DNA of 64,000 nt from Holophagales bacterium (GTDB taxonomy: Bacteria; Acidobacteriota; Thermoanaerobaculia; Multivoradales; Multivoraceae): assembly GCA_009845425.1 (NCBI GenBank), contig VXZQ01000003.1, positions 1 to 64,000 on the forward strand, given 5' to 3'. The notes beneath the pieces are model-generated. The model had not been told where the DNA came from. It worked only from the letters and a program-made list of their open reading frames with translations, and did no database searches. Position 1 is the first letter of the stretch. Each line of letters starts with the position of its first letter. Of this stretch, positions 1 to 64,000 are shown in pieces. The position numbers were made by a program, and so were the translations under genes.

Positions 1-2450
<2,450 letters not shown>

Positions 2451-2476
<26 letters not shown>

Positions 2477-2687
2477 TCAGGCAACTTCCGCACACGCCGG
2501 CCGTCAACTGGGTCTCCGGGACGTGGACTCCGCACCGCCGACATCGGAGCAGGGCCTTCGGCCGATCGCTGTCCGATGTCGTGGCGGGACGGCTGCGCGC
2601 CGTTCCTCGCAACACCCCGCGGATCATCCGCGCGATCCATATCCACGCCAGCAGGATGGCGATCAGTATGACGAGGAGCCGGGTCAC
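2451..2687 (-). CDS. Small membrane protein with C-terminal zinc ribbon (PP0621-like)
   Basis: This is a 78-residue protein starting at GTG. It has one N-terminal hydrophobic helix (residues 3-22), a short basic linker and two CxxC pairs (CRRCG and CGSC) that look like a zinc ribbon. The layout resembles the PP0621 family of small bacterial proteins, whose function is unknown; this is recognition by pattern only. It lies directly upstream of priA and overlaps its start by 26 bases, so the two are probably co-transcribed. No clear Shine-Dalgarno precedes the GTG. Confidence 0.65.
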
Positions 2688-2761
2688 CGTGTCCCAAACC
2701 CGTGGCGGCTTTCGGGATGAGCGCCCGGCTTCTGATCGAACCTGCCCTGGTCGGGTATCAG

Positions 2762-2791
2762 AAACGGAGGCCGCGGCAGCCGCGTGGCCTC
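2762..2791 (-). terminator. Possible intrinsic terminator of carD
   Basis: On the minus strand a GAGGCC...GGCCTC inverted repeat (2767-2791, with GC-rich inner pairing) overlaps the carD stop codon. It is followed by CGTTTCT, a short T-rich stretch. The T-run is weak, so this is only a candidate. Confidence 0.4.
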
Positions 2792-3305
2792 AGCTCGCCT
2801 TGGCCTTGGAGATCTTGTCCAGGCTGGTGGTAAGCGCCTTCTCGACCAGCTCCTCGGCGTTCTCTTCGCTGATATCACGGACGTGGAGCACCTCGCTCAC
2901 GATGAAGTACCTGGCTTTCTCGTACATCTTCTTCTCGCGAAACGAGAGGCTCTTCTTCTGACTCACGAGACGGAGGTTCTTGAGAACCTCGGCAGCGTCG
3001 GTCAACTCACCGGTTCTCATCTTGTCCAGGTTCTGCTTGTAGCGGCCTTTCCAGTCCTTGTAGACGTCGATGTTGCCGTCTTCGATCAGTGCGAGCAGGT
3101 CCTTGATCTCCCGCTCCTTGGCCAGACGTCGGAGACCGACGCGGTCCAGGTTCTCTTCGGGAACCATCACCTTGGAGTCGTTCGCCAGCAGGCGGAGGTG
3201 GTAGTAGGTCTGCTTCTCACCGCCATCCGGTGCGCTCACCGCGATCCGCTCTACTACACTCACCCCGTGGTTGGGGTATACGACCTTCTCACCCACTCGG
3301 AACAC
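2790..3305 (-). CDS. carD: CarD/CdnL-family RNA polymerase-binding regulator
   Basis: CarD/CdnL proteins bind the RNA polymerase beta subunit and stabilise open promoter complexes, often at rRNA and housekeeping promoters. The 171-residue protein has the Tudor-like N-terminal RNAP-interaction domain (VGEKVVYPNHGV and on to about residue 60), then the helical DNA-binding domain with the typical segments SFREKKMYEKAR and ISEENAEELVEKAL. The start is GTG at 3303-3305, preceded by a GGGAG Shine-Dalgarno at good spacing. A strong promoter lies about 145 bases upstream. It stands alone, divergent from tRNA-Leu. Confidence 0.93.
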   Translation of the reverse strand: MFRVGEKVVYPNHGVSVVERIAVSAPDGGEKQTYYHLRLLANDSKVMVPEENLDRVGLRRLAKEREIKDLLALIEDGNIDVYKDWKGRYKQNLDKMRTGELTDAAEVLKNLRLVSQKKSLSFREKKMYEKARYFIVSEVLHVRDISEENAEELVEKALTTSLDKISKAKAS

Positions 3306-3448
3306 TCTGATCTCCCTTCAAACCGGTGGCAAGTGCACACCACGGCAGGATCGCCGGAACGCTGGCTTCAGTTCCGGGATCGGCCGTGAGTTGCTTGTCT
3401 GACGCTCTGTGCCTAAGTTGCAGAAAATCACGCAGTTAACGGTCGCTG

Positions 3449-3477
3449 ATTGTAGCCTCCGAGGGTCGAATCGTCAA
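3449..3477 (-). promoter_or_regulatory. Near-consensus sigma-70-type promoter of carD
   Basis: Reading the minus strand, -35 TTGACG (3472-3477) and -10 TACAAT (3449-3454) are separated by exactly 17 bases. It is the best promoter match in the window and predicts a transcript start near 3442, leaving a roughly 135-base leader. The remainder of the gene-free interval 3306-3628 holds this leader and the candidate tRNA-Leu promoter; I see no further gene in it. Confidence 0.8.
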
Positions 3478-3555
3478 GTTCTTCCCGCCCCGTTTGCGCC
3501 AAATCCGGAAGGCTGGCCCTAAGTCACTGACAGCGTTGAGTTTGGCGGCTTTCGG

Positions 3556-3585
3556 TTGGAACTGGAGCAGCGGTGCTGTTACTGT
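3556..3585 (+). promoter_or_regulatory. Candidate promoter of tRNA-Leu(CAA)
   Basis: TTGGAA (3556-3561) lies 18 bases before TACTGT (3580-3585), which carries an extended -10 TG one base upstream. Transcription would start near 3592, about 37 bases before the mature tRNA. Confidence 0.4.
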
Positions 3586-3628
3586 CCGTCACCTTCTCCG
3601 CGCGAGCGTTCTGCCCGCGGAGTTCCGT

Positions 3629-3715
3629 GCCGGAGTGGCGGAATGGCAGACGCAGGGGACTCAAAATCCCCCGCCCTTATCGGGCGTGTGGGTTCGACCC
3701 CCACCTCCGGCACCA
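3629..3715 (+). tRNA. tRNA-Leu (CAA)
   Basis: It has a complete cloverleaf with acceptor stem GCCGGAG/CTCCGGC and an anticodon stem GGGGA/TCCCC around CTCAAAA (anticodon CAA). A long variable arm typical of class II tRNAs, the GGTTCGA T-loop region and an encoded CCA (3713-3715) are present. It reads UUG. Confidence 0.97.
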
Positions 3716-3718
3716 CCA

Positions 3719-5416
3719 CTAGCTGTCGGTGTCGGCGTCGTCGACGAGTTCGATGCCCTCCTGTTCGAGCAGGACGCCAATCGCGCGGAAGTAAGCCAGT
3801 AGAGCACGCCGGTAGCTCGTGATGGCCTCGACTTCGCGGCTGCGGGCCGCGGTCAGATCCTCCTGGATCTCAAGGACCTGGAAGCTGGTCCACAGCCCGT
3901 TCTCGTAGCGCTTCTGGGCCGCGTCGAGGTTCTGCTCCGCCAGTTCCCGCGACACCCGCGCCGAGTCGATCTGCTTGCCCGCGGTCTCCACGCCACGCGC
4001 CGCCGTCCGTACCTCCGTGCGGATGGTCAGCATCAGGTCCTGAAGCTCCAGCCGGCCCTGGTCGAGCGCCAGGTCCGCGATCCGGCTCTGCGCCCTCGCC
4101 GAGCGGTTCTGAAGCGGCTTCGAGAAGTTCAGGCCAACGTTCCAGCCCTCGAAGACCTGGCCCAGAATGCCGTCGTAGAACTGGCCGAGGGTCGACAGGA
4201 AGTCGAGCGAGTCGACCCGGATGTACTCCTCCGGGCAGGGCTCGAAGAGGTCCGCGATGCTCGGCGGTCCGGGGCGCTCGCAGACGGTCCGGTCCCCGCC
4301 CAGGGCGTTCCGCCCGTAACTCACGCTCAGGTTCAGGTCGGGTCTGCGCTGGTTGCGCAGAAAGGTGGAGTCGATCTCCAGCGTCTCGATCCGGAGTTCC
4401 TGGCGATCGATCTCCGCTCGCTTGTTGAGCGCCGAACTCAGCGACGCCTCCAGGTCGATCGCGACCCGGGAGATCTCGGGCGATGTCGTCGGCACGATCT
4501 CCAGATCCCAGAGAGAACGCTCGTCCAGGTTCAGCAGCCGCCGCAGCTCGTCCGCGGCGTCCTGGATCAGTGCCTGCACCCGGATGATCTCCTCCTCGCG
4601 GGTCGCGATGCCGGCCTCGCTCTGAACGAGCTCCAGCGGCGCCAATGTCCCCACCTCGATCTGGATGCGGTTCATCTCGTGCAGTTCGCGGGCCAGGGTG
4701 AGGCTCTCCTCCGCGACCTTCAACTGCTCGAGAGCCTCGACCAGGGCCCAGTAGCCGTTGGCCACGGTCTGCACCGTGTCGATCACCTGGACTTCCAGAT
4801 CCCCCATGCTGATGTCGCTGTTCAGCGCCGCCACCGCGAGGTTGCGCTCCGTGATCCTCTTGCCGCGGTTGCGCAGCAGCGGCTGGTCGAAGGCGAACTG
4901 AAGACTCGACCGCAGGCTCGGGTTGATGTCCGAGAACCGGGAGTTCGAGGAGAACCGGCTGTTCTGCCAGTTGATCGAGAAGGTGCCGCCCGAGGAAACC
5001 GGCTGCTGGAGTTCGACGTTCGCGGCGATCGTCTCGTTCTCGGTGACCAGGGCGCCGTCGAGCTGCGAGGCGGAGGGCTGGCTGTTGCTGTTCACGCTGG
5101 TGTTGATCCCGAGCACCGTGTCGTAGATGCCGTACGCCTGGTTCACCTGGAACAGCGACTGGGAACGCTGGTAGCGCTGGACCAGCAGTCCGAGGTTGTT
5201 CTGCAGGGCGATCGCGATCGCCTGGTCCAGTTCCAGCCGGAGCTGTCCATCGGCGATGTCCAGATCGGGTGCGATCGGCTGAGTGATCCAGGTCGAACCG
5301 ACCTGCACCTGCCCCACTGCCGGGGGACCCCAGACTGCTGCCGGAACGAGGACGGTGCAGAAAGCGATGATCGGCGCCGCGGATCTGCGGACGCTCTGCT
5401 TTGGGAACAGGTTCAT
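3719..5416 (-). CDS. TolC-family outer-membrane efflux/secretion channel protein
   Basis: This 565-residue protein belongs to the outer membrane factor family, trimeric channels that connect inner-membrane transporters to the outside. It has a signal peptide (about residues 1-35, ending near AVG-QVQ) and two repeated coiled-coil outer-membrane-efflux domains. Signature stretches include LRLELDQAIAIALQNN near the start and ARSREVEAITSYRRALLAYF near the end. The ATG at 5414-5416 is chosen because AGGAAGGAA lies upstream and the signal peptide follows directly; an in-frame extension to 5554 has no protein character. No membrane-fusion or pump gene is adjacent, so the partner is unknown. Its stop lies three bases from the convergent tRNA-Leu. 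Confidence 0.88.
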   Translation of the reverse strand: MNLFPKQSVRRSAAPIIAFCTVLVPAAVWGPPAVGQVQVGSTWITQPIAPDLDIADGQLRLELDQAIAIALQNNLGLLVQRYQRSQSLFQVNQAYGIYDTVLGINTSVNSNSQPSASQLDGALVTENETIAANVELQQPVSSGGTFSINWQNSRFSSNSRFSDINPSLRSSLQFAFDQPLLRNRGKRITERNLAVAALNSDISMGDLEVQVIDTVQTVANGYWALVEALEQLKVAEESLTLARELHEMNRIQIEVGTLAPLELVQSEAGIATREEEIIRVQALIQDAADELRRLLNLDERSLWDLEIVPTTSPEISRVAIDLEASLSSALNKRAEIDRQELRIETLEIDSTFLRNQRRPDLNLSVSYGRNALGGDRTVCERPGPPSIADLFEPCPEEYIRVDSLDFLSTLGQFYDGILGQVFEGWNVGLNFSKPLQNRSARAQSRIADLALDQGRLELQDLMLTIRTEVRTAARGVETAGKQIDSARVSRELAEQNLDAAQKRYENGLWTSFQVLEIQEDLTAARSREVEAITSYRRALLAYFRAIGVLLEQEGIELVDDADTDS

Positions 5417-5501
5417 CGGGCTGTGTTCCTTCCTTCGACGGCGCCCTGACCGCAACGGACACGGCGCGTCGTGTCTTTCCTCTTTGACGCGGGAGGCGCG
5501 T

Positions 5502-5517
5502 GGTTGTTTCAACAACC
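5502..5517. promoter_or_regulatory. Perfect inverted repeat upstream of the TolC-like gene
   Basis: GGTTGTT-TC-AACAACC is a 7-base inverted repeat with a 2-base centre. It lies 85-101 bases before the TolC-like start and about 110 bases after the sulP stop. It is AT-richer than its surroundings and could be a repressor operator or a small hairpin. No regulator gene is nearby. Confidence 0.35.
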
Positions 5518-5624
5518 CTACGCCGGATCGTCCCGGAGCGCCGGTCTGGCGCACCGGCGGGCAAGCCTAAGCGATAGCGGAACGAGGGCCGCGGACGCAC
5601 CACCCCGAGGGGCTTCGGCGACTG

Positions 5625-7241
5625 TCAGCCGTCGACCAGCTCAAGGGCGATGCGGCGCGCTTCCTCCAGCGTGCCGACCCGCCGATCCGGGGGAAGATCG
5701 CGGAGAATGTCGAGCGTCCGGAGGGTTCTCGCGACCGAACCGGTGAGACCGCTGACGACGACGTCCGTCTTCTCTTCCGCGGCCACGTTCAGGAGCCGCT
5801 GGATTACCATCGCCGCGCTGTCGTCGAGGTAGATGGCGTCCGAGAAGTCGAAGATCACGACCTCGTGATCCTTGATGTCGCCGCCGATCACGGCCGACAA
5901 CTTGTTCGAGGAGGCGACCGTGAGAGTCCCCTTGAGCGCTACCAGGCCGACGCGTGCCGAGTAGGGATCGACATTGGCTCGTTCCTCGCCGTCGCTGACG
6001 AACGTCCGGTCGAGGAGCGGCACCGAGATCACACTGTCGAGTTCGAGCCCCTCCAGACGCCGCGCATGAACCATCCCCGCCGCGATCAGACCCACGGCGA
6101 CCGCCGTAACCAGGTCCACGAAGACCGTGAGACCCAACGTCAACAGCATGACGAAGAGATGCTCCCGGCGAATCCGGTGGATGCGGCCGAGCATCGGCCA
6201 GTCGATGATGTCCCACCCCACCTTCATCATGATCGCTGCCAGAACGGCGTGCGGAACCGGCTCGACAAGCGGCCCGAGACCCAGAACGAGGAGCAGGAGG
6301 AAGATCGCCCGCAGGGCGCCGGACACCCGTGTCGAGCCGCCGGCGCGGATGTTCACGACCGTGCCCATCGTGGCGCCGGCCCCCGGCAGTCCGCCGAGTA
6401 GTCCGGAGATCATGTTGCCGATACCCTGGCCGACCAGTTCGCGGTTTGGGTTGTGGCGTGTGCCGGTCAGCGAGTCCGCCACCAGGGACGTCAGGAGGCT
6501 GTCGACCGACCCCAGCAACGCGAGAATGAGAGCCGGTTGAAACGCCTGCAGCAGGAAGCCCGCGCTTGGCAAGCCGATCTTGAGCGTCGGTAGACCCGTA
6601 GGCACGTGACCGAGCGTCGGAGCGCCGCTCAACCACAGGATGCCCACCGCGGAGCCGAGAAGAAGGGCGAGCAGCGGCCCCGGCAGGTAGCGCGAAAGCC
6701 TCCGTGGCCACAAGAAGCCGGCCGCCAGGGTGACGGCACCGATGGCGACGGCGTTCAGGTTCGCACCGGTTGCCGCTTCCGGGATGGCACGGACGGCGCC
6801 CAGTGCTCCGCCGGCCGCGGGCGGCGCGCCGAGGAACGGCAGGACCTGGATCAGGATGACGATGACGCCGATTCCGGACATGAACCCGGAGACGACGACG
6901 TAGGGCGTGTACACGACGAAGCGGCCGATCCTCGCCAGGCCCAGGAGCATCTGGAGCAGGCCGCCGAGGACGACGACGGTCAGCGCCTCCGTGAGGTTGG
7001 ACGCATGGGTCGTGAGGATGACCGTCATGGCGACGGTCATTGGCGCCGTGGGGCCCGAGATCTGGGATCGCGTGCCACCGAACACGGCGGCGAAGAACCC
7101 CACGGCTATGGCGCCATGCAGGCCCGCCACCGCTCCCATGCCGGAAGCGACACCGAGCGCCAAAGCGACCGGCAGGGCGACTACGGTGGCCGTCAGCGCT
7201 CCGAACAGATCGCCGCGGCAGGTCGCGACGTCGTACTTCAC
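5625..7241 (-). CDS. SulP-family anion transporter with STAS domain
   Basis: SulP proteins are inner-membrane carriers or exchangers of sulfate, bicarbonate or other anions. The 538 residues comprise about 10-12 hydrophobic segments (residues 15-400) and a C-terminal cytoplasmic STAS domain (about 430-535). Family motifs include SGPTAPMTVAMT in the transmembrane core and VIFDFSDAIYLDDSAA in the STAS domain. Start is GTG at 7239-7241 with GGAG 12 bases upstream. The substrate cannot be told from sequence. It diverges from purC, and the TolC-like gene follows 208 bases downstream. Confidence 0.9.
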   Translation of the reverse strand: MKYDVATCRGDLFGALTATVVALPVALALGVASGMGAVAGLHGAIAVGFFAAVFGGTRSQISGPTAPMTVAMTVILTTHASNLTEALTVVVLGGLLQMLLGLARIGRFVVYTPYVVVSGFMSGIGVIVILIQVLPFLGAPPAAGGALGAVRAIPEAATGANLNAVAIGAVTLAAGFLWPRRLSRYLPGPLLALLLGSAVGILWLSGAPTLGHVPTGLPTLKIGLPSAGFLLQAFQPALILALLGSVDSLLTSLVADSLTGTRHNPNRELVGQGIGNMISGLLGGLPGAGATMGTVVNIRAGGSTRVSGALRAIFLLLLVLGLGPLVEPVPHAVLAAIMMKVGWDIIDWPMLGRIHRIRREHLFVMLLTLGLTVFVDLVTAVAVGLIAAGMVHARRLEGLELDSVISVPLLDRTFVSDGEERANVDPYSARVGLVALKGTLTVASSNKLSAVIGGDIKDHEVVIFDFSDAIYLDDSAAMVIQRLLNVAAEEKTDVVVSGLTGSVARTLRTLDILRDLPPDRRVGTLEEARRIALELVDG

Positions 7242-7329
7242 GCCGGAGGCGCTCCGACCGATCCTCCGGACCCCTTCTCTCGTCCTCCCGTGCGCATCGT
7301 CCCGGGACTCCTTCTGCCCGTGAACACCA

Positions 7330-7338
7330 TGCTACATT
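7330..7338 (+). promoter_or_regulatory. Extended -10 element placing purC start at the transcript 5' end
   Basis: TGCTACATT is an extended -10 (TG-N-TACATT). The purC ATG begins 9 bases after it and no Shine-Dalgarno intervenes, so the mRNA would be leaderless or carry only 2-3 untranslated bases. Confidence 0.5.
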
Positions 7339-7347
7339 CCCGTCGCC

Positions 7348-8223
7348 ATGTTCGTCCTCGAAGGTCTTCCGGAGCCTCGCCGCGGGAAGGTTCGCGACAT
7401 CTATGACCTCGGCGACCGGCTGCTGCTGGTGGCCAGCGACCGCGTATCCGCCTACGACTTCGTCCTCTCTCCGGAGATTCCGGACAAGGGCAAGGTGCTG
7501 AACCAGTTGACGAACTTCTGGTTCGAGCGGCTCGGCGACGTCATCCCGAATCACCTGATCGAGACCGATGTGCGCCACTTCCCCGCTGAACTGCAGCCGC
7601 ACGCCGGCTATCTGGAAGGTCGGTCCGTCCTGGTGAGGAAAGCGGAGGTCGTGCCTTACGAGTGTGTGGCCAGGGGCTATCTCGCCGGCAGCGCGTTCCG
7701 GGAGTATCAGGAGACGGGGCACGCCTGTGGCCACGACCTGCCGCCGGGGATGGTGCGAGCCGCGGAACTGGACAAGGCGATCTTCACCCCGGCGACCAAG
7801 GCCGAGGAGGGCCACGACGAGAACATCGACTACGACACCCTGGTCCAAGGCGTCGGCGACGAGATGGCGGAGACTCTGCGGCGGGTGACGCTCGAACTCT
7901 TCAACCGCGGTCGGGAGCTCGCGGCCGGCCGTGGCCTGATCCTCGCCGACACGAAGTTCGAGTTCGGACTCGTCGAGGGTCGCCTGATCCTGATCGACGA
8001 AGTGCTCACTCCGGATTCGTCGCGCTACTGGGACGCCGCCCAGTGGAGGCCGGGCACCGAACCCGTCTCGTTCGACAAGCAGCCGGTCCGCGACTGGGTC
8101 GCCGGGACCGGCTGGGACAAAGCCTCTCCGCCGCCGGAACTGACGCCCGAGGTCGTCAACGAGACGAGGGAGCGCTACCTCGACGCGTTCCGCCGCGTGA
8201 CGGGCCGCGAACCGGTCCTCTAG
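7348..8223 (+). CDS. purC: Phosphoribosylaminoimidazole-succinocarboxamide synthase
   Basis: PurC joins aspartate to CAIR, making SAICAR in de novo purine synthesis, with ATP hydrolysis. The 291-residue protein begins with the expected RGKVRDIYDLGDRLLLVASD segment and contains VVPYECVARGYLAGSA, ILADTKFEFG and LIDEVLTPDSSRYWD, the nucleotide- and substrate-binding stretches of the single-domain, roughly 290-residue form. No other pur gene is nearby. Its 3' end overlaps the convergent alr gene by 68 bases. Confidence 0.96.
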   Translation: MFVLEGLPEPRRGKVRDIYDLGDRLLLVASDRVSAYDFVLSPEIPDKGKVLNQLTNFWFERLGDVIPNHLIETDVRHFPAELQPHAGYLEGRSVLVRKAEVVPYECVARGYLAGSAFREYQETGHACGHDLPPGMVRAAELDKAIFTPATKAEEGHDENIDYDTLVQGVGDEMAETLRRVTLELFNRGRELAAGRGLILADTKFEFGLVEGRLILIDEVLTPDSSRYWDAAQWRPGTEPVSFDKQPVRDWVAGTGWDKASPPPELTPEVVNETRERYLDAFRRVTGREPVL

Positions 8224-9379
8224 CGGCCGACTGGCCGTCGCGGCGGTCGATGACGAGGCGTGGCAGACGGAGGTTCAGGCCGCACCAGACCTCGTAGGCC
8301 GCGATGCCGGCGCGGCCAGCCAGCTCGCCAACCCCGATTCGCTGTTCCCGCTGTTCTCCGAGGAGGACGCACTCGTCCCCGATCGCGGCGGTCGGAACCC
8401 GGGTAACGTCGACCGTCAGCGAATCCATGCTGATCTGACCGACGATCGGGCAACGCTCTTCCCTCACCAGGACTTCCCCGCCGGCGAAGCCCGTGCTGAA
8501 GCCATCTCCGTAGCCGACCCGGATCAGCGCAATCCTGGCCGGGCTGGGCGCTCGCCAGGTGCGCCGGTAGCCCACCCCGGCGCCGGTCGCTACATGCCGC
8601 ACGTCGACGATCGGCGCTTTGACGCTCATGACGGGCCGCAATCGGGCCCGTGTCGAGCCGTCGACCAGCGTCGCCAGGTCGAGCCCGTACAGCGCGCCGC
8701 CGACCCGCACAGCGGTCCAGCGTGCAGAAGCCCGCCGCAACGCCGCGGAGGAGTTCGCGAGGTGTGCCGGCGCCGAACGGCGCTCCCTCGAGTCGAGCAG
8801 TTCGACGGCCGCCGCGAACCGGCGTTCCTGTTCCCCCGTGAAGGAACTCTCGACCTTTTCGGACTCGGCCAGATGCGACATCAAGCCCGCGAACCGGAAC
8901 TCGGGCGCGGCACGCAGATCGTCCAGCGCCGCCGGCCATTCACTCAGGTCGAGGCCCGAGCGACTCATGCCGGTGTCCACTTCGACGACGACCTCCAGTG
9001 CCGGCCCTGCGCCATCCCTGCTCCGGCGCAGCCAGGCGCTCCAGGCAGCCAGTTGGCCCAGGCGGGTGAGCACCGGCGTTGCGGTCCAGCGAATGGCGCG
9101 CCCCAGATCCTCGGCCGACTCCGGACCGCCGAGCAGCAGGAGGCGGCCGCAGTAACCAACGCGGCGGAGTTCCTCGAGTTCGGTAGCGCGCGCCACCGCC
9201 AGGCCGTCGATGCCGAGCCTCTCGAGTTCCAGTGCCACAACCGGCGCGCCGTGGCCGTAGGCGTCCGCCTTGACGACTCCGTAGACGGCTGCCTGCCCGA
9301 CCGCCCCTCGCACCGCGCGCAGATTGACCGCCAGAGCGCCGAGGTCGATCTCGACCCGCGCACTTCGGTGGGAACTCAG
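8156..9379 (-). CDS. alr: Alanine racemase, probable CTG start
   Basis: A PLP enzyme interconverting L- and D-alanine for peptidoglycan. With a CTG start at 9377-9379 the product has 407 residues. It includes the N-terminal strand/helix VEIDLGALAVNLRAV, the PLP lysine in VVKADAYGHG (K37), the second-site tyrosine in GVGYRRTWRA and QISMDSLTVDV. The first in-frame ATG/GTG/TTG is GTG at 9311-9313, which would delete the conserved N-terminal helix. CTG overlaps the dnaB stop as CTGA, the same geometry as the ATGA overlaps elsewhere here, and GGAGAGG sits 5 bases upstream. It follows dnaB in one operon. The C-terminal tail overlaps purC and looks unconserved. Confidence 0.93.
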   Translation of the reverse strand: MSSHRSARVEIDLGALAVNLRAVRGAVGQAAVYGVVKADAYGHGAPVVALELERLGIDGLAVARATELEELRRVGYCGRLLLLGGPESAEDLGRAIRWTATPVLTRLGQLAAWSAWLRRSRDGAGPALEVVVEVDTGMSRSGLDLSEWPAALDDLRAAPEFRFAGLMSHLAESEKVESSFTGEQERRFAAAVELLDSRERRSAPAHLANSSAALRRASARWTAVRVGGALYGLDLATLVDGSTRARLRPVMSVKAPIVDVRHVATGAGVGYRRTWRAPSPARIALIRVGYGDGFSTGFAGGEVLVREERCPIVGQISMDSLTVDVTRVPTAAIGDECVLLGEQREQRIGVGELAGRAGIAAYEVWCGLNLRLPRLVIDRRDGQSAARGPVRGPSRGGTRRGSAPSSR

Positions 9380-10746
9380 TTGGGCCTCTCCGGCGGCGTG
9401 TGGTACGCGTCGTAACTGCGGAACGTGGTCGTGTCCCCGAGAAAGACGAGTTGTACGGATCCGGTTTCGCCGTTGCGGTGCTTGGCGATGATCAGTTCGG
9501 CCATCCCTTCCACCTCGAGATTGTCCGGTTCATAGACCTCCTCGCGGTAGACGAACATGACGATGTCGGCGTCCTGCTCGATGTTCCCCGACTCGCGCAG
9601 GTCGGCAAGTTGCGGACGGTGGTCCTTACCCCGTCGTTCGGGCAGCCGTGAAAGCTGGGACAGGGCCACCACCGGCACTTCGAGTTCCTTGGCCAGTTGC
9701 TTCAAGCCCCGTGTGATGGCTCCGATCTCCAGGTTGCGGTTCTCGTACCGCCCCCCGGCGTTCATCAACTGGAGGTAGTCGACCACAATCAGTGCGAGCC
9801 CACCCTGTGCCTTGAGCCGGCGCGCCTTCGAGGCGACCTCCAGCAGGGATGGATTCGCGGAGTCGTCGACGAACAGCCGGGTGTTCTCACTCTCCTTCCT
9901 TGCCTGAAGAAGACCCTTCCAGTCCGCACCGGACAGACGACCGCTGCGCAGTTTGTGAAACGGGATGTCGGTCCGCGAGCACAGCACCCGCATGGCGATC
10001 TCGCGCTGGCTCATCTCGAGCGAGAAGAAGCCGGCGACCTTCTTCTCGTCCTGGGCGACGTGGACGGCCATGTTCAGCGCCAGGCTCGTCTTTCCCATCC
10101 CGGGACGGCCGGCGACAATGACCAGGTTCCCCGGCTGCAGACCGTGCGTCATCCGATCGAGGTCGACGAACCCCGTTGGCAGGCCGGCTAACTCGCCTGC
10201 TCCTCGCTTCCCGAGCTGTTCGAGCTGCTCGAGTGTCGCGTCGTAGATCTCTTCGAGGGGAACGAACGAACGCGAGACGGCGTCCTCGCTGAGGTCCAGA
10301 ACCTGCCGCTCGGCTTCGGCCAGGGCTTCCTGGGCCTCCAGACCGCCATCCAGAGCCTTCGTGTAGATCCTCGTACAGGCGTCGAGGAGGCGTCGCCTCA
10401 GAGCCCGTTCCTTGATGATCTCGACGTAAGCGTCCACCCGGCCGAGGTCTGGCAGGTCCACCTCGAGCGTGGCGAGATAGGCCACGCCCCCGGCGGACTC
10501 GAACTCGCCGCGTTGCTCCAGTCGGGCCTGAATCGTACGCAGGTCGATGGGACTCTCCGCTTCCTGAAGCGCCAGCATTGCCTCGTACAACAGCCTGTGG
10601 CGCTCGAAGTAGTAGTCCTCGGGCTTCAGCCGGCTCGAGGTGGGCGCCAGATGCCGCTCAGCGTCGAGCAGGATCGCGGCCAGCACCGCACGCTCCGACT
10701 CCTCGCTATGCGGCAGACTGTGGGTGTCCTCGACGGGTGCGCGCAC
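9376..10746 (-). CDS. dnaB: Replicative DNA helicase DnaB
   Basis: DnaB is the hexameric 5'-to-3' helicase of the replication fork. The 456 residues show the N-terminal domain starting LPHSEESERAVLAAILLD, a linker, and the RecA-like C-terminal domain. The latter has Walker A GRPGMGKTSLA, Walker B LIVVDYLQLM, the ALSQLSR segment and DLRESGNIEQDADIV. The length is normal and there is no intein. Start is GTG at 10744-10746 preceded by GGAGGAGAC. A TAGGCT -10-like box lies about 15 bases further upstream. alr is translationally coupled behind it. Confidence 0.97.
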   Translation of the reverse strand: MRAPVEDTHSLPHSEESERAVLAAILLDAERHLAPTSSRLKPEDYYFERHRLLYEAMLALQEAESPIDLRTIQARLEQRGEFESAGGVAYLATLEVDLPDLGRVDAYVEIIKERALRRRLLDACTRIYTKALDGGLEAQEALAEAERQVLDLSEDAVSRSFVPLEEIYDATLEQLEQLGKRGAGELAGLPTGFVDLDRMTHGLQPGNLVIVAGRPGMGKTSLALNMAVHVAQDEKKVAGFFSLEMSQREIAMRVLCSRTDIPFHKLRSGRLSGADWKGLLQARKESENTRLFVDDSANPSLLEVASKARRLKAQGGLALIVVDYLQLMNAGGRYENRNLEIGAITRGLKQLAKELEVPVVALSQLSRLPERRGKDHRPQLADLRESGNIEQDADIVMFVYREEVYEPDNLEVEGMAELIIAKHRNGETGSVQLVFLGDTTTFRSYDAYHTPPERPN

Positions 10747-10816
10747 GTCTCCTCCGGAGCCCTAGCCTAGCGCCGCGGCAGCCTCCGCAGACCGCGGCGG
10801 CGAAGCTGCGGATTTC

Positions 10817-11983
10817 GTGAGCCGTGCCAAGATGAGGCGGCGCCGAAACCGTGTCCGGGCGTCGCCGCCGGCTGCCCCAGAGTCCATGGACCAACGTGTC
10901 TCTCCGTTCGCGTCACTCGCTTGGCCGACGCTTGTCTGTCTCGGTCTGTTGATCTGCGCCGCCGCCGCCGCGCAGGAGCAGGAGGGCGACCCGCGGGCCG
11001 GCACCGAGGCCGAAGACACGGAGGCCGCCGACGAAGAGACCGACCCCTGCGCCTCCGAGTACCTCGAGGGACGTTCGTGGATCGACTGGCTGAATCGCCG
11101 TCTCCACCGAACCGCGTGTGAGACGGCGCTGTGGTTCGATCATCTGTTCGGCGACTACCGTCTGGACGAGGAACTGGAAGCGACCTACGGGCGCGCCCTC
11201 GTCGGAGTGGTCTGGGACGAGCACTACGGGTTCGAGGAGGAGCTGAGCTTTCGCGCCCGCCTCCACTTCCCGAACATGGAGCGGCGTCTCAACGCCTTCA
11301 TCGGTCGCGACGACCGGGAGGATGTCCTGGAGGACGTCCAGCGACGAGGCGCGACCTCCCTGCCCCGGATGTTCGACCCGGAAGACGACGAGTGGCTGGT
11401 GGGACTCGGTTACCGGCCGATCTCGGGCCGCAACGGGGACCTGGACTTCGATCTCGGCATGAACTTCAACTTTCCGGTCGAGCCCTGGGTCCGCGCCCGC
11501 TACAAGCACCGTTCCTTTCTCTCGGAAACCGACCTCGTCCGCTTCTGGCACACGTTGTTCTGGGAGCGGGAAGACGGTTGGGGGCTGGCGACCCGGATCG
11601 ACTACGAGCACGCCTTCCCGACCGGTTCCATGCTGAGATGGCGCGGCGCCGGGAAGTTCTCGGACATCACCAGGGGAGTCGACTGGTTCAGCGAGCTGAG
11701 CTACTACCACCGGCTGGGCCGCCGCCGCGCCCTCGCGCACCAGGTCGGCGCCAACGGCGAGACGGGCGCGCCGGTCCTCGTTGAGAACTACTTCGTGCGG
11801 TTCATCTACCGGCAGCAGATTCTCCGGGAGTGGCTCTTCCTCGAGATCGGTCCCGCCCTGGCCTGGCGTCGCGAAGAACCCGGTGTGCCCCGGGACTCTG
11901 TACCGATCCTGCGTTTCGGAGTCGAGATGCTGTTCGGGGACTACCGGGGCCAGGGCACGGCGGCGCCTGTTCCGGGCCGATAG
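10817..11983 (+). CDS. Exported protein, probable outer-membrane beta-barrel, unknown function
   Basis: I do not recognise the family. The product has a signal peptide whose hydrophobic stretch (LAWPTLVCLGLLICAAAAA) ends near AAAQ. An acidic linker follows, then about 280 residues with alternating aromatic/charged patterns (YGFEEELSFRARLHF, WVRARYKHRSF, ENYFVRFIYRQQ). A C-terminal stretch LRFGVEMLFGDYR also fits an outer-membrane beta-barrel. Two cysteines (DPCASEY, RTACET) could pair. The GTG at 10817 is given as start; ATG at 10832 or 10886 is equally possible and the latter gives a more compact signal peptide. It is divergent from dnaB and upstream of the crotonase gene on the same strand. 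Confidence 0.7.
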   Translation: MSRAKMRRRRNRVRASPPAAPESMDQRVSPFASLAWPTLVCLGLLICAAAAAQEQEGDPRAGTEAEDTEAADEETDPCASEYLEGRSWIDWLNRRLHRTACETALWFDHLFGDYRLDEELEATYGRALVGVVWDEHYGFEEELSFRARLHFPNMERRLNAFIGRDDREDVLEDVQRRGATSLPRMFDPEDDEWLVGLGYRPISGRNGDLDFDLGMNFNFPVEPWVRARYKHRSFLSETDLVRFWHTLFWEREDGWGLATRIDYEHAFPTGSMLRWRGAGKFSDITRGVDWFSELSYYHRLGRRRALAHQVGANGETGAPVLVENYFVRFIYRQQILREWLFLEIGPALAWRREEPGVPRDSVPILRFGVEMLFGDYRGQGTAAPVPGR

Positions 11984-12022
11984 AGTCCACGGCCACGAGA
12001 AGACCAGGAAGCGAGGCGCGAG

Positions 12023-12808
12023 ATGAGCGATAGCAGTCCGGGCAATGGCGAAGTGACGGTAGCGGTCGGTGGTGACCTGGTCGCCGAGATCGAGATTCAC
12101 CGGCCGCCGAACAACTTCTTCGATCTCGACCTGATCGGCGAACTGGCGAATCTGATCGGGGAACTCGACGAGCGCGACGACTGCCGCGCGGCGGTCCTCT
12201 GCTCCGAGGGCAAGCACTTCTGCGCGGGCGCGAACCTGAACGCGCGGCGGGACGCGACCGGCGACGGTGGTGAACGCCATCTCTACGACGAGGCAGTTCG
12301 CCTGTTCGACACGAAGACGCCGATCGTGGCTGCGGTCCAGGGCGCGGCGGTCGGCGGCGGCCTGGGACTGGCACTGATGCCCGACTTTCGCGTTGCCTGC
12401 CCCGAAGCCCGCTTCTCGGCCAACTTTGCTCGCCTGGGCTTCGTTCAGGGGTTCGGCCTGACCGTGACGCTGCCGCGGCTGGTCGGCCGCCAGCGGGCGC
12501 TGGAGATGTTCTACACCGGCCGCCGGGTCAAGGGCGAAGAAGCGCTCCGAATCGGCCTCTGCGACGATCTCGTGCCGCCGGACCAGGTACGCGCGCGTGC
12601 ACGCGAGCTTGCCGGGGAAATCGCGGTCTCGGCACCGCTCGCGGTGCGCTCGATCCGCGAGATGATGCGTGGGCAACTGGCGGCCGAGATCCGGGCCGCC
12701 ACCGACCACGAAAAGGCCGAACAGAACCGGCTACGGCAGACCGCGGACTTCGCGGAAGGGGTGCGGGCCATGACGGAGCGGCGGCCGCCGCGCTTCGTCG
12801 GCGCCTGA
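12023..12808 (+). CDS. Enoyl-CoA hydratase/isomerase (crotonase) family protein
   Basis: The 261-residue protein is a crotonase-fold enzyme acting on acyl-CoA thioesters. The oxyanion-hole segments are visible: KHFCAGANLNAR (about residue 70) and GAAVGGGLGLALMPDFRVA (about 112-130). The first catalytic glutamate region of true hydratases reads FSANFARLGF, without the usual PE, while a glutamate is kept in RALEMFYTG. It may therefore be a hydratase, isomerase or another crotonase activity. A GGAAGCGAGG Shine-Dalgarno precedes the ATG. It ends 7 bases from the convergent feoB. Confidence 0.88.
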   Translation: MSDSSPGNGEVTVAVGGDLVAEIEIHRPPNNFFDLDLIGELANLIGELDERDDCRAAVLCSEGKHFCAGANLNARRDATGDGGERHLYDEAVRLFDTKTPIVAAVQGAAVGGGLGLALMPDFRVACPEARFSANFARLGFVQGFGLTVTLPRLVGRQRALEMFYTGRRVKGEEALRIGLCDDLVPPDQVRARARELAGEIAVSAPLAVRSIREMMRGQLAAEIRAATDHEKAEQNRLRQTADFAEGVRAMTERRPPRFVGA

Positions 12809-12815
12809 TCCAGAC

Positions 12816-14744
12816 TCAGGCGCCGGCTGCCGAGGCCAGGATGAAGGTCAGCCAGGCGCTCAGCCAGGCCAGGCCGTTCATGTAGGCGAACGTGAAGACG
12901 GGCCATCGCCACCCCCCGGTTTCGCGGCGGATCACGGCCAGCGTCGACATGCACTGCATCGCGAAGGCGAAGTAGACCAGGAGCGCGAGCGCCGAAGCCC
13001 GGGACAGGAGCGGCGCGCTTCCGTCTTCTCCGCTTCCGGAAAGCAGAACGCCGAGGCCCTCCTCGTCCTGTCCTTCCTGGGCGTAGATCTGGGCCAGGGT
13101 GGCCACCATCACCTCGCGGGCGGCCTGCGAGGCGACCAGACCGACGTTGATTCGCCAGTCGAAGTCCATGGGAGCGAAGACGGGTTCCAGCAGCCGCCCG
13201 GCGGAAGCCGCGTAGCTCCCTTCGAGAACCAGCCGCTGGTTCTCGGCGACGGAGAGTTCAGGGTCCACCGGACGCCGCGGCAGATTGAGCAGAAACCAGA
13301 GAACGACGCTGACGGCGAGGATGATCGTGCCCGCACGGCGCAGGAACAGCTTTCCGCGGTCCCAGACTCCGAGAGCGATGTCACTGGGTCGCGGCAACCG
13401 GTACGGCGGCAGTTCCAGATAGAACGGCAGGGAGGCGCCGCGCAGGAGACCGCGCTTGAACACGGCCGCCGACAGCAGGGCGGCGCCGGTGCCCAGGAAG
13501 TAGAGGCCCATCAACGTCAGTCCCTGCCAGGTAAAGGGACCAAGAACCGGATCGGCCGGAATGAACGCGGCGATCAGCAGGAGGTAGACGGGCAGCCGGG
13601 CCGAGCAGGTCGCGAATGGAGCAACGAGGATCGTCGTCAGTCGATCCCGCGGCGATGGGATCGTACGGGTCGCCATGATGCCGGGAACAGCACAAGCGTA
13701 GGAGGAAAGCAGAGCGATGAAGCAGCGGCCCTCCAGCCCGACCCAGCCCATCACGCGGTCGACGACGAACGCGGCCCGGGCCATGTAGCCGCAAGCCTCC
13801 AGGAACAGGATGACCGTGAAGAGGAGCACGATCTGGGGCAGGAAGACGATCACCGCGCCGACTCCGCGGATCACGCCGTCGGCCACGAGGCGGGTGGCCG
13901 CCGTGTCCGGAAGCGTTGCCAGGGCCTGGTCCGCGAGGCCGTCCATGAGCCCGGACAGCAGGTCCATGGCAGGCGTGGCCCAAGTGAAGATGGCCTGGAA
14001 GAAGAACGCCACGAAGGTCAGAAAGACGGCGGATCCGATGACCGGATGAAGCAGGAAGCGGTCCAGCCGTCGAGTCCAGCGATTCGGCTCCGGAGCCTGC
14101 CGGCGGCAGGCACCCAGGACCGCGCGCGCCCAGCCGAACCGGTCCTCCGGTGTTTTCGCCTCCGCGCCCTGGGACAGGCTGGGGCTCCCGGCCCAGTCCC
14201 AGGGCGCGGTGACCAGCGCGCCGAGATCGTCGATACCGAGACCGCGGTTACCGACCACCCCAAGCACCGGCACGCCGAGTTCCCGTTCGAGTTCCGCCGG
14301 ATCGATCTCGCCGTGCCGTGCCTTCAGTTCGTCGATCATCGTCAGGGCGACACAGACCGGCAAGCCCAGCGCGGCTGCTTCGGCCAGCAGCGGCAAGCCC
14401 CGTTCAATCGTCGTGGCGTCCACGACGACCACCACGCCGTCCGGGGCCGGCTCGCCGAAACCACCCTCGAGCACCCGTACGGCGACCGTCTCGTCTTCCG
14501 ACTGCGGCTCCAAGCTGTACACGCCGGGCAGGTCGATCAGCCGGACATCGTCCGCTCCGAACCTCCGCTGGAGGTCGCCCTCGCGACGGTCGACCGTGAC
14601 CCCGGGGTAGTTTCCCGCCTTGGCGCGATGCCCGGTGAGGGCGTTGAACAGGGTCGTCTTGCCCGAGTTCGGCGCTCCCAGGATCGCGACACGCCCGGGC
14701 CGCTTCGGGGGCGCGGTCGGCCGCAAGCGGACCAGCGTCGTCAC
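12816..14744 (-). CDS. feoB: Ferrous iron transporter FeoB
   Basis: FeoB is the inner-membrane Fe(II) uptake protein with an N-terminal G domain. The 642 residues show G1 GAPNSGKTTLFN, the following NYPGVTVDRREG, G3 DLPGVYSLEP, and the membrane core with GYMARAAFVVDR, SSYACAVPGIMATRT and ATCSARLPVY. The G4 guanine-specificity motif, normally NxxD, reads TMID here, a visible deviation. The GTG start overlaps the feoA stop as GTGA, so the two are translationally coupled. No feoC or Fur gene is seen. Confidence 0.95.
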   Translation of the reverse strand: MTTLVRLRPTAPPKRPGRVAILGAPNSGKTTLFNALTGHRAKAGNYPGVTVDRREGDLQRRFGADDVRLIDLPGVYSLEPQSEDETVAVRVLEGGFGEPAPDGVVVVVDATTIERGLPLLAEAAALGLPVCVALTMIDELKARHGEIDPAELERELGVPVLGVVGNRGLGIDDLGALVTAPWDWAGSPSLSQGAEAKTPEDRFGWARAVLGACRRQAPEPNRWTRRLDRFLLHPVIGSAVFLTFVAFFFQAIFTWATPAMDLLSGLMDGLADQALATLPDTAATRLVADGVIRGVGAVIVFLPQIVLLFTVILFLEACGYMARAAFVVDRVMGWVGLEGRCFIALLSSYACAVPGIMATRTIPSPRDRLTTILVAPFATCSARLPVYLLLIAAFIPADPVLGPFTWQGLTLMGLYFLGTGAALLSAAVFKRGLLRGASLPFYLELPPYRLPRPSDIALGVWDRGKLFLRRAGTIILAVSVVLWFLLNLPRRPVDPELSVAENQRLVLEGSYAASAGRLLEPVFAPMDFDWRINVGLVASQAAREVMVATLAQIYAQEGQDEEGLGVLLSGSGEDGSAPLLSRASALALLVYFAFAMQCMSTLAVIRRETGGWRWPVFTFAYMNGLAWLSAWLTFILASAAGA

Positions 14745-14986
14745 GCGCCTGCCCGATGAACCCGAATCCGCCGCGCCTCGCTGCGGCGCAAGCTGAGGAG
14801 CGCACCGCGAAGCTCGTACATCGCGGGGTCGCCGAGCGGCGCCCGGCGAATGAACCGTACCGGCGCGCCGGTGCAGAAGCCGATCTCCCGGAGGCGTCGG
14901 CTGTCGGCGCCGGTGCCGGTTACCTCAGCGATCTCCAACAACCGCCCGTCGCTGGCGTCGGCCACGTCGGCCAGGGTTCGGTCCAT
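14741..14986 (-). CDS. feoA: FeoA-like ferrous iron transport accessory protein
   Basis: An 81-residue SH3-like FeoA protein, which supports FeoB activity. It shows the family pattern GADSRRLREIGFCTGAPVRFI followed by PAMYELRGALLSLRRSEARRIRV. The ATG at 14984-14986 is chosen because it gives normal FeoA length; the in-frame region upstream belongs to tRNA-Leu sequence. It overlaps feoB by four bases. There is no Shine-Dalgarno, but an extended -10 lies 11 bases before the start. Confidence 0.93.
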   Translation of the reverse strand: MDRTLADVADASDGRLLEIAEVTGTGADSRRLREIGFCTGAPVRFIRRAPLGDPAMYELRGALLSLRRSEARRIRVHRAGA

Positions 14987-14997
14987 TTCGGACCGGG

Positions 14998-15006
14998 AGA
15001 GTACCA
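14998..15006 (-). promoter_or_regulatory. Extended -10 element just upstream of feoA
   Basis: On the minus strand TGGTACTCT (TG-N-TACTCT) ends 11 bases before the feoA ATG. It would give a transcript with a leader of about 4 bases, separate from the tRNA genes upstream. I see no clear Fur box. Confidence 0.4.
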
Positions 15007-15044
15007 GTTTCTGGCAGGCAGGGAACCCGTTCGGCTGAAGACCG

Positions 15045-15132
15045 TGGTGCCGGAGGCGGGATTCGAACCCGCACGCCCTCAAAGGGGCGGAGGATTTTAA
15101 GTCCTCTGCGTCTGCCGTTCCGCCACTCCGGC
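15045..15132 (-). tRNA. tRNA-Leu (TAA)
   Basis: Acceptor stem GCCGGAG/CTCCGGC, anticodon loop CTTAAAA (anticodon TAA), a long class II variable arm and an encoded CCA at the 3' end. It is the last of three tRNA genes in a row on this strand. Confidence 0.97.
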
Positions 15133-15155
15133 CCTTGCGCTGTGAGTCGAGAGTC

Positions 15156-15230
15156 TGGAGGCGACGGCCGGATTCGAACCGGCGAATAAGGGTTTTGCAG
15201 ACCCTCGCCTTACCACTTGGCCACGTCGCC
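15156..15230 (-). tRNA. tRNA-Cys (GCA)
   Basis: Acceptor stem GGCGACG/CGTCGCC, anticodon loop CTGCAAA (anticodon GCA), discriminator T as expected for tRNA-Cys, and encoded CCA. The cysteinyl-tRNA synthetase gene lies about 650 bases upstream on the same strand. Confidence 0.97.
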
Positions 15231-15272
15231 TCGGGGGGACCTCGCTACCGGTTTCAGGCCGCTTGGATCGCG

Positions 15273-15347
15273 TGGAGCGGGAAACGGGATTCGAACCCGC
15301 GACCCCAACCTTGGCAAGGTTGTGCTCTACCACTGAGCTATTCCCGC
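15273..15347 (-). tRNA. tRNA-Gly (GCC)
   Basis: Acceptor stem GCGGGAA/TTCCCGC, anticodon loop TTGCCAA (anticodon GCC), standard D and T arms, and encoded CCA. First of the Gly-Cys-Leu tRNA trio. Confidence 0.97.
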
Positions 15348-15446
15348 GCCCGAGCGAACCCAGCCGTGCAACCGGCAGGCCCTGATTCGCGAGAATACGG
15401 TCCCCCTCTGGACAGTGTCAACTCACTCCGCGGGCAGGAGCGCCGG

Positions 15447-15863
15447 TCAGAGCCAGCTCCGGCGCCCGGCGTCGTCGACCGTGAACGCGTCGGGGTAGTG
15501 CGTGAAGGTCCAGTCGCCTTCTTCGTCCGACCAGGTCGCCGTCACGACGTCGAAGCGACAGGGGCGACGCCGGAAAGCCGACTGCTCCTGCTGACACAGG
15601 AAGGCTTCCGCGGCTCGAACCAGGCGGCCCCGCTTGCGGCGATTCACGGCAGCCACGGCACCCCCGAACCGGGGGTCGAAACGGGCCTTGACCTCCACGA
15701 AGCAGAGCGTGTCGCCGTCCATCGTGATCAGGTCGAGCTCCCCGACCCGCGACGTGTAGTTCCGTTCCAGGATCCGGTGCCCTCGGGCCTGGAGCAACTC
15801 GGCAGCGGCCCGCTCAGCTTCCGCACCGCTCAGGCGCGGCGGCGATCCCCTCCGAGTGCACAC
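15447..15863 (-). CDS. yraN: YraN family (UPF0102) protein
   Basis: The 138-residue protein has the UPF0102 signature: GAEAERAAAELLQARGHRILERNY, then GELDLITMDGDTLCFVEVKAR, a restriction-endonuclease-like core with the E/D-ExK arrangement. The family is widespread; its biological role is not settled and nuclease activity has been proposed. GTG start. It follows cysS with a 14-base gap, so probably shares its transcript. The 99 bases between this gene and tRNA-Gly hold nothing I can name. Confidence 0.9.
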   Translation of the reverse strand: MCTRRGSPPRLSGAEAERAAAELLQARGHRILERNYTSRVGELDLITMDGDTLCFVEVKARFDPRFGGAVAAVNRRKRGRLVRAAEAFLCQQEQSAFRRRPCRFDVVTATWSDEEGDWTFTHYPDAFTVDDAGRRSWL

Positions 15864-15877
15864 GGTACCCGCTACGC

Positions 15878-17296
<1,419 letters not shown>

Positions 17297-17389
17297 CGGC
17301 AACCGGGGCAGTCCGACGTGAAGGGGCGACAGTAGCAACGCGTGTCGACCCGGGTCCAGACGTCGAGGTCGCCGGTTCGGGAATCGGCT

Positions 17390-17905
17390 TCAGAGGTCGA
17401 TCGAGACCGTTCCTCCGTGCCAGCTCAGGGCCAGCCGGTCGCCGTAACTGTCGAAGGCTTCCTCGCCGCTGAAGTCCAGGCGGCCGTTGCCGTTGGCGAT
17501 GGCGGAGAAACGGACGACGACGATCGTGCCGCCGCCCGACAGGCCGACGACCGGTCCCAGGTGGGTGGCGCCCACGAGGAGCCGGCCCACACCCGCCTCC
17601 CCCGCCTCCAGACTGGGGAAGACGCCCCGGCCGTGACTCTCGTAGCGCAGCAGGTCCGCCGGAAACCGGAGCTCGAAGCTCAGACCGTAGAGATCGTCTA
17701 CGCCGACGGCGTAGACCTCGATCTCGAGCGTCGACCCGCCGGCGGTGCTGCGAAGAGCGATCGCGGCGTCACCTGGCACCGCAGGCGAGAAGATGACTCC
17801 TCTGGTCGTGACCGGGCCGACCGGAGCGGTCGGACTCCCTCCCCCACTCTCGCAGGCGCACAGGCTGATCGTGGCGAGCACCGTCGCTGCCATCGGAAGG
17901 CGCAC
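17390..17905 (-). CDS. Cohesin-domain-like lipoprotein
   Basis: The 171-residue protein starts at GTG with a lipoprotein signal whose lipobox reads L-C-A-C (cysteine 18). After a Gly/Ser/Pro linker comes a beta-rich domain with the cohesin-like pattern: LEIEVYAVGVDDLYGLSFEL, LLRYESHGRGVF, GVGRLLVGATHLG and GGGTIVVVRFSA. In non-cellulosome bacteria such domains occur on surface proteins of unknown role. It lies 24 bases downstream of def on the same strand. The cohesin call is by pattern only. Confidence 0.75.
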   Translation of the reverse strand: MRLPMAATVLATISLCACESGGGSPTAPVGPVTTRGVIFSPAVPGDAAIALRSTAGGSTLEIEVYAVGVDDLYGLSFELRFPADLLRYESHGRGVFPSLEAGEAGVGRLLVGATHLGPVVGLSGGGTIVVVRFSAIANGNGRLDFSGEEAFDSYGDRLALSWHGGTVSIDL

Positions 17906-17929
17906 CGGTTGCGACGGAGGAGGAAGTTC

Positions 17930-18457
17930 TCAGTTGCCGCCGGCGACGGCCGGTTCGGGTGACCGCAGGCGGCGCAGGAAGCTCCGGGCACGTTGCCGGC
18001 GCAACCCCCGGAGGCGGTCGACGAACAGGATGCCGTCCAGGTGGTCCAGCTCGTGCTGGATCGCCCTTGCTTCGAGTTCGTCCGCGTCGATTTCGTACGA
18101 CTCCCCCTCCAGGTCACGGGCGACCACGCGGACGGAAGCAGGCCGTGTGACCTGCTCCGTGAAGTCGGGAATCGACAGACAACCTTCTGTATCCGTATCG
18201 ACGCCCGTGGCGTCAAGGATCTCCGGGTTCACGAGCACCCGAACCGCCTCCGGATCCACCCCCGCCGTGGCGTCCACCACCGCGACGCGCAACTCGACGC
18301 CGACCTGCGGCGCCGCGAGACCGACTCCGGGAGCGTCGTGCATGGTCTGGATCATGTCCTCGACCAGGCGTTTCAGCTCCGGGCCGAAGTCCTCAACAGG
18401 CGCGCATCGCACCCGGAGTACCGGATCCGGGTATTGACAAATGGGAAGAACGGGCAT
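17930..18457 (-). CDS. def: Peptide deformylase
   Basis: A metal-dependent enzyme removing the formyl group from nascent proteins. All three motifs are present in the 175-residue protein: GVGLAAPQVG (about residue 45), EGCLSIP (about 92) and QHELDHLDG (about 133) with the metal-binding Cys and two His. It is not followed by fmt, its common partner, but by the cohesin-like lipoprotein. A TATGAT box (minus strand, 18490-18495) about 33 bases upstream of the ATG may be its -10. Confidence 0.96.
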   Translation of the reverse strand: MPVLPICQYPDPVLRVRCAPVEDFGPELKRLVEDMIQTMHDAPGVGLAAPQVGVELRVAVVDATAGVDPEAVRVLVNPEILDATGVDTDTEGCLSIPDFTEQVTRPASVRVVARDLEGESYEIDADELEARAIQHELDHLDGILFVDRLRGLRRQRARSFLRRLRSPEPAVAGGN

Positions 18458-18679
18458 GCGCTACGCGGCCGACGCAGGGGGCTCGTGAGATCATACGGGA
18501 AGGCGCCGGCTACGATCCGACCGTCCCCTGGAGGTGACAGGCGTGTTTCGCCTGAGTCGCACAGGGAATCGAATCGTCGGATTGCCGTAGACGAACCCGA
18601 CCCGCCTGCCTGGCACGCGGTTTGCTCGCAGCCAGAGGTGGTAGCTTCCCTTAGCTTCGATCCTCAGGGGGACTGTGCG

Positions 18680-20866
18680 ATGAGACACCCGCTTCCGATC
18701 AGCATCCTCGCGCTTCCGATGGTCCTTGCCGCGTCCGGCGTCGGGGCGGCGAACACCGCGGGGCAGGAAGAGACGGACGGACTCGCCGGCGTCTACAGTT
18801 TCGTCGGCGCCCTGGACGGAGACGCCACTCTGTTCGCGGCCCGTTCCGGCGCCCAGAGCGAACTTGAACTCCACCTGCCGATTCTACGGGGCGATCGGAT
18901 CTGGACGACGCCGAACGCGCGGCTCGCCGTCCTCATGTCGGACCGTTCGATCCTGGCCGTGGATTACGACTCCGAGGTCACCCTGGAACGGATCGCCTGG
19001 TCGCCGGACGGCGAGGATCAGGACTCGCTCTACGTCCTGCACCGGGGGCGGCTGAGCCTGGAAGTCGAAGATCACCTTCTCGAATCGCAGTTGCCCGTAG
19101 TGGACACGGCCAACGCCCGGGTCTACGTGAAGCAGGACGGCCGTTACCAGATTCACAGCGACGGAAGCCGCTGGACCGAGGTGACGGTTCTCGCCGGATT
19201 CGCGGAAGTCGTGACGCAGCGGGGCTCGGTGATCGTTCGCGGCGGTGAGACGCTCGTGGCCAACGGTCTCGACAACCCCTGGATCGAGCTCCAGAACGGC
19301 GCGGGCGTGGCGGCTGCCGCCCTGGATGACTGGACCGCGGGCCATCGGGCCAGCCTCGTGGCCTACGCCGCCGTTGATGCCGGCGGCTACCGCGACGCCC
19401 TGGGCGCCCATGGTGAGTGGGTCGAGGTCGACGATCGCCGGGCCTGGAAGCCGCACGTCGAGAACAACTGGCAGCCTTACAGCCGGGGCCGGTGGACGGA
19501 CACACCCGCCGGTCTCTACTGGGTGGCGCGGGATCCCTGGGGCCCGCTCACCTACCACTACGGCAGCTGGAACCGGCATCCCGCATGGGGGTGGATCTGG
19601 TACCCGGGTCTGGTGTACGCCCCCAGTCATGTTTACTGGTACTGGGGTCCCTCCTACGTCGGCTGGATTCCACGCGGCTACTACCAGCACTACTACCGAG
19701 GCTTGGGCTACGGCCTCCGTTTCGGGCTCTACGGTTGGGCCGGCGGCTACTGGGATCCGTTCAACACCTGGATCTTCTGCCCGACCGGCTACCTCGGCTA
19801 CGGTCGGGGCTACACCTACGGCCATTCCCTGCGGCGCCGCCATCCCAGACTCGAACGCGGCATCATCACGACAGATACCCGCGGCATCGACCGCCGGAAC
19901 TGGCGCGATCCGGCGGCCACCCAGCGGATCCTGATCAACCGGCGCGACGGGCTGGACGAGAGCGAGATTCCGAACGCCGACAACTTCGTGGCGCGTCGGC
20001 CCGACCTCGACCCCTCGTTCCGCGGCGAGATCAGGCGCAGTGACGGCGACCCGGCCGTCGCGTCCGTGCGTCGCGTGCGACCTTCGGGGAACGGCTCCGG
20101 GTTGACGAGCGTCACGGCCGGCGGCGTCCGAGCGGCTCCGTCAACCAGGCCGGCCCGGGCAAGCGTGGTCCGGGAAGACGGTGCGGACATCGGGATCAGG
20201 CGATCCGCTCCGGTCTCCGTGACTCGGGACAACGAACCCGCGAAGCCAGGCGTCTCCGTCAGGAAAGCAGCGCCCGCGAGCCCAGGCGCCACGTCTGCAC
20301 CGAGCCGGCGGCCAACGGCCGGTCGCCGCGTCCTGGACGCCATTCGGAGCAGGGACGCTGGGTCGAGTCCCACCCGGGTGCGATCGACCCCGCGGAGTTC
20401 AACGCCGAGGACTGCGCCTCCAACCCGGGTGCGCTCGACACCGCGCGGTTCGACGCCCGAGGCAGCGCCTCCCACCCGCGTAAGGTCGACGCCGCGGAGT
20501 TCAACACCGAGGGCGGCGCCTCCCACCCGCGTAAGGTCGACGCCGCGGAGTTCAACACCGAGGGCGGCGCCTCCTACCCGGGTACGCTCGACACCACGCA
20601 GTTCGACGCCCAAGGCGGCGCCTCCTACCCGGGTGCGCTCGACGCCGCGAGCCTCTACTCCCAGGTCGTCGTCGCGACCCGCGCGGGTAAGGTCCACGCC
20701 CAGAAGTTCCTCGCCGCGATCTTCCTCGCCGCCGAGAAGCTACTCTCCTCCCAGCTCAAGCCCGTCGAGCTATTCCCCACCCTCTTCCACGCCCTCTTCC
20801 TCCTCGCCGCCGCCGTCTTCGCCGCCCTCGGGCGGCGGCGGACGGACACCGCCCTTCGTTCCCTGA
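18680..20866 (+). CDS. FecR-like, DUF6600-type exported protein with repetitive basic C-terminus
   Basis: The 728-residue protein starts at the ATG at 18680 (AGGGGG upstream) with a signal peptide ending near residue 24-30. Residues about 30-210 resemble a FecR-type beta-domain (GDRIWTTPNARLAVLMSDRS). Residues about 235-390 are Trp/Tyr-rich with repeats such as WQPYSRGRWTDT, HYGSWNRHPAWGWIWYPG and YVGWIPRGYY, the pattern of DUF6600 proteins. The last 250 residues are low-complexity Ser/Thr/Pro/Arg, including six 17-residue repeats, then a Ser/Pro and Gly tail. The function is unknown; an envelope or surface location is likely. Divergent from def. Confidence 0.85.
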   Translation: MRHPLPISILALPMVLAASGVGAANTAGQEETDGLAGVYSFVGALDGDATLFAARSGAQSELELHLPILRGDRIWTTPNARLAVLMSDRSILAVDYDSEVTLERIAWSPDGEDQDSLYVLHRGRLSLEVEDHLLESQLPVVDTANARVYVKQDGRYQIHSDGSRWTEVTVLAGFAEVVTQRGSVIVRGGETLVANGLDNPWIELQNGAGVAAAALDDWTAGHRASLVAYAAVDAGGYRDALGAHGEWVEVDDRRAWKPHVENNWQPYSRGRWTDTPAGLYWVARDPWGPLTYHYGSWNRHPAWGWIWYPGLVYAPSHVYWYWGPSYVGWIPRGYYQHYYRGLGYGLRFGLYGWAGGYWDPFNTWIFCPTGYLGYGRGYTYGHSLRRRHPRLERGIITTDTRGIDRRNWRDPAATQRILINRRDGLDESEIPNADNFVARRPDLDPSFRGEIRRSDGDPAVASVRRVRPSGNGSGLTSVTAGGVRAAPSTRPARASVVREDGADIGIRRSAPVSVTRDNEPAKPGVSVRKAAPASPGATSAPSRRPTAGRRVLDAIRSRDAGSSPTRVRSTPRSSTPRTAPPTRVRSTPRGSTPEAAPPTRVRSTPRSSTPRAAPPTRVRSTPRSSTPRAAPPTRVRSTPRSSTPKAAPPTRVRSTPRASTPRSSSRPARVRSTPRSSSPRSSSPPRSYSPPSSSPSSYSPPSSTPSSSSPPPSSPPSGGGGRTPPFVP
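20372..20677 (+). repeat. Six in-frame 51-bp tandem repeats in the DUF6600 gene
   Basis: Units begin with ACC at 20372, 20423, 20474, 20525, 20576 and 20627, each encoding a version of TRVRSTPRSSTPRAAPP. Units three and four differ by one base, implying recent duplication. A degenerate seventh unit follows. The period is a multiple of three, so copy-number change would keep the frame. Confidence 0.9.
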
Positions 20867-20905
20867 CGACGACCTGATGCGCCAGGGCCTTGCCTGGTCG
20901 AGCGC

Positions 20906-21544
20906 GTGAGAGGGCGGCGCGGGATTCCACCTCTGCTTGCGATCAGCGCCCGGCAGCTCTGCGGTGGCGCCGGGGGACTCGGAAGCTGGGCCCGATCCCT
21001 CCCGACGGGCACGGCGATCCAACTGCGCGAGAAGGACCTGGAACGGGCCGATCTGATCGACCTCGGCCGCGCCCTCCGAAGCGCCTTCGACGGCGTCCTG
21101 ATCGTGAACGGCGACCTCGAGGCCGCCCTGGCCTGCGATGCCGATGGGGTGCACCTGCCATCCGACGCGCCGTGGCGGGAGGTGGGAGCGCGCGTGCGCC
21201 AGCGGGGTCTGCTGCTGGGAGTCTCCACGCATAGCCTGGAAGAACTTGCAGCCGCCTCGGAGGCCGGAGCCCACTACGCCATGTTCGGCCCCGTTTTCGA
21301 CTCTCCCGAAAAGCGGCGCTTCGGCCCGCCCCAGGGCCTGGAGCGGCTTCGACGGGCTGCACGCGTCGGGCCGCCGGTGCTTGCCGTCGGCGGTGTCGAT
21401 GCCGGAAACGCCCCCGCGATTGCCCGCGCCGGGGCGCACGGTGTGGCTGCGATCAGGGCCTTCGTCGACCCGCGGACTGCGGCGGATCTCGAGACCGCGT
21501 GGATCGGGGCGGCTGGTACGATGCCGCGCTGTGAAGCGAAGTGA
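20906..21544 (+). CDS. thiE: Thiamine phosphate synthase/TenI-like protein
   Basis: The 212-residue TIM-barrel protein shows ThiE/TenI motifs: IQLREKDLERADL near residue 35, VLIVNGDLEAALACDADGVH, GVSTHSLEEL and FGPVFDSPEKRRFGPPQG. A final phosphate-binding LAVGGVDAGNAPAIARAGAHGVA is also present. ThiE couples the pyrimidine and thiazole moieties of thiamine; TenI homologues have the same fold, and sequence alone does not fully separate the two. Start GTG. It heads a thiE-lspA-rluD operon, with its stop overlapping the lspA start as GTGA. Confidence 0.85.
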   Translation: MRGRRGIPPLLAISARQLCGGAGGLGSWARSLPTGTAIQLREKDLERADLIDLGRALRSAFDGVLIVNGDLEAALACDADGVHLPSDAPWREVGARVRQRGLLLGVSTHSLEELAAASEAGAHYAMFGPVFDSPEKRRFGPPQGLERLRRAARVGPPVLAVGGVDAGNAPAIARAGAHGVAAIRAFVDPRTAADLETAWIGAAGTMPRCEAK

Positions 21545-22107
21545 TCTCACGCTCCCTATCCTCACGCGAACGACCCATGCGGGCTAGGTTTCTCGTCGTT
21601 TCGGCGCTGATCGTGGCGCTGGATCAGTGGACCAAGCTCTGGATCGAAGCGGCCCTGGAGCCACACGAGCGGCTGGAAGTCGTGCCGGATCTCTTCGATC
21701 TGGTGCACGTGCAGAACACCGGCATCGCTTTCGGACTGTTTCCAGCCGGGCGTGAACTCGGCGGCACACTGCTACTGACGGCTCTCGGCTTCGCGGCGCT
21801 GGCCATCGTTTCGGTCTACTTCCGGCGCACCTCCGAGCAGGAGCGGCTGCTTCTCCTTTCCCTGTCGCTGGTGCTCGGCGGCGCGGTTGGCAATCTGGTC
21901 GACCGCATCCTGCTGCGAGCGGTTACGGACTTCCTCGACGTGTACATCGGCGCGTACCACTGGCCGGCGTTCAACGTCGCCGACAGCGGCGTCACGGTCG
22001 GCATCGTCCTGATGCTGGTCCACAGCTTCGCTCCGTCGTTGGGAAACCGGAGCAGTGCGGCCACGGCGGGCTCGAGCGACCTGGTCGGCGCCGGCTCGTC
22101 GAAGTGA
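21541..22107 (+). CDS. lspA: Lipoprotein signal peptidase
   Basis: Signal peptidase II cleaves prolipoprotein signal peptides in the inner membrane. Four hydrophobic segments and the aspartyl protease motifs are visible: DQWTK near the N-terminus, VQNTGIAFGLF, GGAVGNLVDRI and FNVADSGVTVG. The GTG at 21541 overlaps the thiE stop (GTGA), the same arrangement as lspA/rluD. ATG at 21577 would remove 12 unconserved residues and is a fair alternative. Putative substrates in this window include the LolB-like and cohesin-like lipoproteins. Confidence 0.93.
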   Translation: MISRSLSSRERPMRARFLVVSALIVALDQWTKLWIEAALEPHERLEVVPDLFDLVHVQNTGIAFGLFPAGRELGGTLLLTALGFAALAIVSVYFRRTSEQERLLLLSLSLVLGGAVGNLVDRILLRAVTDFLDVYIGAYHWPAFNVADSGVTVGIVLMLVHSFAPSLGNRSSAATAGSSDLVGAGSSK

Positions 22108-23066
22108 ACTCGCTGCAGGCCCCGGCCTCGGCGGCGGGCGAACGGGTCGACGTCTACCTCGCACGGGTTCTCGACCAGCCCCGCAACCGGGTCCGGAATC
22201 TCCTCCGCCAGGGCCTGGTCACTGCTGGAGGTTCGCCGCTCAAGCCGTCCTACACACTGCGGGGTGGCGAGGAGATCGTCTACCGGCTGCCGCCGCCTCC
22301 GGCGCAGCGGCCGCTGCCCGAGGCGGGTCCCGTCCCGGTGATCCACGAGGACGACAACCTGTTGATCGTGGACAAGCCCGCCGGACTCATCGTGCACCCC
22401 GGCAGCGGCGTGGCGGGAGGCACCCTGGTGAACAGGCTCCTCCACTACCGACCCGGCATCGCCGGAGTCGGATCCGCGGAACGGCCCGGCATCGTTCATC
22501 GCCTGGACGCGGGTACCACCGGCGCCCTTGCCGTGGCGTGCAACGATGCCGCCTACCGGCGGCTGAGCCGCGCCTTTGCCGAACGCGAGGTCGACAAGGT
22601 CTATCTGGGCGTGGTCTATGGCCGACCCGAATCCCCGGAAGGGCAGATCGAACTACCGATCGGCCGCGATCCTGCCGTGCGCACCCGCATGGCGGTCGTA
22701 AGTGCCGAAAGGGGGGGACGGCCGGCGGTGAGCCGCTACCGGCTGCTGGCGGAAGCGTCCGGCCTCGCGCTGCTGGAACTGAGAATCCTGACCGGCAGGA
22801 CGCACCAGATCCGGGTTCATTGCAAGGCGATCGGACACCCTCTCGTCGGCGATCCGACCTATGGCGAATCTCGCTGGCGAAACCTGGAACCGTCCCTGCG
22901 CCGGCCGTTGCGCGAGTTCCAGCGACCGGCTCTCCATGCATTGCGGCTCACCCTGCCGCGGTTTGCAGGCTCACCCTCCCGCACCTTCACGGCTCACGTG
23001 CCGGAGGACTTTCGGACCCTGTGCCAGGCCTGTTGCCTGGACAAGGGACTGCCGTTCGACTGTTGA
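22104..23066 (+). CDS. rluD: RluD-family 23S rRNA pseudouridine synthase
   Basis: The 320-residue protein has an N-terminal S4-like RNA-binding domain (RVDVYLARVL...RVRNLLRQGLV). The catalytic domain has LLIVDKPAGLIVHPG, the catalytic aspartate in GIVHRLDAGTTG and LLELRILTGRTHQIRVH. RluD modifies helix 69 of 23S rRNA; other RluA-family substrates are possible. The usual HRLDxxTSG has Thr in place of Ser. The GTG start overlaps lspA by four bases, a common lspA-rluD arrangement. Confidence 0.93.
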   Translation: MNSLQAPASAAGERVDVYLARVLDQPRNRVRNLLRQGLVTAGGSPLKPSYTLRGGEEIVYRLPPPPAQRPLPEAGPVPVIHEDDNLLIVDKPAGLIVHPGSGVAGGTLVNRLLHYRPGIAGVGSAERPGIVHRLDAGTTGALAVACNDAAYRRLSRAFAEREVDKVYLGVVYGRPESPEGQIELPIGRDPAVRTRMAVVSAERGGRPAVSRYRLLAEASGLALLELRILTGRTHQIRVHCKAIGHPLVGDPTYGESRWRNLEPSLRRPLREFQRPALHALRLTLPRFAGSPSRTFTAHVPEDFRTLCQACCLDKGLPFDC

Positions 23067-23083
23067 AACGCGACCCGGCCGGG

Positions 23084-23548
23084 CTAGTCGCCCGAGCCGC
23101 CGGCGGCGCTCGCGTAGCCCCGGCTTGGTGTCGCGCCGATCGCCAGCGTGCCGCTCATCTCTATTCTGCCGTTGCAGATACCTCCCTCGGCGATGGACAC
23201 CAGTGGAGCGGTCAGATCGCCCTCAACGGAGCCCGACGACAGCACCTCGATCTTCTCCGATGCCCGGATATCGCCCTTCACGTGGCCTGAAACCTGAACG
23301 GACTGGGCAACCACGTCGGCCTCGATTCGGCCTCGCCGTCCGAGCACGAAACGGCCCTTGAGCTCCACGTTCCCCGTCAGAGAGCCGTCGACCAGGACCT
23401 CGGCGTCACCGGCGATGCTGCCGTCGATGTGCGAACCGGGCGCCACGTACGTGCGCGCCGGCGCGGCCGAAGGCGACCTCACCTCGCCGGGAGGTGTCAG
23501 CGCGGCTTCCGCCGCCGTTTCTTCGAGATCCTTCTTGAAGAACGCCAT
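23084..23548 (-). CDS. Bactofilin family cytoskeletal protein
   Basis: The 154-residue protein starts MAFFKKDLEE, followed by a Pro/Ala linker and a right-handed beta-helix core with the repeating bactofilin pattern: GSHIDGSIAGDAEVLVDGSLTG, GRIEADVVAQSVQVSGHVKG and KIEVLSSGSVEGDL. Bactofilins self-assemble into non-nucleotide filaments involved in shape, stalks or polar organisation. The ATG at 23546-23548 is chosen as the family-typical start. It lies 70 bases downstream of tRNA-Gly on the same strand and is convergent with rluD. Confidence 0.92.
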   Translation of the reverse strand: MAFFKKDLEETAAEAALTPPGEVRSPSAAPARTYVAPGSHIDGSIAGDAEVLVDGSLTGNVELKGRFVLGRRGRIEADVVAQSVQVSGHVKGDIRASEKIEVLSSGSVEGDLTAPLVSIAEGGICNGRIEMSGTLAIGATPSRGYASAAGGSGD

Positions 23549-23617
23549 GTGCTCTTTGTACCCTTCCTGTCTCTGTGGTTTCGTTCCGGACCAGGTCACA
23601 CGTCGGACCGAGGAACC

Positions 23618-23693
23618 TGGAGCGGGCAACGGGACTCGAACCCGCGACATCCAGCTTGGGAAGCTGGCACTCTGCCAACTGAGTTATGCCCGC
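23618..23693 (-). tRNA. tRNA-Gly (CCC)
   Basis: Acceptor stem GCGGGCA/TGCCCGC, anticodon stem CCAGC/GCTGG around TTCCCAA (anticodon CCC), normal D and T arms, and encoded CCA. It complements the GCC isoacceptor at 15.3 kb. Confidence 0.96.
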
Positions 23694-23809
23694 AGGCACT
23701 CGGACCGGGTTCAAGGTAACCCAGCCCCCGCGGGCGGTCAAGCACCCGGCCGGGGCCATTGAAAAAGACGCTATGATGCGCCCCGTCACGCTCCTCCCCG
23801 TCGCGTTTG

Positions 23810-24070
23810 ATGGTCCCCAGCTCCCAGCCCCTCTACTTCTTCCCGGAGCGGGACGTGACCGGCGAGGAACTCGAAGAGATGCTCCATGGCGGGAGCCACG
23901 AGGATCGGTGTACCGCGATCTCCTGCATGCTGCGGTACGCACAGTGGGAGGACATCTGGGATTACGTCTCCCGGGATGAGGTGCGGGAACTGTTCGACGA
24001 CCTCGACCTGCCCGAGAGCCTGCGTGCGGCGTGGGCTCGCATGCTGAAGATCGAGTCGGTCGCCACCTGA
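23810..24070 (+). CDS. Small acidic hypothetical protein
   Basis: I do not recognise this 86-residue protein. Its composition is that of a folded acidic helical protein (EELEEMLHGG, MLRYAQWEDIWDYVSRDEV, LDLPESLRAAWARML), with two cysteines and no signal or membrane segment. The ATG at 23810 is chosen; a TTG directly before it is possible. There is no Shine-Dalgarno. A TATGAT box lies at 23772-23777. It ends three bases from the convergent AIM24-family gene. Confidence 0.65.
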   Translation: MVPSSQPLYFFPERDVTGEELEEMLHGGSHEDRCTAISCMLRYAQWEDIWDYVSRDEVRELFDDLDLPESLRAAWARMLKIESVAT

Positions 24071-24073
24071 GCT

Positions 24074-25078
24074 CTAGCGCCGGTCGCCCATCACCAGGCC
24101 GCCCAGGCCGCCGAGCACGGAACCTTCTCCCTTGCGGGTTCCCCCGGTCTGGGGAGCGGCTGCGTACACACGGCTCGCCAGCCGGCTGAACGGAAGGGAC
24201 TGGATCCACACCTTGCCGGGTCCGGTCAGGGAGGCGAAGAACAGCCCCTCACCGCCGAACAGCGCGGTCTTGATCCCGGGGACCGTCTGGATGTCGTAAT
24301 CGACCTGGCGTTCGAAGGCGACCAGGCAGCCGGTGTCAAGCCGGAGGGTCTCGCCGGCACCAAGGTCGCGCTCAACGACTGTGCCGCCGGCGTGAACGAA
24401 CGCAAGTCCATCACCTTCCAGCTTTTGCAGGATGAAGCCTTCGCCGCCGAACAGGCCCGCTCCGAGCCTTCGCTGAAACGCGATGCCGACCGATACGCCC
24501 TTGGCGGCGCAGAGAAAGGCGTCCTTCTGGCAGAGGATCGTGTTGCCATGGGTCGGAAGGTCGAGGGGAATGATCCGCCCCGGATAGGGCGAAGCGAAGG
24601 CGACGTTCCGGCGGGCCCCGGCGCCGTTGCCGAACACCGTCATGAACAGGGACTCGCCGGTCAGGACCCGTTTCCCGGCGGAAAGGAGCTTGTCCATGAA
24701 GCCGCCCGCTCCGCGCTCTGAACCGTCACCGAAGATCGTGTTCATCTCGATGCCGGGGTCCATGTACATGAAGGACCCCGCTTCGGCGATACAGGCCTCG
24801 CCCGGATCGAGCGTGATCTCGACGAACTGCATCTCCTCGCCGACGATCACGAAGTCGATCTCATCTGCTACGCCGCCCGGCGGCTTGGGGATCGGTGTTC
24901 CGAAGGCGGCGGCGAACCGCGGCTCGCTGACGACCGGCGCCCAGTTGCCCATACCGTCCCGGTACACGTGAGCGCCGCGCGCCACGGAACCTGACCGGAT
25001 CCTCTCCTCGATCTCTTCCGCGGTGTACGGTCCTTCCTGCTTGCCGTCGATGGCCAGATGCCAGATCTGATCGCTCAT
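24074..25078 (-). CDS. AIM24/TIGR00266-family protein with N-terminal GYF-2 domain
   Basis: The 334-residue protein starts with a GYF-2-like domain (residues 1-60: [22 protein letters not shown]...NWAPV), usually a peptide-binding module. An AIM24-type beta-sandwich fills residues about 75-310 ([79 protein letters not shown] by its parts). Bacterial members have no settled function. CAGGAGA precedes the ATG. It follows the glutaminyl cyclotransferase gene by 49 bases. Confidence 0.85.
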
Positions 25079-25127
25079 TCTCCTGAGTACTCTCTTTAAG
25101 GCGCTGAGGTTTCGTCGTGTTTCAGAT

Positions 25128-25961
25128 TCACTGGGCGGGCGGCGGATCGTAGCCCAGGATCCGCACCTCGAAGACCCAGGGCCAGTACTTCCCGGTCAAC
25201 AGGAAAGTCCCGCTGTCGGGACGGTAGGCGATGCCGTTGAGGACATCCGCCTCCTCCGCCTCTTCCGCCGTCAGCAGACCCGAAGCGTCGACGATCGCCA
25301 CCACCGAGCCGGAGTCCATGTCGACGGCGGCGATCTCGTCGCTGCCGAACAGGTTCGCGAAGAGCAGGTCGTCCACCAGCTCGAGTTCGTTCAGGTCGTC
25401 GACGGGCATTCCGCTTCTCGTCACCCGCAGTCGACGCCGCACCGTCAGGGTTTCAGGATCGCGGAAGGTGAGGATCGGCGTGCCGTCGCTCATGATGAGG
25501 TCGGATCCGTCGTAGGCCAGCCCCCAGCCTTCGCCGTCGAAGCGCATCCTGCTCAGTTCGGCGAACGGCTCCACTCTCCACACCAGGGCCACACCCCGCC
25601 GCCAGGTCAACTGGACCAGCCGCTCGTCGGCGCCCGGAACGAGGGCGATGCCTTCGCCGAACAGGTCACCGTCGAGATCGACCCGGGCCAGTTCCGAGCC
25701 GTCGTCCCAGCGCCACGAGCGCAGGCTCGAGGCTCCATAGGAACCGGTGCTCTCGTAGATCACGCCGTCGCGCCACAGCAGGCCCTGGGTGTAGGCCCCT
25801 GTGTCGTGCGGGCGCCGGTCGAGGACTTCGACCAGCCAGCGTTCGGGTTCGGACGGCCGCTGGCTCTCGCCATCGTTCGTCACTGAGTCGCTCGACCCGG
25901 CTGGCGCGCACGCCGGAGCGACGAGCAGGGCGAGGTATAGGGCCGAGAGGGTTTCGCGCAT
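25128..25961 (-). CDS. Glutaminyl-peptide cyclotransferase (plant/bacterial type)
   Basis: Such enzymes cyclise N-terminal glutamine to pyroglutamate and adopt a five-bladed beta-propeller. The 277-residue protein has an N-terminal lipoprotein-like signal ([11 protein letters not shown]). The family stretches are [42 protein letters not shown] and [27 protein letters not shown]. It is probably anchored in the envelope. No Shine-Dalgarno precedes the ATG; an extended -10 (minus strand, 25974-25982) lies 12 bases upstream. Confidence 0.92.
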
Positions 25962-25973
25962 GTGGCGACCGCG

Positions 25974-26032
25974 ACGGTACCAGCCCGTGGCGACGGCCCG
26001 CGCTTGACCGTTGCGGCCGTGGTTGGAAGAGT
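25974..26032. promoter_or_regulatory. Divergent promoters of the cyclotransferase and mscS genes
   Basis: Plus strand: -35 TTGACC (26004-26009), 17 bases, then AAGAGT (26027-26032), ending 9 bases before the mscS ATG. Minus strand: extended -10 TGGTACCGT (25974-25982), ending 12 bases before the cyclotransferase ATG. Neither gene has a Shine-Dalgarno, so both mRNAs may be leaderless. Confidence 0.45.
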
Positions 26033-26041
26033 GTCGCCGCC

Positions 26042-27631
26042 ATGACGTCTCCCGTCCTGCGAAGGGTCAGTCTTCTCGCCAGTGGCGCACTCCTCGCCGC
26101 GGCCTGGTTCGCCTTTGCCCAACCGGCGGCGGACCAGCCGTTGTCGAATCCACGAGAGACCATGCGCGTCTTCCTCGAGGCCTTCGCGACCGAGGACGGC
26201 CGTCCGGACCTGGAGACCGCCGCGGACTGTCTCGATCTCGGGGATCTCCCCTTCCCGGTGCGGGCGCGACAGGGAAGGAACCTGGCCAGTGAGCTGAAGC
26301 ACGTGATTGACCGGCTCGAGTTCGTGGAACTCGCCGCGATTCCCGACGACGGCGGCCTCGACCGCTGGGTGTTCAACGACGACCTGTCCGCACCTATCGT
26401 GCTGGCGCCGGACGAGAACGGAAACTGGGTGTTCACGCGCGAGACGGTGGCCTCCGTCCCGACCCTGTACCAGGAGCTGCGGGAGCGGTCGGTGGTCGAA
26501 GGAGTCGAGGAAGCACCGGTAACGGCGGCTACCTGGCTCCGGGATCGCGTTCCCTCCTATCTGCGGACCGGGGGCTTCGTCCTCCACCCCTGGCAGTGGC
26601 TGGCGCTGCCGATCCTCGTTCTGGTCGGCCTGCTGATCGACCGGATCGTCGTCTGGATCGCCTATGGACTGTTCTCCGGACCGCTGAACAGACGCTACGA
26701 GTCCCTCGATCTCCCGGGCGCGCGTCGCATCCTGCGCCCGACCGGGCTGCTGGTCATGGCCGGAGTGTGGTGGCTGGGACTGCAGTGGCTGGGCCTGCCG
26801 CCACGGGTCCATGCCTGGCTGGACGTGATCGTTCTGGTGTTGTTTCTGCTGGCGGTCGGCCGTGTGGCATTCGCCCAGATCGATCTCCTCGGAACGGCCC
26901 TGCGGGCGCGAGCCGCCAGGGCCGAGAACCGGTTCCAGGACCAGCTCGTCCCGTTCGTCACGAAAACGCTGAAAGCGGCGGTGACCGTCTTCGGCATCGT
27001 CTTCCTGCTCGCTCAGCAGGGGCGGGACGTCACGGCACTGCTCGCCGGCCTGGGGTTGAGTGGCCTGGCGGTGGCCCTGGCGGCGCAGGACCTGCTCAAG
27101 AACCTGTTCGGTTCGGTCACGGTGCTTCTCGACCGCCCGTTTCGCATCGGCGACTGGGTCAAGGTCGGCGACGTCGAAGGCGTGGTCGAAGAGATCGGCT
27201 TCCGCAGTACCCGCGTCCGGACGTTCTATGCCTCTCTGATCACGCTGCCCAACGCGAGGCTGATCGACGCCTCGGTCGACAACTACGGCGCTCGAGCGTT
27301 TCGTCGGTGGAGCACCCGCATCAGCATCACCTACGACACGCCGCCGGAGACCGTGGACGCCTTCTGCGAGGGGCTCCGGCAGATCGTCCGCGCCAACGAG
27401 TCGATGCGGCAGGACGCCTTCGAGATTCACCTGAACGAGTTCGGCACCGACGGCCTGGAGATCATGCTCTACGTCTTCTTCCTGGCGCCGGACTGGAGTA
27501 CGGAGTTGCGGCTTCGCCATAACCTGGCCCTGGACATTCTGCGACTCGCCGACCGGCTCGGGGTCCGTATCGCCTTCCCCACGCGGACGGTTCAGTTGGA
27601 GGCGCCCACGGAAGACGACTCGTCGGGCTGA
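26042..27631 (+). CDS. MscS-family mechanosensitive ion channel
   Basis: The 529-residue protein has an N-terminal signal/hydrophobic segment (SLLASGALLAAAWFAFAQ) and a periplasmic region to about residue 170. Several transmembrane helices and the MscS pore and beta domains follow. The pore helix LLAGLGLSGLAVALAAQDLLKN and the beta-domain DRPFRIGDWVKVGDVEGVVEEIGFRSTRVRT (in parts) are diagnostic; a C-terminal alpha/beta domain completes it. Such channels release solutes on hypo-osmotic shock. The last 40 bases overlap the convergent sensor-kinase gene. Confidence 0.93.
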   Translation: MTSPVLRRVSLLASGALLAAAWFAFAQPAADQPLSNPRETMRVFLEAFATEDGRPDLETAADCLDLGDLPFPVRARQGRNLASELKHVIDRLEFVELAAIPDDGGLDRWVFNDDLSAPIVLAPDENGNWVFTRETVASVPTLYQELRERSVVEGVEEAPVTAATWLRDRVPSYLRTGGFVLHPWQWLALPILVLVGLLIDRIVVWIAYGLFSGPLNRRYESLDLPGARRILRPTGLLVMAGVWWLGLQWLGLPPRVHAWLDVIVLVLFLLAVGRVAFAQIDLLGTALRARAARAENRFQDQLVPFVTKTLKAAVTVFGIVFLLAQQGRDVTALLAGLGLSGLAVALAAQDLLKNLFGSVTVLLDRPFRIGDWVKVGDVEGVVEEIGFRSTRVRTFYASLITLPNARLIDASVDNYGARAFRRWSTRISITYDTPPETVDAFCEGLRQIVRANESMRQDAFEIHLNEFGTDGLEIMLYVFFLAPDWSTELRLRHNLALDILRLADRLGVRIAFPTRTVQLEAPTEDDSSG

Positions 27632-30600
27632 CCGTCCGGAAGGACGATGCGGACCGCGAGTCCCCCGCCCGGCCTGGTCGCCGCGGTGATCGATCCGCCG
27701 TGCTCCTGGACGATCCGTCGAGCGATCGGAAGCCCCAGGCCCGTCCCTCCGCTCGAGGTCGAGAAGTACGGCTCGAAGATCCGCTCCAGGTCGCTGTCCG
27801 ACACACCGGGCCCCCGATCCGAGACCGTCACGGCGACCACGCCTTCCGAGCCACAGGGCTCGACTTTCACGAGCACCTCTCCATCCTTGCCGCTGGCCCG
27901 GAGGGCGTTCTCGATCAGGTTGCGGAGCGCCCTCTGCATCAGGCGCCGGTCGAACGCGAGTACGGCATCCGCCGTTCCAGGCTCCGACTCGAAGAGGACG
28001 GCCACCGCCCCATGCGCCGTGCTTCCGTACCCATCGACGACTTCCCGAACGGCCGCCACCAGATCGTCGGGGGCCGGCCGAGCGAGCGGGATCCTGCTGT
28101 AGGTCGAGAATTCGCCCGCGGTCCGCGCAAGCTCTTCGACCTGCGCCAGGATGTTTCCGGTACAGCGATCGAATACCTCCTCAAGGCGATCCGGCGCATC
28201 CCGCCACACCTGTCGCAGGTGTTCGGTCGACAGTCGGATCGGCGTCAGCGGGTTCTTCACCTCGTGCGCGATCAGTCGCGCCATCTCGGCCCAGGCCTCG
28301 AGTCGCTGCGCGCGAACCAGATCGGCCCGAGTCGACGCGATGCGCGCCGCCATGCCGTCGATTGCCTCGCCAAGCGTCCTGAGTTCCGTCTCCCGCGGCG
28401 CGAAACCGAGCGAATCCGCTCCGCCGGCAATGCGGTCGGCGCCGTCGATCATTCGCATCAGCGGCCGAGTGAACCCGCGCGCGAGCCGTGCGCCGACCGT
28501 GACCAGCAGCAGCACGAGCGCGGTTGTGACGACCAGGGCCTGCCGCCTCAGGGCTGCCAGTTCACGCGTGGCCGCCTCCTGTTGCGCCAGCAGCGGCACG
28601 GAGACGAACAGGCCGGACTCCCCAGGACGCATCTCCCCCAGAGACACCGGCGTATACAACTCCAGGTAGGACGTCCCCTGCCGCGTGGTCTGCACCCGCG
28701 CCGCCGTTGGATGGCCTAGCAGTGCCAACCTGCTGTAGACGTTCCCCGGAATCCGTTCCGGCATCAGACCGGCAGTGAAGAGGTCCGGCTTGCTTGACGC
28801 GTAGACGCTGCCGCGCCAGTACAGATTCACCTCGTGGCCCACGACCTCCGCGAGCCAGGACAGAAGTTCGTCGTCGAGCTGGGCGTCTATCGAAAAGCCT
28901 GCCTCCAGACTGAGGAGGAAGTCGGTCAGAACGTACTCGAGCGACACGAGGGCTGTACGGCCTGCCGCCTCCTGCTCCGCCTGAACCCGCGTGGCCAGAT
29001 TCCGGAAGAGAAGTCCGTTGAGCAGCGTCAACGGCACGATGGCGATCAGGGCCAGCACCGCCGTGAGCCGCACCGAGTACCGGCGGATATCGGGTAGCAG
29101 ACGTCTCCGCAACTTCGCCGTTGGCAGGCTGATCAGGAGAACGGCGAAGGCCACGGCGGACAGCGCCAACATCAGCCGCGTTGCGACCGTGGCGATGCGC
29201 CACAGGCGGTCCGCCATTGCCTCCTCCGGAAGCAAGGCAACGATCCAGAGGCCCGGCAGATCCGTGGGGCTGAACCAGGCGAGGGCCGGTCCCGCGGGTG
29301 TCTCGACCTTCACGGTCCGGCGCGGATCCACGGCCTCGGAGGGCGGCGGCAGCAGCCAGTCTTCCTCCCACCGCGAGACGAGGGGCCTGCCCGCGCCGTC
29401 GACATAGGCCAGTTCCGCATTCGCCGACGGAACCGGGCCGCCCGGAGTTCGATCCGGGCCGCCGCGCAGCAGGCGCACCTGGAGTTCAGCGCCGGCGCCC
29501 GACGTGACGCTGCTCCAGACGTCCACTCTCGGCAAGGCCGCCGTCCAGAACCGAACCGTACCCCAGTCCTGGCCTGCCGAACCCAGGGAGAGTTCATCCA
29601 GTGCGCTTCGCTGCTGCTGCCAGGTCGGGAGGTCACCCGATGGCCAGCGGGCGCTGGCGGCGTCGAGTCCGCCTGTCTCCGGATCGACCGGCAAGCCGTA
29701 GGAGAAGCTCGAAACGCCGCTTTCCCGGATCACGGTGAGCGCGGAGACCATCTCCGAGGCGGCCAGAGGCGATCGGCTCCAGAGTTCCAGCGCCAGATCC
29801 TGGTGATCGTCGAGCTCACGTGGGTCGCCCAGGGCCAGCATCCTCAGGTCGGTCGCCGCCAGGAACGCGGTCGTTCTTTCCGCCAATGCTGCGACTTCCT
29901 CCGGATGCGGAGCGTCGAGACCCTCTCGCACGTTGTCGGCGAGCAGTGCGCGCAACGCCGGACGATGGGTAGCTTCAGCCAGCAGACCGACGCCTGCGGC
30001 CGCAGCAGCAGCGATCATCAGAACCTGCAGCCAGTCGCGCCCTTTCGGCCAGCCGAAGACCCAGAACGAGGTCCCCGCGAGGATCAACCAGGCCACCAGC
30101 AACACGACCCAGTCCCCAACCGGACCTCCGAAGGAAGCCCCCGGATCCGGAGGCGCGCCAGTGACGTCGGCCACCCGGATGCGCCATCGGAAGAGACCGA
30201 AGCTCACTGCCGTCGCGGCTGCGGCCAGACCGAGGATCGCGGCACCGGTGTGCGGCTTCGCGGGTGCCCGGGCGCTCCAGCGCCGGAAGAGCCAGGCAAT
30301 GGACAGACCGACCGCGAGAGCGAGGGCGACCAGGGGCGGCGAGGATCCGATCGTCGAGGACTGCTGGGCCGCGGGCTCGAACCGGAGCCGCAGCCACGGT
30401 CCGGGAACCCCATCAGGCGGGGCCAGTTCGCGAATGCCGAGGGCCTCGAGAGCCGGAGTCAGGGGTTCCGCGGAATGGTCCCGGACCGACCATCTGACAT
30501 CGTGGCGCCGGAGTCCCAAAGGGACCGAAAACGGCAGCGAGTCGGTCGGGAAACTGTTGCCGACGATCAACCGCCAGCCGCCCTCCCCCGTGCTCATGTC

Positions 30601-31056
30601 GACGGCCGCATAGAGCGAGACCGCCGTGAAGCCGGCGGTCTGGTTGATGCCTCCAGGCAGTAGGCGATCCAGGGGCAGATCGTGCCGAAGGCCCGGCCCG
30701 CCCCAGGCCTGCGCCAGATCGTCGGGATCGACCAGAACCAGGGTGCGTCCGCCGGTGCGGCCGATCCGGTCCAGCTCCTCGAACACGCTCTGCCTGGCCT
30801 GCACAGAACCGAGAGGAACGGCTACAGTGCGGCGGACACCCTCGGCCGCTCGTTCGGCATCCACCAGCAGATCCAGTAGCAGGCCACGGTAGGCCGTTTC
30901 CATCGCGGCCGTCTGGGCTCGAGTCGGCAGCGGCGGGTCGTCCGTGCTCCGTGGCCAGCGATCGACGGCGAACAGGACGGCCGCCAGAACGAACAGGCCG
31001 AAGATGATGCGAAGCTCAGCCGTACTTCCGCCGCGCCGGCCCGCCGAGGCCGTCAT
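27592..31056 (-). CDS. Large NtrY-like multi-pass sensor histidine kinase
   Basis: This is an inner-membrane kinase of 1154 residues, longer than typical NtrY. It has an N-terminal membrane helix (about 15-33), a periplasmic region to about 235, and several hydrophobic segments to about 360. A second extracytoplasmic region is followed by membrane helices near 640-690, a sensor stretch, a last helix near 850 and HAMP. HisKA has LIAHEVKNPLTPIRLS (His about 931). The ATPase domain has NLIENALRAS, DRGPGVSDSD and GGTGLGLPIARR. The H-box matches NtrY-type kinases. No response regulator is in the window. Its ATG overlaps the cmk stop as ATGA. Confidence 0.9.
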   Translation of the reverse strand: MTASAGRRGGSTAELRIIFGLFVLAAVLFAVDRWPRSTDDPPLPTRAQTAAMETAYRGLLLDLLVDAERAAEGVRRTVAVPLGSVQARQSVFEELDRIGRTGGRTLVLVDPDDLAQAWGGPGLRHDLPLDRLLPGGINQTAGFTAVSLYAAVDMSTGEGGWRLIVGNSFPTDSLPFSVPLGLRRHDVRWSVRDHSAEPLTPALEALGIRELAPPDGVPGPWLRLRFEPAAQQSSTIGSSPPLVALALAVGLSIAWLFRRWSARAPAKPHTGAAILGLAAAATAVSFGLFRWRIRVADVTGAPPDPGASFGGPVGDWVVLLVAWLILAGTSFWVFGWPKGRDWLQVLMIAAAAAAGVGLLAEATHRPALRALLADNVREGLDAPHPEEVAALAERTTAFLAATDLRMLALGDPRELDDHQDLALELWSRSPLAASEMVSALTVIRESGVSSFSYGLPVDPETGGLDAASARWPSGDLPTWQQQRSALDELSLGSAGQDWGTVRFWTAALPRVDVWSSVTSGAGAELQVRLLRGGPDRTPGGPVPSANAELAYVDGAGRPLVSRWEEDWLLPPPSEAVDPRRTVKVETPAGPALAWFSPTDLPGLWIVALLPEEAMADRLWRIATVATRLMLALSAVAFAVLLISLPTAKLRRRLLPDIRRYSVRLTAVLALIAIVPLTLLNGLLFRNLATRVQAEQEAAGRTALVSLEYVLTDFLLSLEAGFSIDAQLDDELLSWLAEVVGHEVNLYWRGSVYASSKPDLFTAGLMPERIPGNVYSRLALLGHPTAARVQTTRQGTSYLELYTPVSLGEMRPGESGLFVSVPLLAQQEAATRELAALRRQALVVTTALVLLLVTVGARLARGFTRPLMRMIDGADRIAGGADSLGFAPRETELRTLGEAIDGMAARIASTRADLVRAQRLEAWAEMARLIAHEVKNPLTPIRLSTEHLRQVWRDAPDRLEEVFDRCTGNILAQVEELARTAGEFSTYSRIPLARPAPDDLVAAVREVVDGYGSTAHGAVAVLFESEPGTADAVLAFDRRLMQRALRNLIENALRASGKDGEVLVKVEPCGSEGVVAVTVSDRGPGVSDSDLERIFEPYFSTSSGGTGLGLPIARRIVQEHGGSITAATRPGGGLAVRIVLPDGQPDESSSVGASN

Positions 31057-31721
31057 GGCCCGGTCGCCGCCCCCCGGACGGAGCGAAGAATCCGGTCGGC
31101 GACCTGCTCGGCGTCGCCGGTCGAGGTGTCGATCAGTTCGTAGGTTTCATCGCGCCTCAGGGGCGACGCCCTGCGGCGGATGTCGCGCTCGTCCCGGGCG
31201 CGCATCTCTCTCAAGAGCCGGCTACGGTCGCCGCCCTCCGGGCCAGCGAGTTGACGCAACCGGCGTTCGGCCCTTATCTCGAGGGGAGCCTCCAGATAGA
31301 ACTTGTGGGGGGTGTCGGGAAAGACGACTGTTCCGATGTCCCTCCCCTCCACCACCGCACCTTCCCTGGCGGCGAACTCGCGCTGCTGCGCAACGAGCCA
31401 GGAACGAACCGCCGGGTGAACGGCCACGCGCGAGGTCGCCACGTCGACCCGTGGCGTCCGGAGCCGGTCGCCCGGCACCGCTCCGTCCACCACCACTTCG
31501 GCTTCGTCATTCCGCGGACGTAACTCGAAGTGGAGCCCCGCGATCAGCCTGCCCATCGCCTGACCGTCGGCCGGATCGAGCCCCTCCTCCAGGGCCTTCC
31601 ATGCGACCGCACGGTACATGGAGCCGGTATCGAGGTACGGCACGCCGAGCCGTGTCGCCACCCGGCGCGCGACGGTGCTCTTGCCGACGCCCGCCGGGCC
31701 GTCGATCGCCACGACGGTCAT
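31053..31721 (-). CDS. cmk: Cytidylate kinase
   Basis: Phosphorylates CMP and dCMP. The 222-residue protein has the P-loop IDGPAGVGKSTVARRVA, then YLDTGSMYRAVAWKAL, the CMP-binding VVEGRDIGTVVFPD and the lid region RLLREMRARDERDIRR. The length is normal. It overlaps rluB upstream and the sensor kinase downstream, both through ATGA, in the long minus-strand operon. Confidence 0.96.
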   Translation of the reverse strand: MTVVAIDGPAGVGKSTVARRVATRLGVPYLDTGSMYRAVAWKALEEGLDPADGQAMGRLIAGLHFELRPRNDEAEVVVDGAVPGDRLRTPRVDVATSRVAVHPAVRSWLVAQQREFAAREGAVVEGRDIGTVVFPDTPHKFYLEAPLEIRAERRLRQLAGPEGGDRSRLLREMRARDERDIRRRASPLRRDETYELIDTSTGDAEQVADRILRSVRGAATGP

Positions 31722-32548
31722 CGGCGGCGCGGCTTCCGCCGGCGTGGCTGCCTCCGGCGTGGACCCGGGGCGCCTCTGCCCGGCCTCGGTCCTGGGCCGG
31801 AGCGAAGAACGGCGAGTTCATCGGCGGAGAGCTCGCGCCAGGCTCCGAGCGGGAGCTCGGTGTCCTCGAGCCGGCCGATCGCCACCCGGCGCAGGCGCTG
31901 CACGGGGTGTCCGACGCGGAAGAACATCTCGCGGATCTGACGCGTCCTCCCCTCGACCAGCTCGATTTGCCACCAGCTCGAGGCACGGGCCGGGCGGGCG
32001 CCTCGCCGGGCCGGCGCCCGGGCCAGTCTCATCGGCGCGGTTCGGCGACCCGCGATCACCATGCCGCCGCGGAGGCGCGCGATTGCCGAATCCCCCGGCA
32101 GGCCCCGAACCTTGGCGAAGTACCGTTTGGAGCAGCCGAAGCTGGGGTGAGTCACACGATAGGCCAGATCGCCATCATCGGTTAGCAGCAGCAGGCCCTC
32201 CGTTCCGTAGTCGAGCCGTCCGACCGGCTTCAGTCGACGGCGCCACCTCTCGGGGATGAGATCCATCACGGTGGGCCGTCCCTCGGGATCCGAGCGGGTG
32301 GTCACGTAGCCGGCGGGCTTGTTCAGCAGGAGGTAACGCGAGGGGCCATGCTGCCGAACCGGCTCGCCATCCACCAGGATCATCACCGGAGGTTCGCCGG
32401 CCGCGGCTACCCGGTCGCCGAGCACCGCGACGCGGCCGTCGATCGTCACTCGCCCTTCCCGGATCAGGTCTTCCGCTGCCCGGCGGGACGCGATTCCCGC
32501 TCGGGAAAGGACCTTCTGCAGCCGTTCGCCCCGCGGCTGCTCAGCCAT
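31718..32548 (-). CDS. rluB: RluB/RsuA-family 23S rRNA pseudouridine synthase
   Basis: The 276-residue protein from the ATG at 32546-32548 has an S4 domain (RLQKVLSRAGIASRRAAEDLI). The catalytic domain has the aspartate in GRLDYGTEGLLLLTDDGDLA and IELVEGRTRQIREMFFRVGHPV. The last 35 residues are an Arg/Pro-rich tail. The start lies inside the last 8 bases of scpB. scpA-scpB-rluB-cmk is a recurrent bacterial gene order. Confidence 0.94.
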   Translation of the reverse strand: MAEQPRGERLQKVLSRAGIASRRAAEDLIREGRVTIDGRVAVLGDRVAAAGEPPVMILVDGEPVRQHGPSRYLLLNKPAGYVTTRSDPEGRPTVMDLIPERWRRRLKPVGRLDYGTEGLLLLTDDGDLAYRVTHPSFGCSKRYFAKVRGLPGDSAIARLRGGMVIAGRRTAPMRLARAPARRGARPARASSWWQIELVEGRTRQIREMFFRVGHPVQRLRRVAIGRLEDTELPLGAWRELSADELAVLRSGPGPRPGRGAPGPRRRQPRRRKPRRR

Positions 32549-33158
32549 CTCCTGAGTCCACCGGCGCCAGGGTGAGGTCGGACTGCGGGACATCTTCCTC
32601 CGCCGCGGCCAGGAAGGTCTCCTCGAACTCCTCGAGCGGCGGTAACTCCGACAGTGAGCGCAGGCCGAAGTGAAGGAGGAACTCTCGGGTCGTGGCGTAG
32701 AGAAACGGGCTGCCCACAACCTCCTTTCGCCCGGCGATCCGGATCAATCGCCGTTCGAGCAGCGTCTTGAGGACGCCGGCGGAGTTCCGGCCCCGGAGGT
32801 CCTGGATCTCGGGGCTCGTCACCGGCTGACGGTACGCGACGATGGCAAGCGTCTCCAGCGCTGCCATCGAGAGCTTGCTGCGACCGGCGATGTCGAAGTA
32901 CTTCCGCAGATAGGAACTCAGGTCCGGCCGCGTAACCAGCCTGTAACCGCCACCCACCCGGTCGACGACGACCCCGCGGTCCGGCCGCGCGCCGGACTCG
33001 TCCGCGCGGTAGCGGGCGAGGACCGTCTGGAGAGCTTGGCGCGCCTGCTCCCGGGAGTCCTCGGGAAAGACCTCAAGCAGCTTCGCTTCGGGCTGTGGAT
33101 CCGGGCTTGCGAACAGCAACGCCTCGAACACCGCAGCCATCTCCGCCTGATCGGTCAT
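32541..33158 (-). CDS. scpB: Segregation and condensation protein B
   Basis: A winged-helix dimer that binds ScpA in the SMC condensin complex. The 205-residue protein shows EALLFASPDPQPEAKLLEVF at the N-terminus and the typical LSMAALETLAIVAYRQPVTSPEIQDLRG and LLERRLIRIAGRKEVVGSPFLYATT (each in parts). An acidic tail ends the protein. It overlaps scpA as ATGA. No smc gene is in the window. Confidence 0.95.
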   Translation of the reverse strand: MTDQAEMAAVFEALLFASPDPQPEAKLLEVFPEDSREQARQALQTVLARYRADESGARPDRGVVVDRVGGGYRLVTRPDLSSYLRKYFDIAGRSKLSMAALETLAIVAYRQPVTSPEIQDLRGRNSAGVLKTLLERRLIRIAGRKEVVGSPFLYATTREFLLHFGLRSLSELPPLEEFEETFLAAAEEDVPQSDLTLAPVDSGDG

Positions 33159-33949
33159 CCGGTGAAGTCCTCAAGCAAGATCGGATCCAGCGACCGCGTC
33201 GTCCGAAACAACAGCACCGAGCCGCCTCCGGCGGAGTGAAGGCGGACGAGATTCAGTCTGGCCATTTCGAGCACGGCCAGGAAACAGGCAATCGCCTCGG
33301 CCCGGCTCGACAGCGCGAAGAGATCGTCCTGGAAATCGAGCGACCGGCCGCCGTCGAAGCGGCGCAGAAGTCTCTCGATCTGGCCTCGAACGCTGAACGT
33401 CTCGCCGCGGTAGGTCAGCGGACTCGGATGTTCCTCGTCGTAGCGCTTCAGCACGTTACGCAAGACCTGCAGGAGGTCGAAGAGGGAGAGATCGCCCATG
33501 TCGAACTCCTCCTCGTCGTCGCCGGGCGCGGCTGTTTGCGTGCCGCTCCGTGTCCACAGCCCATGCCGGAGATCGTCGACTTCCGCCAGCGTCTGCGCCG
33601 CCTCTTTCAACCGTTGGTATTCGAGTAGCCGCTCGATCAGCTCGCGCCGGGGATCCTCGGGCGTTTCACCCGGTTCCGGCTCGGGTTGCGGCAGAAGCAC
33701 CCTGGCCTTGAGCTGAATCAGCAGGGCGGCCTCGTAGATGTACTCGGCGGCTATGTCCAGGTCGAGCTCGTCCATCAACGCCAGATACTCGTGGAACTGG
33801 TCGCAGATCAACGCGACCGGGATGTCCGTGATCTCGATCTCGTTGATGCGGACCAGGCGCAGAAGCAGGTCGAGAGGGCCCTCGAAGACAGGGAGCTGAA
33901 CCCTCCACGACGCCGGCAACAGGCTGCCGTGCCCATCCAGGAGCTTCAT
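33155..33949 (-). CDS. scpA: Segregation and condensation protein A
   Basis: The kleisin subunit of bacterial condensin. The 264-residue protein contains VFEGPLDLLLRLVRINEIEI, the typical kleisin N-terminus contacting SMC. It is followed by YLALMDELDLDIAAEYIYEAALLIQLKARVLLP (in parts) and a C-terminal winged helix with AEAIACFLAVLEMARLNLVRL. The ATG at 33947-33949 is chosen because it overlaps the glycosyltransferase stop (ATGA); the in-frame extension upstream lies in that gene and is unconserved. Confidence 0.95.
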   Translation of the reverse strand: MKLLDGHGSLLPASWRVQLPVFEGPLDLLLRLVRINEIEITDIPVALICDQFHEYLALMDELDLDIAAEYIYEAALLIQLKARVLLPQPEPEPGETPEDPRRELIERLLEYQRLKEAAQTLAEVDDLRHGLWTRSGTQTAAPGDDEEEFDMGDLSLFDLLQVLRNVLKRYDEEHPSPLTYRGETFSVRGQIERLLRRFDGGRSLDFQDDLFALSSRAEAIACFLAVLEMARLNLVRLHSAGGGSVLLFRTTRSLDPILLEDFTG

Positions 33950-35145
33950 CCGGGCGGATTCTCCCACATCGTCGGCACCGGGAAGCCGACCGAGCCGACA
34001 GCCTCGAACCAATGCCGGGCCGCGTGATGCGGGCGGAACCGTTGATCGAGCCGCTGCCGCCCCGCCTCGCCGCGCACTCGCGCCGCATCCGGGTCCGATA
34101 CGGCATCGATCAACGCGTCGGCGAGTGCGGCCGAGCGCTCTGGTGGCACGAGCCAGCCGGTCTGCCCATCGACCACGACCTCAGGAATGCCGCTGACCGC
34201 CGACGCGATGACGGGGACACCGTCGCTCATCGCCTCCAGGACGACGAGAGGCATACCCTCGTACGTCGAGGGCACGATCAGGGCGGCCGCCCGCCTCTGC
34301 AACCGTGCCACCTCCGATCGCGAGCAGCGTCCCGCCCAGTGAACGCTGGCGCCCAGGCCGAGTTGTTCGCACAGAGCGTCGAGGGTCTCGCGGCGCTCGC
34401 CGTCGCCGGCCACGACCAGGCGCGGGCGGTGACCGCGATCGCGAACCTGTGCAAGGGCTTGCAAGAGGATCTCCATTCCCTTTCGTATGCGCAGCCGGCC
34501 CACGGCGAGCAGATACGGCTCGTCGACAGCCTCTTCGTCCCGGTCGGCGACCTGCGCCGATTCGGGCGTGCGGGCGCCCAACGGCGCCCCCGTGACGTTC
34601 GGCACGACCCGCACACCCTCAACGCCGTAGTCCTGCTCAATCTCCAGCGCGGTCACCCGGCTCGGGGCAAGCCGCACGTCGGATCGCCTCGCGGTCAGCC
34701 GGCCAAGCGCGATGTGCAAAGGGGTTCGAAGGGAACGAAACAGCAGCTCGCTCTGAACCGGCCGGGCGACCACTTTGGCGTCTTGGTCGTGATCGACGAG
34801 CGGACGGACAGCCTGGCGCTCCCGCACGTAGCTAACCTGCTGGAGCGCCACCAGCAACGGCCTCGAAGGCCCGTCGAGCCGCGCGAGATCGCGGATCACC
34901 AGACCGCCGTCACTCTCGTGCACCTGCACTACGTCAGGGCGCCACTCCCGGACCACCCGGTGGACGGCACTCCGCGCCCGCCAGGGAAAGGCACCCTTGG
35001 AGACGTTCGGTCCGCAACGGTCGCGACCCAGAACCTCGACCTCGCAACCGGCTTCGCTCAGCCCCCAGGCAAGCTGCAACACCTGTTCCCCGGCCCCGGA
35101 CAGGTCCCTCGGCGGCAGCACGTTGGCAACCAGCAGAACCTTCAT
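33946..35145 (-). CDS. GT4-family glycosyltransferase
   Basis: The 399-residue GT-B protein begins KVLLVANVLPPRDLSGAGEQVLQLA and has a C-terminal nucleotide-sugar domain with YLLAVGRLRIRKGMEILLQAL. The E-x7-E motif lies in PSTYEGMPLVVLEAMSDGVP. It probably builds a cell-surface polysaccharide, though donor and acceptor cannot be read from sequence. Odd context: it is sandwiched between recG and scpA with four-base ATGA overlaps on both sides, with no other surface-sugar gene nearby. Confidence 0.9.
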   Translation of the reverse strand: MKVLLVANVLPPRDLSGAGEQVLQLAWGLSEAGCEVEVLGRDRCGPNVSKGAFPWRARSAVHRVVREWRPDVVQVHESDGGLVIRDLARLDGPSRPLLVALQQVSYVRERQAVRPLVDHDQDAKVVARPVQSELLFRSLRTPLHIALGRLTARRSDVRLAPSRVTALEIEQDYGVEGVRVVPNVTGAPLGARTPESAQVADRDEEAVDEPYLLAVGRLRIRKGMEILLQALAQVRDRGHRPRLVVAGDGERRETLDALCEQLGLGASVHWAGRCSRSEVARLQRRAAALIVPSTYEGMPLVVLEAMSDGVPVIASAVSGIPEVVVDGQTGWLVPPERSAALADALIDAVSDPDAARVRGEAGRQRLDQRFRPHHAARHWFEAVGSVGFPVPTMWENPPG

Positions 35146-37280
35146 GGCGGTGGGTTTCCCGCCTCCGGGGCCACCAGGCCGGGAACGCGCCGCTCCAACT
35201 GTCCCCGCAGGGCGTCGTTTCCCGGATCCGCCAGGCGGTCCAGCAGCTCGGAAGCGTCCTGCCGTGCCGCGACCAGCAAGGCCCAGTCGCGCGCCAGGTC
35301 GCCGAACCGGAACTGCGGCAGACCGGCTTGACGTGTGCCGAGGATCTCGCCGGGCCCCCGTTGCCGCATGTCCTCTTCCGCGATCCGGAAACCGTCGGTT
35401 GAAGCGGCGAACACGTCCAGGCGGCGCTCCGCCTCGGACGAAGGCTGTCCCGCGATCGCGATGCAGAGCGGCTCTCCCAACGCTGGATCCGTGCCGCGAC
35501 CGATCCGCCCCCGCAACTGGTGCAGCTGCGCGAGGCCGAAGCGCTCGGCCCCCAGAATGACCATCGCCGTGGCCTCGGGCACGTCGACGCCGACCTCGAT
35601 CACGGTGGTGGCCAGCAGCACCTGGATCGATCCGGCGGCAAAGCGGCTCATCGTCTCATCGCGCTCCTGGCGTCGCAGGCGTCCGTGGACGACGCCGCAG
35701 GGAGCCGCGAGCGCCCGCACCCAGTCCGGGCCGGACTCCCTGAGCGAAGGAAGTCCGGCGACCGCACCCTCACCGCCGTCGATCAGGGGGAAGACGACAT
35801 AGGCCCGGCCGCCGCTCTCCAGGCGCCGGCGCACCTCCTCTACCGCCTCCTCCATTCCGCCGCCCGTCGTCACGCGCGTCTCGATCGGGCGGCGACCTGG
35901 TGGCATCTCGTCCAGTATCGACACGTCGAGATCACCGTACACGGTGAGCGCAAGCGACCTCGGAATCGGAGTTGCCGTCATGACCAGGAGGTCCGGTCGC
36001 AGGCCCTTCCGGGCCAGGGACTGCCGCTGGACGACGCCGAAACGGTGCTGTTCATCGATCACCGCGAGGCCCAGCCGCGCGAACCGGGTGCGTTCCTCGA
36101 TCAGGGCGTGGGTGCCGACGACGAGGTCTATGCGGCCGGCCGCGATTCGCTCCTCCACGGCGCCGCCGTCACTGGCGACACGCTGGCTGGAGGTGACGAG
36201 GGCGATGGTCATGTGGGGGCCCAGCAATCCCTCCAGGGAGGCGAAGTGCTGTTCGGCCAGGAGCTCCGTCGGCGCCATCAGCGCCGATTGGAGGTCGCTT
36301 CGGGCGGCGATGAGACAGGAGAGGGCCGCCAGGACCGTCTTGCCGCTCCCAACGTCGCCCTGGACCAGACGCAGCATGGGCTCCTTCCTGGCCAGATCGT
36401 CGGCAATCTCCCCGAGCACCCGTTCCTGGCCGCCGGTCAGCCGAAACGGCAGGAGACCGGTCGCCGCCGTCCACGCGGCGCCATCGACGCGGTAGCGGTG
36501 GGGCTTCCCCGATCGACGGCGCTGGCGACGGGCGACGGCGAGCTGCAACTGCTGGAGCAGGAACTCACCGTAGGCGAGCCGGGCATGGGCCGGGCTCCGT
36601 CTGGCGTTGAGGTCCTCTATCGATGCTTCCGGTGACGGTGAATGAACTTCCGTCAGCGCTTCCGCCAATCGAGGCAGTTGGTGCTTCGTCCGTTCCTCGC
36701 GTGGAAGCCACTCGTCAATCCAGTCCGGCCCCGAGGCGTCCCGCAGATCCCGGATGGCATCGGCAGCGAGCCGGGCGACTCGTGATGGCGGCACCTCCCC
36801 GATCTGGCCGTAGACGGGCCGGAGCCCGCCGCCAAAGGGTTTCTCGCCGCTGATCCGCTCGACGGATGGATTCGAGAGTTGCCAGGGACCGTCGCCGCCG
36901 CGTCGCCGGAGCGGGCCGTGCAGAAGGTAGGGAACGCCCTCCTCGAGCTGCCGCGCCAGGTAGGGACGGTTGAACCAGACCACGCCGACTCTCGCCGCAC
37001 CGTCGCAGGCGACCGCTTCGACGCGGGAGAAACGTCGCCGCCCGAATACTCGTTTCACGTTCTCCAGTCGCGCGACCACGGTCAGGGGACCGGGCGCCGC
37101 GGACTCCGTCCCGTCTTCTTCCTCGGCTCCCGGCAGCCGGCCAAGGGTGCGACGGTCCTCGTAGCGGAGCGGGAGGTGCGCGAGCAGGTCCACGATTCGC
37201 CGGCATCCGGCCGCGGCCAGCCGCCGACCCAGCACGGGTCCCACGCCGCGCGTAGTGGTGATGGGATCGCGCGCGTCCAT
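35142..37280 (-). CDS. recG: ATP-dependent DNA helicase RecG
   Basis: RecG remodels stalled forks and Holliday junctions. The 712-residue protein from the ATG at 37278-37280 has a wedge/OB domain (VVARLENVKRVFGRRRFSRVEA), Walker A VQGDVGSGKTVLAAL and motif II AVIDEQHRFGV. It also has VMTATPIPRSLALTVYGDLD, VVHGRLRRQERDETMSRF, TTVIEVGVDVPEATAMVI and QLHQLRGRIGRG. The start is chosen just after ldcA (13-base gap). It ends in an ATGA overlap with the glycosyltransferase gene. Confidence 0.96.
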   Translation of the reverse strand: MDARDPITTTRGVGPVLGRRLAAAGCRRIVDLLAHLPLRYEDRRTLGRLPGAEEEDGTESAAPGPLTVVARLENVKRVFGRRRFSRVEAVACDGAARVGVVWFNRPYLARQLEEGVPYLLHGPLRRRGGDGPWQLSNPSVERISGEKPFGGGLRPVYGQIGEVPPSRVARLAADAIRDLRDASGPDWIDEWLPREERTKHQLPRLAEALTEVHSPSPEASIEDLNARRSPAHARLAYGEFLLQQLQLAVARRQRRRSGKPHRYRVDGAAWTAATGLLPFRLTGGQERVLGEIADDLARKEPMLRLVQGDVGSGKTVLAALSCLIAARSDLQSALMAPTELLAEQHFASLEGLLGPHMTIALVTSSQRVASDGGAVEERIAAGRIDLVVGTHALIEERTRFARLGLAVIDEQHRFGVVQRQSLARKGLRPDLLVMTATPIPRSLALTVYGDLDVSILDEMPPGRRPIETRVTTGGGMEEAVEEVRRRLESGGRAYVVFPLIDGGEGAVAGLPSLRESGPDWVRALAAPCGVVHGRLRRQERDETMSRFAAGSIQVLLATTVIEVGVDVPEATAMVILGAERFGLAQLHQLRGRIGRGTDPALGEPLCIAIAGQPSSEAERRLDVFAASTDGFRIAEEDMRQRGPGEILGTRQAGLPQFRFGDLARDWALLVAARQDASELLDRLADPGNDALRGQLERRVPGLVAPEAGNPPP

Positions 37281-37293
37281 CGGCGTGCGGACG

Positions 37294-38220
37294 TTAGGAG
37301 ACGATCTCGAGGGTCGCGGTTCCGGCGTCGAGCCGGATCCTGGCGCCCAGGGGAAACGTGTGGTTCGGCGCCTCGTGGCCGGCCGGCAACCCGCCAAACA
37401 GCGGCACACCAACCGAGTCGGCGAAGTCGATCAGACTGGCGCGCGCATCGCAATTCGTGAAGTGGCCGGCGATCACGGCGCGGACACCCGCCGCCTGACC
37501 GGATGTCCGGAGCTGGGTGAGCAGGCGGTCGATCCGGTACTCCGGCTCGTCGATGTCCTCGAGCACGAGGATCGAGTCCTCGAAGCTCGGCAACAACCCC
37601 GTTCCGACCGTTGCAGCCAGCATGCTGAGGCACCCTCCGAGCAGACGGCCCTCGATCACTCGCGGTCTGCCGGCCGACAATCCCGGAGCAACCGCGTCGA
37701 GCGGCCAGGCGGGCGGACGTTCTCCCGCCAGGGCGCCCAGGAAGGACTGACGTTCCTCGGGCAGCAGACCACGCTCGAAGTCGACTACCATCGGACCGTG
37801 AAAGGCCACCATTCCAGTCCTCGCGACCAGGCCGAGGAGCAGTGGCGCCAGGTCGGAGTAGCCGACGTAGGCACGTGGCCTCGAAGCGAGTAGAGCCCAG
37901 TCCACCTGTTCGAGAATCCGGGTGACGCCATAACCGCCGCGGGCGAAGACGATCGCGGCAACCGATTCGTCTGCGACCAGTTCATGAAAGGCGTCGAGAC
38001 GCTCGGCGTCCGAGCCCGCGAACAGCGGACGGCCGCTGAGCCGGGATCCGGAGCGGAGGTTCGAGGCGACCACCGTGCTGAATCCCAGTTCCTCCAGGGC
38101 GGCCACGCCGGTCGACAGACGAGCCGCCTCGATCCTGCCCGAGAGCGCGGCGATGCCGACCCGGTCGCCCGGAACGACCAGGGGCGGACGTCTAGCGCTG
38201 GAGCCGGGGTGCAAGGTCAA
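37294..38220 (-). CDS. ldcA: LD-carboxypeptidase (peptidase S66)
   Basis: The cytoplasmic enzyme trims tetrapeptides of recycled peptidoglycan to tripeptides. The 308 residues show VVPGDRVGIAALSG, FARGGYGVTRIL, the nucleophile serine in AYVGYSDLAPLLL, the glutamate in LVLEDIDEPEYRIDRLL and the histidine in VIAGHFTNCD. The only plausible starts are TTG at 38218-38220 or a second TTG two codons on. The first TTG directly follows the 3' end of RNase P RNA, so its Shine-Dalgarno-like GAGG (38232-38235) would lie inside that RNA. Confidence 0.92.
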   Translation of the reverse strand: MTLHPGSSARRPPLVVPGDRVGIAALSGRIEAARLSTGVAALEELGFSTVVASNLRSGSRLSGRPLFAGSDAERLDAFHELVADESVAAIVFARGGYGVTRILEQVDWALLASRPRAYVGYSDLAPLLLGLVARTGMVAFHGPMVVDFERGLLPEERQSFLGALAGERPPAWPLDAVAPGLSAGRPRVIEGRLLGGCLSMLAATVGTGLLPSFEDSILVLEDIDEPEYRIDRLLTQLRTSGQAAGVRAVIAGHFTNCDARASLIDFADSVGVPLFGGLPAGHEAPNHTFPLGARIRLDAGTATLEIVS

Positions 38221-38637
<417 letters not shown>

Positions 38638-38642
38638 CGCAG

Positions 38643-38651
38643 AGGCTACCA
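38643..38651 (-). promoter_or_regulatory. Candidate extended -10 of rnpB
   Basis: TGGTAGCCT on the minus strand ends 5 bases before the P1-defined 5' end of rnpB, the spacing expected for a -10 box. No good -35 is seen. It lies in the 26-base gap after uvrC, so rnpB could have its own start inside the operon. Confidence 0.4.
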
Positions 38652-38663
38652 GCTTCCGCTCCT

Positions 38664-40475
38664 TCACTGCCCGGAGCGTGAGCGCTCACTGTGAACCGCG
38701 GCGTAGACCGAGCGTGCCAGCTTTGGCCCGAGCACATCGCTCAGTTGCTGCTCCGAAGCCTGGGCTACGCCGGCGTAGCTGCCGAAGCGGCGCACCAGCA
38801 GCTTGCGTCGTTGCGGTCCGATGCCCCTCAGGTCGTCGAACCGGCTGTGCAGCGTCCTTCGCGAACGGCGGCGCCTGTGGCGGGAGACGGCGAAGCGGTG
38901 GGCCTCGTCCCGGACCTGCTGCAGCACCCGCAGGCCCGCGTGGCTCCGCTTCAGCCGGAGCGGCGCGGGGCGTGCCGGCAGGTAGAGCTCCTCCTCCCTC
39001 TTGGCAAGTCCGACCACCGGCGTTTCGTCCACTCCCAGATCCACGAGCGCCTCGAGCGCTGCGTTTAGCTGCCCGCGCCCACCGTCGATCAGGATCAGGT
39101 CGGGCATCTCTCCCACTTCTTCCAGCACGCGCCGGTAGCGACGGCCGACCGCCTGCCGGATCGCGGCGAAGTCGTCGGCCTGGGAAAGGCCCCGGATGTT
39201 GAAGCTGCGGTACTGGCCCTTGACCATCCGGCCGTCGTTCCAGACGACCAGCGAAGCGACCGTCTGGCTTCCGCCGAAGGTCGAGATGTCGAAACCCTCG
39301 ATCCACCGCGGCGGGTCGGCGAGGTCGAGCGCCTTCCTCAGCGCCGCGCCGGCTTCGCCGGCGACGCCCGCGCCGCGGAAACGGCGGCGGAAGGCCATCG
39401 CCGCGTTGCGGTTGGCGAGGGCGATGCGTTGCGCCTTCGGCCCGCGCGACGGCAAGCGGAGATAGACCCTGGATTCCCTGCGGCGGCTCAGCCACTCGAT
39501 CAGCGCCTCCTCGCCTTCGATCGGCGCCGGCAGATGGATCTCCTTGGGAATCAGCGTCGTCCGGTCGTAGAGCTGAGGCAGCAGCTCGGAGAGCAGACGT
39601 TCGGCGGTGATCCTGGGGACCCTCTCCCAGAACAGCTCGCGCCGGTCCAGCACCTGGCCGCCCCGCATGACCAGAACGGTGACCGCCGCGTTGTCGCCGC
39701 TGATGTGGACGCCAAAGATGTCGACGTCCTCTCCGCGGGCCGACCGGAGCTTGCGCCGCTGGCTGACCTCGTCGATCTCGTGAATCGTGTCGCGCACCCG
39801 CGCGGCCGCCTCGAAGTCGAGTTCGTCCGCGAGCGTCCGCATCCGGGCGCGCAGACCCTTCAACAGCTCTTCGTTCCGACCGGCCAGGAACAGCCGGGCC
39901 TTCTCCACCGCGTCGGCGTATGCCTCATCGGTTGTCAGTCCGTCGACACAGGGACCAAGGCAGCGCTTCATGTCGTAGTAGAGGCAGGGCCGCGGCAGGC
40001 TGCCGTCGATGTCTATCCGGCAGACCCGGATGCCGAACAGCTTCTGCGTCAGCTTGATCGCCTTGCGCGCCAGCCCTGCCGGCAGGTAGGGGCCGTAGTA
40101 CTCCGCCCCGTCGCGGCGGATGCGGCGGGTGAAGGCCAGCCGCGGGTGTCCGTCCGCCAGAGTCAGCTTGAGGTACGGATACGTCTTGTCGTCGCGGAGG
40201 CGGATGTTGAAGCGGGGCTGTCGTCGCTTGATCCAATTGTTCTCGAACAGCAACGCCTCGGCTTCCGAGTCGGTCACGACGAACTCGACATCGGCCGCGG
40301 CCTGCAGCATCAGGGCGATCCGCGGGTCGTCCGCCGGCTTGCGATAGGCGGCGGCGCGGCGCCTGAGGGATTTCGCCTTGCCGACGTAGAGCGCCTCGCC
40401 CGCCTTCGACTTGAAGATGTAGATCCCCGGCTGGTCCGGGAGCTCGCCGAGCTTGCGGGAGAGCTCCGGGTGCAT
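38664..40475 (-). CDS. uvrC: UvrABC excinuclease subunit C
   Basis: The dual nuclease of nucleotide excision repair. The 603 residues comprise the GIY-YIG domain (PGIYIFKSKAGEALYVGKAKSLRRR), the cysteine-containing CLYYDMKRCLGPC segment, the UvrB-binding UVR motif (ADELDFEAAARVRDTIHEI), the RNase H-like endonuclease domain (RWIEGFDISTFGG, LILIDGGRGQLNAA) and C-terminal helix-hairpin-helix motifs (LRGIGPQRRKLLVRRFGSYAGV). All parts expected of a full-length UvrC are present. Its ATG overlaps the uvrB stop as TGATG. Confidence 0.97.
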   Translation of the reverse strand: MHPELSRKLGELPDQPGIYIFKSKAGEALYVGKAKSLRRRAAAYRKPADDPRIALMLQAAADVEFVVTDSEAEALLFENNWIKRRQPRFNIRLRDDKTYPYLKLTLADGHPRLAFTRRIRRDGAEYYGPYLPAGLARKAIKLTQKLFGIRVCRIDIDGSLPRPCLYYDMKRCLGPCVDGLTTDEAYADAVEKARLFLAGRNEELLKGLRARMRTLADELDFEAAARVRDTIHEIDEVSQRRKLRSARGEDVDIFGVHISGDNAAVTVLVMRGGQVLDRRELFWERVPRITAERLLSELLPQLYDRTTLIPKEIHLPAPIEGEEALIEWLSRRRESRVYLRLPSRGPKAQRIALANRNAAMAFRRRFRGAGVAGEAGAALRKALDLADPPRWIEGFDISTFGGSQTVASLVVWNDGRMVKGQYRSFNIRGLSQADDFAAIRQAVGRRYRRVLEEVGEMPDLILIDGGRGQLNAALEALVDLGVDETPVVGLAKREEELYLPARPAPLRLKRSHAGLRVLQQVRDEAHRFAVSRHRRRRSRRTLHSRFDDLRGIGPQRRKLLVRRFGSYAGVAQASEQQLSDVLGPKLARSVYAAVHSERSRSGQ

Positions 40476-42547
40476 CAGCCCATCACCTTGAGTTCCCGGA
40501 GTTCCTTGAGCCGGTCCCGGAGCACCGCGGCCTGCTCGAACTCGAGTCGCCTCGAAGCCTGCTTCATCGCCTTCTCCAGGCGCGCGATCCGGCGTTCCAG
40601 GGGCATCTCGGGCGCGTCCTCGCGCAGCAGGTCCTCCACCGCGGCCGCCGCCTCCGCTCCCGCCTTGTGCAGGTAGTCCAGGTTGCTCATCTGCACAAGG
40701 GGGCTGTGCACCTCCTTCAGGATGGAGGCCGGTTCGATTCCGTGTTCGCGGTTGTAGCGCTCCTGGACCCGTCGCCGCCGCTCCGTCTCCTCCATCGACC
40801 GGTCGATCGACTCCGTCCGCTGGTCCGCATAGAAGATCACCCTGCCGTTCAGGTTGCGGGCCGCCCGACCCGCGGTCTGGATCAGCGAGACCTCGCTGCG
40901 CAAGAAGCCTTCCTTGTCAGCGTCCAGGATGGCGACGACGGACACCTCGGGCAGGTCGAGGCCTTCGCGGAGGAGGTTGATGCCGACCAGGATGTCGAAG
41001 TCGCCACGACGCAGGGCGGTCGTGATCTCGACCCGTTCCAGGGTGTCGATGTCACTGTGCAGGTAGCGCACCCTGAGGCCGAGTTCGTTCAGGTACTGGG
41101 TGAGTTCCTCCGCCATGCGCTTGGTCAGCGTCGTCACCAGGACGCGCTCGCCGCGTTCGATCGCCTTGCGGGCCTCGGCGACCAGGTCGTCGATCTGGTT
41201 GGCCGAAGGCCGCAATTCGATCCTCGGGTCGAGGAGCCCGGTCGGTCGGATGATCTGCTCCACCACGACCCCACCCGTCCGTTCCAGCTCGAATGGCCCC
41301 GGGGTGGCCGACACGTAGATGCGCTGACCGCAACGCTCTTCGAACTCGTCGAAGCGTAGCGGACGGTTGTCCAGCGCGCTCGGCAGACGGAATCCGAACT
41401 CGACGAGGGTTTCCTTGCGGGCCCGGTCGCCGCGGTACATGCCGCCCACCTGCGGAATCGTCTGGTGGCTCTCGTCGACGACGAGCAGGAAGTCCTCGGG
41501 CAGGTAGTCGAGGAAGGTGGGCGGCGCTTCACCGGGTGCGCGTCCGGAGAGGTGGCGGGAGTAGTTCTCGATGCCGGCGCATGAGCCGAGTTCGCGAAGC
41601 ATCTCCAGGTCGTAGCGGGTTCTCTGCTCCAGCCGCTGCATCTCGAGCAGACGGTTCTCCCGCTCGAGGACCGTCAGGTGCTCGCCGAGTTCCTCCCGGA
41701 TCGACGCGATCGCCCGCCGCATCCGTTCCTCCGGCGTCACGTAGTGGTTGCGCGGAAAGACCGGAATTCGGTCCACCTCCTCGAGGACCCGGCCGGTGAT
41801 CACATCGAACCGGCAGACCCGGTCGACTTCGTCGCCGAAGTACTCGACCCGGATGCCCCGGTCGTCGTAGGCCGGGAGAATCTCGAGCACGTCGCCGCGC
41901 ACCCGGAAGCTGCCGTGGAAGAGATCGAGGCGGGTGCGCTCGTACTGCATCTCGGCCAGGCTCCGCTGGGCCCGTTCGAGCGGCAGCTCGGCGCCGCGCT
42001 CGAAGAACTGGAGCATCGAGAAGAAGACGTCTGGCGCGCCGAGACCGTAGATGCAGGAGACCGAAGCGACGATCAGGACGTCGCGGCGTTCGAACAGCGA
42101 GATCGTGGCCCTGAGTCGTAGACGGTCGATCTCGTCGTTGATGCTCGTCTCCTTCTCGATGTAGGTGTCGGACTGGGGGACGTAGGCCTCGGGCTGGTAG
42201 TAGTCGTAGTAGGAGACGAAGTACTCCACCGCGTTGTGGGGGAAGAAGCTCCTGAACTCCTGGTAGAGCTGGGCCGCCAGGGTCTTGTTGTGGGAGAGGA
42301 CGAGCGTCGGCCGGTTCACGGCCTCGATGACCTTGGCGACGGTGTAGGTCTTGCCCGAGCCGGTGACCCCCAGCAGCACCTGTTCGGGGACGCCGGACCG
42401 CACGCCATCCGCCAGTTCACCGATCGCTGCCGGTTGATCCCCCTGCGGGCTGAAGGAAGACACAAGCTCGAAACGCCCGGTGCTCTCGGTGCCGGAAGGG
42501 CGCTCGCACCCGGAATCTACGGCCGCGGTCAAGTCAGCCTCCGGCAT
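40475..42547 (-). CDS. uvrB: UvrABC excinuclease subunit B
   Basis: The damage-verifying helicase-fold subunit. The 690 residues include Walker [13 protein letters not shown], the beta-hairpin [68 protein letters not shown] and a C-terminal UVR motif ([19 protein letters not shown]) for UvrC binding. About 25 extra residues precede the usual start region. It overlaps the upstream membrane-protein gene by 14 bases and uvrC by one base. I see no LexA-type operator. Confidence 0.97.
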
Positions 42548-43001
42548 CGGAGGCCGCGATGTTCTCGAGACGGTCGGTCAGACGCCGCAGGTCGTCCTGA
42601 TCGAAGAGGCCGCGCTCGAGCCTCCCGATCGCGTCGGTGAGCGCCAATTGGAGCCGGCGGTTGTCGGCCGGCGTGGCGGCGCCGCTCCGGTAGTGCTCGA
42701 GCACGGAATCAAACGCCCGCTCCAGGCGTTGACGCTCAGCGTGCTGCACATCTTCCGGCAGCTCGGCCACGATCCGCTCCCGGCTGAAGTCCAGAACGAA
42801 CTCCAGCAGTTCGTCGGCCTGGGTGACCATCACGGCGAGGCCGACGATGAACAGCACCACGAGCAGGCCGCAGCCCACAAGGCTCGCGACGAGACAGCCG
42901 CGACGCGTCCGTTCCGGGTCCGCCGATCGAGCCGCCTGTGGCTCGGGGAAGGGTTCCGGCAGCGGCGGCAGGCCGGACGCCTGGTCGGCTTCGGGAGTCA
43001 T
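42534..43001 (-). CDS. Single-pass membrane protein of unknown function
   Basis: I do not recognise this 155-residue protein. It has a proline-rich acidic N-terminus, one strong transmembrane helix (about 37-61, [20 protein letters not shown]) and a helical charged C-terminal part ([46 protein letters not shown]). It heads the uvrB-uvrC run and overlaps uvrB by 14 bases. Its start is 26 bases from that of the divergent penicillin-binding protein. Confidence 0.75.
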
Positions 43002-43012
43002 GGAACGCGCCG

Positions 43013-43019
43013 TATGATA
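43013..43019. promoter_or_regulatory. Shared symmetric -10 box between the 155-aa gene and the PBP gene
   Basis: Within the 26-base gap, TATGAT (plus, 43013-43018) ends 9 bases before the PBP ATG, and TATCAT (minus, 43014-43019) ends 12 bases before the other ATG. Each matches TATAAT at five of six positions, and the two overlap almost completely. Both transcripts would have leaders of only a few bases. Confidence 0.5.
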
Positions 43020-43027
43020 TTCGGGAG

Positions 43028-45508
43028 ATGAGGGCGGCGCGGGAAGTCCCGGACCTGGTGCGGGACTGGTGCGTCAGGCACTGGCGCTGGCTGGCGCCGG
43101 TCGCCGTCACCCCGCTCGCGGGCGTGTTGCTGGGAGTCGGCGTCGCCACGGTGATTGATCTGCCGCAGGTCGAGACCGTGGCCGAACTCACGCCCAGTCA
43201 GATCACCCGGCTGAGCGACCGCCACGGAGAACCGTTCAGGAGCTATTCGGTCGAGAAGCGCATCCTGCTCTCCGAGGGAGAGGTGCCGGAGACGTTCACG
43301 CGTGTCCTGCTCGCCGCCGAGGACCGGAACTTCTACAAGCACGCCGGCTTCGACATCATCGGCGTCTTTCGGGCGGTGCTCCAGAACTGGCAGCGTGGGG
43401 AGCGTTTCTCGGGCGCCTCGACGATCACCATGCAGGTGGCGCGGATGCTCTTCCTGGATCGGGCCAAGGTCTGGCGCCGGAAGATCCGGGAGACCCTGCT
43501 CGCGGTCGAGCTCGAGAAGCGTCTCAGCAAGCAGCAGATCCTCACCCTCTACTGCAACCTCACCTACTTCGGCCACGGCAACTACGGCGTGGAATCCGCG
43601 TCCCGCTACTACTTCGGGAAGCCGTCGGCCGAACTGACCTACACCGAGGCGGCGACCCTGGTAGCGATCGTGCCGAGCCCCAGCGTGTGGACGCCCTACC
43701 TTCGACCAGAGATCGTGCGCACCCGCCGCGACGCCATCCTGCGGATGCTCGGTGAGCGTGGCGTGATGACGCGGGGCGAGGCCGCCGAGGCGGCCGCGAT
43801 GCCGCTGGACGTCGTCACCCAGCGGGAACCGAAGCCGGTCGCGCCCTACTTCGCGGAGAAGGTCCGCCTCGACCTCTACCGTTCGTACGGACAGAAGGGT
43901 CTGTACGAGCGCGGCCTGCAGGTCCAGACAACTCTCGACCAGAGAATGCAGAACGCTGCCGAGCAGGCCCTGCGCGGAGGGTTGGTAAGGATCGACCGTC
44001 TGCGCGGCTACCGGGGAGCGGTCGCCCGCGTGAACCAGGACGATCTCACGACCCCGGATCTGGCCGAGTCGTTCGGCGGCGTTCTGGCCCGATGGGTCGG
44101 CTTCGAGCCCGAGGCCGGCGCCTGGGTACCGGGGGTCGTTCTACAGAGCGGGAAGAAGAACGCGGAAGTCCGGATCGCGAATCACCGTTTCATGCTGGAG
44201 CCGGCGGGCTACGAGTGGACGCGCAGGGACGCGCCGCCGCTGCGGAGGGGCGACGTCGCCTGGTTCGAGTTGCGGAGCGTCGAGGATGCCGCTTCAGTTG
44301 AAGAAGGCACGGACCAGGCGCAGTTCGCCCTGGAGCTCGTCCAGGAACCGCGGATCGAGGGCGCGGTCCTGCTGCTCGAGTCGGCGACCGGCGCGGTGCG
44401 AGCGATGGTCGGAGGCTGGGACTACGAGCGCAGCGAGTTCAACCGCGCCTTTCAGGCCCGCCGTCAGATCGGTTCCCTGTTCAAGCCGCTCGTGTTCGGC
44501 GCCGCCTTCGAGCACGGCTTCACTCCCGCCGACACGCTGTTCGACGCACCCGCCGTCTTCCTCGGCGCCGACAACCAGCTCAACTACAGCCCCCGGAACT
44601 TCTACCGGCAGTACCTGGGGATTCTGACCCTGCGCCGTGCCCTGGAAAGGTCGGTCAACGTCACCTCGGTCAAGCTCCACGACATCGTCGGGGCGGAACG
44701 GGTCGTCGACTTCGCCCACCGCACGGGCATCCGCTCGCCGCTCCTGCCCTATCCGAGTCTCGCTCTGGGCGCGGCCGACCTCACCGTGCTCGAAGTGGCG
44801 ACCTCCTACGCCACGATCGCCAACCTGGGAGTACACGTGGAGCCCTACTTCCTCGAGCGGGTCACGACCCGTGACGGCCGCGAACTCGATGTCCATGTGC
44901 CGCATGCATCGACCGTCGTCACCCCCGAAGTGGCCTTCCTGCTGACCCATGTGCTTTCGGGTGTGGTCCAGCGCGGAACGGGCCAGTCGGCGCGGGCACT
45001 CGGCCTCGCGGCGGTTGCCGGGAAGACCGGTACCACTGACGGGTTCACGGACGCCTGGTTCGCTGGCTTCACGCCCAGGTACACCCTGGTCGTCTGGGTG
45101 GGCTACGACCAGCAACAGCGCATCGGCCGGAACATGACCGGTGCCGTGGCGGCACTGCCGATCTGGAACGAGGTGCTCCGCCTGGGCATCGAGGACGGCT
45201 GGGTGGACCCCACCCTCTCTTTCACCAGGCCCAACCAGGTGCGGCTCCGCCAGGTCGAGTACTACTCCGGCCTTCTGCCGGCGCGACGCCGTTCCGGCCA
45301 GCGCGTCATCGAGGAGGCCTTCATTGCCGGCACCGAGCCGGTCTTGTCTTTCGATCCCGAGACCCGCGCGGTTTACGACCTGCCGTGGTACCAGCAACGC
45401 GCACTCTACGGCGAGCCGAAGGCGGGAGAGAACATGCCCGAAGACGTCGCCGACTGGACGCCGATCATGCGCGGCTGGCAGAAGGGCGATCGGGCCGACG
45501 GTTCCTGA
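43028..45508 (+). CDS. Class A penicillin-binding protein (PBP1A type)
   Basis: A bifunctional peptidoglycan glycosyltransferase and transpeptidase. The 826-residue protein has a short cytoplasmic N-terminus and one transmembrane helix (about 22-42). The GT51 domain has AAEDRNFYKHAGFD, GASTITMQVARMLF, RKIRETLLAVELEKRLSK and TYFGHGNYGVESAS. The transpeptidase domain has SxxK in IGSLFKPLVFG, SxN in RSVNVTSVKL and GKTGTTDGFTDAWFAGFTP. All catalytic motifs are intact. An OB-like insertion lies between the domains (about 345-460). No Shine-Dalgarno precedes the ATG. Confidence 0.96.
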   Translation: MRAAREVPDLVRDWCVRHWRWLAPVAVTPLAGVLLGVGVATVIDLPQVETVAELTPSQITRLSDRHGEPFRSYSVEKRILLSEGEVPETFTRVLLAAEDRNFYKHAGFDIIGVFRAVLQNWQRGERFSGASTITMQVARMLFLDRAKVWRRKIRETLLAVELEKRLSKQQILTLYCNLTYFGHGNYGVESASRYYFGKPSAELTYTEAATLVAIVPSPSVWTPYLRPEIVRTRRDAILRMLGERGVMTRGEAAEAAAMPLDVVTQREPKPVAPYFAEKVRLDLYRSYGQKGLYERGLQVQTTLDQRMQNAAEQALRGGLVRIDRLRGYRGAVARVNQDDLTTPDLAESFGGVLARWVGFEPEAGAWVPGVVLQSGKKNAEVRIANHRFMLEPAGYEWTRRDAPPLRRGDVAWFELRSVEDAASVEEGTDQAQFALELVQEPRIEGAVLLLESATGAVRAMVGGWDYERSEFNRAFQARRQIGSLFKPLVFGAAFEHGFTPADTLFDAPAVFLGADNQLNYSPRNFYRQYLGILTLRRALERSVNVTSVKLHDIVGAERVVDFAHRTGIRSPLLPYPSLALGAADLTVLEVATSYATIANLGVHVEPYFLERVTTRDGRELDVHVPHASTVVTPEVAFLLTHVLSGVVQRGTGQSARALGLAAVAGKTGTTDGFTDAWFAGFTPRYTLVVWVGYDQQQRIGRNMTGAVAALPIWNEVLRLGIEDGWVDPTLSFTRPNQVRLRQVEYYSGLLPARRRSGQRVIEEAFIAGTEPVLSFDPETRAVYDLPWYQQRALYGEPKAGENMPEDVADWTPIMRGWQKGDRADGS

Positions 45509-45571
45509 ATCCTGATCGTCGGCGTCGGGGGTGAGGCGTTGGCCGCCTCGGCTTCCGAGCGATGCCTCCAG

Positions 45572-45577
45572 TACCAT
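45572..45577 (+). promoter_or_regulatory. Possible -10 box of the membrane sulfatase-like gene
   Basis: TACCAT lies 14 bases before the ATG at 45592, in the 83-base interval after the PBP gene. It would exclude the alternative ATG at 45562 as the start. No -35 is clear. Confidence 0.3.
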
Positions 45578-45591
45578 CGCCCGCCGGACCC

Positions 45592-48201
45592 ATGAACCAA
45601 GCTGGCGCTTCAGACCCGGATCCACCGCTCTGGGCGCGTGCAACAGCTCGGGCAGCCGATCTCGGTCGCGCGGTCCGTCCCCGGCGACCAACGCGGGATG
45701 CCCCCAACGCCGCGCGCCTTGAAGCACTCCACGTGACGGCCCTTTGCGGCATTGCCGTCGCCCAACCGATCTTCGATGTCGTGGGGCGCAGCCCGGAGTT
45801 CTTCGTCGCCCATGACGCCAGCCCGACCGATCTGCTGGCGCTCGTGGCGTTTCTCTGCTTCGCCATTCCGTCAGGCTGCGTGCTCCTCATTCATCTGGCT
45901 GGCCTTTCCTGTGGCTGGCGCTGGCGCCGGCGCGTCGCCGGCACGTTGATCGGTGTGCTCGCCGGAGCGGTAGCCCTCGCGGCGTTCAGGCCCCTCGGCG
46001 AAGGTTCCTACGGCATGTCCGCCGCCCTGGTCGTCATCACGGCCTCCGCCTCGGCCGGCGCCTATCTTCGATTCCCGCCGGTCCGCTTGTTCGTCTCCTT
46101 TCTTGCCCCGGCAATCCTGGCCGTACCGGCGGCCTTTCTGCTGAGCCCCGGCGTCGGCCGCGTCCTGGCGCCCACCGACGACGTCGGCGCGCTCGACGGT
46201 GTGTCGTTCCGCTCCACGCCGCCCGTGGTGGTTGTCGTCTTCGATCAGTTCCAGCTCGCGGCGTTGCTCGATTCCGACGGCAACATCGACCGTGCGGTCT
46301 TTCCGAACTTCGCTGCGCTGGCCGACGACGCCACCTGGTTCCGCAACGCCACCGCCGTTGCCAACATGACGATTCATGCCTTGCCGGCGGTCGTTACCGG
46401 AAGCTACCCGTCTCGCGGTCGCCTGCCGGTGGCCGCAGACCATACGGCGAATCTGTTCACGTTGCTGGGGAGCCGGTATCGCCTGCACGTCGAGGAGCCG
46501 TTGACCGGTCTGTGTCCGGAATCGCTGTGTCCCGCCGAACGCCCGGGATTCGGCGCCCGGCTCTCCGGAGTACTGCGAGACCTGGCAGTCGTGTATCCGA
46601 GGGTGCTGCTGCCGGAGGGACTGGTCGCGTCCCTCCCGCCAGTAAACCAGACGTGGAAGGACTTCGCTGCAAACGCGGCCAACGAGACGGTGCAGAACCG
46701 ATGGCGGTCTGCGCGGGCCGAGGACCGCCGGGAGCCAGCCGACCGTTTCATCGAGTCGATCACCGCAGCCGGACCGACGCTGCACTTTCTCCATGTGCTT
46801 CTACCGCACGAACCCTGGGTCTACCTGCCGACGGGGCAGCGATTCACGTTTCAGGGACGCACCATCGGCCTGCGGGATGGAAAGTGGGTCGACGACGACT
46901 GGGCCGCCGCGCTCAACTACCAGCGCTACCTGCTCCAGGTGGGCTACTCCGACACGCTGCTTGGCAGACTGGTGGCGCGCCTGCGCAAGGTCGGCATCTA
47001 TGACGAGGCGTTGATCGTCGTCACCGCCGACCACGGCGCCAGCCTGCGGCCCGGCATGTCGTTTCGACGTCCGAATCGGTCTTCGTTCGCGGAGATCGCA
47101 GCCGTGCCACTCTTTCTGAAGCGGCCCGGGCAGCGCCGGGGAGCGGTGAGCGATGCCAACGTGGAGGTTGTCGACATCGTCCCGACGGTCGCCGCCGAGC
47201 TCGGCGCGGCGCTGCCGTGGAACGCCGACGGCAGGAACGCGCTGGATGCCGCTCTGGCGCCGCGTCCGACCAAGGTGATGTTCTTCAACAGGGCAAACGA
47301 ACGCATGGAGGCCCCGGGCGACCTTCGTCGGGCCGTGATCGAGGGCGCCGCGCGGAAGTTCAGTTGGTTCCGAACAGGCAATCCCCTGGACGTTCCAACC
47401 CCCGAAGACCGCTACGGAACGCTGATCGGCCGTGCGGTCGATCAGCTGCGCACCGTGCAGCCGGCGCCTGTCGAAGTGCTCGTCGACGCTCTGCCGCTGA
47501 TGCAGGAGGTTGATCCGGATGGCGATTTCGTCCCTGCCCACATCACAGGCGCCGTGGTCAGCGAGGGAGACGGTCCGCCGGCGCCGATGCTGGCGATCGC
47601 ACTGAACGGCACCGTAGCGGCGGTGACGCGTCCGTACTCCTTCCCGGTGATGGGCCGGCGTGCTGCCTGGGAAGCAATCGTTGATCCGCGCTGGTTCGTA
47701 CAAGGCGCCAACTCCCTGGAAGTATTCGACGTTCGCGAGCGCGGCAGGGACGGCACGGTGGCGCTTGCCGCGGTCCACCGCAACGCGGCACAGACTCGCT
47801 GGCCGAATCTCGTTCGCGAGGAGCAGATTCAGGCCCTTGGCGGCCAGGCTTCCGGTTTCCACGGTACGGAGTGGGCGGGAGACCGTCCCCTCCGCTGGAC
47901 ACGTGGCGATGCGCGGCTGCGGGTCCCGCTCGATCCGCAGTCGCCGCCAACGGAACTGGCGGTGGAAGTCGTGATGACCGGCGGCGCCAAGCGGTTCCGG
48001 ATCGCCGCCGATGGCTGTCTGCTCTTTGACGAGACCATCCGGGACCGCTGGAAGGCGACGTTCGATCTCGGCAGTTGCGTGCTCCAGCCACCCGAAGTGG
48101 AGATCGCGCTGCTCAGCGATACGCACCTTCCCGCGTCGCGCGACAGCCGCAGCCTGGGCGTCGCGGTCGGCCGGGTCGAGTTGCGCGCCGCGGTTCCCTA
48201 A
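45592..48201 (+). CDS. Membrane-anchored sulfatase/alkaline-phosphatase-superfamily protein
   Basis: The 869-residue protein has an N-terminal basic region and about four transmembrane helices (roughly 45-180). An alkaline-phosphatase-fold domain fills about 200-560, with VVVVVFDQFQ (first metal aspartate) and NMTIHALPAVVTG (probable nucleophile Thr region). LLPHEPWVY and VVTADHGAS (metal Asp-His) complete the site. A C-terminal beta-rich region follows. The overall layout resembles LtaS/phosphoethanolamine-transferase-like membrane enzymes, but the classical Cys/Ser sulfatase signature is absent and the substrate is unknown. An upstream in-frame ATG at 45562 would add 10 residues. It lies just after the PBP gene on the same strand. 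Confidence 0.85.
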   Translation: MNQAGASDPDPPLWARATARAADLGRAVRPRRPTRDAPNAARLEALHVTALCGIAVAQPIFDVVGRSPEFFVAHDASPTDLLALVAFLCFAIPSGCVLLIHLAGLSCGWRWRRRVAGTLIGVLAGAVALAAFRPLGEGSYGMSAALVVITASASAGAYLRFPPVRLFVSFLAPAILAVPAAFLLSPGVGRVLAPTDDVGALDGVSFRSTPPVVVVVFDQFQLAALLDSDGNIDRAVFPNFAALADDATWFRNATAVANMTIHALPAVVTGSYPSRGRLPVAADHTANLFTLLGSRYRLHVEEPLTGLCPESLCPAERPGFGARLSGVLRDLAVVYPRVLLPEGLVASLPPVNQTWKDFAANAANETVQNRWRSARAEDRREPADRFIESITAAGPTLHFLHVLLPHEPWVYLPTGQRFTFQGRTIGLRDGKWVDDDWAAALNYQRYLLQVGYSDTLLGRLVARLRKVGIYDEALIVVTADHGASLRPGMSFRRPNRSSFAEIAAVPLFLKRPGQRRGAVSDANVEVVDIVPTVAAELGAALPWNADGRNALDAALAPRPTKVMFFNRANERMEAPGDLRRAVIEGAARKFSWFRTGNPLDVPTPEDRYGTLIGRAVDQLRTVQPAPVEVLVDALPLMQEVDPDGDFVPAHITGAVVSEGDGPPAPMLAIALNGTVAAVTRPYSFPVMGRRAAWEAIVDPRWFVQGANSLEVFDVRERGRDGTVALAAVHRNAAQTRWPNLVREEQIQALGGQASGFHGTEWAGDRPLRWTRGDARLRVPLDPQSPPTELAVEVVMTGGAKRFRIAADGCLLFDETIRDRWKATFDLGSCVLQPPEVEIALLSDTHLPASRDSRSLGVAVGRVELRAAVP

Positions 48202-48209
48202 GGCTGCGT

Positions 48210-49436
48210 CTACGGCCGGATGCCGATCAGGGCGTAGTCGCGGTAGCCGAAGAGGAAATCGTCGAGTTCGTCCCGGAGACGATTCAGCCGATCGGCCAGC
48301 TCCCGGTTCTGTCCGTCCAACCCGTCGAGCGGGATCTCCGGCAGGCGCTCCTCCTCCGGATAGGGCCGCAGGTCGAGCCGCTCGATGCCGGTGAAGCCCG
48401 CCTGTTCGTAGCAGGCCGAGAGCGCCTCCGGATGCACGGGTCTCGTATGGGTCGGATCGAGCCAGAAACTGCGGGCCGTCACCGCGACGGAGAGCGGATT
48501 CGGCGTCTCCAGCACGAGAACCCCTCCCGGCCGGAGAGCGGCGAAGGCGAGCCGCACCAGGCGCTCGATGTCTTCCGGAACCAGATGCTCGATGACGTGG
48601 AAGGAGACCACGCCGCCCAGGGATGCCGGCTCGGTCTGAGCCAGTGCGGACAGCGCGTCTTTTTGCTCGACCCCGAGACCCTGCTCCAGGCAGTGGCGCA
48701 CCATCGCCGAGGAGGGGTCGACGCCGCAACACTCCACGCCCTCGGCCTCCAGCAGCGCCAGGGCTTCACCCCGGCCGCAGCCCAGGTCCAGGACCGGTGC
48801 GGCCTGACGGAGGCGCGGCAGGTAAACGCGAATGCGGTCCCGGATGTCTTCTTCAGCGCCACGGAACCGGTGCTCGAAGTCGATGTAGGAGACGTCGGTG
48901 TCGGCCTCCCGGAGTTCCTTATCCGCTTCGGGTCCCCGGGCCACGGCCGTCCTCAGCAGCCCTGCCAGTTCATCGGTTTCCCGCCGGTAGCGGTCCAGCT
49001 TACGGTCGACGCGGCCGAACAGGGCGTCGTCGTGGCGCATGACCTCGTCGAGCCCCTGGCGCAGGAAGTTCTCCAGGTGCCGCGTCCGGTGGTCGAGATC
49101 GCCGATGCGCTGCTCGAACAGTCGTTCCACCCGTTCCTGATGATCCTTCCACTGCTGGAGGTGCTGCTCAAAGACATCGAGCAGGATCAGGTTGAAGACC
49201 CGTTGCCGTTCCCAGAGGTCGTTCTGAGGCAACGAGACGAAGGGGCGCAACAGCCGCTTGAAAGCAACGAGCAAGCGGCCGGCAAGACCGCGATCGCTGC
49301 GGATCGGAAACGGGATGTCCCGCTCCCAGAGATGGCGCCAGTCGCCGAGATGACGCGTCGGCTGGTCACCCAGGAAGTCGTCGACTTCGGGTGGGGCCCC
49401 GGCGCCGGAGCTATCGCTATCGGCTCTAGGTTTCAG
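48210..49436 (-). CDS. SAM-dependent methyltransferase with coiled-coil region, probable CTG start
   Basis: From a CTG at 49434-49436 the product has 408 residues. The N-terminal segment includes WERDIPFPIRSDRG and KRLLRPFVSLP, followed by a helical/coiled-coil stretch (about 80-170). A class I methyltransferase domain has VLDLGCGRGEALALLEAEG, VSFHVIEHL and LRPGGVLVLETPNP. Proteins of this layout often lie in surface-polysaccharide loci, so a glycan substrate is possible but unproven. No ATG, GTG or TTG lies in frame between an in-frame stop inside rplI and TTG at 49272-49274, which would remove protein-like sequence. The CTG has GAGG six bases upstream. It overlaps the rplI end by 11 bases. 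Confidence 0.85.
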   Translation of the reverse strand: MKPRADSDSSGAGAPPEVDDFLGDQPTRHLGDWRHLWERDIPFPIRSDRGLAGRLLVAFKRLLRPFVSLPQNDLWERQRVFNLILLDVFEQHLQQWKDHQERVERLFEQRIGDLDHRTRHLENFLRQGLDEVMRHDDALFGRVDRKLDRYRRETDELAGLLRTAVARGPEADKELREADTDVSYIDFEHRFRGAEEDIRDRIRVYLPRLRQAAPVLDLGCGRGEALALLEAEGVECCGVDPSSAMVRHCLEQGLGVEQKDALSALAQTEPASLGGVVSFHVIEHLVPEDIERLVRLAFAALRPGGVLVLETPNPLSVAVTARSFWLDPTHTRPVHPEALSACYEQAGFTGIERLDLRPYPEEERLPEIPLDGLDGQNRELADRLNRLRDELDDFLFGYRDYALIGIRP

Positions 49437-49872
49437 GCACTACCTCGATGGCGACTTCGGCGATGACTTCCGTGTGGAGGTCGACCCGCACGACGTGCTC
49501 GCCCACGGTCTTGATGCCGCCGGTGAGATCGATCATGCGGCGGTCCACTTGCACCCCGGCAGCATCGAGCGCCTCGGTGACCTCCGTGGGGGTCACCGAG
49601 CCGTACAGGGTCCCGGTCTCGCTGGCCCGCTTGGCGATCGTCAGCTTGACCGCCGCGAGTTCAGCCGCGACCTCGGCGGCGGCCGAGCGCTCCGCCTCGT
49701 GGCGAGCGTCGAACTTCTTCCGTTGCGACTCGAACCAGAGCCGGTTCGACTCGGTGGAGGGGGCCGCCAGCTCCCTCGGATAGAGGTAGTTGCGGGCATA
49801 CCCGGGCTTCACGTCGACCACCTGGCCGCGCGTGCCCAGCCCTCTCATGTCCTGTAGCAGGATGACTTCCAT
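49426..49872 (-). CDS. rplI: 50S ribosomal protein L9
   Basis: The 148-residue protein begins MEVILLQDMRGLGTRGQVVDVKPGYARNYL (in parts), the L9 N-terminal RNA-binding signature. A long connecting helix and the C-terminal domain (TLYGSVTPTEVTEALDAAGVQV) follow. It ends the rpsF-rpsR-rplI cluster; the methyltransferase gene overlaps its last codons. Confidence 0.97.
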   Translation of the reverse strand: MEVILLQDMRGLGTRGQVVDVKPGYARNYLYPRELAAPSTESNRLWFESQRKKFDARHEAERSAAAEVAAELAAVKLTIAKRASETGTLYGSVTPTEVTEALDAAGVQVDRRMIDLTGGIKTVGEHVVRVDLHTEVIAEVAIEVVPET

Positions 49873-49914
49873 TGCCTCGTTCCCTCGTCGCCTCGGTCGC
49901 CGCCGACGCGGCGG

Positions 49915-50145
49915 TCAGTCCGTCGTGTAGGGGATCAGGGCCAGAAAACGGGCCCGTCGCAACGCGCGGGCAAGCATCCGCTGGTGGCGCGCGGAGTTGC
50001 CCGAGATCCGGCGCGGCAGGATCTTGGCCCTTTCCGGCACGAAGGAGCGCAGCGTGGCGACATCCTTGTAGTCAATGTACTCGATCCCGTCGGCGGTGAA
50101 CTTGCACACCTTGCGGCGCCGGAAGAACGTTCTGCGTTTCGCCAT
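49915..50145 (-). CDS. rpsR: 30S ribosomal protein S18
   Basis: The 76-residue protein starts [20 protein letters not shown] and contains [10 protein letters not shown]-type and [25 protein letters not shown] segments typical of S18, with the usual length. The GGAGGTGG Shine-Dalgarno lies in the last codons of the preceding mini-ORF, whose stop is two bases away. S18 pairs with S6 in the 30S platform, and the two genes are almost always neighbours. Confidence 0.97.
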
Positions 50146-50147
50146 TT

Positions 50148-50228
50148 CTAGTGCCCACCTCCAACTGCGGCGCGACGATCATCCCCGTCGCCGGGGCGCC
50201 GGCCGCGTCGCTGTCTGCGTTTCGCCAT
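50148..50228 (-). CDS. 26-codon arginine-rich mini-ORF between rpsF and rpsR
   Basis: ATG at 50226-50228 to TAG at 50148-50150 encodes [20 protein letters not shown] plus six residues. It lies two bases after the rpsF stop and two before the rpsR start. It has its own GGAGG Shine-Dalgarno nine bases upstream, inside the rpsF end. Its first 15 bases are identical to those of rpsR, so it may derive from a tandem duplication of the S18 start region. It could encode a real small basic protein, act as a leader that couples translation, or be a duplication relic. I know of no such protein. Confidence 0.45.
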
Positions 50229-50230
50229 CT

Positions 50231-50617
50231 CTAGACGCCTCCAGCCGCCTGGCTCGGGGCGGTGGCCATGGTCGTCTGCTGGACCGGCTCCTTGCCCTTG
50301 CTGGCGGCGCGCTTCAGGTCCAGGTCGGTCCGCACCACCAGGTGACGCAGGATCTTCTCGTTCTGGAGCATCCGCTGTCCGATCTCGGCGAGGCCGTTGT
50401 CCCCTCCCTCGCACTCCAGGTAGTAGATGTGGTAGCGACCTTCGGTGAACTTCCTGATCGGGTAGGCCAGGCGCCGCTTGCCCCAGGATTCCTCCTGGGT
50501 GATCTGCAGCTTGCCGTCGGCGACCAGCAACTTGCCGAAGGTATCGCTCAACTCCACGGCTTCTTCATCCGAGAGGCGCGGATCGGCGATGAAGACGAGT
50601 TCGTATGTCCGTGTCAA
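50231..50617 (-). CDS. rpsF: 30S ribosomal protein S6
   Basis: The 128-residue protein begins [19 protein letters not shown] and has the S6 core [21 protein letters not shown], plus a Gln/Ala-rich tail. The start is TTG at 50615-50617 with AGAGG eight bases upstream. A three-codon ATG ORF (ATG AAC GAT TGA) begins just before it and stops across it. It is the first ribosomal gene of rpsF-rpsR-rplI; ssb, often located here in other bacteria, is instead at 60.1 kb. Confidence 0.96.
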
Positions 50618-50771
50618 TCGTTCATCCTCTTGATGTGGGCGCCGGATCGCCCGACGACGGGCGTTCCGGCCGCGACGCTGGCGGCGCGGTCCCGCGCCGC
50701 CAGGGTGCGCCGGTCTGCGGACCGGTACGAGTCGGCGGCGGAATCTATCACGGTCGGTCGCCGGCCCTCCG
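50618..50771 (-). promoter_or_regulatory. Structured leader of the rpsF operon
   Basis: The 154 bases between hppA and rpsF hold three successive inverted repeats on the minus strand. They are CCGGTC-CGCA-GACCGG (50710-50725), CTGGCGGCGC-6-GCGCCGCCAG (50678-50703) and GCCCG-TCGT-CGGGC (50649-50662). An extended -10-like TGATAGATT lies upstream of them. They may be an hppA terminator, an autoregulatory S6-S18 binding leader, or both. No T-run follows the strongest hairpin. Confidence 0.45.
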
Positions 50772-52844
<2,073 letters not shown>

Positions 52845-52857
52845 TATCCGTTTCCTC

Positions 52858-53448
52858 TCATCCGTTGTACTCGTTCATCGTGATGTCGACGCCGTGGTCG
52901 ACCCAACTCAGGACGCAGTCGGCGGCCAGGCGCACCATGCGCTCCGCCGTTTCGATCTCGTCCGCGGCAAAGGGCGCGAGAACGAAGTCCGGCAGATCTT
53001 CCCCCCGGCCGGCCGCGGCCGCGGCCGCTTCGTCCGGCGCGATGCCCAGCCGCAACCGCGGCACCGCCGTGGTGCGCAGGTTCTCGATAACCGACTCCAT
53101 GCCGCGATGCCCGCCGGGACTCCCCTTGCCACGAAGCCGGAGCCGCCCCAGGGGCAGATGGACTTCGTCGTAGACGACCAGGATGTTCGCGGGAGCATAG
53201 CCATTCCGTTCGGAAAGACAGCGCGCGCTGTAGCCGCTGCGGTTCATGTAGGTCTGCGGAGTCGCCAGGTCGATTCGGTCATTCGAGGCCCAGAGCGCTC
53301 CGCACACGTCCTCGCCAGGTCTGACGCCCAGACGCCGGGCCAGTTCGTCAACGACCCGGAAGCCGAGGTTGTGACGCGTTTCGGCGTAGCGCCCGCCCGG
53401 GTTTCCCAGACCGAGAACCAGACGCGCTTCCTCCTTAGGCCTCTCCAT
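52858..53448 (-). CDS. pth: Peptidyl-tRNA hydrolase
   Basis: The enzyme recycles tRNA from dropped-off peptidyl-tRNA. The 196 residues show [21 protein letters not shown] with the catalytic His, TYMNRSG, and [32 protein letters not shown] (in parts). An alanine-rich insertion ([10 protein letters not shown]) precedes the C-terminal part. It overlaps rplY by 14 bases, the usual rplY-pth order. Confidence 0.96.
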
Positions 53449-54103
53449 CCACCGACTCGTCTTCCTCGCCGACCCGCTCCGGCTCGTCGGCGACGGCCTC
53501 GAGCAGTTCGCCCTCCTCCGGCTCCTCCTCCTCCTCTTCGACCACGCGCGCGGCGGCGACCGACACGATCACCTTGCTCTCTTCGTCGTTGAGCGTCACG
53601 GCGTCCGGAAGGACCAGCTGCCCGGCCTCTACATGCTGACCGATGTGCAGGGCCGAGACATCGAGCTCGATGGAGACCGGAATGTCGCCGGGCAAACAGA
53701 TGACACTCACCTCCCTGGTAATGAACTCGAGCAGGCCGCCCTCGTTTCGTACGCCCTCGGGAGCTCCGACGACCTCGATCGGCACCGAGACCTGGACTTC
53801 CTGGTCCATCTTCACGCGCTGGAAATCGATGTGAACCAGCGCGCCCGTCAACGGGTTCCACTGCAGGTCGCGGATCATCGTGTGACGCGTCTGTTCTGTG
53901 TCCTCGAGTTGGAGCAGAAAGACGGCATTCTCGCCGCCCTCCCGGATAAGGCTCAGCACCAGCTTGCCGTCGACGCGGATGGCGGCGGAATCGGCACTGC
54001 CGCCGTAGATCACGGCGGGAATCTCGCCGCCCGCCCGCAGGCGGCGGTTGGCGTTCTTGCCGGTCTGCTCGCGCAGCCGGACGGTTACGGTGGGTTCGCT
54101 CAC
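53435..54103 (-). CDS. rplY: 50S ribosomal protein L25/general stress protein Ctc
   Basis: The 222-residue two-domain (Ctc-type) L25 binds 5S rRNA through its N-terminal domain (VRLREQTGKNANRRLRAGGEIPAVIYGG). The C-terminal TL5 domain has VQVSVPIEVVGAPEGVRNEGGLLE and ISIELDVSALHIG-like sequence. A strongly acidic tail (VVEEEEEEPEEGELLE) ends it. It lies between prs and pth, as in many bacteria. Confidence 0.95.
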   Translation of the reverse strand: MSEPTVTVRLREQTGKNANRRLRAGGEIPAVIYGGSADSAAIRVDGKLVLSLIREGGENAVFLLQLEDTEQTRHTMIRDLQWNPLTGALVHIDFQRVKMDQEVQVSVPIEVVGAPEGVRNEGGLLEFITREVSVICLPGDIPVSIELDVSALHIGQHVEAGQLVLPDAVTLNDEESKVIVSVAAARVVEEEEEEPEEGELLEAVADEPERVGEEDESVDGEA

Positions 54104-54129
54104 TTCGAACTCCTCAGGTGACGGACGGC

Positions 54130-55071
<942 letters not shown>

Positions 55072-55212
55072 GGCGCGTTCGACGTTGTTGGGATGGAGGG
55101 TCACTTCAGCGGACGCAGACGCGCGCCGGGACCATCCGCGTGCACGGAGACTCTCGACACGGGCGACCTCGGGTTCAGTTCGAATGGAGGGGAATTGGCT
55201 GCTTCGCACCCG

Positions 55213-55287
55213 TGGTTGGGGCGGGAGGATTCGAACCCCCGAATGCGAGATCCAAAGTCTCGTGCCTTACCACTTGGCGACGCCCCA
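55213..55287 (-). tRNA. tRNA-Gln (TTG)
   Basis: Acceptor stem TGGGGCG/CGCCCCA, anticodon loop CTTTGGA (anticodon TTG), standard D and T arms, discriminator A and encoded CCA. It lies between ispE and prs on the same strand, an arrangement common in several phyla. Confidence 0.97.
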
Positions 55288-55303
55288 GACGGGACGGCAC
55301 ATT

Positions 55304-56209
55304 CTACAGAAAGTGCCAGGTACATGAAGAGCCGGCAACTCCCCGAGGCAGTATCCGCGTCCGGAACACGCGCGCGTCCATTCCCGCCAGGGAGGGTCGG
55401 ATGCCAGGTGGCTCGCCGATCGCGAACACCGCGCCACCGCTGCCCGAAACCTGCGGACCGCCGCCCGCCTGACCGGCGCTCCTGAGCGCCAGAAGGAGGC
55501 TGTTCACCTCAGGATGGAGTTCGCGTACGACCGGTTCCAGATCGTTGCCCAATACCCAGGCCGCGGCATCCCCACGGCGCGAGAGTGCAGGCAGCATGGC
55601 CGGCTTCCCACCAACTCCCCCGCTCCCTGGTTCCGTCGTACCGCTCCAGCCCCGGTAGACCTCGGCCGTCGACACCTCCACCGGCGGCACGACGACCAGC
55701 ATCGGCGCCACGGGAATGTCGTCCAGCGTCTCGACCTGATCGCCACGGCCGCTGGCTAAAGCCGTTCCCCCCACCAGGAAGAACGGAACATCCGAACCCA
55801 CCGCCGCTCCGGCCGCCTGCAGCTGTTGGGCGTCGAGAGTGCGTCCCCAGAGCAACTGAAGGCCGAGCAGAGCCGCCGCGGCATCGCTGCTGCCCCCGCC
55901 CAGCCCGCTGCCCGCGGGAATCCGCTTCTCGAGTCGGAACCGGACGCCGCGGGCGGGTTCGCCGAGGGCCGCGAAGAAGGCGCGCGCAGCCTTCAGCACG
56001 AGGTTCGAGTCGTCGGCCGGCGCGCCGCCGCCCGGAACCTCGATCCGCAGGGGATTCGCCGGGTTGACCCGCTGAATCGTCAGGCGGTCGCAGAGGTCTA
56101 TCGTCTGCAGGACGGTCGATACTTCGTGGAAGCCGTCAGGACGCAGGCCGTGAACGCGGAGACTCAGGTTCACCTTGGCCGGGCAGGACAGGCTGAGCTC
56201 CGCGGGCAT
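55304..56209 (-). CDS. ispE: 4-diphosphocytidyl-2-C-methyl-D-erythritol kinase
   Basis: The GHMP kinase phosphorylates CDP-methylerythritol in the MEP isoprenoid pathway. The 301-residue protein begins with LSCPAKVNLSLRVHGLRPDGFHE, has the ATP loop IPAGSGLGGGSSDAAAALLGL and AVGSDVPFFLVGGTALASGRG, and ends with a VSGSGGAVFAI motif. The ATG at 56207-56209 overlaps the preceding lipoprotein stop as TGATG. Confidence 0.96.
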   Translation of the reverse strand: MPAELSLSCPAKVNLSLRVHGLRPDGFHEVSTVLQTIDLCDRLTIQRVNPANPLRIEVPGGGAPADDSNLVLKAARAFFAALGEPARGVRFRLEKRIPAGSGLGGGSSDAAAALLGLQLLWGRTLDAQQLQAAGAAVGSDVPFFLVGGTALASGRGDQVETLDDIPVAPMLVVVPPVEVSTAEVYRGWSGTTEPGSGGVGGKPAMLPALSRRGDAAAWVLGNDLEPVVRELHPEVNSLLLALRSAGQAGGGPQVSGSGGAVFAIGEPPGIRPSLAGMDARVFRTRILPRGVAGSSCTWHFL

Positions 56210-56982
56210 CAGGCATCCGGGCCGCAGACGCCCGGCCGGTATCCGGAGGGCACCGCGGGGGCCGGAAGCGGCGCGGCGAGTTCCGTCGCGGGTTTCGGCT
56301 GGGTCCAGCGGAGCTCGAGGCCCCCGTCGGACTCCACCAGGCGCGCCATTCCATCCATGTCCACGCTCCAGGTAGCCCTGGCGCGCTCGCCGCTCCATAG
56401 CGTCCAACGAGTCGGGGTCCAGCGGTTCGGACCTGCAGTAGTCGTCTCGCTCGTCCAGCGCCGGCCGCGGCGGTCCTCGAAGTCGAGCTCGACGCCCCGG
56501 TCCGGTCTTCCGGAGGCGGCGGTCTCCTCCCGCACGCGCGCATCGGCAGGCGGCGCCGGCAATCGGCGCATCAACAGGGCGGCGACGGCGCGGCCTGGCA
56601 CCGGCCCCAGCGACAGGGCGGGAATCTCCAGGTCGCCCTCGTACCGGCAGAAGGTGCGCTCGCGCACCCACAGCACGAGGGCCGCTCCCTCCCTCACGTT
56701 GAGGTCCCACCATCGTCGCCCCAGGCGGTCGGAGGCCGAGACGTGGAAGCTGTCCGGGTCCTCGAAGCGCAGCACGAGACGGAGCGTGCCGCTCCCCTCA
56801 GGTCCCTCGTAGCGCATGCGGACGATGCGCTGCGTCCGCCATTCGGCCTCGGGAATCTCCCATGGCGCTGCTTCCTGTGCCGGGCCGCCGGCGCGAAACG
56901 CCGGTTCGCGGCCAGGCCCGGTGCTGGCGCAGCCGCTGAGCCATGCCAGGCTGAGCAGAAGCAGTGGAAACGACCGCCTCAT
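56209..56982 (-). CDS. LolB-like outer-membrane lipoprotein
   Basis: The 257-residue protein has a lipoprotein signal with lipobox L-S-G-C (about residue 18). An antiparallel beta-rich domain follows (RIVRMRYEGPEGSGTLRLVLRFEDP, then DRLGRRWWDLNVREGAALVLWV), resembling LolB-like folds. In E. coli lolB lies immediately before ispE and prs; the same order here supports a role in lipoprotein insertion, as inference. ATG at 56980-56982 is chosen; a GTG 39 bases upstream overlaps the TPR gene. Confidence 0.75.
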   Translation of the reverse strand: MRRSFPLLLLSLAWLSGCASTGPGREPAFRAGGPAQEAAPWEIPEAEWRTQRIVRMRYEGPEGSGTLRLVLRFEDPDSFHVSASDRLGRRWWDLNVREGAALVLWVRERTFCRYEGDLEIPALSLGPVPGRAVAALLMRRLPAPPADARVREETAASGRPDRGVELDFEDRRGRRWTSETTTAGPNRWTPTRWTLWSGERARATWSVDMDGMARLVESDGGLELRWTQPKPATELAAPLPAPAVPSGYRPGVCGPDA

Positions 56983-57001
56983 GACGATCGGCCGCGGCTG
57001 G

Positions 57002-59074
57002 TCAGCGCCGGGCGAGCTCACTCAGCTTGCGGCGCACGGACTCGACGTTCTCCTCGTCGTTGATCGCCAGTGCCTGCTCGTAGGCCTCCCTGGCTCGCTG
57101 CGAATCGCCAAGTGCCACGTAGACATCGCCGAGGTGCTCCAGAATCGTGGAGTCCCGGGGCACGAGCTGGTTCGCCCGTTCGAGGTGACGCCGGGCCTGC
57201 TCGAACTCGCCGAGCCGGAACAGAGCCCAACCCAGGGAGTCCACGAAGGCGCCGTTGTTCGGGTCGAGATCGACCGCGCGGCGAATGAGCTCGAGTGCCT
57301 GCTCCAGGTTCTCCCCGTTGTCCGCCCACATGTACCCGAGGTAGTTCATCGCGTGGCTGTTCTCGGGCTGGAGTGCAAGGACCGCCTGGAACTGATCGGC
57401 CGCTTCGTCGTAGCGCCGGCTGCGTTCGTAGGCCTCTCCGAGCTGGAACCGCAGCGCCGCCCGCAGGGTGTTTTTCTCCACGTCGAGTCCCGTCTCGGCG
57501 CCGGCGTCGATACGCGCCAACGCCCGCAGGAGGAAGGGAATGGACTCACTGAAGCGTCCCTGTTCGCGGCAGGACTCGGCGACCAGCATGAGGCGCCGGA
57601 CCTCTCCGTTCGCGACCAGGTTCTCGTAGATCCGCAACGCGAGTCTGTCCGCGCCCAGGTCGAAGTAGAGCCGCGCCTTCTTGACCAGCGCCGGCAACTC
57701 CGGCTCGCCGTCGTCATTCTCCCTGAGCAACCGGTCGTTCGCGACGATGTCCCGCCGTAGCAGCGCCATGGCCCTTCGCTTCCGGCCGGCTTCGGCCAGC
57801 AGCTCGGCCTGGCTCAGAACGAGTTCGGCGGACTCCCCGGCTCGCTTCTCCTCGGCTGCCAGCACCTCCAGTGCCCTGTCTACCTCTCCCAACTGGCGCA
57901 AGGCCTCGACGAGCAGGCTGAGCCCGAGATCGCTCGACTGCGCACCCTCAGCGGTACTTCGGTCGGCGCGATCCACCAGCGTCTGGCCGATGTCCCTGAT
58001 CCGGCTCCACTCACCCTCACGCATCAGCAGGGGCACCAGTTCGCGTACGATCCGGGGATCGTCCCGCGATTCCCGTCTGAGGTCCTCGAACAGTTCGATC
58101 GCTTCCGACCTCTGATCCGACTCGGCCAGTATCCTCGCCTCCAGGAGGCGGGCGCTAGGGTTCGCGCGGGCCGCGCGAGGCAGCGCGCGCAAGCGGTCCA
58201 GCGCCTCCGCGAGATCTCCCGCCCGCTGCTGCGGAGTCCGCCCCCGGGCAACGCCGCGACGGAAGTACTCCTCCGCCAGGGCGCCGCGCACCGGGACGCT
58301 CTCCGGCTGCTCGGCGACGGCGCCCTCGAGCAGTTCAATGGCTTCCGTGTGGTTGCCCCGCTGGCTCTCACGGTGAGCCAGCTCCATCCTGGCTTCGAGC
58401 GAGAGGCCGTCGAGCCGGAGCATCTCGTTCCGGACTTCTTCGGCTCGGTCTTCCTGACCCGCACGCCGGAAGGCATCGACCAGCAGGCCCTGGAGCTGCC
58501 GATGGCCATTGTGGTAGCTGACGAGTTCCTCGAGCACCGAGGCGGCCTCCTCGTACTCCTCCAGTCTCTCCCGGATCCGGTAGAGCAGCATCATGCCCTC
58601 GATGTCGCTCGGGGCGAGGCGGCGGAGGCGCTCCAGCGCCTCGAGCGCCTGATCGAGCACCTCGCCGAGCTGGCCGCCACCTCCTCTGGGCAGGCTGACA
58701 AGAACACTCGCGTGGGCGCGGAGCACGTCCACGTCGTCCGGCGCGAGACGGTAGGCGACGGCCGTGTGTTCCGCCGCCTCGTCGAAGCGGCGCAGCTTCT
58801 CGGCCAGGAACTCCGCCAGACCGATCCGGAGGAAGGGAGCGTCAGGATCCGCGGCCACGGCCCGTTCGAAGAGATCGAGGGCCTCGTCTACGCGGTCCGG
58901 TTCAGCAGCCAGCAGCCGCGCCGCGGTGAACAGGAACGGTCCGCTCTCGGTGGCTGCCGCGGCGGTTTCCTGCGCCTGAGTCTGCTGCGCTCCGAGGCAA
59001 AGCAGGGCTACCGGCACGGCAGCCCGCAACGCGCGGCCCGAAAGGGACCGGAAACCTGCTTCCCGATGGTCCAT
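57002..59074 (-). CDS. Exported TPR-repeat protein
   Basis: The 690-residue protein has a signal peptide (about 1-35, AAVPVALLCLGAQQTQAQ) and then tetratricopeptide repeats over nearly its whole length. Among them are AAVADPDAPFLRIGLAEFLAEKL, LFRLGEFEQARRHLERANQLVP and YVALGDSQRAREAYEQALAIN. It is probably a periplasmic scaffold. It heads the LolB-like/ispE/prs operon, with 19 bases between its stop and the next ATG. A specific role cannot be assigned. Confidence 0.88.
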   Translation of the reverse strand: MDHREAGFRSLSGRALRAAVPVALLCLGAQQTQAQETAAAATESGPFLFTAARLLAAEPDRVDEALDLFERAVAADPDAPFLRIGLAEFLAEKLRRFDEAAEHTAVAYRLAPDDVDVLRAHASVLVSLPRGGGGQLGEVLDQALEALERLRRLAPSDIEGMMLLYRIRERLEEYEEAASVLEELVSYHNGHRQLQGLLVDAFRRAGQEDRAEEVRNEMLRLDGLSLEARMELAHRESQRGNHTEAIELLEGAVAEQPESVPVRGALAEEYFRRGVARGRTPQQRAGDLAEALDRLRALPRAARANPSARLLEARILAESDQRSEAIELFEDLRRESRDDPRIVRELVPLLMREGEWSRIRDIGQTLVDRADRSTAEGAQSSDLGLSLLVEALRQLGEVDRALEVLAAEEKRAGESAELVLSQAELLAEAGRKRRAMALLRRDIVANDRLLRENDDGEPELPALVKKARLYFDLGADRLALRIYENLVANGEVRRLMLVAESCREQGRFSESIPFLLRALARIDAGAETGLDVEKNTLRAALRFQLGEAYERSRRYDEAADQFQAVLALQPENSHAMNYLGYMWADNGENLEQALELIRRAVDLDPNNGAFVDSLGWALFRLGEFEQARRHLERANQLVPRDSTILEHLGDVYVALGDSQRAREAYEQALAINDEENVESVRRKLSELARR

Positions 59075-59125
59075 GGAGCGCCCAAGGGTAACACTCTCCC
59101 GCGCCCACTTCGGCCGTCCAGACTC

Positions 59126-59154
59126 TTTACCGGGACCGCCGCCCGGGTTAGAAT
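59126..59154 (+). promoter_or_regulatory. Promoter of the HU-family gene
   Basis: -35 TTTACC (59126-59131), 17-base spacer, -10 TAGAAT (59149-59154). Transcription should start near 59161, giving a leader of about 57 bases that ends in a strong AGGGAGGAGG Shine-Dalgarno. Confidence 0.65.
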
Positions 59155-59217
59155 CGACGGTCCACGTCGGGTCGTGGCCGGTCGTTTCGGCCGACGGATT
59201 CAGGGAGGAGGCGCGAG

Positions 59218-59484
59218 ATGATCAAGGCGGACATCGTCAACCGGGTCGCGGAGAACTCCGACCTTCCCCGGGTCAAGGCGGCGCGCGCCGTCGACACGAT
59301 CCTCGGCGCGATGAAGGACGCTCTCGGCGACGGCAAGCGCATCGAGTTGCGAGGTTTCGGCGTCTTTCAGGTACGCGATCGCAAGCGCGGCGTGGGCCGC
59401 AATCCCAAGACCGGGGTCGAGGTGACGATCTCCCCCGGAAAGACGGTTCGCTTCAAGCCCGGCAAGGAACTCAAGAACCTCTAG
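59218..59484 (+). CDS. HU/IHF-family nucleoid DNA-binding protein
   Basis: The 88-residue protein begins IKADIVNRVAENSDLPRVKA, has RIELRGFGVFQVRDRKRGVGRNPKTG for the DNA-binding arm, and ends VRFKPGKELKNL. This is the full HU/IHF pattern with the conserved proline in RNPKTG. It is monocistronic, with a good promoter and Shine-Dalgarno. Its stop codon directly abuts the convergent dtd stop. Confidence 0.95.
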   Translation: MIKADIVNRVAENSDLPRVKAARAVDTILGAMKDALGDGKRIELRGFGVFQVRDRKRGVGRNPKTGVEVTISPGKTVRFKPGKELKNL

Positions 59485-59922
59485 CTAGAAGTCCAGCACG
59501 AAGGTGACCGGTCCATCGTTGACCAGGTCCACCCGCATCCGCGCTCCGAAACGCCCGCACTCCACCCGCACGCCGGCAGCCTCCAGTCGACGGCGGAGTT
59601 CCTGGAGCAGGGGCTCGGCCACCTCCGGCGGCGCGGCCCGGTCGAACGACGGACGCCTCCCCTTGCGCGTCGACGCGGCCAGCGTGAACTGGGATACGAG
59701 GAGTATCGACCCGCCCGACCGGCGCACGTCGAGGTTCATGCGCCCCCGCTCGTCGTCGAAGAACCGGAGCCCGACCAACTTGGCCGCGGCCGCCTCGACC
59801 TCATCCAGACCGTCGCCGACTTCCACGCCGGCAAGGACCACCATGCCGGCGCCTGTCTTCCCCACCGACCGGCCGTCGACCGAGACCTCGGCTCCCGCCA
59901 CCCGCTGCACGACCAGCCGCAT
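59485..59922 (-). CDS. dtd: D-aminoacyl-tRNA deacylase
   Basis: It hydrolyses D-amino acids mischarged on tRNA. The 145-residue protein from the ATG at 59920-59922 begins RLVVQRVAGAEVSVDGRSVG. It shows LLVSQFTLAASTRKGRRPSFDRA and VDLVNDGPVTFVLDF, containing the SQFTL and NxGPVT cross-subunit active-site motifs. Convergent with the HU gene with no gap. Confidence 0.95.
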   Translation of the reverse strand: MRLVVQRVAGAEVSVDGRSVGKTGAGMVVLAGVEVGDGLDEVEAAAAKLVGLRFFDDERGRMNLDVRRSGGSILLVSQFTLAASTRKGRRPSFDRAAPPEVAEPLLQELRRRLEAAGVRVECGRFGARMRVDLVNDGPVTFVLDF

Positions 59923-60001
59923 GCAGGGGACACTACGCCAGGCTCGCGCCGGGCATCCGGCCGACTGCAGAATCAGCGACAACTCCGCTGCCAGATGGAC
60001 C

Positions 60002-60007
60002 TACAAT
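60002..60007 (+). promoter_or_regulatory. -10 box upstream of ssb
   Basis: TACAAT at 60002-60007 predicts a start near 60014 and a leader of about 80 bases that includes a CCAGA-CCCC-TCTGG hairpin and ends with AGAGAGGAAG before the ssb ATG. The -35 is weak. Confidence 0.45.
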
Positions 60008-60094
60008 GGGTTTCCGCCAGACCCCTCTGGGGTACGCCCCCGGCGCTACGACGCACCACGCACTGAACGCCAATGAGAGAGGAAGAAACAGAGC

Positions 60095-60538
60095 ATGCTC
60101 AACAAAGTGATCCTGATCGGCCGCCTCGGCAACGATCCTGAAATCCGAACCACCCAGTCCGGCCAGACGCTCGCCACCTTCAACGTCGCCACCAACCGCC
60201 GCTGGCGCGACCGCGACGGGAATCGCCAGGAAGAAACGGAATGGCATCGCATCGTTTGCTGGGGCAGGCAGGCAGAGGTGGCAGGCCAGTACCTCAACCG
60301 AGGCAAGCTCGTCTCCGTCGAGGGACGGTTGCAGACCCGCTCCTGGGACGACCAGCAGACCGGTCAGAAGCGTTTCATGACCGAGATCGTCTGCGACAAC
60401 TTCCAGATGCTGGGCAGTCGCGCCGACAACCAGGGCCAGCAGGGCTACGGGGGCCAGAGCCGCCGCGAACAGCCCCAGTCCGCGCCTCCCGACCAGGGCT
60501 TCGACGCCAGCGAACAGGACGACGACATCCCGTTCTAG
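60095..60538 (+). CDS. ssb: Single-stranded DNA-binding protein
   Basis: The 147-residue protein has the OB-fold typical of bacterial SSB ([57 protein letters not shown]). A Gln/Gly-rich linker and the acidic tip DDDIPF that recruits repair and replication proteins follow. It is not beside rpsF, its frequent location. Its stop and the convergent mutS stop share the same CTAG. Confidence 0.97.
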
Positions 60539-63255
60539 GGCTTCACGCCAAGCCGGCTCTGCAGCGTCTGGAGCAGGTTCAGGGCGGCGAGGGGCGTCAG
60601 CTGGTCCACGTCGACCGCCTTCAGCGCCTCGATCACGGCCTCGTCCTCGCCGCCCCATAGCGCAAGCTGGTCCGCGCCCTGACTTGGCGGCGCTCCGGAA
60701 ACACCGTCGACGACCCGGGGCTTGCCGGAGAAGCTGTATTGCTGCGACTCGATGTTCGAGAGCACCGCGGCGGCGCGCTCGATGACCTCGCTGGGCACCC
60801 CGGCCAGGCGGGCCACGTGCAGACCGTACGACTTGTCGGCTCGACCTTCCATCACCCGGTGCAGGAACAGAATCTGGTCCTGCCACTCCTTCACCGCCAT
60901 TCGCGAGTTCCTGACCCGTGAAAGCGTCGCCGGCAGCCCGGTGAGTTCGTGGTAGTGGGTGGCGAAGAGGGCCAGCGAGCCGTTGTGCTCGTGCAGGCGT
61001 TCGATGATGGCCCATGCCAGGGAGAGACCGTCGTAGGTCGACGTGCCCCGGCCGACTTCGTCCAGAACAACCAGGCTGTCCGGCGTCGCGTGACGCAGGA
61101 TGTTCGCAGTCTCGACCATCTCGACCATGAACGTCGATTCGCCGCGGGCCAGGTCGTCGCTTGCGCCAACGCGGGTGAAGATACGGTCGACCAGGCCGAT
61201 CTCGGCGCTCTGCGCGGGGACGAAACACCCCGCGTGAGCCATCAGCACGATCAGCGCCGTCTGCCGAAGATAGGTCGACTTGCCGCCCATGTTGGGGCCG
61301 GTCAGCAGGATGATCTGTTCCCGGTCCCGGTCGAGGCGAACGTCGTTCGGCACGAAGCCGGAAGCGCCCCGGACGGCCGCCGTCGATCGTTCGACCACGG
61401 GATGGCGTCCCTCGCGGATCTCGATCCTGCCTGATGTGGCCAGCATGCGGGGGCGAACGTAGTCGTAGCGGCCGGCAACTTCCGCCAGAGCCGTCAGACT
61501 GTCGAGCCGCGCCAGCGCCCGCGCCAGGGTGAGCAGCCGCGACACCTCCCGGGCGGCCTCGGCCCGGAGCGACTCGAAAATCTCCTGTTCCAACGCTAGC
61601 TGGCCGCTCTCGGCGCCCAGGATCTGCTGTTCCAGCTTCTTCAGGTCCTCCGTGACGTAGCGTTCGGCGTTCGTCAGGGTCTGCCGGCGCACGTAGTGCT
61701 CCGGAACGCGCTCCTGCTGGGTCTTGCGCACCTCCAGGTAGTAGCCGAAGACCCGGTTGTAGCCGACCTTCAGCGAGGGGATCCCCGTCGCCTCCCGCTC
61801 GCCGGCCTCCAGAGCCGCTATGTGCCCCTTGCCGTCCCGCGCCAGAGACCGGAGCCGGTCGAGTTCAGGATCGACGCCGGCCGCGATCACGCCGCCATCG
61901 TTCAGCGAACCCGGCGCCTCCGCCAGTATCGCGTCGAATCTCGTCCGCAGCTCGGGCAGCACGTCCGTCGTCCCCAGGCGGGCGAGAAGGTCTGCATCCA
62001 GTTCGGCAACGGCCGCGAGCGTGGCAGGGGCGTCGCGCAGCGTGTCGCGCAGGGCCGCCGCCTCACGCGGAGTGATCCGCCCCAGGACGAGCCGCGACGT
62101 CAGGCGCTCCAGGTCGGCCATGCCCCTGAACCGCGAGCGGAGCGACTCTCGGAGCGGGATGTTCCGAAGCAGCACGTCGACCGCGTCGTGACGCTCCCGC
62201 AGGGCGCCGGCGTCGCGCAGCGGCCGGCTCAGCCAGCGCCGCAACGCCCGGGCTCCGGGCCCCGTGCGCGTGAGGTCGAGGACGTCGACAAGGGTCCGTC
62301 CGCCCTGGTGCTGGAGGTGACGAAAGACCTCAAGATTGCGCAGCGTCGTGTCGTCCACCACCACACAACGGTCGTCGTGCTGAACTTCGAGACCCGTCAC
62401 GTGATCGATCTCCGACCTGGCTGCGTGGCGCGCGTACTCCAGCACGAGGGCCGCGGCGGCGACCGCGGCCTCGCCCTCCACCAGGCCGAATCCGCGCAGA
62501 TTCTCGACCTGAAACTGCCGGCGCAAGGCCCGCTCCGCGGAGGCCGAACGCGGCGCCTCCGAGCCGTCGACCTCTGTGTGCGGGACTCCGGCCCGATCGA
62601 TCCAGGCCGGAAGCTGTCCGCCCGGATCGGCGCCTCCCCTCTCGAAGTCCCCGCCGCACGTGAGAACCTCGCGTGGCGCGAGCCGTTCGAGATCGTCCAC
62701 CGCGAGCGCCGCGTCCGGCCAGCGGCGCACGAAGAACTCTCCGGTAGAAACGTCGAGGAACGCGCCGGCGCCTGCCCCGCCGTTGAAGCGAATCCCGGCA
62801 AGGTAGTTCGGCCGGTTCTGATCGAGCATCTCCAGATCGCTGATCGTTCCCGGCGTCACGATCCGTGTCACTTCCCGGCGCACGAGTCCCCGGGCCTGCG
62901 CCGGATCCTCGACCTGATCGCAGACCGCGACCTTGTAGCCCGCGTCGAGCAGCCTGGCGATGTAGGACTCGACCGAATGGTGCGGCACCCCGCACATCGG
63001 CGCCTCGCTAGCGGTTCCCTTCTGGCGCGCGGTGAGGGCGACGTCGAGTACCGGCGCGGCGGTCGTGGCGTCCTCGAAGAACAGCTCGAAGAAGTCGCCC
63101 ATCCGGTACAGCAGGATCGCGTCCGGATACTCCGCCTTGACCGTCAGGTAGTGGCGGAGCATCGGCGTAAGCGCCGCGATGTCCCGGGCCGGGCCGGCCG
63201 ATCGACCGGCGCGTGTCCGTGAATCCCCCGCGTTCTTTGCAGCGCTCCCGTCCAC
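60535..63255 (-). CDS. mutS: DNA mismatch repair protein MutS
   Basis: Recognises mismatches. The 906 residues show the mismatch-binding domain with [14 protein letters not shown] (Phe-x-Glu), [30 protein letters not shown] (in parts), the core and clamp domains, Walker [19 protein letters not shown]-like [16 protein letters not shown], and [20 protein letters not shown]. This is the full-length MutS1 type. About 30 extra residues precede the usual start. GTG at 63253-63255 is used, with no Shine-Dalgarno; a -10 box lies 11 bases upstream. mutL is not in the window. Confidence 0.97.
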
Positions 63256-63266
63256 GGACGGTCGCC

Positions 63267-63274
63267 AGTATAGT
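63267..63274. promoter_or_regulatory. Shared symmetric -10 box between mutS and tsaB
   Basis: AGTATAGT provides TATAGT for tsaB (plus, 63269-63274, 8 bases before its ATG) and TATACT for mutS (minus, 63267-63272, 11 bases before its GTG). The whole intergenic gap is 27 bases and contains no Shine-Dalgarno in either direction. Confidence 0.5.
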
Positions 63275-63282
63275 GAGCGGCC

Positions 63283-63996
63283 ATGCCTTCCGGGCCGCTG
63301 CTCGCCTTCGACACCGGCTCACCCGTCGTCAGCGTAGCGCTCGCTCTACCCGATCGGGTCGACACGCTCGCCACACCTCAGGGCCGTTCGTCGCGCGAAC
63401 TGATCGCGATGATCCACGAACTGCTGGCAGGCGCGGGTCTCGAAGCCCACGACCTGGAGGGAATCGGGGCGGCCAGGGGTCCGGGCAGCTTCACCGGCCT
63501 GCGGGTTGGCCTGGCCACCGCGATCGGCCTGCACCAGGCCTCCGGAGTGCGCGCGGGCGCGGTGTCCACCTTCGAGGTCCTGGCCTCGCATTACGCCGAG
63601 CGGACCGCCGTTCCGGCCCGTGTGGTCCTGGCGGTCGTCGACGCGCACCGGGACCGCTGGTTCACCCAGCGCGTGCGGCTGGGAACCGACGGTACGGCCC
63701 GGTCCGACGGGCCGTCTGTGATCACAAGCCGAGCCGACCTGGAGCGCAGCGCGATCCCTCTCGTCGGCCACGGAGTATCCGCTCTGGAGCTTCCGGCCGG
63801 CTCGGTCGAGGCGACGGAACTCGCCCCGAACCTGCTGCTCCGGATGCGGAACGGTGACTTCCCCTGGGGTTTCTCGTCGCTCGTCGAGCCTCTCTACCTG
63901 CGCCCGCCCGCGACGAGTGGGCCCAAGCTGGTACGCTCAAACCAGGCCACGCGGAAGGCCGGCGAACGACCACGAAGGGAGGCGCGCACCGAATGA
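63283..63996 (+). CDS. tsaB: tRNA t6A modification protein TsaB
   Basis: TsaB is the non-catalytic ASKHA-fold partner of TsaD in making t6A37 of ANN-decoding tRNAs. The 237-residue protein begins LLAFDTGSPVVSVAL and has the diagnostic IGAARGPGSFTGLRVGLATAIGL. A probable rimI start overlaps its stop as ATGA, the usual tsaB-rimI order. The C-terminal 30 residues are basic and look unconserved. Confidence 0.94.
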   Translation: MPSGPLLAFDTGSPVVSVALALPDRVDTLATPQGRSSRELIAMIHELLAGAGLEAHDLEGIGAARGPGSFTGLRVGLATAIGLHQASGVRAGAVSTFEVLASHYAERTAVPARVVLAVVDAHRDRWFTQRVRLGTDGTARSDGPSVITSRADLERSAIPLVGHGVSALELPAGSVEATELAPNLLLRMRNGDFPWGFSSLVEPLYLRPPATSGPKLVRSNQATRKAGERPRREARTE

Positions 63997-64000
63997 GCGA
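63993..64000 (+). CDS. Start of the next gene, probably rimI, cut by window end
   Basis: ATG AGC GA begins in a four-base ATGA overlap with the tsaB stop and is preceded by an AAGGGAGG Shine-Dalgarno. Only the first codons are in the window. The rimI guess rests on common gene order alone. Confidence 0.35.

Follow-up and report, generated by a model that had tools for sequence, protein, structure and literature searches.

Introduction

Translational coupling by termination-reinitiation is sensitive to the distance between stop and start codons, and in E. coli and H. volcanii a separation of about 20 nt removes nearly all of it (PMC10666635). The operon of the ribosomal protein genes rpsF and rpsR has its own described control element, the S6:S18 autoregulatory leader, which precedes rpsF (PMC4647458). 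The window analysed here, i.e. the whole stretch of 64,000 nucleotides from an acidobacterial genome (G000), carries the same genes, and an additional small open reading frame (ORF) separates them. No Rfam match to the S6:S18 leader was obtained in 48.8-51.8 kb of the window, and a literature search for a small ORF within rpsF-rpsR found nothing.

The rpsF-rpsR junction and its counterparts in relatives

Three ribosomal protein genes follow one another on the minus strand: rpsF (bS6, TTG start, 128 aa; 50231..50617; Pfam PF01250, E 1.6e-21; NCBIfam TIGR00166, E 7.2e-18), rpsR (bS18, 76 aa; 49915..50145; Pfam PF01084, E 1.1e-23; TIGR00165, E 1.5e-31), of which the genome has one copy, and rplI (bL9; 49426..49872; Pfam PF01281/PF03948). 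Between the first two, on the same strand, lies a 26-codon ATG-TAG ORF (50148..50228), separated by two bases from the rpsF stop on one side and by two from the rpsR start on the other; the coordinates agree with the preliminary description, in which an intact frame filled the S6-S18 gap. Read along the minus strand, rpsF ends in ...GGAGGCGTC-TAG (stop at 50233-50231), followed by AG and by the ORF itself, ATG GCG AAA CGC AGA CAG ... GGG CAC TAG (50228-50148), after which AA leads to the ATG of rpsR at 50145. The first 15 bases of the ORF, ATGGCGAAACGCAGA, are also the first 15 bases of rpsR, as had been noticed earlier, and the likeness stretches to 20 bases with one mismatch: TAGAG followed by ATGGCGAAACGCAGA in the first copy (50214..50233) and TAGAA followed by ATGGCGAAACGCAGA in the second, which holds the rpsR start (50131..50150).

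Each of the two starts is preceded by a GGAGG. The one ahead of the ORF, at a distance of 9 nt, was previously described as the ORF's own; it is indeed present, but it sits within the final codons of rpsF and is the Shine-Dalgarno sequence of rpsR in those relatives that have no ORF. The second, within GGAGGTGG (50155..50162), lies inside the last codons of the ORF, 12 nt ahead of the rpsR start, and is likely to serve as the Shine-Dalgarno sequence of rpsR, which bears out the earlier placement of that signal in the ORF end. The ORF-rpsR junction, TAG-AA-ATG with GGAGGTGG upstream, thus has both the spacing and the Shine-Dalgarno position, within the upstream frame, of a ribosome relay.

The gene rpsR was found in 24/24 genomes of the family, and the rpsF-rpsR junctions were read by script in 23 of them and by eye in the last (L022, G023), where a gap of about 17 nt holds no ORF. 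Twelve of the 21 congeners have exactly TAG-AG-ATG or TAG-AA-ATG at this place, seven have gaps of 13-24 nt without an ORF, and the remaining two, G000 and G003, show an 85-nt gap that holds it. The insert is therefore absent from 19/21 congeners, including the sister genome G004, in which just two bases separate rpsF from rpsR and this region is ~99% identical to the window. The small ORF, for which a search between the rpsF and rpsR genes of relatives had been proposed, is thus confined to two of the 21. Outside the genus, the gap is 11 nt in G001. It reaches 157 nt in G002 (L023), with a sequence not related to the window's insert, which suggests that insertions at this junction are tolerated in other parts of the family too. 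Of 20 further members of the order, the script placed both the rpsF and the S18 genes in 11, where the S18 start falls -11 to +3 nt from the rpsF stop; the other nine were not resolved by the script.

Fusion of the ORF to S18 as an N-terminal extension was not seen in the genus. Some members of the order have a basic extension of S18, and for these no relation to the ORF was detected; in one of them, G034 (L072), the extension is rich in Gly and Pro, and the S18 start shares one base with the rpsF stop.

Origin of the insertion

Removal of one 83-bp unit (50146..50228: a 15-bp copy of the rpsR start, 63 nt, and TAGAA) from the window yields the sequence of G004 with 0/77 mismatches, so that the 15-20 bp repeat is not a chance likeness. 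Since G004 lacks the insert and matches the excised sequence exactly, we conclude that an insertion gave rise to the ORF, repeated precise deletion between the repeats being the less likely course. Comparison with relatives shows that 20 bases were duplicated around 63 nt of other DNA. Of the three options that had been offered for the ORF, the duplication scar comes closest: the rpsR start is duplicated, but around a middle for which no source was found.

Searches of the 21 congeners and of 72 order genomes yielded no homologue of this 63-nt middle, only short GC-rich matches, and phages gave no match; an exact 33-base search of genome contigs matched the G003 record alone. A dispersed repeat, MITE or REP element is not indicated, as neither G000 nor the genus has a further full copy, partial GC-rich matches reaching ~40 nt at most, and a dispersed repeat or a phage or plasmid fragment was rejected after the genus and phage searches. 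Two weak matches, both to the GC-rich part, were taken as chance, one to a Rhodococcus plasmid (41 nt, E 6e-3) and one to G045 (82% over 42 nt, E 7.5e-5). Nor is the middle more like the 3' end of rpsF than chance would allow, with 287/1000 shuffles scoring as well, so that an origin by tandem duplication of that end was likewise rejected.

The relationships of the three genomes bear on how the insert came to be shared. At the rpsF-rpsR locus G000 and G004 are sisters (support 1.000), and over the ~47 kb compared they are mostly 96-99% identical. Identity between G000 and G003 is 84-95% outside one tract, and around the insert G003 is 6-8% different. The insert itself is 82/83 identical between these two, whereas the 4-fold sites of rpsF, rpsR, rplI and hppA differ by 12-26%. 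At such rates ~7-16 changes would be expected in 63 neutral sites, and one difference or fewer in 63 nt under vertical neutral descent has a probability of ~0.006 to 1e-6.

The exceptional tract, with approximate limits 45500..49000, starts ~1 kb downstream of rpsR; here G003 is 94-99% identical to the window and G004 is 91-93% identical or unaligned. A sulfatase-family gene (45562..48201, plus strand) is common to G000 and G003 and does not occur at this place in G004. The sequence pattern of the tract shows that a G003-like lineage has recombined with this genome close to the insert, and with such an exchange nearby, transfer is the simplest reading: homologous recombination with a G003-like relative most likely brought the insert into the window's species. 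The inference falls short of proof, since informative sites are missing right beside the insert; all three genomes are identical over the final ~75 nt of rpsF, and at 50128, just past the repeat, G000 differs from G003. A second interval in which identity with G004 falls, to 90-92%, lies at 22001-24000 and is possibly another exchange.

The main alternative, which we regard as unlikely though the strongest of its kind, supposes that the shared ancestor of G000, G004 and G003 already had the insert, that G004 (and G006) lost it cleanly by slipped-strand deletion, and that the 98.8% identity is the mark of purifying selection acting on either a small protein or the leader. Deletion between the 15-bp repeats would leave the G004 sequence exactly, and a divergence of 1/83, with the one change synonymous, stands out against 12-26% at 4-fold sites. 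However, this course needs at least two losses and hence more events, loss in a sister species would mean that the insert is dispensable, and with the G003-like tract ~1 kb off, transfer accounts for the identity without constraint.

Translation and coding potential

We favour, with a probability of about 0.85, a recent 83-bp insertion that is an ordinary indel scar, probably translated, whose peptide is probably functionless and which most likely came by transfer from a G003-like relative. On this account an insertion between rpsF and rpsR in an acidobacterial lineage left 63 nt of unrelated DNA enclosed by two copies of the 20 bases TAGAR-ATGGCGAAACGCAGA, and recombination would later have moved it into the window's species. 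The duplication took in the stop, the start and the two bases between them, and in consequence the former rpsR start opens a 26-codon frame that ends two bases ahead of the new one, where a new GGAGG is supplied. With the old rpsR Shine-Dalgarno sequence and start taken over, the ORF is probably translated, and it would pass ribosomes on to rpsR with unchanged stop-start spacing, much as rpsF did earlier. An 83-bp insert would be expected to uncouple rpsR from rpsF unless its own translation ran on until a few bases ahead of the rpsR start; since gaps of ~20 nt nearly abolish coupling in the pairs tested in PMC10666635, an insert that keeps the 2-nt spacing should be the best tolerated. A point against this reasoning is that other genomes of the family have uncoupled gaps of 11-157 nt, so that the group can do without tight coupling and without selection for its geometry. 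The coupling leader proposed in the preliminary description is plausible as a passive result of the insertion, in which the TAG-NN-ATG geometry was duplicated along, and in that form only.

A leader evolved for tuning rpsR apart from rpsF is improbable. The likely rpsR Shine-Dalgarno sequence now lies in the last codons of the ORF, directly downstream of a GC-rich hairpin, which would suit such a role, but this fold is no stabler than those of shuffled sequences (z -1.00; the two scores for the insert region, 0.21 and -1.00, are not unusual), and the leader is neither conserved nor matched in Rfam. A structured RNA was rejected, as Rfam matches in the searched 48.8-51.8 kb lie far below gathering scores and folding is ordinary. 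It is somewhat more doubtful still that the insert is a newborn translated micro-gene, spread by recombination between related species and kept for tuning or relaying S18 synthesis.

As to the frame itself, 84% of 63-nt stretches of the same composition (78% G+C, order-1 Markov) stay open, and a third of insertion lengths preserve the frame, so that chance alone would leave an intact ORF in ~28% of such insertions; an open frame is nothing remarkable here, and is weak evidence. The sole difference between the G000 and G003 inserts, at 50190, is synonymous in the ORF (GGC/GGA), a single site that does not tell purifying selection from neutral change. The peptide has no match in Pfam or NCBIfam. 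Its arginine-rich beginning is a copy of the rpsR start, the comparison with relatives lends no support to a conserved coding role, and the peptide is probably without selected function. The tiny ribosome-associated protein once suggested, working for instance with S6:S18, hardly survives these results: its basic composition is what GC-rich random sequence would give, the match of its first codons to S18 is accounted for by the duplicated rpsR start, and in spite of a strong predicted initiation site it occurs in two species only, without any family match. Just as little credit is due to an assembly or binning artefact, a chimera of co-occurring strains: at least G003 is a metagenome-assembled genome and a chimeric assembly could yield a mosaic of G003-like and G004-like sequence, but the insert stands at the same place in two genomes, with one base different and with differing flanks.

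The importance of the case beyond annotation is little. It illustrates how a probably translated 'orphan' ORF can arise in a ribosomal protein operon when a stop-start junction undergoes one small duplication that leaves the geometry undisturbed, and it advises caution, since such ORFs should not be called genes before relatives have been checked.

Comparison with known systems

Set beside the S6:S18 autoregulatory leader, the insert belongs to the same operon, but it follows rpsF, whereas the leader precedes it. With repeat-flanked short insertions or duplications at intergenic junctions it shares the property that one copy and the middle can be removed to give the empty site of the relatives; it differs in that the two 20-nt repeat copies are unlike at one base and that the middle is without a matched source. 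The arrangement resembles translational coupling by termination-reinitiation (PMC6728339, PMC10666635) in the 2-nt distance between stop and start and in the Shine-Dalgarno sequence at the end of the upstream frame; what sets it apart is that this frame is a 26-codon ORF that is not conserved and whose translation is predicted.
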